A stretch of DNA of 30,715 nt from IMG/VR virus record IMGVR_UViG_3300044527_000414, positions 1-30,715 of that record; one strand, written 5' to 3'. The position numbers and the translations under genes were made by a program. Shown here in pieces: positions 1 to 30,715 of this stretch (position 1 is the stretch's first letter; each line of letters starts with the position of its first letter). The DNA comes from a virus. The notes beneath the pieces were generated by a model. The model was not told the origin of the DNA and searched no databases. It was given only the letters and a program-made list of their open reading frames with translations.

Positions 1-8
1 GTATTGCA

Positions 9-479
9 ATGATGAACAGAGATTTTTTTGCGTGTGTTATGTGGGCTTTGCTTATGCTTTTGATAGGCTTAAGTTTTGGTCATTCATGCAATAAAGGAAC
101 TGCAATAAAAAGCGATACAAGCATTGTGACAAGGATTGTTGAACGCCCCGTATATATTAAAGACACAATAAAAGTAAAAAGCGTGCAATTGAAATACAAA
201 GATTATTTTCATACAGATACCCTCGATATTCCGTGCAATGATACCAACTTTATAGCTCAAGCGGATAGCGTAATCACGTCCACAAATGACACGATCAACA
301 TGGCGTTCAATTACACAAACCGCAGGGGCTATTTTTCTTTAGTTTATAGGCCACGTCCAGATTCAATACAAGTGCAAACAATCACGATACCAGTTGAAGC
401 TAAACAGAACTACGGTTTTTTGGTTGGTTCGTTTGGGCTTGGTTTGGTTTTGGGTGTTGTGTCAGGAGCGAAAAGATAA
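9..479 (+). CDS. Membrane-anchored phage protein, spanin-like
   Basis: This is a 156-residue protein with a hydrophobic N-terminal segment (about residues 5-23). A charged/polar central region of about 100 residues follows, then a glycine-rich hydrophobic C-terminus (about residues 135-153) ending in AKR. It could span or anchor at the inner membrane with its middle in the periplasm. The Cys after the first segment (GHSC) does not form a lipobox. Bacteroidota phages often carry such a protein near lysis or packaging genes, and I infer a spanin-like or accessory lysis role because the holin and endolysin lie at the other end of the window. The stop overlaps the terminase small subunit start (TAATG). 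Two adjacent ATGs (9 and 12) could each be the start. The function is inferred from topology only. Confidence 0.6.
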   Translation: MMNRDFFACVMWALLMLLIGLSFGHSCNKGTAIKSDTSIVTRIVERPVYIKDTIKVKSVQLKYKDYFHTDTLDIPCNDTNFIAQADSVITSTNDTINMAFNYTNRRGYFSLVYRPRPDSIQVQTITIPVEAKQNYGFLVGSFGLGLVLGVVSGAKR

Positions 480-793
480 TGCCAAAACTAGGTAATCCAG
501 AAAATTTCAAAGGCAAAGGATTTCATACGAATCCAGAACGCATCAACAAAAAGGGACGCCCGAAACTGCCGTCTTTGCAAGAAGAAATGGCAAAGTTGTT
601 AAGCGATGAAAAGGACGGAATGAATGCCTTGTCACTTATTTTGCAAATCTTAAGACGTGAAGCTACAAAAGGTAATATCCGTGCAATCGAACTTTTGCTA
701 AAACGTGCGTATCCTGAAAGCAAGCAACATGATGACGAACCAAAAGCAAGGCTTGAATTAGTCTGGGGCGTGCCACATGAAAATAAGGATTAA
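479..793 (+). CDS. Terminase small subunit-like protein
   Basis: This is a 104-residue basic protein. Its N-terminus (NPENFKGKGFHTNPERINKKGRP, written here in part: GFHTNPERINKKGRP) matches the 'NPeR-NkkGRP' signature common in small terminase or DUF5681-like proteins of Bacteroidota phages. The rest is predicted helical and ends in an acidic tail. The TerS role is to recognise packaging sites on phage DNA and hand them to TerL. Position strongly supports the call: the gene sits directly before TerL, and the TerL start (777) lies inside its last codons. No canonical HTH is obvious by eye, so the DNA-binding role is inferred from family and context. Confidence 0.75.
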   Translation: MPKLGNPENFKGKGFHTNPERINKKGRPKLPSLQEEMAKLLSDEKDGMNALSLILQILRREATKGNIRAIELLLKRAYPESKQHDDEPKARLELVWGVPHENKD

Positions 794-1931
794 GCCCCAT
801 GCAAAACAACTTGAAATTATTAACACTCGCAATCGGTTTAATGTTATTCGGTGCGGTCGTCGCTTTGGTAAGTCTTATCTCGCTTTTGCTCTTGCCCTTG
901 AAAAAATGCTGGAAGTTGACGGCGCAATGGTTTTATACACCGCCCCAAGTTACACGGAACTCAAAGGACGGCAAAACGAAGCAAGGCAATTATTTGCGCC
1001 TCTTGGAGCAACATTCAAAGACGGCGAGATTAAACTAGGCAACTCGCAATTGAATTTAGAAGGTATTTGGCGTGCAGACGGGTTGCGAGGTAATAAGTTT
1101 CACAGAGTGATCCTTGACGAGTGGGCTCACTGCCCAAATGCAGAAGACGCTTGGAACTTTGTTATAAGTCCGATGCTAGCAGATTACGAAGGCGATGCGT
1201 ATTTTTTTTCAACGCCAAAAGGCAAAAATCACTTTCATGAACTTGACCAGAATTCAAATATATACTCCGATTGGCAATCGTTCCATTATTCAACTTACGA
1301 GGGCGGACAGATTAAAGAATCCGAGATCGATCGCCAAAAAGAACAGATGCCGTCAATTGTTTTCGCTCAAGAATTCTTGGCTGAATATGTCGACCGTTCC
1401 GCAAGTAAAGTTAAGCGGGATTGGATCAAGCTATCAGATAACAAACAGATCACGGCTTATTATATTGGTGTCGATCTTGCGATCTCACAAAAAGAAACTG
1501 CAGATTATACGGCGATCATTACAATTGGCACGACTGCACAAGGTGAGATTGTGATCGTAGATGCAAAAAGAGGGCGGTGGAGCTTTGTTGAAATAGGTTC
1601 TGAAATTATCGCAATGGAAGCCAAGTGGCAAGCCCGTGTGGTTGCGGTCGAATCAAACCAAGCGCAAGCGTATATGGTGCAAGAACTGAAAAGAAATACA
1701 CGAATGAATGTTGTTGGCGTCCATTCAACCCGTGACAAGATTACACGGTTTCAACCCGTCGAAGCAAGGTATGAACAAGGGCTTGTGTATCACGTTAGCC
1801 ACTTAGATCCAGAATTTACAGACGAACTGTTGAGCTTTACAGGAACGCCACAAGATAGGCACGACGATTATATAGACGCATTAAGTCATGCGTTTAATGC
1901 TATTCGCAAAACTCCGAGTATATACGTATGA
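777..1931 (+). CDS. terL: Terminase large subunit
   Basis: This 384-residue packaging ATPase-nuclease drives DNA into the prohead and cuts it. The Walker A-like motif RCGRRFGKS lies at residues 25-33. A Walker B with catalytic Glu (VILDEW) lies at 111-116, followed by the coupling-like STPKGKNHF at about 145-153. The C-terminal RNase H-like nuclease begins with the YYIGVDLA strand (Asp233) and TADYTAI (Asp243). It ends with the acidic cluster HDDYIDALSH (Asp363, Asp364, Asp367). The length is at the short end for TerL but all motifs are present. The start overlaps TerS by 17 nt, and the stop overlaps the portal start as ATGA. Confidence 0.95.
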   Translation: MKIRIKPHAKQLEIINTRNRFNVIRCGRRFGKSYLAFALALEKMLEVDGAMVLYTAPSYTELKGRQNEARQLFAPLGATFKDGEIKLGNSQLNLEGIWRADGLRGNKFHRVILDEWAHCPNAEDAWNFVISPMLADYEGDAYFFSTPKGKNHFHELDQNSNIYSDWQSFHYSTYEGGQIKESEIDRQKEQMPSIVFAQEFLAEYVDRSASKVKRDWIKLSDNKQITAYYIGVDLAISQKETADYTAIITIGTTAQGEIVIVDAKRGRWSFVEIGSEIIAMEAKWQARVVAVESNQAQAYMVQELKRNTRMNVVGVHSTRDKITRFQPVEARYEQGLVYHVSHLDPEFTDELLSFTGTPQDRHDDYIDALSHAFNAIRKTPSIYV

Positions 1932-3919
1932 GCTTACTTGATGACATCAGACAAAGGATTTCAAATGCCATTTTACCAAGTGGCAAAAGGTTGCAACGCC
2001 CTTATCAATCGAGTTCTTCTTACAGGCAAGTAACTGCAATACCAACAGGGAACGAGCTTTCAATGAGTTTGCGTGGCACGGTGTTTGCTTGTTTGCAACA
2101 CAGGGCGAACGCATTAAGCGCAATTCGATTCAACACGTTTAAAGAGCACAACTTTACAAAGTCTGAAGTTGGCAATGATAACTGGGCGGCGCATTTAATT
2201 GCAAATCCAAACCCGTATTTTACTAGATCGCAGGTTTTCAGCTTTATCGAAAATTGGTTATCAATAAACGGTAATGCTTTTATATGGACGCCAACAATTG
2301 GCTATAAAGTACCGCTTCAAATGTGGGTATTGAATCCAACTCGTGTGCGTGTTGTTATGGGTGGGGATAACTTTATTCAAGGCTATACGTATCAAAGCGT
2401 TTCAGAGGGCGTAATACCAATACCTGAAAATGAAATGATCCACTTAGCAAGAGTTCATCCTGGTGCAAGGCCAGATGAGATTGTTGGAATGAATATATTT
2501 GGCGTTGGTTTGGTTTCCGCTTGTTTGGATTATGCGAATATCGATGTTGAGGTGAGTGAATACTTACACAGGCTTTTTGCAAATAATGCCGTGCCACCTT
2601 TGATTGCAACATTCCCAGAAAGGTTTGATATAGAAGAGTGGCATAAGCTCAAAGCATCTTGGAATGAAGAACTGCCAGATTACAAGTTGCGTGCTTTACT
2701 TGGTGGTGGTATGCAATTGCAATTGCCACCTAAAAGCGAGCTTGGTGTGAACTACGATTCAGTCAGTGCGGATACACGCTCGCAAATTGCGCAAGTCTTT
2801 GGCGTGCCACCAGGAATGCTTACAGGTGAGTTTCAAAACAGGGCAACTGCCGAAGTGCAATTCGCAATCTTTAGACAAAACACAATTGATCCAGAAGCAA
2901 TATATATTGCAGAAGAATTCACCAGGCATTTTCGACGCTTTGAAGAGGATATCTTAATCGAGCCCGTTCCGTATGCATATGCGGATCCAGAACTTGACAT
3001 GAAAAAAGAAGAGTTCGAATTGAAGTGGGGAATCAAGACAATCAATGATTCAAGAAAAGAACGTGGGTACGATGCAATTGAAGGCGGTAATGTTGCGCTT
3101 ATTGGCAATGGTTATATTCCTTTAGATAATGTAGGCATCCCAAAAGTTGCGCCAGCTTTTGCATCAAGAAGTTTTACCTTTAACAAGCGTGCAAAATTGC
3201 CAATTATAACAGCGGACAGCAAAGACGCTTTTTGGCGGGATTATGATTTGCTTACAGAAAAATCGAGCGTAAAAATTGATACCGTAGTGCAAGAAATCAT
3301 TCAACAATTAAAACAAGAAACTTTATCGAATATTGACAAAGGTTATTTGAGTTTAGCAAATCTTGAAGTAAGTGATCAAGATTACGAAAAGTTTAACGCT
3401 TTAGTTGAAAAGGCTTGCTTGAATGTGCAAAATGAATTATTGAAAAGTTTTGATCTTAAAGAACAAGATTTAACAGGAACCGTTGGTGAACAAATTAAGA
3501 ATCTTGCAAATGAGTCCGCAGTTAAAATTCGTGAAAGTGTTGACTTTATGAAATCCGAAATTGTGCAAGTAATTGAAAACAACGCTGGCGCAACTAAGCA
3601 AGAGCTTAAAGAAAAGCTCCAGACAAAATTTACGCAACTTAGCGAGGGGCGTGCACGCACGATTGCAAACACGACCGCCGCCAATGTCACAAGCGGAATG
3701 CAACACGCTGTGTACAAAGATCTAGGCTTTAAAATGATGTGGTTGACACAAAGAGACGGCCTTGTAAGACCAGCACACAGAGAAGCCGACGGCGAAATGC
3801 AAGGAGCGGACGGGTATTTTACAGTTGGTGGTGAAAAGACAACAAGGCCACTTGGTGCGGGCTTAAGCGCAGGGAATGCAGTTAATTGCAGATGTCAAAT
3901 ATTTCCAGTAGAAGGCTAA
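1928..3919 (+). CDS. Portal protein fused to MuF-like head morphogenesis domain
   Basis: This is a 663-residue protein, longer than a standalone portal (about 400-450). Residues 1 to about 400 look like an HK97-family portal, with features such as LSINGNAFIW, PGMLTGEF and NRATAEVQ. After a charged helical linker, the last ~125 residues match the C-terminal part of the Mu gpF (MuF) family. Visible there are WLTQRDGLVRPAHREADGE, a YFTVGGE strand, and the Cys-containing ending NAVNCRCQIFP. The portal forms the dodecameric DNA channel at one capsid vertex; MuF proteins are minor head proteins that can be ejected. The fusion puts a MuF copy on every portal subunit. No stop or frameshift separates the halves. 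Confidence 0.92.
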   Translation: MSLLDDIRQRISNAILPSGKRLQRPYQSSSSYRQVTAIPTGNELSMSLRGTVFACLQHRANALSAIRFNTFKEHNFTKSEVGNDNWAAHLIANPNPYFTRSQVFSFIENWLSINGNAFIWTPTIGYKVPLQMWVLNPTRVRVVMGGDNFIQGYTYQSVSEGVIPIPENEMIHLARVHPGARPDEIVGMNIFGVGLVSACLDYANIDVEVSEYLHRLFANNAVPPLIATFPERFDIEEWHKLKASWNEELPDYKLRALLGGGMQLQLPPKSELGVNYDSVSADTRSQIAQVFGVPPGMLTGEFQNRATAEVQFAIFRQNTIDPEAIYIAEEFTRHFRRFEEDILIEPVPYAYADPELDMKKEEFELKWGIKTINDSRKERGYDAIEGGNVALIGNGYIPLDNVGIPKVAPAFASRSFTFNKRAKLPIITADSKDAFWRDYDLLTEKSSVKIDTVVQEIIQQLKQETLSNIDKGYLSLANLEVSDQDYEKFNALVEKACLNVQNELLKSFDLKEQDLTGTVGEQIKNLANESAVKIRESVDFMKSEIVQVIENNAGATKQELKEKLQTKFTQLSEGRARTIANTTAANVTSGMQHAVYKDLGFKMMWLTQRDGLVRPAHREADGEMQGADGYFTVGGEKTTRPLGAGLSAGNAVNCRCQIFPVEG

Positions 3920-3934
3920 AAACAAGGTTATAAA

Positions 3935-4891
3935 ATGAATATAATAAAAAGAGAATTTGATCTTATAAAAAAAGATTATTACGAACACGGCGAACAACAA
4001 GATATATATACGTTTGTTGTGAGCACTCCAGAAGTCGACCGGTACGGAACAATCATAGTTCCAAGCGGTATCGATTATACAGCATATTTAAACAATCCGA
4101 TTGTTTTGGCGCAACATGATTCCGACGATTGGCCGATTGGCAAATGCTTAGGTTTCATGATGAACGGCGAAAACTTAGAAGCAACTTTGCAATTTCATCG
4201 AATAACAGAAGAAGCTTGCGAGGTTGCGGACTTGGTTGCGGCTGGGTACGTGCGTGCGGTTTCTGTGGGTATCATACCAATTGAAAGCGAAGAGCAAACT
4301 ATTGATGGCAAAACAGTTACCGTCTATACAAAGTCTGAATTAGTTGAATTCAGTGTGGTTTCAATACCAGCAAATCGAGAGGCATTAATAAAGAAATCAA
4401 TCAAACTTAAATTAGAATCAATTTTCAACAAACTTAAAAAGGTTTACAGAATGTTAACCCCTGAACAAACCCAAGCAATAACAGATAACTTTCTGCCGAT
4501 ATTGCAAGACGCCGCCCTCACTTATTTACGTGACGAGCTAGGCATTGCAGAAGAAGAAGCAGCGGCGGCCGCCGAAGCTGGCACCATGGCAGCAGCCGAA
4601 GCGATGCTATTAATATTGAACAACAACGCACCAGAAGTTGCACCAACAACAGCCGGAGAACCAACTCCAGAGGTAACTCCAGAAGTTGCGACAGCAAGCG
4701 TGCAAGCACCCGTGCAAAGAGTCGGCAAAAAGATTGCGGCTTCAACACAAGCGCAAATCGGTCAAGGCTTAAGCATGATCCAAGACGGATATAAAATAAT
4801 AAATAAAGCAATTGTAAGCGAAGGCGCAAGGTCAATAAATATTAAGCCGTTGACAAAATTGTCAACTGACGAAATAATGAATTTAATCTAA
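3935..4891 (+). CDS. HK97-type prohead protease fused to scaffold domain
   Basis: This is a 318-residue fusion. Residues 1 to about 150 are an S78-family prohead protease. They carry His61 in VLAQHDSD, Ser110 in RAVSVGI, and the conserved EFSVVSIPAN strand at 138-147. From about residue 173 the protein becomes a helical, Ala/Glu/Pro/Thr-rich region typical of scaffolds, with a poly-Ala run and PEVAPTT/PEVTPEV repeats. The protease cleaves scaffold and capsid N-termini during maturation. An internal in-frame ATG at 4451 (residue 173), preceded by AAAAGG about nine bases upstream, falls exactly at the domain boundary. It could give a free scaffold protein. The capsid gene follows 23 nt downstream. 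Confidence 0.9.
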   Translation: MNIIKREFDLIKKDYYEHGEQQDIYTFVVSTPEVDRYGTIIVPSGIDYTAYLNNPIVLAQHDSDDWPIGKCLGFMMNGENLEATLQFHRITEEACEVADLVAAGYVRAVSVGIIPIESEEQTIDGKTVTVYTKSELVEFSVVSIPANREALIKKSIKLKLESIFNKLKKVYRMLTPEQTQAITDNFLPILQDAALTYLRDELGIAEEEAAAAAEAGTMAAAEAMLLILNNNAPEVAPTTAGEPTPEVTPEVATASVQAPVQRVGKKIAASTQAQIGQGLSMIQDGYKIINKAIVSEGARSINIKPLTKLSTDEIMNLI

Positions 4892-4914
4892 ATCAATAAA
4901 GGAAAATTTTAAAA

Positions 4915-6111
4915 ATGGAAAATTTAATAGTAACACCAGAACAACTAAAAGAAGTTGTAAACAGAAAAGTTCAAGACACATTAAGAGCCTCAAATCCTAT
5001 TAACGTGCAAGGCAATTCAAACGGCTACGTAAGAATCAAAGCAGATCACGATTCACGTCGTGACCAAGCAAGAGTAATTGCAGATTACATTTTAGCAGTG
5101 CACAAAGGACGCGAAGGCGCAGCGGACGATATTGCAAGAAAGGCAAATGAAAAGTATTTAACACGTGCCAACTTCAACACAGGTACAGCAACACAAGGCG
5201 GAGCGGCGGTTCCACAATTTTGGATTGAAGAAATAATGAATTTTGCAGATCGTTTTGGATATGCACGTGCACTTGCAAAAATTTATCCAATGCGTGGCAA
5301 AACTGAAAACTTGGTAAGCTCTGGAGCGTTCACAGGTGCGGTTGTTGCCGAAGGTTCAGGCTTAACACTTACTGACTCAACATCATTCTTTACAGCAACC
5401 GCAATGACAGCAAAGAAAATCGTTGCTGGTGCCATCGTGTCAGAAGAGCAATTACAAGACGCAACGCCAGCGTTTTTAGATTATGTGATTAACGGCCTTG
5501 GTCGTGCACTTGCAGAAACAGAAGACAAGCAGTTTTTCAATGGCGACGGCAATGCGCCAAACTTCACAGGCTTAACAGGCGTGTCAGGAACTACAACTGT
5601 AAGACAAGGCGGCGCAAATAACTCTGGTAAAGATACATTTGGCGAAATCTCATGGACTGACTTGTGGAACTTGCGCTTGGGCGTTAATTCTGGCGTTGGT
5701 GCAAATGGTGCGTTCGTAGTACCTCAATCAGTATTTGGCTTCTTAATGAAAGAGACAGGCGGTTCACGTCCAATCTTTGACATGGTGCGTCCGATCGAAA
5801 TTGCATCAATTGGCTTGACAGCTTTAGAAGGCAATTCGTACTTCACACCTACAGGCCGTCCAATGCACGTCGTGCCAGATTCTTTATTCCCAACAAGCGC
5901 AGCAAACACAGCAAGTGCGTTTTATGCTGACTGGAATCAGTTCACAGTAATGGGAATTCGTGAAGATGTAAGCGTAAATGAATACAAAGAATACTTTGGC
6001 GCAACTGGTCTTGGTGGTACACATCAAAAAGGTATTGAAGTTGTTGAGCGTGTTGCTTTTGCATTCCCAGCACCAAGCGCAATCGGTGTTCTTAAGACTT
6101 CAACTACATAA
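4915..6111 (+). CDS. Major capsid protein, HK97 fold
   Basis: This is a 398-residue protein with the layout of HK97-type capsid proteins. A helical N-terminal delta-like region (about residues 1-75) is followed by GTATQGGAAVPQFW, which resembles the usual start of the mature fold. Next come an E-loop-like region, MTAKKIVAGAIVSEEQLQD, a GDGNAPNFTGLTG stretch and a long spine region, and then RPIFDMVRP and GRPMHVVPDS. It forms the icosahedral shell. The protease-scaffold gene directly upstream and connector genes downstream fit the call. The start has an A-rich upstream region with AAAGGAAAA, a typical loose Bacteroidota initiation region. An N-terminal cleavage site is likely near residues 65-80 but cannot be fixed by eye. 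Confidence 0.93.
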   Translation: MENLIVTPEQLKEVVNRKVQDTLRASNPINVQGNSNGYVRIKADHDSRRDQARVIADYILAVHKGREGAADDIARKANEKYLTRANFNTGTATQGGAAVPQFWIEEIMNFADRFGYARALAKIYPMRGKTENLVSSGAFTGAVVAEGSGLTLTDSTSFFTATAMTAKKIVAGAIVSEEQLQDATPAFLDYVINGLGRALAETEDKQFFNGDGNAPNFTGLTGVSGTTTVRQGGANNSGKDTFGEISWTDLWNLRLGVNSGVGANGAFVVPQSVFGFLMKETGGSRPIFDMVRPIEIASIGLTALEGNSYFTPTGRPMHVVPDSLFPTSAANTASAFYADWNQFTVMGIREDVSVNEYKEYFGATGLGGTHQKGIEVVERVAFAFPAPSAIGVLKTSTT

Positions 6112-6123
6112 TAGGAATTTGAT

Positions 6124-6279
6124 ATGTTGCAAAGCGTAATTTTATTAAAACCATACGGCGGTGTTTCCGCTGGATATGAAACAGCATATTCAAAAGAAAT
6201 AGCAGATAAATTAATTAAAGAAGGAATTGCAATTGCTTTACCAGTTGCAAAAATTGAACCCAAAAAGGTAGGTAAATAA
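6124..6279 (+). CDS. Small protein between capsid and connector
   Basis: This 51-residue frame begins MLQSVILLKPYGG and ends in KPKKVGK-like basic residues (IEPKKVGK). It has the pattern 'YGGVSAGYETAYSKEIADKLIKEGIA', seen here as SKEIADKLIKEGIA. Short proteins of this shape often sit between the capsid and head-tail connector genes in tailed phages. The context supports expression: the start lies 13 nt after the capsid stop, behind AATAGGAATTTGAT, and the next gene begins two bases after its stop. The function is not known; a head-completion or decoration role would be a guess from position. Confidence 0.7.
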   Translation: MLQSVILLKPYGGVSAGYETAYSKEIADKLIKEGIAIALPVAKIEPKKVGK

Positions 6280-6280
6280 T

Positions 6281-6907
6281 ATGCCATATACAAGTGCTTA
6301 TCCAAAGCAATTCACAGCATTTATGAAGTTTCTTAATATGGAAACATCAGGCGATCCAACGGCGGAGGAGACAGCCTTGTATACTTGGTTTGATGATGTA
6401 TTTACAACTTGTTACGTAGAGGCTGAAAGCTATTGCGGTCAGCCTTTGCGGACAGGTACAATACAATACCAATTTTACGCTTCTAAATGCCAACAGGGGC
6501 TTGAAGCGAATCACTCATGGAAGTTCGTACCATATAACGCAAACACAACGCTCACAGCCTTGCAATGGCGTGAGAATGAGTTCGGTACGTATGCAAATTA
6601 CAGCGCAACGAATTATAATTATAATCAAGAGCCGTATGCGAATTATATCGTATTTCGTGACAAGTCCACAGGGCAATTTAAAGCAACGTTGTCGACAGGA
6701 TGGACGGATACAAATATGCCTTATCAAATCTTGCAAGGTATTGCAGAAATGGCGGGATTAATATACAAGCAATCGCCAAACGGTGGCAATTGGTTCGGGC
6801 TTGGTTCGATCTCAAGCGGTGGGGCTGGTCAAACGGTATCGAATAGCTTGAAAGAAAAGATTGACTGGCAAAAGTATTTTGCTAAGTACGTTATCCCAAC
6901 GGTGTAA
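6281..6907 (+). CDS. Head-tail connector protein
   Basis: This is a 208-residue protein. The first ~60 residues are predicted helical (PKQFTAFMKFLNME, then EETALYTWFDDVFTTCYVEAESYCGQPL). They match the start of gp6-like head-tail connectors, where helices end in an E..(C/I)..(L/P) pattern. The middle is rich in aromatic beta strands, and a helical part (PYQILQGIAEMAGLIYKQSP) follows. Connectors of this type form the ring under the portal that seals the head and accepts the tail. The order capsid, small protein, connector, tail-completion gene is standard for HK97-like siphoviruses. The stop is one base before the next start. Confidence 0.78.
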   Translation: MPYTSAYPKQFTAFMKFLNMETSGDPTAEETALYTWFDDVFTTCYVEAESYCGQPLRTGTIQYQFYASKCQQGLEANHSWKFVPYNANTTLTALQWRENEFGTYANYSATNYNYNQEPYANYIVFRDKSTGQFKATLSTGWTDTNMPYQILQGIAEMAGLIYKQSPNGGNWFGLGSISSGGAGQTVSNSLKEKIDWQKYFAKYVIPTV

Positions 6908-6908
6908 G

Positions 6909-7466
6909 ATGCTGAATATTAATGAGCTTGAAAACATCTTAAAGCCAATTATCAATAATGAGTTGTTGCGGTTTCCGTTTGTTATGCAAGCGTATATCGG
7001 TTCTAACATGGTCAACACTGGATTAAAAACAAGGATCGCACCCAGCACGAATGCAAGGCTTGAGATCAACACAGGGAATTTATTCAGAAGCTTTGCAAAG
7101 GGTGGCGTTGGTAATATATACAAGACAAAAGTAAGCGGCGACTTATACGAACTTGAATACGGTTCAAGTTTACCGTATGCAAAAATTCACGAATACGGTG
7201 GTTTTATTGAATCAAAAGGCAAGATGCATAAGTACTTTTGGGCACGATACTTCGCAACTAAAAATAATTATTTTAAATTTTTAGCTTTGCACACAACAAA
7301 AACAAAAAACAATTCGAATCCTGGTGTTAGGATCCCCAAACGCCCGTATTTTGCGCCGTCGGTAAGCAAGTTCAAAAGCAATGGAAAATATCAAGAAGAT
7401 GTAAAAGCAAATGTAATAAAAGGAATAAGAGCATGGCAAGAGAATCAGCGGCGATCACAAGCATAA
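6909..7466 (+). CDS. Tail completion / head closure protein (HK97 gp10 or gpS-like)
   Basis: This is a 185-residue basic protein. It shows the motif set of phage virion-morphogenesis proteins: NTGNLFRSF (about 58-66), then YELEYGSSLPYAKIHEYGGFI, then IPKRPYFAPS near the C-terminus. In this family the 'Y..iHe.Gg' and 'RPff' signatures are typical. These proteins finish the head-tail joint or the top of the tail tube. An in-frame upstream codon at 6861 could extend the frame, but the ATG at 6909 fits the preceding stop (6905-6907) and begins a sensible helix, so I chose it. The 3' end overlaps the next gene by 34 nt. Confidence 0.78.
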   Translation: MLNINELENILKPIINNELLRFPFVMQAYIGSNMVNTGLKTRIAPSTNARLEINTGNLFRSFAKGGVGNIYKTKVSGDLYELEYGSSLPYAKIHEYGGFIESKGKMHKYFWARYFATKNNYFKFLALHTTKTKNNSNPGVRIPKRPYFAPSVSKFKSNGKYQEDVKANVIKGIRAWQENQRRSQA

Positions 7467-7888
7467 TTGAAGAGCTTAGCAAAATGGAAGGCGTAAAAGT
7501 GTACGATCAAGTCCAGATTGATAAGTGGAATACGTACAATTTTAATTACGTCGGTGTGTTAAGCGGAGCGGACACCCGTGAAAACGAATTATTTGAAGAT
7601 GATTCAGCATATGCAAATCGTGGTTCATTAGAAATTTATTTGCTTGTTGGTGTGCAAGTCAAGAAGTCAAACACACAAAAAGCAGTACTTAGAAACGCAC
7701 TTGCAGATCTTTGTGAAAAGGTGGAGTATATGTTGCAAAACCATGGTATTGAATCGTACATAACTGACTACGAAAGCACAGAATTTGCGCCCGTGCACTT
7801 TGTGGATTCTCAAGCGGTAACCTTTTCAGACGATGAAACAAAGGGCGTTGCATTCATGACATTTAGAACACTTTATTACAGGAATTAA
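7433..7888 (+). CDS. Probable tail terminator protein
   Basis: This is a 151-residue protein with an N-terminal helix (ESAAITSIIEELSKMEGVKVYD), a beta strand with RGSLEIYLLVGVQVKK, a second helix (KAVLRNALADLCEKVEYMLQNHG) and a terminal strand (GVAFMTFRTLYYRN). This alpha-beta order, the size and the position between the completion protein and the major tail protein match tail terminators, which cap the tail tube and set its length at the head end. The call rests on predicted layout and synteny, not on a diagnostic residue motif. It overlaps the previous gene by 34 nt, so the two are probably translated together. Confidence 0.6.
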   Translation: MARESAAITSIIEELSKMEGVKVYDQVQIDKWNTYNFNYVGVLSGADTRENELFEDDSAYANRGSLEIYLLVGVQVKKSNTQKAVLRNALADLCEKVEYMLQNHGIESYITDYESTEFAPVHFVDSQAVTFSDDETKGVAFMTFRTLYYRN

Positions 7889-7889
7889 T

Positions 7890-8564
7890 ATGCGCCTTTC
7901 TGTATGTGTTCTTTATTCAGACAACGAAAATTTAATTAGATGGCGAAAAGCTTTGCCAATCGAAAACGTGCAAATGATTGCACTTAAAACAACGCACGAT
8001 GAAACAATTACAGAGCCAATATTTGAAGAAATTGGCGTGACGCCAAATCTGATAGCTTTGCAGTGGAAGTACAACGACTTTGAAGAACAATTCGACTTTT
8101 CATATTTGCGCAATAAATGCGATGAGTACGCCCAAGGCGACTGGATCCTACACATTGATTCGGATGAATACTTAACGACGCCCCACGCCGATTTGTGGGC
8201 GTTTCTTGATGCTTTAGATGAGACAGATGCGGTTGCTGGTTACGTAACTGTTTACGGGTTGCTTAATAAAAGCGGAAAAATTCGAGATCGATACGCAAAT
8301 CCAAACATGAGATTGCACAGGCGTTCGGCTGGTTTGAAGTGGAGCGGTATTTGTCACGAAACTTTAGACGCCGACGCACACAAAGGAACTTGGGCGGATA
8401 CTGAAATCATGCTTTACCATGAAGGCTATATGATTGAAGAAGACGAATTTAATTTTAAAAGCATTCGAAATGCAAAATTATTAATAAGAGAATATCGACG
8501 AGAAAAAAGCGAAAGAAATTGGAATTATTTACATAGAACATTCACATTAATTAAACAAGGATAA
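7890..8564 (+). CDS. GT2-type glycosyltransferase inside the tail operon
   Basis: This is a 224-residue GT-A-type glycosyltransferase. Residues 1-10 (MRLSVCVLYS) form the usual first strand. FDFSYLRNKCDEYAQGDWIL (69-87) precedes the DxD metal site HIDSDEYL (Asp90, Asp92, Glu93). NMRLHRR, GLKWSGICHETL (His156, Glu157) match the 'R-n..w.g..HE' acceptor-side signature of WaaE/KdtX-like family 2 enzymes. It would move a sugar from a nucleotide-sugar to an unknown acceptor. The start is one base after the tail terminator stop and the stop is four bases before the major tail protein, so it is co-transcribed with virion genes. I infer a virion glycosylation role. It lacks a membrane segment and so probably acts in the cytoplasm. 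Confidence 0.88.
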   Translation: MRLSVCVLYSDNENLIRWRKALPIENVQMIALKTTHDETITEPIFEEIGVTPNLIALQWKYNDFEEQFDFSYLRNKCDEYAQGDWILHIDSDEYLTTPHADLWAFLDALDETDAVAGYVTVYGLLNKSGKIRDRYANPNMRLHRRSAGLKWSGICHETLDADAHKGTWADTEIMLYHEGYMIEEDEFNFKSIRNAKLLIREYRREKSERNWNYLHRTFTLIKQG

Positions 8565-8568
8565 TACC

Positions 8569-9129
8569 ATGGCAGTAATAGGCGGCGGAAACCTATCTGT
8601 ATTTTTTACAGCAGATGAAGTCTACGGAACAGTAGGCACAACAAAACTTGCAACTTTTACAAAAAAAATTAAAACAAGCGTTTCAAGAACAAATTTCACA
8701 CTTGATCAAAACGAAGATCATCCAGATCTTACAGCGTTTTTTGATGCTTATGCACCCGTGCAACAAGCAACTAGCGATGCTGGTGAATACGAAGACGGCG
8801 TGAAATTCAATTCAGCAACTGCAAATAGTCAAACACTTTTACAAATTATTTACGGCGGTAAATTAGCAAGCACCGACCAACTAACAACTACAAAGCGTAA
8901 AGTTGTTTTAATGCTTTGCAAATTGGCTCAAGATACTGGTTCTTTTGATATGGAATCTGGCAAATATACAAAGCCAAAAGTTTCAGGCGAAGTTGTTAAC
9001 AATGATGTTGCGGTTACTGTAGGGACTGCAATTTTCGATACAAATTTATTGCAAGCAACTTCAATTGTTACAGTTACAATACCAATCGATACAGGATATA
9101 AAGAAGTTTGGATAACTTGTCTTAAATAA
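8569..9129 (+). CDS. Major tail protein
   Basis: This 186-residue, beta-rich protein has moderate Gly/Thr content (AVIGGGNLSVFFTADEVYGT at the start). An NFTLDQNEDHPDLTAFFDAY segment and repeated Thr/Val strands follow. It is the expected size and position for a siphovirus tail tube subunit: after the tail terminator, before the two overlapping tail chaperone frames and the tape measure. A strong terminator lies directly behind it, which is common for highly expressed tail tube genes. No catalytic motif is visible. The surface Ser/Thr richness makes it a possible acceptor for the upstream glycosyltransferase, which is an inference. Confidence 0.8.
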   Translation: MAVIGGGNLSVFFTADEVYGTVGTTKLATFTKKIKTSVSRTNFTLDQNEDHPDLTAFFDAYAPVQQATSDAGEYEDGVKFNSATANSQTLLQIIYGGKLASTDQLTTTKRKVVLMLCKLAQDTGSFDMESGKYTKPKVSGEVVNNDVAVTVGTAIFDTNLLQATSIVTVTIPIDTGYKEVWITCLK

Positions 9130-9143
9130 TTTGATTTTACAAC

Positions 9144-9171
9144 GGGGCGGAAAACCCGCCCCTTATTTTTT
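9144..9171 (+). terminator. Rho-independent terminator after major tail gene
   Basis: A perfect 7-bp GC stem is formed by GGGGCGG (9144-9150) and CCGCCCC (9156-9162). It has a 5-nt AAAAC loop and is followed by TTATTTTTT (9163-9171). It is by far the most GC-rich hairpin in the surrounding AT-rich DNA. It would end or attenuate the capsid/tail-tube transcript and keep the downstream chaperone and tape measure genes at lower level. Confidence 0.9.
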
Positions 9172-9186
9172 AACATGGAGAAAAGT

Positions 9187-9684
9187 ATGAAGTTATATAT
9201 TAATGAAGTTGAACAAGAAGTACCCTTATATACAATATTAACACCCGCGCTTTATGACAAGGTGTCACCTTTGTTGCAAGAACTTGCAAACACAAAAGGC
9301 GCGCAAACAGCGGCGGAATCTGAGATCATGGAGAAAGTATTTAGCACTCCACACTTACAAGCGCAAATTGATTTAAGCAAAGGAACCGACGCATTCACTG
9401 CAATTATGGGCGACTTTAGATTTCAAGAAATTGTAAAAGATGCTTACTTGAAAGTAAGACGGGATTTATTCGATTGTATTAATATTGATGCAAGTACAAT
9501 ACCAGCGATATTCACACTTGTGAAAAACGTTATAAACATAAAGAAAATTGATAATGCCGATTTATTAGCAAGTATTCAAAGTGAAATTGATTCCGAATTT
9601 TGGCAGGCTCAAGATCTGGATGGTATCTTGGATGAACTTAAATTTTTTCGTTCGACAGTTTGCAAACGAATCCGAATTAGTTGA
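9187..9684 (+). CDS. Tail assembly chaperone, short form (gpG-like)
   Basis: This is a 165-residue mostly helical protein directly before the tape measure, in the slot of lambda gpG-like tail assembly chaperones. I chose ATG 9187 over the in-frame ATG at 9175, because GGAG (9177-9180) is spaced six bases from 9187 and the 9175 ATG sits in the terminator tail. The last 11 residues after the T6 run (RSTVCKRIRIS) are basic and unlike the rest of the protein. That is expected if most of the conserved protein ends at the frameshift point. These chaperones coat the tape measure and are absent from finished virions. Confidence 0.8.
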   Translation: MKLYINEVEQEVPLYTILTPALYDKVSPLLQELANTKGAQTAAESEIMEKVFSTPHLQAQIDLSKGTDAFTAIMGDFRFQEIVKDAYLKVRRDLFDCINIDASTIPAIFTLVKNVINIKKIDNADLLASIQSEIDSEFWQAQDLDGILDELKFFRSTVCKRIRIS

Positions 9685-9946
9685 GTATTACTTAAGCGAG
9701 CTAACAGTATTTAACGATGCAGACGACAAGGAATTTGAAGAAGAGGAAAGCGAAGCGGAGCGGTATCTTGAAAAGGATTTAATGAGCAAGTATTTTATAT
9801 TCAAGGGCGTTGCTAATGGCAATGTTGGCGAATTTATGAAGCTTTATTATGAGATCTCGAGACTTGATGTGATTCAAATGTACGCCTTTAATATAACGTA
9901 CAAAAAAGAACAATATAATGCGGAGCGCCGACGCCATGGCAGATGA
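9632..9946 (+). CDS. Tail assembly chaperone frameshift extension (gpT-like)
   Basis: This frame encodes about 100 residues after the T6 run. They begin FVRQFANESELVEYYLSEL, followed by an acidic stretch (DADDKEFEEEESEAER) and a helical end (FMKLYYEISRLDVIQMYAFN). Upstream of the T6 run the same frame is Met/Trp-rich and not protein-like, so the real coding part starts near 9644. I read it as the C-terminal half of a fusion with the upstream chaperone made by +1 or -2 frameshifting. An ATG at 9632 could allow independent initiation, but no good ribosome site precedes it. The end overlaps the tape measure start by 11 nt. In known systems the extended form recruits tail tube subunits to the tape measure. 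Confidence 0.75.
   Translation: MNLNFFVRQFANESELVEYYLSELTVFNDADDKEFEEEESEAERYLEKDLMSKYFIFKGVANGNVGEFMKLYYEISRLDVIQMYAFNITYKKEQYNAERRRHGR
9643..9648 (+). promoter_or_regulatory. Probable programmed frameshift site (T6)
   Basis: The zero frame reads CTT AAA TTT TTT CGT here, and the downstream chaperone frame is +1 (equivalently -2) to it. Phe-tRNA on TTT 9643-9645 can slip forward one base onto TTT 9644-9646. Alternatively, on 9646-9648 it can slip back two onto the same triplet. Both leave full codon-anticodon pairing and continue with TTC GTT CGA. The site lies 35 nt before the zero-frame stop (9682-9684), as expected for gpG/gpGT-type recoding. Confidence 0.68.
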
Positions 9947-12900
9947 TATAAAGATTAATCTCGGACTTAATATTGCAGATCTAGTTCAAGGGCTTAACAA
10001 TGCAATTGCGGATTTGAATAAATTAATATTAGTTGCCGATAAAGCTGATATTGAAGTAAAACAAATCGGTAATGAAAAGGTAAAAGTTGATACTACAGAA
10101 GCTTTAAGTAATCTTGATAAGTTATCAAATAAAACTGAAGAAACTTCTAAAGGATTTAGCAGTTTTACAGCGGGCTTTGGCGGTGGTATTGCAGCGGCTG
10201 GCATTTCAATGCTATCTGATGGAATAGTTTCTATTGCTGGCAAAATAAAGGACGGTGCTCTTGCTGCTGATGAATTTGGGGACACGTTGCAAGTTGCATT
10301 CACACAACAAGGTATTGCCGATGTTGACGGTGAGATTAAAAAGGTTAGTAAGTCTACACTTAATTTAGCAAATGATCTTGGGTTACCGACTCAAAGAACT
10401 AGGGAACTAGCTACAACTGTTGCAACCATGGGGGGTGTGGCTGGCAATCAAGCAGAAGCACTTACTAAGTTGTCAGCTGGTCTTGAAGTCTTTTCAGGTG
10501 GGGCGGTAAAAGGCGAAGCCGTTGCACTTGCTTTTTCAAAAGGTCTTGCTGATCCAGAAGGGGCGGCCGCAATTGAAAAACTTGCAAAAAAATATCCTCA
10601 ATTAGCAGAAACTTTGCGCTCAAATATCGAACCAGCTGAAAAAATGAAACAAGCAAATTTATTGCTTGGTGAATCCTTTAAAACAGTTGCTGAACAGCAA
10701 GGCGATGCGGGCGGCAGTATAAATAAATTGCAAAACCAACTAGGCGAAGCATTTCAAACAATTGGAGCTGGAGTATATGATGCGTTGGGTCCAATTATAT
10801 CAGACCTTTTGCCAGTATTACAAGACGGCATACCAAAAGCAATGGCATTTATGATACAAGCTTTTGGAACAATTCAAACAGTATTAAGTACTGTGTTTGC
10901 AATAGTACAGCCATTACTTACATTTATGTATAATAACTTTGATGCAATAGCAAAAGTTGTTGGTGTTGTTGCGGTTGCATTCACTTTATATTCGGCAGTC
11001 ACAGGAACAATTACAGCCGTTACCGCAGCTTATGCAGCGGTTTCCACTGCCTTAGGCGGTTCGATAAGCATTGCCACAATTGCGCAATATGCCTTGAATT
11101 TAGCAATGAGTTTAAATCCTATTGGAGCGGTTGTTGTTGTTGCAGCGGCGTTGACAGCTGGCATTTATGCTTTATCTGAAGCCATGACAATTTCAGCGGC
11201 GGAAACAAAAGAACAATCAGAAGAAAATGTAAAGCTAATTGAAACGCAAAAAGATGCAAATGCAGAACAAACGAAAGCAGTCCAGAGCACAAAATCTTTA
11301 GCGGATGAGTTCTTGTCATTATCAAAAAAGAAAAAACTTACAGCCGAAGAAAGTGCAAAGCTTAAAACCTTGACAAAAGATTTAAGCGCAGAATATCCAG
11401 ACTTAGTAAAAAATACAAGTAGCTATAAAGAAAATCTGGACGGCGTAGAATCAATTGCAAACAGGGCAGGAACTAGTCTAAAAGGTTTAGCAGAAGAATC
11501 CGCTAGGCTTGACAAAGCTTTACAAGGCGCAAACCAAACGCTAAGTTTTGCAAAACGTAATGAAGCAATAGAAGAAGCAATTGCAACAACAAAAACTTTG
11601 GGAGTTGTTACGGATAGTTATGGCAATAATGCTATTAATACTTTTGCAAAAGCTTTATATGCAGCGGATACTCAAGAGAAAGCTACAGCCGCATATACAA
11701 GAGCAACTCAAGAACTTGCAAGCAATAAAGATGCTTTAGTTGCAGTGCAGACCGCTTACACTTCACAAGTTGCTGCTTTGAATGCATATAAGAAAACAGC
11801 GGAAACAGTTGTAGATACCAATAAGAAGCTTGCAGATACTACTACAAAACCAAAAGGTGAAGCAAAAGAGCAAGCAAGCGCACTTGAAAAATTGAAAGAA
11901 TTCTACAAAGACAAACAAGAAGAGCAAAAAAATGATATTGAGCGAGAACTTCTTGATGAAAAAAATAAGTATGCAGATAAAAAAGCATTAAGAACAAAAC
12001 TTGAATTAGAAGCAAATGCAGATTTAAGAAAATTTCTTAATGAAAGAATTGGTGGTATTAGTGATGCTGAAACATTACTTAAAGAATCTCAATTAACTGT
12101 CAAGATAACTCCTAGTAAAGCAAAAGGAGAAACAGTCGAAGACATTAATACCTTCTATACTCAAGAAATTGTCAAATTAAGAAAAGGGCTTGACAATACG
12201 ATACAATTCAAATTATTAGATATTCCAGCATTTAAAGAAGAGCTAAAAGAAGTTGACACGGCAATAAAAGAATATACATCAACTGCAGATAAGTTAATTC
12301 CAATTCAATTTACAACGGATCCAGCTCAACTTGCTGAAGTACAAAATAATGTACTTACATTCCAAGAGTTTTTAAAAGCTGAAAATGTACGTATTGCACA
12401 ACTTCAAAAAGATGCGCAAATTGCTGGTAATGTTGAAGCCGCTCAAAGGTTTGGCGAAGCAATTGCAAGTAATATTCAAAGCATAAATGGACTTGAAAGC
12501 AAGGTTAAAGATTTTGCACTTAAAAGTCAAGAAGAGCAAAAGAAAAACACACTTGAATACCAAGTTCAAACAGCATTGCAAACAAGCTTCTTAGATGAAT
12601 TCAACTCCGAAAAGATTCGCAAAGAAAGAGAAACCAACGAAGCAATAAAAAAAGAACGCCTTGGAGCTTTGGATGCAGAAGAAAAGGACTTAAACAAGTC
12701 ACTTGCAAAACGTGAAATAAGCGCCGAAGATTACGCCGCAAAATTAGCAGATATAAACAAAGGTCGTGAAGAAGCTGAAAGCAAAACCAATAGAAGCGCG
12801 CTTGATAACCTGAAAAGAGTTGGTGAACAAACCGCCGCAAGCGTGCTTAAATCACAAGGCGATATATTCAAAAAGAATGCTGAAAAGATGGAAGGCAATG

Positions 12901-13538
12901 AAAAGGTATTTAATGAATTCGTTGGTAATACCCTTAATCAATTCAGCGTTTTAGCAGCAAGCGGAACCGCAACACTTGCAGACTTTGGAGCGGCCGCCGC
13001 TGGCGCCGCTTTTGATGCCGTCGCCGCAATGATTCCGTCTTTTGTGACTGGTATCTTAGGCAGTTCGATTGTAACACTTGGACCGATTCTTGGTCCGCTT
13101 GCAGCCGCTTCGCTTACAGGCGTTTTATACGGTTTGCTAGGGCTTGCAAGAAGTGCAGCGGGCTTCAAAGACGGCGTTGTAGGCTTGGACGGTGGTGGCA
13201 CCGAAACAAGTGACTCAATTCCAGCTTGGCTCTCACGTGGCGAAAGTGTGATTACAGCACGTGCAACGAAAAACAACAAAGAAGAACTTGAATTCATGAA
13301 TCGCACGGGCTTAAGCATTGGTGACTTTTATAGAAGCAATATGCCACAAACATCGGTGAGCGTAACTCCAGATGGTGACTTGATTCGTGAGGTGCGTAAA
13401 TTACGCGAAGAGACCAGAGGGCTTGGAATGCGTATTCAAAGGAATACGAATGTAGAGGTGTCTGGCGTGCTTACAGCGGATTCAAAAAGCATCAATGCAA
13501 TGATTGTTCAACAAAAACGCCGTGAAGCAAGGAGATAA
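9936..13538 (+). CDS. Tail tape measure protein
   Basis: This 1200-residue protein is the largest in the window and sets tail length. The N-terminal part has Gly-rich and helical repeats (FGGGIAAAGISMLSDGIVSIAGKI, partly shown as FGGGIAAAGISM). The region at about residues 100-270 (GDTLQVAF, MGGVAGNQAEALTKLS, LAEQQ-type helices) resembles phage tail tape measure domains. Hydrophobic segments lie near residues 300-420 and again near 1010-1080. Long Lys/Glu/Gln-rich coiled coil fills the middle. The C-terminal GLDGGGTETSDSIPAWLSRGESVITA is a common tape-measure ending (SRGESVI). ATG 9936 is chosen because GGAG lies about ten bases upstream; a further upstream in-frame start is less likely. Confidence 0.93.
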   Translation: MADDIKINLGLNIADLVQGLNNAIADLNKLILVADKADIEVKQIGNEKVKVDTTEALSNLDKLSNKTEETSKGFSSFTAGFGGGIAAAGISMLSDGIVSIAGKIKDGALAADEFGDTLQVAFTQQGIADVDGEIKKVSKSTLNLANDLGLPTQRTRELATTVATMGGVAGNQAEALTKLSAGLEVFSGGAVKGEAVALAFSKGLADPEGAAAIEKLAKKYPQLAETLRSNIEPAEKMKQANLLLGESFKTVAEQQGDAGGSINKLQNQLGEAFQTIGAGVYDALGPIISDLLPVLQDGIPKAMAFMIQAFGTIQTVLSTVFAIVQPLLTFMYNNFDAIAKVVGVVAVAFTLYSAVTGTITAVTAAYAAVSTALGGSISIATIAQYALNLAMSLNPIGAVVVVAAALTAGIYALSEAMTISAAETKEQSEENVKLIETQKDANAEQTKAVQSTKSLADEFLSLSKKKKLTAEESAKLKTLTKDLSAEYPDLVKNTSSYKENLDGVESIANRAGTSLKGLAEESARLDKALQGANQTLSFAKRNEAIEEAIATTKTLGVVTDSYGNNAINTFAKALYAADTQEKATAAYTRATQELASNKDALVAVQTAYTSQVAALNAYKKTAETVVDTNKKLADTTTKPKGEAKEQASALEKLKEFYKDKQEEQKNDIERELLDEKNKYADKKALRTKLELEANADLRKFLNERIGGISDAETLLKESQLTVKITPSKAKGETVEDINTFYTQEIVKLRKGLDNTIQFKLLDIPAFKEELKEVDTAIKEYTSTADKLIPIQFTTDPAQLAEVQNNVLTFQEFLKAENVRIAQLQKDAQIAGNVEAAQRFGEAIASNIQSINGLESKVKDFALKSQEEQKKNTLEYQVQTALQTSFLDEFNSEKIRKERETNEAIKKERLGALDAEEKDLNKSLAKREISAEDYAAKLADINKGREEAESKTNRSALDNLKRVGEQTAASVLKSQGDIFKKNAEKMEGNEKVFNEFVGNTLNQFSVLAASGTATLADFGAAAAGAAFDAVAAMIPSFVTGILGSSIVTLGPILGPLAAASLTGVLYGLLGLARSAAGFKDGVVGLDGGGTETSDSIPAWLSRGESVITARATKNNKEELEFMNRTGLSIGDFYRSNMPQTSVSVTPDGDLIREVRKLREETRGLGMRIQRNTNVEVSGVLTADSKSINAMIVQQKRREARR

Positions 13539-13542
13539 TAAT

Positions 13543-14010
13543 ATGGCAGCAAGATGGAAAGCGGTAATACAAGGGAGTGACAGCAGTACATATCCTAATA
13601 ATTCAACAACTGCTGCAATTGCATTCGATATACTTGGTATATTCCCAACGTACGAAGTTGAATCAGAAACGCAAACAAGCATGGACGGTACCCAAATTGG
13701 ACGCCGTAAATTCCGCACAGTGCTTGAAATTGATTGCATCCCGTTATCTACTTGGGATTACCAAAGAATCACCACTACAGAGGCTATACAGTTCCTTATT
13801 AAGAATGTACTAAGCAAGAACTTTTGTAGAATCAAGGCGGCGAATCCTCCAGATGAAAAGCTCCCAGATCGTTATTCAGATGCAACAAACTTTCCGCTTA
13901 CCGCTGCTTTATTGCCTTTCTCTTTTGCAAAATGCGATATTGCAGTAACACAGGCTTGGGAATCTGGAAATGAAAAACTTACACTCACTTGTTATGCGAA
14001 AACATTATAA
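13543..14010 (+). CDS. Tail protein behind tape measure (distal-tail-like)
   Basis: This is a 155-residue protein of mixed composition. It has an IAFDILGIFPTYEVESETQTSMDG stretch and GRRKFRTVLEIDCIPLSTWDYQ. The end is beta-rich (NEKLTLTCYAKTL). I do not recognise a named family. It follows the tape measure by four bases, with GGAG upstream of ATG 13543. The next ATG overlaps its TAA (TAATG). Siphoviruses usually have the distal tail protein at this point, so that role is likely but unproven. Confidence 0.6.
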   Translation: MAARWKAVIQGSDSSTYPNNSTTAAIAFDILGIFPTYEVESETQTSMDGTQIGRRKFRTVLEIDCIPLSTWDYQRITTTEAIQFLIKNVLSKNFCRIKAANPPDEKLPDRYSDATNFPLTAALLPFSFAKCDIAVTQAWESGNEKLTLTCYAKTL

Positions 14011-15857
14011 TGGCAATACTAAATAAATATTACACGACCTGGACAAGTGACGATTCGCAAATGTATAAACTTGAGATCATTCCCTCGCATAATCAAGTTG
14101 ATACGGCCGATACTTATGCAAGTGGATTTGTTGTCACTCAATTGCCAAATGATTTCTTATTGAAAGATATGACCTTGGATCTGGATCATGGTGACATTCC
14201 AGTCGGTTTGATGAATTCAACACTTAAATTAAATTTTAATATCGGAGCGGATGGCACAGGAGTTTCAAATTATTCAAATTTAAGAACCAAGCTTTTACGT
14301 GGTACTGATAGCGGTAACTTTCCATTTAGTGATTCATTTGTTGTAATAGATACCTTTGGTTATTTTGGATTTAAATGTTTCAATACTTTTATCTTGTCAA
14401 GAAGTGACGATTCTGGAGTTACTTACGTACCAATTTTTATAGGGTGCCAAAAGTTTGCAGCGGAAAACGATATCGAACTGACAAAATTAAGCCCCGTGAT
14501 TAAATTAAGTATCGAAGTTTATGATATTACAAGATGTATAGGCGAAATGATACGTCCAGAAATTTGGTTCGCTTACTTGAAAGCAACTAATGATGATGTT
14601 AATTATGGCCAATATTGCACAACGTTTGTGAAAGAAGATACAAACTATAATCGCATCCAGATATCTTCGCATAATCAAACAGGATCAACAAAAACCAGAT
14701 TAGATGACAAACTCTCAAACGGAATAACATTTAAAATTCAAACATTTGAACAATTATACATAAAAATCACTAGAATGTATAGCGATCATTTTAGGTCTAT
14801 AATGTGTGAATATGTGACTTTGGATTTTGGCACTTTTTTTACCGCAATGAATTTTAAAAGCCAAAGGACTTGGACAACTAGCCCCACAAACTTGGCAAAT
14901 CAAGATAATACAGTGTGCTATATATCCGAAATTAATCAAGTAGGATATGAAAGCAATTTGCACCCGCTTATCTATGGTAATTGTATTGGAGGGATGTTAT
15001 TTGACAAAGAAGGTTTTGGGCAATATTCAAATTTTCATGAAGTTGCAGCGGCTTTATTTGAAAACTTCATGCAAAAAGTTAATTATGAATACGAGATAAC
15101 AAATACACCAAATATAGCAGTTAATTTAGTTCCTGATTATGTTATCCCAACAGTTTCTGCGCAATTTGCAGCATCTCAAAGCAATTTATATGATTCAATT
15201 AAATTCAAGTTATTTAACGAAACGCTCAACACTTGTAAAGCCGTTGTAAGTAATATAAAAGGGGATAGCGATACAACGGATTGGACTTATAGCACGCAAA
15301 CAACAAGCGGCGATAATTCAAAAGATCTTAAATTCTTATTCCATAATTTGCCGTTATTGACTTATAGAAACAATACCCAAGCAACAAAAGAAAATGGTAT
15401 TGATTTCAATGTTTTTTATCGCAAGACAATCAATATTGGTACTCTTGTTTATTTAAGTGACGATGGTATAGTTCGCAAAGTTGATAGTCAGTGTATTACT
15501 GGTTGGTTTTATGATTACATCGATTATTCAACAACAATTAATACTTCACAGAGTATTATTCAACAAATAATAACAGAACAGCAACAAAGCGGTTTAATGC
15601 AAAATGCTTGCTTTGCAATTGTGCAATTTATGGGGCTTTCTACTTTCAAACTTGCAGAATTTAGAACAAGGGCAAGTTTGCTCAAGCCTGAAAAGTTTAG
15701 CAAATATGGTACATTAAATTATTACACTCTTAATCCTATTATTGGCGATTGGGATCCAAGCGGAACTCTTGCACGTGGAACAATTACAAAATATAATCTT
15801 GATATATGGTCTGGAATGGCAGATGTTACAATGATGATAAATGGAGTGCAAACTTAA
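14010..15857 (+). CDS. Large tail-tip or baseplate protein
   Basis: This is a 615-residue protein with many aromatic and Thr/Asn/Ser-rich beta strands and few charged helices. The start MAILNKYYTTWTSDDSQMYKL and the stretch FLLKDMTLDLDHGDIPVGLM suggest a beta-sandwich hub domain. No peptidase motif is obvious. I do not recognise a family with confidence. Its size and place, third after the tape measure with a TAATG overlap on both sides, fit a tail hub or tail-associated protein at the tip. The ATG at 14010 is preferred over the upstream in-frame codon at 13989, which would overlap the previous gene. Confidence 0.6.
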   Translation: MAILNKYYTTWTSDDSQMYKLEIIPSHNQVDTADTYASGFVVTQLPNDFLLKDMTLDLDHGDIPVGLMNSTLKLNFNIGADGTGVSNYSNLRTKLLRGTDSGNFPFSDSFVVIDTFGYFGFKCFNTFILSRSDDSGVTYVPIFIGCQKFAAENDIELTKLSPVIKLSIEVYDITRCIGEMIRPEIWFAYLKATNDDVNYGQYCTTFVKEDTNYNRIQISSHNQTGSTKTRLDDKLSNGITFKIQTFEQLYIKITRMYSDHFRSIMCEYVTLDFGTFFTAMNFKSQRTWTTSPTNLANQDNTVCYISEINQVGYESNLHPLIYGNCIGGMLFDKEGFGQYSNFHEVAAALFENFMQKVNYEYEITNTPNIAVNLVPDYVIPTVSAQFAASQSNLYDSIKFKLFNETLNTCKAVVSNIKGDSDTTDWTYSTQTTSGDNSKDLKFLFHNLPLLTYRNNTQATKENGIDFNVFYRKTINIGTLVYLSDDGIVRKVDSQCITGWFYDYIDYSTTINTSQSIIQQIITEQQQSGLMQNACFAIVQFMGLSTFKLAEFRTRASLLKPEKFSKYGTLNYYTLNPIIGDWDPSGTLARGTITKYNLDIWSGMADVTMMINGVQT

Positions 15858-16600
15858 TGAAATTTAACGAACCAATAAGCCCAAAAGGAATCGGACGCAA
15901 TCAAGTTGCATTCAATTTGCCAGCAACAGGCCAACTTATCGACTTAATACAACAAGAAGAAAACGACGACTCAACACAAGTTAATTTGCAAGATGCCGTT
16001 TCACGTTCTACAGCCTTAAGCCGTGTAATTGCATACAGCGCCGCGTCAAGCGCAATTGCAAATAATTACGCAGAACCTTTTGGGCTAGCTCAAATAAAAG
16101 ACTTTACAATCAACCACGCTGGCACTTCAAATTGGAGCCAAGTGACAGTAACCTTTAAAACTGATTTCGCTTATAAATACGGTCCAGAAAATGCAAATTA
16201 CTTTTTAAGTGCAGATGGATCAACAATAAAAGTTAATCGTTCAGGATGGTACCAAGTGCAAGCCATGTTGTATATTGGCGATCACCACGGCAATCATGTT
16301 TATATGCTTAAAGCATATTCAGAAGAGCAAATAGACCAAGTCTTGCATGGTGGTGATTATGTTGAAACAAATGATTATCCAACATTACGCCTTTCACAAT
16401 TAGTGCCCGTAATTGGCTTCGATATTTACAAAGAAAATAAGCCGAATATTGGGGCAACTGAAAGCGGTGGTTTTAAACTCGATCTTTTTATATATGGATT
16501 GACTCATAACATAACAATTACCAATGCAAATTCGCAATTATGGCTCCAAGCAATATGGTTAGCCCCCTTAAGAAATTCAATCACACTTAATCCGTCATAA
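15857..16600 (+). CDS. Tail-tip fibre protein, C1q/TNF-like C-terminus
   Basis: This is a 247-residue protein. The first ~80 residues contain DLIQQEENDDSTQVNLQDAVSRSTALSRVI, a likely helical or trimer-forming part. From about residue 125 the pattern YFLSADGSTIKVNRSGWYQVQAMLYIGD, followed by LRLSQLVPVIGFDIYK and LWLQAIWLAPL, resembles the jelly-roll order of C1q/TNF-like domains (a 'sG.Y.v...l' strand, then paired strands). Such domains form trimers at the ends of receptor-binding proteins. I infer that this is the host-recognition tip or part of it, which makes it a second plausible glycan acceptor or glycan-binding protein. Resemblance is by eye only. Confidence 0.5.
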   Translation: MKFNEPISPKGIGRNQVAFNLPATGQLIDLIQQEENDDSTQVNLQDAVSRSTALSRVIAYSAASSAIANNYAEPFGLAQIKDFTINHAGTSNWSQVTVTFKTDFAYKYGPENANYFLSADGSTIKVNRSGWYQVQAMLYIGDHHGNHVYMLKAYSEEQIDQVLHGGDYVETNDYPTLRLSQLVPVIGFDIYKENKPNIGATESGGFKLDLFIYGLTHNITITNANSQLWLQAIWLAPLRNSITLNPS

Positions 16601-16605
16601 ATAAT

Positions 16606-17097
16606 ATGGAATTTTACACAGGCCTTACAGGCAAAGACACAGTAGTTCAAACATTCGATTTTAGCACCCTTGATACCGCCGCCTATGCAAGTGGTGACAT
16701 CCTTACAAGTTCTGCAATTGCAGTAAGTGGAGCCCGTTATTTGGGCATGGGTGGCGTTGTTGAACGCATCATTCTGAAAGAAACAACAGGCGGAACTTTG
16801 CAACTGCCAGATTTGCGCCTTTGGATATTTGGCGACTCAATAACACCAGCCGCTCGAAATGCACCACAGGCGTTCATTAGTTCACAGCTTTCATTCTTGG
16901 TTGGATACGTGGACATTGCGGCGGGTTCTTGGATAAACGGCGCAACAGGAGTTGCGGTTAATACGGTTACGCCAGCTTTGCACTTTGTTTGCCAGCCAAC
17001 TTCAAAAACATTGTATATCGTACCAGAATGCAAGTCTGCAGAAACCTACGCATCTGGAGCTACGATCACAGGGCAAATCGTGGTAACACGTAATTAA
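16606..17097 (+). CDS. Predicted virion protein of beta structure
   Basis: This 163-residue protein has the pattern 'AYASGDILTSSAIAVSGARYLGMGGVVERIILKETTGG', recognised by AYASGDIL, then ARYLGMGGVVERI, then PDLRLWIFGD. Many phages carry a 150-170-residue beta-rich protein with this same 'Y-sGD' start and 'd..L..F' middle near structural genes. The exact role is not established; decoration, fibre or adaptor functions are all possible. It is the last gene of the structural run, six bases after the previous gene, and is followed by a 297-nt stretch without a + strand gene. Confidence 0.65.
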   Translation: MEFYTGLTGKDTVVQTFDFSTLDTAAYASGDILTSSAIAVSGARYLGMGGVVERIILKETTGGTLQLPDLRLWIFGDSITPAARNAPQAFISSQLSFLVGYVDIAAGSWINGATGVAVNTVTPALHFVCQPTSKTLYIVPECKSAETYASGATITGQIVVTRN

Positions 17098-17107
17098 ATA
17101 AAAAAAA

Positions 17108-17130
17108 CCACAAGGGGAAGAACCTTGTGG
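17108..17130 (-). terminator. Hairpin with minus-strand U tract
   Basis: There is a perfect 8-bp stem, CCACAAGG (17108-17115) with CCTTGTGG (17123-17130), and a 7-nt loop. On the + strand it is preceded by a run of A and followed by CCTAATTAGA, which is not a U tract. Read on the minus strand it is followed by a run of T, as a rho-independent terminator would be. It could stop transcripts entering the structural genes from the right, and may also act weakly on the + strand. Confidence 0.6.
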
Positions 17131-17196
17131 CCTAATTAGAAGACTTTACTTATTAACCTTTTGGAAAAAATTAATTAGTGAATGCAATATAATAAA

Positions 17197-17230
17197 AAAG
17201 TCCAAATTAATCCCATTTAATTTGAACTTT
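17197..17230 (-). terminator. Second hairpin facing the minus strand
   Basis: The arms are AAAGTCCAAATTAA (17197-17210) and TTAATTTGAACTTT (17217-17230). They pair at 13 of 14 positions with a 6-nt loop (TCCCAT). On the minus strand the hairpin is followed by CTTTTTTATT, a terminator-like tract. It lies 56 nt beyond the stop of the 36-codon minus-strand gene, so it probably ends that transcript. Confidence 0.55.
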
Positions 17231-17239
17231 CTGTAATAC

Positions 17240-17265
17240 CTTAATATCATGCGAAGAATATTAAG
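17240..17265. repeat. Short inverted repeat in the module boundary
   Basis: CTTAATAT (17240-17247) and ATATTAAG (17258-17265) are perfect 8-bp arms around a 10-nt spacer. There is no U tract. It may be an operator or part of the 3' end of the minus-strand transcript. The rest of the 297-nt gap 17098-17394 holds the two hairpins and one small minus-strand gene; I see nothing else in it. Confidence 0.4.
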
Positions 17266-17285
17266 TGATTTATATTGCAAATATA

Positions 17286-17396
17286 TTACTTTTGCACTTG
17301 TTCTGCAAGCGCTAAATCTTCGGCTTCTTCTTTTGATAAGCCACAGCAGTATTGCAATATCGCAGCCCTTTCTTCAAATAAATCTTGATTAAACAT
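17286..17396 (-). CDS. Small minus-strand protein with ERAAI motif
   Basis: This 36-residue frame reads MFNQDLFEERAAILQYCC, then GLSKEEAEDLALAEQVQK. The pattern 'ERAAI-x-(E/Q)-(F/Y)-x-x-G-(L/M)-(S/T)-x-x-x-A-E' is a recurrent signature of very small phage and bacterial proteins, often near replication or recombination genes. Its function is not known to me. It would be the only minus-strand gene in the window. Two hairpins oriented as minus-strand terminators lie just beyond its stop, which supports transcription in that direction. Its ATG (complement of 17394-17396) overlaps the ATG of the divergent + strand gene at 17395. I see no convincing promoter upstream. Confidence 0.55.
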   Translation of the reverse strand: MFNQDLFEERAAILQYCCGLSKEEAEDLALAEQVQK

Positions 17397-17613
17397 GAAA
17401 GTTACCTACACAAAAGTAGATGGTAAAATATTCTCTATATATACCGAAAAGTTAAGCACGATTGAAGCACTTATTCAGGATGCTAATATAAGTCATATTG
17501 AATGCTTTTTTGTTACACAAAGAGAAAAACAAATATTGTGCAAATTTTTTGAAAAAAAATATCTTGTGCAAAACCTTGAATTCATGCGGTCAGTAAGGGT
17601 ATATAAAAAATAA
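17395..17613 (+). CDS. Small hypothetical protein
   Basis: This is a 72-residue basic protein beginning MKVTYTKVDGKIFSIYTEKL. It is rich in Lys, Phe and Ile with a helical middle (TIEALIQDANIS) and EKQILCKFFEKKYLVQ. I do not recognise it. No clear ribosome site precedes the ATG, which overlaps the start codon of the divergent minus-strand frame, so one of the two may not be used as drawn. It ends 12 nt before the first early promoter. Confidence 0.5.
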   Translation: MKVTYTKVDGKIFSIYTEKLSTIEALIQDANISHIECFFVTQREKQILCKFFEKKYLVQNLEFMRSVRVYKK

Positions 17614-17625
17614 ATAAAAAAAAGT

Positions 17626-17656
17626 TTTGCAAGTGGTTAAAAAAGCCTTATATTTG
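17626..17656 (+). promoter_or_regulatory. Bacteroidota-type promoter, copy 1
   Basis: TTTG (17626-17629), a 19-nt spacer, and TATATTTG (17649-17656) match the Bacteroidota housekeeping consensus of TTTG near -33 and TAnnTTTG near -7. The TTTG element and its flanks lie in a 28-bp sequence repeated exactly at 17902-17929. The promoter sits between a stop codon and the gene at 17696, leaving a leader of about 30-40 nt. Confidence 0.85.
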
Positions 17657-17695
17657 TATCAACAAACAAGCACAATAACAAAAACGGAGACGGAC

Positions 17696-17899
17696 ATGAA
17701 AAGCTCAACAATATTAACAACAACACTAGGTAGAACAAAGAAAATTGTTCTTGCAAGAAATACAGAATGGGGGGTCAGTCCTTATTCATATATGAACCAC
17801 AAACAAGCAGCAAAAAAAGTAGAAGAATTGAAAGCAATGGGCATCGATGCTTGGTTTAGCGAGTACGATCACGTAAAGTATATTTATGTAAATCAATAA
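17696..17899 (+). CDS. Small early hypothetical protein
   Basis: This is a 67-residue protein, MKSSTILTTTLGRTKK then a helical part (MNHKQAAKKVEELKAMGIDAWFSEYD) ending in strands (VKYIYVNQ). The 'A.kkveeLk..G..aw' pattern is like small alpha-beta domains that bind peptides or nucleic acids, but no family is clear. The ATG at 17696 is chosen because GGAG lies seven to ten bases upstream and promoter copy 1 ends 40 nt before it; the same frame is open further upstream through the promoter. It is expected among the first genes expressed and could act on the host, which is an inference from position. Confidence 0.65.
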   Translation: MKSSTILTTTLGRTKKIVLARNTEWGVSPYSYMNHKQAAKKVEELKAMGIDAWFSEYDHVKYIYVNQ

Positions 17900-17910
17900 A
17901 TAAAAAAAGT

Positions 17911-17942
17911 TTTGCAAGTGGTTAAAAAATATTATAATTTTG
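17911..17942 (+). promoter_or_regulatory. Bacteroidota-type promoter, copy 2
   Basis: TTTG (17911-17914), a 20-nt spacer and TAATTTTG (17935-17942) fit the same consensus as copy 1. The 28 bases 17902-17929 are identical to 17617-17644, covering an A7 run, the -33 TTTG and the upstream half of the spacer. The shared sequence ends before the -7 element. It starts just after a stop codon and serves the gene at 17969 and the replication genes behind it. Confidence 0.83.
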
Positions 17943-17968
17943 AAACAACAAATAAACGGAGAAAGAAC

Positions 17969-18139
17969 ATGGAAACGTACGAAGAACTAATCAAGCAACG
18001 CGACTATTACAAAAGCGTTGCAGATAAGCACAACAACTTAATTGACAATGCAAAATTCTGGATCGGGCTGGTAATTGTGATCTTGATCAGCAGCGTCGAA
18101 TATGACATTGTTTACGAATTTATAAGGAGCTTATTATGA
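17969..18139 (+). CDS. Small single-pass membrane protein
   Basis: This is a 56-residue protein. A charged helical N-terminal half (METYEELIKQRDYYKSVADK) is followed by one membrane segment (FWIGLVIVILISSVEY, about residues 31-46) and a short tail. The charge pattern suggests a cytoplasmic N-terminus. It is immediately behind promoter copy 2, so it should be expressed early. Early small membrane proteins in phages can block superinfection or alter host processes; that role is inferred only. The stop overlaps the next start (ATGA at 18136-18139). ATG 17969 has GGAG ten bases upstream. Confidence 0.65.
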   Translation: METYEELIKQRDYYKSVADKHNNLIDNAKFWIGLVIVILISSVEYDIVYEFIRSLL

Positions 18140-18342
18140 ACGAATGGCTAACGCCAAAAGAAGTCGCAACCTTACTGAAAGTTTCACGCGTCTATGTCGA
18201 TTACCTTATTAAAGGTCGATTGCGAAAACTGAAGAACAGAACGTACACTACGCCCCCCGTATTTACAAACTTGCAAAAAACAGACTGTGAACAAAAGTCA
18301 CATTATTTAATACATTATCGAGAACTGGAGAAGTTGAAATGA
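18136..18342 (+). CDS. HTH excisionase/MerR-like DNA-binding protein
   Basis: This is a 68-residue protein. The first 35 residues (EWLTPKEVATLLKVSRVYVDYLIKGRLRKLK, recognised by LTPKEVATLLKVS) form the winged helix-turn-helix of the excisionase/HTH_17 type. The tail is Tyr- and Lys-rich (SHYLIHYRELEKLK). It may regulate the early promoters or bind the origin. No integrase is in view, so a role in excision is not supported. It overlaps the previous gene by four bases and has AAGGAG upstream. Confidence 0.75.
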   Translation: MNEWLTPKEVATLLKVSRVYVDYLIKGRLRKLKNRTYTTPPVFTNLQKTDCEQKSHYLIHYRELEKLK

Positions 18343-19235
18343 TAAAAGTATACAGCCAAGCCGACAGCCTAGCGCATCAAGGTTTAAACATTCTTATTTA
18401 TGGTGATCCTGGTATTGGAAAAACCACACTCGCAAACACCGCACCAAATCCACTTGTTTTGGATTTCGACAGAGGTTCTCACAGAGCTTCGCACCGCCGT
18501 GGAAACGTCGTGCAGTTTGATTCATATCAAGATATCATAAGCTCACAAAAAGAGCTCACAGACCTTATAACAAAACATGAATCAGTCGTAATCGATACCG
18601 CTGGCACCATGATTGAACTTATGCAGATGTACTTGCAAACATCACAGCCAGCACTTGCAAGAAACGGTATTAAGCTCTGGGGCGAAACAAAGAAGCTATT
18701 TGCGGAATTTTTTGCACCTTTGAAGTTAAGTGGTAAAAATGTCATATTTCTTGCTCATGCAAAAGAAAAAGAAGAAGGTGACTTTAGGATCAAACGTCCA
18801 CTTGTTCAAGGCGGATCTTATGACTTGCTTATGCAATCATGTGACTTGGTCGGGTATTACACGACCGTAAACAACAAGCGCATCTTGACTTTTGATTTAA
18901 GCGATACCGTAACCGCAAAAAATTGCGCTGGTATCGAACCCGTGCTTATTCAAGAAGTTGATTCAATGGGCGGTACGCTCGAAAACATCATAAAGCACAC
19001 GCACGAATCTCTTGTGAAACGTTCTAAAGAACAAGAAGAGGCAATTAGCCTTGTAAGCGACTGGATGCAGAAAGCAATGACTTCAAAGGATGCAAACAAG
19101 TTTATGCAAGAAATGGCAAAAGCCAATTTGCAAGCAAGCATAAAAAAAGCGGTTTGGGCTGGTGTGCAACAAACATTTAATAGCCGTGGTCTTGCATACA
19201 ATGTTGAAAGCAAGTTATGGGAGGGCGCGCAATGA
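18339..19235 (+). CDS. RecA-like AAA_24 ATPase, Sak4-like recombinase
   Basis: This is a 298-residue ATPase. Walker A is GDPGIGKT at residues 22-29 and Walker B is VVIDTAG at 83-89. VIFLAHAKEKEE (about 135-146) and FRIKRPLVQGGSYDLLMQSCDLVGYY (about 148-173) follow, the order seen in phage nucleotide-binding proteins of the AAA_24/Sak4 group. Sak4 proteins assist single-strand annealing recombination and work with an SSB. A RecB-like nuclease follows 1.2 gene lengths downstream and an OB-fold protein lies at 29179, so a recombination set is likely. The start overlaps the previous stop as ATGA, and its stop overlaps the next ATG. Confidence 0.85.
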   Translation: MIKVYSQADSLAHQGLNILIYGDPGIGKTTLANTAPNPLVLDFDRGSHRASHRRGNVVQFDSYQDIISSQKELTDLITKHESVVIDTAGTMIELMQMYLQTSQPALARNGIKLWGETKKLFAEFFAPLKLSGKNVIFLAHAKEKEEGDFRIKRPLVQGGSYDLLMQSCDLVGYYTTVNNKRILTFDLSDTVTAKNCAGIEPVLIQEVDSMGGTLENIIKHTHESLVKRSKEQEEAISLVSDWMQKAMTSKDANKFMQEMAKANLQASIKKAVWAGVQQTFNSRGLAYNVESKLWEGAQ

Positions 19236-19516
19236 TAAATATAAATAAAGTAATCGAAGAAAACATAATAGAATATTACAGCGACTTTCAATCGCTAAGC
19301 GATTTGCAAGACGATTACACAGGCTTTATAAGTTTGCCAGATCGCAATTCAGATCTTTGCAAAGATATTTATACAATCATTAAACGTGACTTAATGGCAC
19401 AATGTAAAACAGATATTATGCATTATATCCTTGAGGATGTTTGCAACTTGATCGACTGGGATTATATCACAGGCGAACTCCAGAACTACTACTTTGCGGA
19501 GCCCTCACATGATTAA
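19232..19516 (+). CDS. Hypothetical acidic protein
   Basis: This is a 94-residue acidic, helical protein (MININKVIEENIIEYYSDFQ at the start, then DLQDDYTGFISLPDRN and a helical C-terminal half). I do not recognise it. It is wedged between the Sak4-like ATPase (overlap ATGA) and the RecB-like nuclease (8-nt overlap), so it probably belongs to the recombination operon, perhaps as a partner or inhibitor of one of them. ATG 19232 is preferred over an in-frame codon 15 nt upstream because of the overlap. Confidence 0.65.
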   Translation: MININKVIEENIIEYYSDFQSLSDLQDDYTGFISLPDRNSDLCKDIYTIIKRDLMAQCKTDIMHYILEDVCNLIDWDYITGELQNYYFAEPSHD

Positions 19517-20108
19517 AGTAAGTGCAACAAATCTGGAATCATACAGAAGGTATATAAACGAGCGCATCACTCTTGATGCGCTTGTGGATTCAATCTTAAA
19601 ACGCTTCGAACCAAATGACAAAATGATCAAAGGAACCAAGTTTCACGAGATGCTACAAAGCAAAGATCCAGCACCGTATAAAGAGTACTTTTCACAGGAT
19701 TGCATAACAGCATCTCGCAACTTTATGGATTACCGCAGTCCCCTTTTTGAAATCAAAGTGCGTAAAACTTATGAAACAAAACGGGGGCTTGTTTCACTCA
19801 CTGGAATGGCGGATCAAATTATTGGCAATAAGGTCGTTGAAATCAAAACAACGTATTCACCTATCCAATATGAAACCTATGCAGATTCTTTGCAATGGCG
19901 TGTCTATTGCGATGTATTCCAAGCTCCAGAAGTGCAATACAATGTTTTTGAATTTAAAGACACGCTAGCAAATGATTTTAAAAATTGCGCATTCTTTAAT
20001 TTCTTTGCGCCCGCAAATAATCATGAAACCGTAAATCAATGGGTTTCTGATTACACAGACTTTTTATACTTGGTCGGCCTTGAAAACGCTCTGGAGGTGC
20101 AACTATGA
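19509..20108 (+). CDS. RecB-like PD-(D/E)XK nuclease
   Basis: This is a 199-residue exonuclease-type protein. RecB-family motifs are in order: GTKFH (42-46), GMADQI with Asp102, VVEIKTT with Glu111 and Lys113, and QWRVY (Gln129, Tyr133), the Q-x3-Y motif. In phages such nucleases resect DNA ends for the annealing recombinase, here the Sak4-like ATPase two genes upstream. ATG 19509 is chosen because GGAG is seven bases upstream. It overlaps the previous gene by eight bases. All catalytic residues are present. Confidence 0.88.
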   Translation: MIKVSATNLESYRRYINERITLDALVDSILKRFEPNDKMIKGTKFHEMLQSKDPAPYKEYFSQDCITASRNFMDYRSPLFEIKVRKTYETKRGLVSLTGMADQIIGNKVVEIKTTYSPIQYETYADSLQWRVYCDVFQAPEVQYNVFEFKDTLANDFKNCAFFNFFAPANNHETVNQWVSDYTDFLYLVGLENALEVQL

Positions 20109-20169
20109 ACATGACACGCCAAATGTTTAGAAGTCAATATGCATCTTGGTTATTATTCTGGAGGTGCTT

Positions 20170-20637
20170 ATGCAAAAAGTTATTCAATACCTAGGAATGC
20201 CAGATTCATTCAAAAAGGATATACCAATGAGCGTGCAACTTAAAGCCGAACGGCTTAAGTTGTTCCCGCAAAATAAAAAGCAAAAAGCGGAAATTGCACG
20301 GCGTAATTATTCACATGAACAAGTCACAAAAATACTTTCTTTGAATAAAGTTGAATCAATTGAAACTACCGTATTTTATTTTATTCATGAAGCTTGCGCC
20401 TTGCTTGGTATAAATTTCAACGACTTGAACACAAAAAAAGCAAATAAATACACTGGTGTCAATTATGACCTTTTTGCATTGGTTTACTTCTTAAGAAGCC
20501 GTGAAATTTGCCAGCTGAATTTTATGCAAAAATATATTTTTGAAAGATCTGTATATAATTACAAACGGCATATTCCTGACTACATAAACAAAAAAAGATA
20601 CATCGATTTATTTAATTATTTGGATACACTGCTATGA
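20170..20637 (+). CDS. Diverged DnaA-domain-IV-like protein
   Basis: This is a 155-residue basic protein. It starts MQKVIQYLGMPDSFKK and contains SVQLKAERLKLFPQ, then FNDLNTKKANKYTGVNYDLFALVYFL and FERSVYNYKRHIPDYI. I could line it up by eye with the clearer DnaA-C-like protein at 21073: SEQLKEERIKLFG, then DIYSNKRYRSLADARHILFFLLYF and HPSSVVHSIIKV. The same elements occur in the same order. I therefore read it as a diverged paralogue, in which the DNA-contact signature has become ERSVYNYKR. GGAGG sits five bases before ATG 20170. It may bind the origin or regulate replication; both are inferences. Confidence 0.6.
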   Translation: MQKVIQYLGMPDSFKKDIPMSVQLKAERLKLFPQNKKQKAEIARRNYSHEQVTKILSLNKVESIETTVFYFIHEACALLGINFNDLNTKKANKYTGVNYDLFALVYFLRSREICQLNFMQKYIFERSVYNYKRHIPDYINKKRYIDLFNYLDTLL

Positions 20638-20843
20638 AGTGGCAATTGCTAACAGACCACACAGCACATGGCGAATGGGTTCTTTTAAAGTGGGAAGTTA
20701 TGGGCGAAATACGATACAAAATCGGACGCCTTGATCACGATGGTTTCGGCTTCATGTGTTTGCACCCTTTCGAATATTTAAACGTACGAGAATTAATGAA
20801 TTTAACAGCATTTTATTTTAGGATTAAGGAGATAAGAGAATGA
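20634..20843 (+). CDS. Small hypothetical protein
   Basis: This is a 69-residue protein with aromatic strands (MKWQLLTDHTAHGEWVLLKW, then EIRYKIGRLDHDGFGFM) and a terminal helix. I do not recognise it with confidence; the 'GEWVLLKW....YKIGRL' layout is like small beta-barrel phage proteins. It starts at an ATGA overlap with the previous gene and ends with a four-base overlap with the next, so it is part of the replication operon. Confidence 0.6.
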   Translation: MKWQLLTDHTAHGEWVLLKWEVMGEIRYKIGRLDHDGFGFMCLHPFEYLNVRELMNLTAFYFRIKEIRE

Positions 20844-21076
20844 ATTGGAAAAAATTAGAATACGGCAAATGGCCAAAAGGCAAAATTGTACTACGGATAG
20901 TATCTGACACTGGATATGTAAATTTTGAAATTGTTGAAATTAAAAAAAACAATGTAAGTAATCAAACTTATTTTATTAAGAACAAGGACGGAATAAATAA
21001 AATAATTAGCATTGATTCTATATTCGATACCGAACCGCATTACATTGAACTTGATAATCTGGAGATGCCGTCATGA
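20840..21076 (+). CDS. Small hypothetical protein
   Basis: This is a 78-residue, Ile/Lys-rich protein of mainly beta pattern (KGKIVLRIVSDTGYVNFEIVEIKK, recognised by KIVLRIVSDTGYVNFEI, then NQTYFIKNKDG). No family is clear to me. ATG and TGA overlap its neighbours by four bases on both sides, so it is translated together with the DnaA-like genes around it. Confidence 0.6.
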   Translation: MNWKKLEYGKWPKGKIVLRIVSDTGYVNFEIVEIKKNNVSNQTYFIKNKDGINKIISIDSIFDTEPHYIELDNLEMPS

Positions 21077-21510
21077 CACTTAGCGAACAACTGAAAGAAG
21101 AGAGGATAAAACTTTTTGGCATAACGTACAAGCCAAAACAAGAAAAGCTTATTGGCGAAACGCCCGAGATAATGAAAAAATACATATACAAAAAAAACAG
21201 CTTTGACAAAGATCCAGATCTTGCAATAAACAAAATTACAACTTGGCTAGCTCAAGAAAAGCAAGTAGACATCGACGACATTTATTCAAATAAAAGATAC
21301 CGTAGTTTAGCAGATGCAAGGCATATTTTGTTTTTCTTACTTTATTTTACTTTGCCAATTACTCAAACTCACATAGGCGAAAAGTTTAATAAGCATCCAT
21401 CTTCAGTTGTGCACTCAATTATCAAAGTCAAATCTTTATTTATCGATTCGCTTGATTTTAAAGCGTTTATTAAGCAATTTGAAAGTTTTTATTTTGATAG
21501 GGTGGCATAA
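21073..21510 (+). CDS. DnaA domain IV-like origin-binding protein
   Basis: This is a 145-residue protein whose second half resembles the C-terminal DNA-binding domain of DnaA. It has AINKITTWLAQEKQVDIDDIY (51-71), SNKRYRSLADARHILFFLLY (72-91), ITQTHIGEKFNKHPSSVVHSI (96-116). In DnaA the equivalents are the '(S/N)kkR....AR.iamyL' helices and the signature '(D)HsTVlhA', here HPSSVVHS. There is no AAA+ domain, so it would bind DNA without ATP-dependent assembly. It is followed at once by the primase-helicase and, after it, by the iteron-rich non-coding block. I infer that it marks the phage origin. Confidence 0.72.
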   Translation: MTLSEQLKEERIKLFGITYKPKQEKLIGETPEIMKKYIYKKNSFDKDPDLAINKITTWLAQEKQVDIDDIYSNKRYRSLADARHILFFLLYFTLPITQTHIGEKFNKHPSSVVHSIIKVKSLFIDSLDFKAFIKQFESFYFDRVA

Positions 21511-23672
21511 TGAATATATCAATATTCAAAACGGCAATGGATACAACGCCAGAAGCAAACATATCTTTTTATACTTTCTTAGGTTATGTAAAAGACGGCA
21601 GGTGGCAAGATCAAGTTTTTGAAGTTCGCAACGGCCAACGTGAAAAGAAAACAATGCCAGCCGTGACACCATCTGGAACGTTCAAGAAGCGCAACGCAGA
21701 TTCAATCGACCAGCATTCGAATATTATAAGTATTGATATTGATATTAAAGACAATGCAGATGCCAATATTGAAGCACTTAAGCAAGATCCTTATACATGG
21801 GCGGTTCATCATTCAATCGGCGGTTATGGTTGGGTGGCATATTTCAAGATCGAACCTGAAAAGCACTTACAAGCGTATTACGGCCTTGAAAAGTACCTAG
21901 CAGACTTTTACAAGGTGGTTGCGGATAAATCTTGTAAAGATGTTTCAAGATTACGATATGTATCTTTTGATCCGCATTTATACCAAAGAGATCAGGAACC
22001 AAAAGCATTCAAAATATATGTTAAAGATGTTGTAAAAGAAGTCGAACGCACGTCAATTATTGCACTTGATGACGATTATCAATACATCATTCAACAAATT
22101 CAACAAAAGAATATCGATTTAACCGCTGGTGGGTACCACGATTGGCTCCAGATCGCTTTTGCACTTGCAAACGGATTAGGAGAGCAAGGACGCCAGCTAT
22201 TCCACGCTGTGAGTTCGCAAAGCCCCAAATATGATGAGTTTCAAACCGATGCGAAGTACAATGAGTGCTTGAAAAGCAAAAACGGTGCGGTAAGCCTGAA
22301 CACGTTCTTTTATCTGTGTTCAAAAGCTGGAATCATTACGCAAACTGAAAAGACAAAAACAATTATTGCAGTTGCTCAATATGCTAAAGGTCGTGACTCG
22401 CAATCTGTTGAACAGCAAAAGGCTTCGCACACTAAGGCGTGCGCGGCGCAAGGTTATACAGGTTCTGAAGTGGAATTGATATTCGACAAAACAAACGAAG
22501 AGGGGTATAAATCAAAAAAAGCGCAAAAAAGTTCTGGCGAAATCGAATCAATCAAAGCCATGTTGAACGTACATAACCTTAAATATAACCTGGTGACGCA
22601 AAGCATGGAAATTGACGGGCGCAACTTTACAGATCGTGAATTTAATACCATCTTTATTCAGTTGCGTGAACAACTTGGTAATACCGTGCAATCTCAAATT
22701 GTAAACAGCATAATCGACAGCGATAACACGCCAAGCTTCAATCCTTTTACCGAATATCTTGAGCAATGCAAGGGCGCTTACACGAGCGGACATATTGCAA
22801 AGCTTTGTAGATCTATTATTTACAAAGAAAGCAAACACATGTCACCAGCAACGCTTGAACATTACGTAAAAAAATGGCTTCTTGGCATAATTGCTTCAAT
22901 GCACGGAATACATTCGGTTACAATCTTGGTTCTTTGCGGTGGTCAAGGCATTGGTAAAACGAACTTCTTTCGAAAGTTACTTCCAGAACCTTTGCAAAAG
23001 TATTATGCGGAATCAAAACTAGATCTTGGCAAAGATGATCTTATTCTTATGTGTAATAAGCTTATAATATGCGATGATGAATTTGGCGGTAAGTCCAAAA
23101 AAGAAGAAAGTTTGCTTAAGGAATTAAGCTCAAAACAAGTTTTTTCGGTTAGGCCACCATATCAAAAACGTAACATCGATATGCAAAGATATGCCGTGCT
23201 TTGTGGCACGTCAAATGATTCGCAACTGCTTAATGACTTGACCGGGAACCGCAGAATCATTCCGATTGATATCACTGCAATTAATTGGGATCTTTATAAC
23301 GAAGTTGACAAAGATATGTTATTTGCAGAGCTTTATAATGAGTATGTATTGTGTGGCAAAGAATGGCAATTGAACAAAGAAGAAATAAGCATTCTTAATG
23401 ATTTTACATACGCAAATAAGTCTGTTTGTGTTGAAGAGGAACTCCTTTTGCAATACTTCAAAGAACCAAATGCAAAGTATTCAGAATGGCTAACCAATAC
23501 CCAAATTTTAAACATCATCAGCCAAGATACAACATTAAGATTGACGCCAAAAAAGCTTGGTCAAGTGTTGAGTAATTACGGTTATGTGAAAGAACACAAA
23601 GTAATCAATGGTAAAACTTCTGGATGCTGGTTTGTGGCAAAAAGAAGCGAACCGCTTGAAAAATTTGCTTAA
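21510..23672 (+). CDS. Primase-helicase, BT4734/VirE family
   Basis: This is a 720-residue multidomain protein. The N-terminal ~200 residues match the BT4734-like/VirE-N region (TFKKRNADSIDQHSNIISIDID, recognised by HSNIISIDIDIKDN; VHHSIGGYGWVAYF; SRLRYVSFDP). That region is a primase-like fold of Bacteroidota elements. A middle PriCT-like segment (DWLQIAFALANGLGEQGRQLFHAVS) follows. The C-terminal half is a VirE-type SF3-like helicase with Walker A GGQGIGKT at 477-484. Walker B-like LIICDDEF follows near 517-524, then a sensor region (RYAVLCGTSND) and the arginine-finger-like TGNRRIIPID. It should prime and unwind DNA at the origin. It overlaps the previous stop by one base. Confidence 0.88.
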   Translation: MNISIFKTAMDTTPEANISFYTFLGYVKDGRWQDQVFEVRNGQREKKTMPAVTPSGTFKKRNADSIDQHSNIISIDIDIKDNADANIEALKQDPYTWAVHHSIGGYGWVAYFKIEPEKHLQAYYGLEKYLADFYKVVADKSCKDVSRLRYVSFDPHLYQRDQEPKAFKIYVKDVVKEVERTSIIALDDDYQYIIQQIQQKNIDLTAGGYHDWLQIAFALANGLGEQGRQLFHAVSSQSPKYDEFQTDAKYNECLKSKNGAVSLNTFFYLCSKAGIITQTEKTKTIIAVAQYAKGRDSQSVEQQKASHTKACAAQGYTGSEVELIFDKTNEEGYKSKKAQKSSGEIESIKAMLNVHNLKYNLVTQSMEIDGRNFTDREFNTIFIQLREQLGNTVQSQIVNSIIDSDNTPSFNPFTEYLEQCKGAYTSGHIAKLCRSIIYKESKHMSPATLEHYVKKWLLGIIASMHGIHSVTILVLCGGQGIGKTNFFRKLLPEPLQKYYAESKLDLGKDDLILMCNKLIICDDEFGGKSKKEESLLKELSSKQVFSVRPPYQKRNIDMQRYAVLCGTSNDSQLLNDLTGNRRIIPIDITAINWDLYNEVDKDMLFAELYNEYVLCGKEWQLNKEEISILNDFTYANKSVCVEEELLLQYFKEPNAKYSEWLTNTQILNIISQDTTLRLTPKKLGQVLSNYGYVKEHKVINGKTSGCWFVAKRSEPLEKFA

Positions 23673-23914
23673 GCATTGACAATAAAGACACTTACAAGTA
23701 TTACAGATAAACAGATAAACAGATGAAAAACACGTTCCCATATATATATAAAAATATGTATGTGTGTATATATATAATAATAATAATATTATACTTATTT
23801 ACTTACTTTTATCTGTTTATCTGTAATAACTTTATTAACTTCTTGAATTTTAAATAACTTAAATATTACAGATCGTGCAAAACATCTGTAATAATCTGTA
23901 ATATCTGTAATAAT
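23673..23914. other. Candidate replication origin (non-coding)
   Basis: This 242-nt gap is the longest stretch after 17394 without a gene. It combines the 21-bp inverted repeat (23699-23828), an AT-rich core, and short iterons. ATTACAGAT occurs at 23700 and 23865, and ATCTGTAAT occurs at 23820, 23884, 23894 and 23903. Repeats at known spacing, a melting region and adjacency to initiator-like, primase and helicase genes are the usual signs of a theta-type origin. The last repeat ends three bases before the helicase start, so the same sites could also control that gene. An alternative is a regulatory operator array only. Confidence 0.65.
23699..23828. repeat. 21-bp inverted repeat around AT-rich core
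   Basis: The left arm 23699-23719 and right arm 23808-23828 are perfect reverse complements over 21 bases. The left arm contains tandem 8-mers ACAGATAA at 23703 and 23711, with a third copy ACAGATGA at 23719; the right arm contains TTATCTGT twice. The 88-nt spacer is mostly A and T, with long TA and TAA runs that would melt easily. It lies between the primase-helicase and the SF2 helicase. Confidence 0.88.
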
Positions 23915-25321
23915 ATGAATCTAAGAAATTACCAAATTGAAGCAATCCAGAAACTTCGCAATGCAATTGCAAGCGGTCACAAGAAGGTTATTCTTTGCGC
24001 TCCGACTGGAGCGGGCAAAACGGTTATCTTTTCAGAGATGTGCAGAAGTGCAATTGAAAAGGGCAAGACAGTGATGATCATTACTGACCGTGTCGAGTTG
24101 CTTACACAATCTGGAGGGGCGTTAAACCGCCTTAAAATACTTCCTGAATACATCCAAGCCTTTACAACGCACTTGAATAGATATTCGATTTACGTTGCAA
24201 TGGTTGAAACAATCTACAGACGCTTAAGCCAGCCTGAATATTTGCAACTTTTCAAGCGTCTGGATCTGATTATTTTTGATGAGGCTCACAAGCAAACGTT
24301 CACAAAGCTTATGCCGTTCGTGAATTCGAATGCAGTTGTAATTGGCGCAACGGCTACACCATACCGCCAAGGCAATCAAGAAAGCTTGGACAAGCATTAT
24401 ACCGACATTGTAAACGTTGTGGACGTGCAAGACTTGATAGAGCAAGGCTATTTAGCCAAGCCTTCTTACTTTGGTGTTCAAGTTGATTTGCAAGGCATAA
24501 AGACTGTTGCTGGTGACTACGATCCTGCTAGCCTTTCGGCTATGTACAGCGCCTCACAAATTTACAAGGGCGTTTTGCAAAATTACAAGCGGTTAGCAAA
24601 CGGTAAAAAAACTTTGGTGTTTTGTTCGAACATTGCAAGCTCCAAAGAGCTTTGCGCAGAATTCACAGCACACGGCGTGCCCATAATGCACGTGGACGCC
24701 TCTACAAGCCCCGTAGAACGACGAAACGCACTCGACTGGTATAAACTGACACCCGACGCCGTTTTGTCAAACGTGGGGCTTTTTACAACGGGTTTTGATG
24801 AACCTACAACAGAATGCATAATTCTTTACCGGGCTACGAAAAGCGTGCCCTTGTATTTGCAGATGTGCGGGCGTGGTTCCAGAACGTCGGCTGGCAAAGA
24901 CGGATTCATGATTCTTGACTTTGGTAACAACGTTTTGACGCATGGTTTCTGGGATGATCCAAGGGAATGGACTTTAAAAAAGCAAGAAAAGAAAGCTGGT
25001 GGCGTGGCACCCGTCAAGTTATGCAAAGATTGCGGAGCTTTGATTCCGAGCGTTGCACGGGCGTGCGTGTTTTGCGGTTGTGTGATACCGAAGACAGAGC
25101 GGGAAGTGATTGCGGAATTACAGGAACTTACAAGAAGCGAAGCGTTGCAAATGGCACGGGGTGGAGATGTGGAAAGCTGGGTATTACTAGCAAAAGCAAA
25201 AAAAATTAATTCGATTTGGGTAGTTAAGAGTTTATGTCGTAACTTGCAAGAGGCGAAACAATTTACAGATTTAATGGGCTATGCAAGCGGGTGGCTCTGG
25301 ATGCACTGGAGAAAGAAGTGA
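23915..25321 (+). CDS. SF2 DNA helicase with C-terminal zinc ribbon
   Basis: This is a 468-residue DEAD/DEAH-like helicase. The Q-like start is RNYQIEAIQKL, motif I APTGAGKT is at 29-36, motif II DEAH at 122-125, motif III GATATPY at 144-150, and motif VI QMCGRGSR at 316-323. After the helicase core a zinc ribbon is visible: Cys370, Cys373, Cys384 and Cys387 (C-x2-C-x10-C-x2-C). This layout is common in phage replication helicases of the RecG/UvsW or type III res-subunit group, used at forks or in recombination. The start directly follows the iterons. The stop TGA overlaps the next start as GTGA. Confidence 0.9.
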   Translation: MNLRNYQIEAIQKLRNAIASGHKKVILCAPTGAGKTVIFSEMCRSAIEKGKTVMIITDRVELLTQSGGALNRLKILPEYIQAFTTHLNRYSIYVAMVETIYRRLSQPEYLQLFKRLDLIIFDEAHKQTFTKLMPFVNSNAVVIGATATPYRQGNQESLDKHYTDIVNVVDVQDLIEQGYLAKPSYFGVQVDLQGIKTVAGDYDPASLSAMYSASQIYKGVLQNYKRLANGKKTLVFCSNIASSKELCAEFTAHGVPIMHVDASTSPVERRNALDWYKLTPDAVLSNVGLFTTGFDEPTTECIILYRATKSVPLYLQMCGRGSRTSAGKDGFMILDFGNNVLTHGFWDDPREWTLKKQEKKAGGVAPVKLCKDCGALIPSVARACVFCGCVIPKTEREVIAELQELTRSEALQMARGGDVESWVLLAKAKKINSIWVVKSLCRNLQEAKQFTDLMGYASGWLWMHWRKK

Positions 25322-26580
25322 TCGTTATAAGAGAAGATTTTAAGAAGCTTATTCCTGCTTTGACTGGAGAAGAGTACAAGCAACTGGAAGCGAATATTTT
25401 AAGCGAAGGGATTCGAGATCCTTTGGTGGTTTGGAATGGTTATTTGGTGGACGGTCACAACCGCTACGCCATTGCAAACAAATACAGTTTGGAATATAAG
25501 ACGGTAAGCAAAGAATTCAAGGACGGAAATGAAGCCAAACTCTGGATGATCTTGAATCAGTTTGGTAGGCGTAATTTGAACGGATACCAAAGAAGCGTTT
25601 TAGCTTTGCAACTTGAAAACGTGTTTCAAGAAAAGGCGAAGGAAAACCAAGGTAAAAGAACAGACATTAAGCAGATATCTGCGGAAAGTAATCCTATTGA
25701 AACACGAAAAGAACTTGCAAAAGTTGCCAATGTTTCACACGATACAATTGCAAAAGTAAAAGTGATCCAATCCGTTGCAACTCCAGAAGTTAAAGCGCAA
25801 CTAAGTACGGGCGTAATAAGTATCAACCAAGCATATCAAGAAATAAAGAAAGAAGAGAAAGAACAACTCAAAACACAAAAAGCGATTGAGATCATTGAAA
25901 AGGTATACGAAAGTAACTGCAATATTTATCATGGCGATTGCCTTGAATACATCAAAACAATTGCGGATAAAAGTATTGATTGCTTGATTACGGATCCACC
26001 GTACGGGGTTGACATCCAATTTGGTGCGTATGATAATCAGTTAAGCAGAAAGATTGCAAATGATGAAAACAGTCAGGATGCTTTGTGTTTACTTGACAAG
26101 ATGTTGATTGAAGTCAAATGCAAACTTAAAGACAATGCGCATCTTTATATTTTTTGCAATTGGAAAATATATCCAGACTTCAGTAAAATAATAAGCAATC
26201 ACTTTCAAATAAAAAACGTGATTATCTGGGATAAGTTATTCATGGGCATGGGTGATCTTAAGGGCAATTATTCAAGTAGCTATGAAATGATTATTTTTGC
26301 TGGTGGCAACAGGGAATTTTTGAACAGGCCTAAAAATATTATACAATGCAGATTCAATGATGAAAGATTCCACAACACACAAAAGCCAATTGATTTGATT
26401 AAGCAATTAATTGAAAACAGTACGGATGTAAACGAATTAGTTTTTGATCCTTTTTTGGGGTCGGGTTCGACCGTGGTTGCTTCAAAGCAATTAAAAAGGA
26501 ATTACATTGGTTGCGAGATTGATGAGCAAAATTATAAGATCACATTAAAAAGAATTCAGGATCTTGGCAATGACTTATAA
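25318..26580 (+). CDS. ParB-like domain fused to beta-class DNA methyltransferase
   Basis: This is a 420-residue fusion. Residues 1 to about 130 are ParB/sulfiredoxin-like (LIPALTGEEYKQLEANI, then VVWNGYLVDGHNRYAIA with GHNRY at 46-50). An HTH-like segment (RKELAKVANVSHDTIAKVK) follows. The C-terminal half is an N6/N4 methyltransferase: DPPYG at 226-230 and DPFLGSGST at 377-385, catalytic motif before SAM motif, the beta-class order. I chose GTG 25318 because GGAG lies six bases before it and it begins the ParB-like strand; GTG 25291 is also possible. The target sequence cannot be read from the protein. It may protect phage DNA or act with the second MTase downstream. Confidence 0.88.
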   Translation: MIVIREDFKKLIPALTGEEYKQLEANILSEGIRDPLVVWNGYLVDGHNRYAIANKYSLEYKTVSKEFKDGNEAKLWMILNQFGRRNLNGYQRSVLALQLENVFQEKAKENQGKRTDIKQISAESNPIETRKELAKVANVSHDTIAKVKVIQSVATPEVKAQLSTGVISINQAYQEIKKEEKEQLKTQKAIEIIEKVYESNCNIYHGDCLEYIKTIADKSIDCLITDPPYGVDIQFGAYDNQLSRKIANDENSQDALCLLDKMLIEVKCKLKDNAHLYIFCNWKIYPDFSKIISNHFQIKNVIIWDKLFMGMGDLKGNYSSSYEMIIFAGGNREFLNRPKNIIQCRFNDERFHNTQKPIDLIKQLIENSTDVNELVFDPFLGSGSTVVASKQLKRNYIGCEIDEQNYKITLKRIQDLGNDL

Positions 26581-27112
26581 TGAATATCGAAGTTACTCAG
26601 ACAAAAGCCTACCAGAAGCAAAGAAGCATATTGCAAATTTTATAAAAGAAAAATTAAACAACCGTGACTTAACTGAATACGTTGTTGAAACAAGCTTTTA
26701 TCAGGATACAACAGAATCCATTGATTTGCATTTTAAGTTGCCAAATATAAAAGTTTCTCACAGAGCAAGAAAAAAAGATGGCAATATTCGTGATATCACA
26801 ATTAAAACAAAAAGTATATACGATAAGCCTTGTGAGATTGACAAATTAATTGAATTGTCAAAATCAAATAAAGATCCATGGTTTTATTTTTATTGTTATT
26901 TTGACGATGAAACAAACAAGATTACAAGATACATAATTTATGATTTGGGAAAATTAATACAAACCAAAGAATTTCAAGACAAATCAATATTTGAATATTC
27001 AGCCGACAAAATAAATACAAAAGATGGCGGTAGTCATTTCAATTGCATAACCGTGCAAAAGCTTATTGATATGGATTTAATATGCGTAGACTGTTCAAAA
27101 TACTATGAATGA
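26570..27112 (+). CDS. Uncharacterised protein between MTases, possible nuclease
   Basis: This is a 180-residue protein. It has ESIDLHFKLPNIKVSHRARK (49-68), DITIKTKS (75-82), EIDKLIEL (89-96) and a beta region (WFYFYCYFDDETNKITRYIIYDLGKL). Acidic residues followed by a strand with Lys (Asp75-x3-Lys79) and EIDK are reminiscent of PD-(D/E)XK-type folds, but I cannot confirm one. It lies between two DNA methyltransferases and overlaps both (11 and 8 nt), so a linked job with DNA modification, such as a cognate endonuclease or a partner protein, is a reasonable inference. Composition is like its neighbours. Confidence 0.6.
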   Translation: MTYNEYRSYSDKSLPEAKKHIANFIKEKLNNRDLTEYVVETSFYQDTTESIDLHFKLPNIKVSHRARKKDGNIRDITIKTKSIYDKPCEIDKLIELSKSNKDPWFYFYCYFDDETNKITRYIIYDLGKLIQTKEFQDKSIFEYSADKINTKDGGSHFNCITVQKLIDMDLICVDCSKYYE

Positions 27113-28187
27113 ATCCCAACTGCAAAAGAAAGAGTACCGTCTTGAATGTGGCAACAGCAAAGACTTGCTAAAAAAAATAGAATCAAATTCGATAGACAGC
27201 ATAGTCACCGACCCGCCCTATGAACTTGGGTTCATGGGTAAAAAATGGGATAACACAGGCATTGCTTATGATGTAGAATTATGGGCGGAATGTTTACGAG
27301 TGCTAAAGCACGGGGGGCATCTATTAGCGTTTTCAGGTTCTAGAACATACCATAGAATGGCCGTTGCAATTGAAGATGCTGGCTTTGATATTCGAGACCA
27401 GATACAATGGGTTTACGGCTCTGGGTTTCCTAAGAGTCATAATATAAGCAAGGCAATAGATAAGATGGAAGGGGTGGAATCAGCAAAAGAATGGGACGGC
27501 TGGGGGACTGCATTAAAGCCTGCTCATGAGCCTATTTGCGTTGCAAGAAAACCATTGATAGGAACGGTAGTAGAAAATGTTTTGCAGTATGGAACAGGCG
27601 GGATTAATGTGGACGGGTGCAGGGTTGGAAGTGAAGAAATAAAAACCAACGGAGGTGATAAATTTCCTGCGATTTATGGGAAATACAAAACGGCAAAAGA
27701 AAGCACGCATAAAGGCCGTTGGCCTGCTAACTTTATTCATGATGGTAGTGAAGAGGTTTTACAGGGGTTTCCAAGTGATGAAAAGCAAAGCGCATCCCGT
27801 TTCTTCTATTGTGCAAAAGCAAGTAAGAAGGATAGGGACGAGGGTTGCGAGGGATTTGAGGAAAGGGAAGCGAGGTTAACCAATTGGAGCGGTGACGGAA
27901 TGCCAATAAGACAAGACGGAACAGAAAGGAAACAACCTATTGCCCGCAACCACCACCCAACAGTTAAGCCGACAAACCTTATGCAATATCTTTGCAGATT
28001 AGTAACACCACCAAACGGAACTATTTTAGACCCGTTTCTTGGTTCGGGTTCCACAGGCAAGGCGGCAATTTATGAAAGATATAATTTTATAGGGTTTGAC
28101 TTAAATAGTGAGTATATTGACATTGCAAAAGCAAGAATAGAATTTGCAATAAAGAATAAAAACAATACATTATTTGATCATGAATGA
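27105..28187 (+). CDS. DNA adenine/cytosine-N4 methyltransferase
   Basis: This is a 360-residue beta-class methyltransferase. The catalytic motif DPPYELGFMGKKWD begins at residue 36, the SAM-binding motif DPFLGSGST is at 309-317, and HHPTVKPTNLMQYL precedes it. Between these lies a long target-recognition region (GTGGINVDGCRVG, RWPANFIHDG, RFFYCAKASKKDR), typical of this phage MTase group. It modifies an unknown site. The first seven residues (MNESQLQ) are identical to those of the VRR-NUC gene that follows, and the DNA there is almost identical too, a sign of insertion or gene shuffling. It overlaps neighbours on both sides. Confidence 0.92.
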   Translation: MNESQLQKKEYRLECGNSKDLLKKIESNSIDSIVTDPPYELGFMGKKWDNTGIAYDVELWAECLRVLKHGGHLLAFSGSRTYHRMAVAIEDAGFDIRDQIQWVYGSGFPKSHNISKAIDKMEGVESAKEWDGWGTALKPAHEPICVARKPLIGTVVENVLQYGTGGINVDGCRVGSEEIKTNGGDKFPAIYGKYKTAKESTHKGRWPANFIHDGSEEVLQGFPSDEKQSASRFFYCAKASKKDRDEGCEGFEEREARLTNWSGDGMPIRQDGTERKQPIARNHHPTVKPTNLMQYLCRLVTPPNGTILDPFLGSGSTGKAAIYERYNFIGFDLNSEYIDIAKARIEFAIKNKNNTLFDHE

Positions 28188-28509
28188 ATCACAACTGCAA
28201 GCCCTTTGCTTTCAATCGCACTGGAATGCATATCCAGAAGAGCGTGGACTTTTGTACATGAACTTTAACAATCCCCAGAACGCACGGCACGGGATGCACT
28301 TGCGTTCGATTGGCTTGGTTGCTGGTGTTGCTGACATGACGTACTTGCATCCTGGTGGCGTGGTGTTCTTGGAGTTCAAGGCTTTAAAGGGGCGCCAAAG
28401 CGCATTGCAAATTGAGTGGCAAGCGAGGGTAATGAGCGTGGGTTGCAAGTATGCAATAATTAAAACGATTGAAGACTTTTGGAAAGCAATAGGCAAACTT
28501 GGACAATAG
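28180..28509 (+). CDS. VRR-NUC endonuclease
   Basis: This is a 109-residue single-domain nuclease of the VRR-NUC (PD-(D/E)XK) family. GLVAGVADM with Asp52, VVFLEFKALKGRQS with Glu65 and Lys67, and QIEWQARVMSVG follow in order, the canonical layout. The start MNESQLQALCFQSHWN matches the usual 'E.qlQ..c..w.N' of the family; the ATG at 28180 is favoured over an upstream in-frame codon. In phages these enzymes cut branched or flapped DNA or serve recombination and packaging. It overlaps the MTase by eight bases and is the last gene before a 71-nt gap. Confidence 0.92.
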   Translation: MNESQLQALCFQSHWNAYPEERGLLYMNFNNPQNARHGMHLRSIGLVAGVADMTYLHPGGVVFLEFKALKGRQSALQIEWQARVMSVGCKYAIIKTIEDFWKAIGKLGQ

Positions 28510-28530
28510 CTTGGTCATGGTGTCCAAGTT
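28496..28530. repeat. 10-bp inverted repeat at end of VRR-NUC gene
   Basis: AACTTGGACA (28496-28505) and TGTCCAAGTT (28521-28530) are perfect reverse complements around a 15-nt loop; the stop codon of the VRR-NUC gene lies in the loop. There is no U tract, so a classical terminator is unlikely. A smaller repeat, TAGCA (28544-28548) and TGCTA (28555-28559), follows. Together they may be an operator or RNA structure between the replication genes and the glycan/lysis genes. Confidence 0.55.
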
Positions 28531-28580
28531 ACTGTCACAAATTTAGCACATATTTGCTACAAAAAAATACGGATTAACAA

Positions 28581-29186
28581 ATGAGCAAACTTGCTGTGAT
28601 CTTAACCACCAACAAAGCCCGTGAAGGCGTTGGTCAGTATTCCGCTTTGTATTACGATTTGTTTGTGATTGATTACGAATCAGACGGGACGTACAAATAC
28701 CAAGCAATCAAGAAGCTTATTGAAGATCGTGATATGCTAAATACTTATGACTACTTCTGGTTTCCAGATTATGATATAAAAATAAATGATGCTGACTTAA
28801 GAAAATTAGTTAAGTTGACAAGGGCAAGCGGATTCGATTTAAGTCAACCAAGTTTGTCAAGTGATTCTTTTGCAAGTTGGGAACTTACAAAGCACGTGCC
28901 AAATAGCTTAACACGTGAAACGAATTTTGTCGAGATCATGTGCCCTTTGTTTACAAGTGTTTTTTTAAAAGAGATGCTGTGGACTTTTGATTTAAACTTT
29001 TCGGGCTGGGGCTTGGATCATCTTTGGTTCGCCATGAGTGGTAATTACAAGCTTGGAATCATTGACGCCGTGCAAGTTTCACACGTGAAGCCCGTGAGTT
29101 CACATACGTGGATATTGCCAAACGGAAAGACAGCGCAAGAAGAAATGCAAGATTTATTAATAGAATTTGGAATTGGACATGAGTAA
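28581..29186 (+). CDS. DUF707-like glycosyltransferase-type protein
   Basis: This is a 201-residue protein. The order of motifs fits the DUF707 family: YFWFPDYDI (58-66, replacing the family's acidic DDD-like site), then LSQPSLS (87-93), TNFVEIMCPLF (114-124), SGWGLDHLW (141-149) and GIIDAVQVSHVKPV (159-172). DUF707 proteins have a GT-A-like look and occur in polysaccharide loci, so a glycosyltransferase role is inferred from family context rather than proved. It is separated from the first GT gene by 20 kb but only two genes from the GT7 enzyme. No signal peptide or membrane segment is visible. The stop overlaps the SSB-like gene by eight bases. Confidence 0.78.
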   Translation: MSKLAVILTTNKAREGVGQYSALYYDLFVIDYESDGTYKYQAIKKLIEDRDMLNTYDYFWFPDYDIKINDADLRKLVKLTRASGFDLSQPSLSSDSFASWELTKHVPNSLTRETNFVEIMCPLFTSVFLKEMLWTFDLNFSGWGLDHLWFAMSGNYKLGIIDAVQVSHVKPVSSHTWILPNGKTAQEEMQDLLIEFGIGHE

Positions 29187-29496
29187 GATTGAATTGAAAG
29201 GGACTATTGAACAAGTTGGCGACGTGCAACAGATTAGCGAAAAGTTTTCAAAGCGTGATCTTGTATTGCGGATTGAATCTGGTAAGTATTCAGAGTTCAT
29301 CCGATGCGAAGCAACTAACCAAGCTTGCGAATTGCTGAACGGTTACAAGCAAGATGACGAGGTTAATATAAGCGTGTATTTGACTGGCAGAAAGTACAAC
29401 AAACCAACTGGCGAAGTTGCTTACTTTACAAGTGTGAAGCTAAGTGCAATAAACAAAGTGGAGCCGATTAGCAATGCCGAAACTATACCGTTTTGA
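29179..29496 (+). CDS. DUF3127-like OB-fold protein (SSB candidate)
   Basis: This is a 105-residue OB-fold-like protein. The pattern IELKGTIEQVGDVQQISEKFSKRDLVLRI (recognised by QISEKFSKRDLVLRI), then SEFIRCEATNQACELL, then DEVNISVYLTGRKYN, matches DUF3127 proteins of Bacteroidota. These are small OB-fold proteins believed to bind single-stranded DNA. It would protect DNA during replication and partner the Sak4-like ATPase. Oddly, it sits between the DUF707 and GT7 genes rather than in the replication operon. ATG 29179 is preferred over an upstream in-frame codon because it begins the first strand. It overlaps the next gene by 23 nt. Confidence 0.75.
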   Translation: MSKIELKGTIEQVGDVQQISEKFSKRDLVLRIESGKYSEFIRCEATNQACELLNGYKQDDEVNISVYLTGRKYNKPTGEVAYFTSVKLSAINKVEPISNAETIPF

Positions 29497-29716
29497 TTCC
29501 ATGCCGTTCTTTGATTGGCAAAAATATAAGACAGGTTACAAAACCAAAGTAATATACTATTCAAGTGAATGCTATTGCACTTTAATCCCGTACGATAACG
29601 GCTGGAAATTCACGATCTTTTCAGAAGCCAACAAAGCAATTATCAAATATCGGTTTAGACAATGTACATTGCAAGAAGCTAAAGACAAAGCGGAGTACTA
29701 CTCAATATGCGATTAG
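29474..29716 (+). CDS. Small hypothetical protein
   Basis: This is an 80-residue basic protein with a Tyr/Lys-rich N-terminal half (FDWQKYKTGYKTKVIYYSSE) and alternating strands, then a short helix (TLQEAKDKAEYYSI). I recognise no family. It overlaps the SSB-like gene by 23 nt and the GT7 gene by 10 nt, so it is translated together with them and is likely real. It may help one of these neighbours. Confidence 0.6.
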   Translation: MPKLYRFDSMPFFDWQKYKTGYKTKVIYYSSECYCTLIPYDNGWKFTIFSEANKAIIKYRFRQCTLQEAKDKAEYYSICD

Positions 29717-30333
29717 CAATCATTGTACCTTTTCGAGATAGGCACGAACACTTAAAAAAGTTTATCCCGTACATGAGCACGTACTTGACAATGCAAGGCC
29801 ACGACTTCGAGATTCTTATTGTTGAGCAAGAGCACGGCAAACCGTTCAACCGTGGCAAACTGTGCAACGTTGGCTATAATTCAGTACAAGCCGATTACTA
29901 CGTTTTTCACGATGTAGACATGTTGCCAATTACCGCCGACTATTCAGCGTGCTTAAGCCCAACGCACTTGGTTGCAAGTGCAACGCAATTTGAAAAGGGT
30001 ATTCCATACGATTTATATTTTGGGGGCGTGACGATGTTTCCGAATGCAGACTTTATGCAAGTGAACGGATTTTCAAATGAGTTCTGGGGATGGGGTTCCG
30101 AAGATGACGATCTAATAAGAAGGTGTGCAAATGAAAAGATGGTTATTACAAGACGTGAGGGCGGTGTGTTTGAAAGTTTGGATCATGCAATTAACATTGA
30201 TGCAGAAAGCGCAAAAGCAAATTACGAGCTTTATGTAAAGGGCACCAGCGACGGTTTAACTACATTAGAATTCAAACCGAAATATAAACAAATATTAACT
30301 TCAAAAGTTTCAATTTTACAAGTATCTATTTAA
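29707..30333 (+). CDS. GT7 beta-1,4-galactosyltransferase-like enzyme
   Basis: This is a 208-residue protein that looks like the catalytic core of animal-type beta-1,4-galactosyltransferases. In order: IIVPFRDRHEHL (5-16), FNRGKLCNVGY (47-57), the metal site HDVD (68-71), YFGGV (104-108), NGFSNEFWGWGSEDDD (120-135) and a possible third metal ligand LDH (158-160). These correspond to FNR-KL-NVG, DVD, FGGV, NGF-N-WGWGGEDDD and a late His of family GT7. It lacks the N-terminal membrane anchor of the eukaryotic enzymes and so should be cytoplasmic. It would add Gal, GalNAc or a related sugar to an unknown acceptor. All catalytic motifs look intact. Confidence 0.92.
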   Translation: MRLAIIVPFRDRHEHLKKFIPYMSTYLTMQGHDFEILIVEQEHGKPFNRGKLCNVGYNSVQADYYVFHDVDMLPITADYSACLSPTHLVASATQFEKGIPYDLYFGGVTMFPNADFMQVNGFSNEFWGWGSEDDDLIRRCANEKMVITRREGGVFESLDHAINIDAESAKANYELYVKGTSDGLTTLEFKPKYKQILTSKVSILQVSI

Positions 30334-30342
30334 GGTTTTTTT

Positions 30343-30606
30343 ATGCAAGCTCTTAAGACTTTTTTGCCCTTATTTTTGGGCGCATTTCTTGCGATCTTTT
30401 TTACCATTAATTCAAATTGGCAGTTCAGCACTTTTGCATTTGGCTTAAGCAAATACGCACTTGCAATTGGTTGCGCTTGGTTTGTAGATTCATTATTAAT
30501 TAAAGAGGCTAACACACGTGAAATCATATCTTCAGATCCTATTGCTTACAGCTTGTTTCTTACCGCCAATATACTCACAGCCGCTTTATGCTTCTCGCAG
30601 TCATAA
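30343..30606 (+). CDS. Putative holin
   Basis: This is an 87-residue hydrophobic protein. Membrane segments are likely at about 7-22 (FLPLFLGAFLAIFFTI), 33-50 (more moderate) and 68-84 (AYSLFLTANILTAALCF). Size, topology and place before an exported lysin fit a holin that makes the inner-membrane lesion at the end of the cycle. AAGG precedes the ATG. The endolysin start (30518) lies inside this gene in another frame, so the lysin signal sequence and the holin's last membrane segment share DNA. Confidence 0.68.
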   Translation: MQALKTFLPLFLGAFLAIFFTINSNWQFSTFAFGLSKYALAIGCAWFVDSLLIKEANTREIISSDPIAYSLFLTANILTAALCFSQS

Positions 30607-30715
30607 GACGTACGAAATTGCACGGGGCTTTATTGGCACCAAAGAAGTTGGCAACAATGGCGGGTACTGGGTGCAAAGATTCCAGAAAGTTTCGAACGCT
30701 CCAAAGGGTTCGCCA
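30518..30715 (+). CDS. Exported endolysin / peptidase, truncated by window end
   Basis: Only the first 66 codons are in view. It begins MKSYLQILLLTACFLPPIYS, a hydrophobic export signal; L-T-A-C at residues 10-13 would fit a lipobox, though the segment is short. The mature start TYEIARGFIGTKEVGNNGGYWVQRFQ then KVSNAPKGSP matches the 'A...iGt.E..gNnG..V..f......gsPWC' opening of CHAP/TIGR02594-type peptidoglycan hydrolases. The catalytic Cys would lie just past the window. GTG at 30518 is the first possible start after an in-frame stop (30497-30499), with AGAGG upstream. It overlaps the holin gene by 89 nt. Confidence 0.78.
   Translation, partial: MKSYLQILLLTACFLPPIYSQPLYASRSHKTYEIARGFIGTKEVGNNGGYWVQRFQKVSNAPKGSP

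Follow-up and report, generated by a model that had tools for sequence, protein, structure and literature searches.

Oenococcus phage fOg44 infects a Gram-positive host. Its endolysin, Lys44, carries a cleavable N-terminal Sec signal and is exported independently of the holin, which is left with the timing of lysis, and the available text of the source treats the holin as an established trigger or timer of a pre-exported endolysin in fOg44, P1 and phage 21 (PMC6116005). In the systems of P1 (Lyz) and phage 21 (R and S), as far as the same text describes them, the endolysin brings an N-terminal export segment of its own, and the trigger is a small membrane protein (PMC6116005). Export signals that lie inside another lysis gene, in a different frame, are described for P2 LysB/LysC and for the lambda spanins Rz/Rz1, and overlaps of 70, 116 and 155 bp are among the examples of overlapped spanin genes given in the part of the source available (PMC6139136).

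The viral locus studied here would share with fOg44 a Sec signal and holin-independent export, and with P1 and phage 21 an endolysin whose own export segment precedes the action of a small membrane protein. Unlike in fOg44, the candidate signal is dual-coded in the gene of an upstream membrane protein, the enzyme is of the CHAP type and the inferred host belongs to Bacteroidota/Ignavibacteriota; unlike in the SAR/pinholin systems, the leader has sites resembling those of signal peptidase I. In the spanins, an o-spanin lipoprotein is encoded inside the i-spanin, whereas here the final membrane segment of a holin-like gene would harbour the signal of an endolysin. A holin/endolysin overlap also occurs in Lactococcus phage P008, and the available part of its description does not mention an export signal within it. 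What is new here is the genetic layout; its nearest precedent is the overlapped spanin genes, as the available text presents them (PMC6139136). A search of the open-licence literature found no paper on a holin whose last membrane segment also codes for the export signal of an endolysin.

Layout, gene identity and conservation of the overlap

The window analysed here is a whole IMG/VR record of 30,715 bases. In its list of open reading frames, a gene for a holin-like membrane protein of 87 aa with three hydrophobic segments occupies positions 30343-30606 of the plus strand and ends with a TAA stop codon at 30604-30606. On the same strand, the frame of a CHAP lysin gene opens at a GTG codon (30518-30520) and continues to the end of the contig (30518-30715), which falls inside the gene after 66 codons. 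The sequence-only reading had placed this start 89 nt before the holin stop, and the coordinates 30518 and 30606 bear out the figure: the shared stretch, 30518-30606, measures 89 nt with the stop included. Throughout the overlap, the second position of each lysin codon is the wobble position of a holin codon. In the holin frame, the shared DNA encodes the third and last hydrophobic segment (residues 67-85 by sequence, 30541-30597; helix 66-85 in the structural model) and, in the other frame, a lysin leader that reads MKSYLQILLLTACFLPPIYSQPLYASRSHK..., of which residues 1-25 (30518-30592) form the putative signal sequence. Alignment with full-length relatives puts the start of the lysin catalytic region, YEIARGFIGTKEVGNNGG..., at 30608-30715.

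The sequence-only reading had also called for the rest of the lysin gene. The window and the record end inside it, the two ends of the window have no repeat of 25 nt or longer in common, and the lysin cannot be completed from the window itself; the full gene, of 182 codons or more, was obtained from eleven relatives on viral contigs that are 55-91% identical over the matched stretch. The CHAP family PF05257 scores above its curated cut-off of 26 in all three full-length viral relatives scanned (40.5, 35.8 and 36.7 bits) and does not match the 66-aa fragment of the window; of three more distant relatives, L120 passes (27.3) and L119 and L133 stay below the cut-off (21.1 and 20.2). Both relatives scanned against PHROG match endolysins (E 1.6e-15 and 2.4e-12), and two relatives score 48.0 and 39.9 bits against TIGR02594 of NCBIfam, short of its cut-off of 70.55. 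Residues C68, H128, E144 and N146, which we take to be the catalytic Cys, the His and the acidic/Asn residues of CHAP, are invariant in 35 aligned lysins and lie beyond the contig end in the window. Among named phages, the lysin of the relative L002 matches 68 records, every one below 60% identity.

A profile search with the holin-like protein returned 56 viral loci, from which L068 and L114-L116 were dropped, their holin gene running off the contig. In the window and the remaining 52 loci the layout is identical: the lysin frame begins with a GTG and shares exactly 89 nt with the holin gene, stop included (53/53 sequences). These loci are in part near-duplicates, 39 of them differing in the last 180 nt and forming 12 clusters at 90% identity; the holin-like proteins, of which 26 distinct ones were aligned, are 59-99% identical to the window copy. 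A search that starts from the lysin, and that covers in large part the same contigs, finds the overlap in 37 of 40 loci; L055 is cut before the lysin start, and the overlap is absent from the two most distant lysin relatives of the 40, L059 and L060 (33-34% identity). Given its conservation in 53 of 53 sequences, the 89-nt overlap is more than chance. This conservation supports the earlier proposal that one stretch of DNA encodes both the last membrane segment of the holin and the lysin signal; export itself is predicted from the sequence.

Several other features of the window were recorded. Upstream of the lysis pair lie a DUF707 gene (28581-29186) and a galactosyltransferase-type gene (Glyco_transf_7, 29707-30333), both on the plus strand, whose products possibly modify the host surface or phage proteins. 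At 9-479 (+), just 5' of the terminase genes, a 156-aa protein combines a hydrophobic N-terminus containing a Cys with a C-terminal hydrophobic segment and, by eye, looks like a unimolecular spanin; proteins laid out in a similar way directly follow the lysin in L133 (5525-6037) and L120 (5591-6088). A direct repeat of 45 nt, 84% identical between its copies at 17600-17644 and 17885-17929, holds in each copy the TTG start of a small listed ORF (17627 and 17912) and is possibly a repeated leader or promoter region.

Start codon and nature of the lysin leader

A Shine-Dalgarno-like AGAGG (30504-30508, plus strand) lies within holin codons, 9 nt 5' of the lysin GTG. Among the 39 distinct sequences, 29 columns within the last 59 holin codons were eligible for comparison, having an invariant residue with degenerate codons, and the codon is invariant at just two of them: the Glu GAG that supplies the Shine-Dalgarno sequence and the Arg CGT that supplies the GTG, each in 39/39. 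In 14 window genes, GAG accounts for 19% of Glu codons and CGT for 26% of Arg codons. At the same distance from the start, GAGG is present in all 39 sequences and GGAGG in 33 of them. The sequence-only reading had named a cytoplasmic lysin starting at a later codon as the finding that would speak against it. In this alternative, translation would begin further along, the leader would be a side effect of the holin's coding sequence, and the enzyme would be released by the holin as in canonical lysis. Such a start is excluded in 17 of 41 distinct lysins, which have no ATG, GTG or TTG between the lysin GTG and the catalytic Cys, and we reject it on this count; the next in-frame start in the window clade, a TTG at codon 9, falls inside the signal itself. 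Although the window frame does contain this TTG and a GTG at codon 52, and DNA that codes for a membrane segment is often hydrophobic when read in another frame (mean of 1.19 in the recodings described below), we consider a cytoplasmic lysin highly improbable. Because the codons of the start and of the Shine-Dalgarno sequence are frozen, and 17 of 41 lysins offer no alternative, there is strong evidence that initiation would take place at the GTG. An in-frame ATG is present at lysin codon 11 in L069, L070, L107, L111 and L112, and the lysin ATG of L119-L122, four loci from species genomes, occupies the place of codon 11 when counted from the holin stop; the position of the lysin start may have moved between those four loci and the window family.

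The geometry of the overlap allows the leader to be separated to some extent from an echo of the holin frame, since the wobble base of the holin is the second base of the lysin codon, and the lysin residue can therefore be tuned by synonymous changes in the holin. A wobble T, which gives hydrophobic lysin codons, is found in 54% of the overlap codons (536 codons, for residues with four or more codons) vs 30% elsewhere in the holin gene and 29% across window genes, and it is higher in the overlap in all 12 cluster representatives. Peak hydrophobicity of the leaders (best 12-residue window on the Kyte-Doolittle scale) spans 1.7-2.7, with an observed mean of 2.25 vs 1.19 in random synonymous recodings with an open lysin frame, a frame that 5-23% of the recodings keep open. 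The median P per sequence in this test is 0.055, and the tests were run on related sequences and so are not independent of one another. Taken by itself, the window does not give a significant result (P = 0.10 among recodings with an open frame); the evidence for a signal draws its strength from conservation and not from the window's own hydrophobicity. Synonymous diversity is lower in the overlap than outside it for 4-fold residues (0.28 vs 0.49) and 3-fold residues (0.44 vs 0.54), about equal for 2-fold residues (0.23 vs 0.19) and higher for 6-fold residues (0.56 vs 0.41), and synonymous constraint in the overlap is clear only for the 4-fold class.

Taken together, the features of the leader make it probable that the lysin is exported through Sec and cleaved, with a membrane protein timing lysis. 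A K or R occurs within lysin residues 2-6 in 39/39 sequences, and a permissive pattern of the signal peptidase I type is found between residues 15 and 28 in 41/41 distinct lysins; by this permissive rule the basic n-region, hydrophobic h-region and small residues at -3 and -1 of a Sec substrate of signal peptidase I are all present. Candidate sites in the window lie after residue 20 (IYS↓Q) and after residue 25 (LYA↓S). Ala stands at -1 of the candidate site in 31 of the 41 lysins and another residue in 10, and the leader of L122 ends in VNPQK, without a good cleavage site. A model of the relative L061 has a low-confidence helix at residues 2-19 of the leader.

The LTAC motif that the sequence-only reading had noticed is present at lysin residues 10-13 (30545-30556, plus strand), and the lipid-anchored enzyme that it had suggested did not hold as a trait of the family, because the strict lipobox is confined to six of 41 distinct lysins, all of the window clade, and four of 41 have no Cys in residues 6-22. 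Signal peptidase II would in that case cut before Cys13 and leave the enzyme anchored by lipid. The fit of LTAC to the strict lipobox in the window and five other distinct lysins speaks for such processing, as does LFGC in 10 further lysins, which brings the loose PROSITE-like motif to 16/41. Even the loose motif is missing in 25/41, and Cys13 does not close the hydrophobic stretch but lies within it, hydrophobic residues continuing past it; it also comes earlier than residues 15-35, the range set by the PROSITE rule. Moreover, the holin codons readily give rise to a Cys at residues 9-18: in 38 of 39 cases, 24-46% of the open recodings contain one. We therefore give little weight to lipid anchoring, which is quite improbable, and LTAC is probably not a functional lipobox.

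The main rival of a cleaved Sec signal is a SAR-like leader, uncut, which would anchor an inactive enzyme in the membrane until the holin collapses the membrane potential, as for P1 Lyz and phage 21 R. It would solve the problem of premature activity, and nothing that we found accounts for a secreted CHAP enzyme staying inactive before lysis, which counts against the Sec-export model. The moderate hydrophobicity of the leaders, with Thr, Ser, Pro and Gln within the segment, is consistent with a SAR domain, and a Cys in residues 6-22, present in 37/41, recalls P1 Lyz, which is reportedly activated by a thiol of its own SAR segment. Known SAR enzymes are of the lysozyme type, however, and we know of no CHAP SAR lysin; the plausible peptidase I sites in all 41 lysins by the permissive rule, the Ala↓Ser or Ala↓Gln ends in many relatives and the four lysins that lack the Cys likewise argue against an uncut anchor. 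We regard a SAR-type lysin as unlikely, though deserving of attention, and prefer a cleaved Sec signal.

The overlapping membrane protein and the proposed course of lysis

An AlphaFold2 model of the 87-aa protein (mean pLDDT 71.6) has helices at residues 2-20, 30-52, 58-64 and 66-85. From its charges, read by eye, the positive-inside rule would place the N-terminus in and the C-terminus out; the topology of lambda S is unlike this arrangement. No known holin family was matched: the protein and its relatives L009 and L112 have no holin match in Pfam or PHROGs, nor does the relative L002 in NCBIfam, and tblastn of the holin-like protein against named phages gave no match at E 0.1. Weak Pfam matches to YiiD_C in 5/9 holins of the window clade (best E 0.015) were taken as chance. 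In all 10 divergent relatives scanned, DUF350 (PF03994) matches below its cut-off of 26 bits (17.3-25.4 bits, E 1.6e-5 to 5e-3), and the window copy has no match to it. A comparison of profiles by hhalign found no match between E. coli YjfL and the holin-like family, whose alignment has a low diversity (Neff 1.46). In the available text of a PSP survey, DUF350 is an uncharacterised membrane protein of the YjfL family (PMC11237479).

The lysin is followed in 11/11 loci (L002-L012) by two more small membrane genes, whose products are about 65 aa and about 100 aa long. By eye in these loci, the longer protein has one hydrophobic segment and the shorter has two (...YW.EPTP...RR..GA...). Either could be the holin, and it is quite possible, if on the low side of even, that the 87-aa protein is a DUF350-like accessory and that one of these two is the holin. 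The constant presence of both genes, the DUF350 matches below the cut-off, the absence of a holin family match for the 87-aa protein and a search of solved structures with its model that found nothing alike (best E 4.5) all favour an accessory role. Against it stand the tight linkage to the lysin, conserved over large divergence, and the fact that holins are diverse and many of them match no model. An accessory role is compatible with export of the lysin, and its probability does not add to those of the other readings.

We propose that the two genes form a linked lysis pair. Ribosomes would start the CHAP lysin at the GTG, guided by a Shine-Dalgarno sequence written in holin codons, and lysin residues 1 to 20-25 would serve as a Sec signal whose codons lie out of frame with those for the final membrane segment of the holin-like protein. 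Signal peptidase I would most likely cut the leader, and the lysin would need no holin hole to arrive in the periplasm. Lysis may then be timed by a small membrane protein, for which the overlapping one is the simplest candidate and which would dissipate the membrane potential and so activate the waiting enzyme. In this scheme the overlap, the start site, the conserved hydrophobic leader and the CHAP family are observed, and we infer export and cleavage, translational coupling, the role of the membrane protein and the activation step. That the holin would trigger lysis rather than release the enzyme, as the sequence-only reading had suggested, seems a reasonable inference.

Relatives in Bacteroidota and Ignavibacteriota and their implications

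The best relatives in species genomes are L119-L122, on MAG contigs binned as Melioribacter, Ignavibacteria and Bacteroidota, with 41-48% identity. All four combine a related membrane gene, an overlap of 59 nt and an ATG lysin start, with leaders such as MRFSFLVCALSLLLLSSTVSAQKH, ...SSTVSA↓QKH. L120 has neighbours that, by our own reading, are phage head- and tail-like. From these best genome matches we infer that the host of the window phage probably belongs to the Bacteroidota/Ignavibacteriota group.

Hydrophobic leaders also occur on nine more distant CHAP genes, from Pedobacter, Sphingobacterium, Sinomicrobium and Rhodocytophaga, which share sequence with a different membrane gene in the other register; the overlap measures 82 nt in eight of them and 73 nt in Rhodocytophaga. 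In the three loci of Sphingobacterium faecale the frame is longer and has its CHAP region a long way downstream. The membrane gene of the 82-nt loci (L132, L133, L141, L144, L146, L148, L153 and L154) has a hydrophobic C-terminus, and in 8/8 the M-A-T that begins the CHAP frame falls on its residues W-Q-Q/H. In either register, the overlap is present in at least 13 of 68 species-genome loci; most of the other 55 come from other phyla. A leader is not always accompanied by an overlap, because some loci (e.g. L162, L168 and L169) have a hydrophobic leader and no overlapping gene was found there. Of 296 genomes sampled from the phylum to which the Pedobacter genome belongs, 13 have a CHAP match at E 1e-15 or better, at 15 loci. 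Five of these 15 have the overlap (L187, L188, L189, L200 and L201), L187 being the locus of L133 and L189 being equal to L122 in the stretch compared. L199 probably has it as well, with a DUF350-like neighbour; L190-L192, L195 and L196 have neither a leader nor an overlapping membrane gene, and L193, L194, L197 and L198, which could not be judged, stand outside this tally.

The two registers suggest that the overlap may have arisen separately in each. We put forward, as a tentative generalisation, that phages and mobile elements of Bacteroidota/Ignavibacteriota may have placed the export signal of a CHAP endolysin repeatedly within the last membrane segment of an upstream membrane gene, in at least two registers, and that in the phage branch the signal would lie largely in wobble bases and the DUF350-like partner would be an undescribed type of holin acting on a pre-exported enzyme. 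A literature search found no lysis study of this kind for phages of the Bacteroidota group. Too-late start calls are documented for overlapped spanin genes in the available text of the source (PMC6139136), and gene callers may likewise start lysins such as this one too late and hide the signal. The locus offers a clean natural case in which one stretch of DNA meets two membrane-targeting constraints and the start and ribosome site are the only two frozen codons. Our results suggest that holin-independent export of endolysins may be common in phages of the Bacteroidota group.
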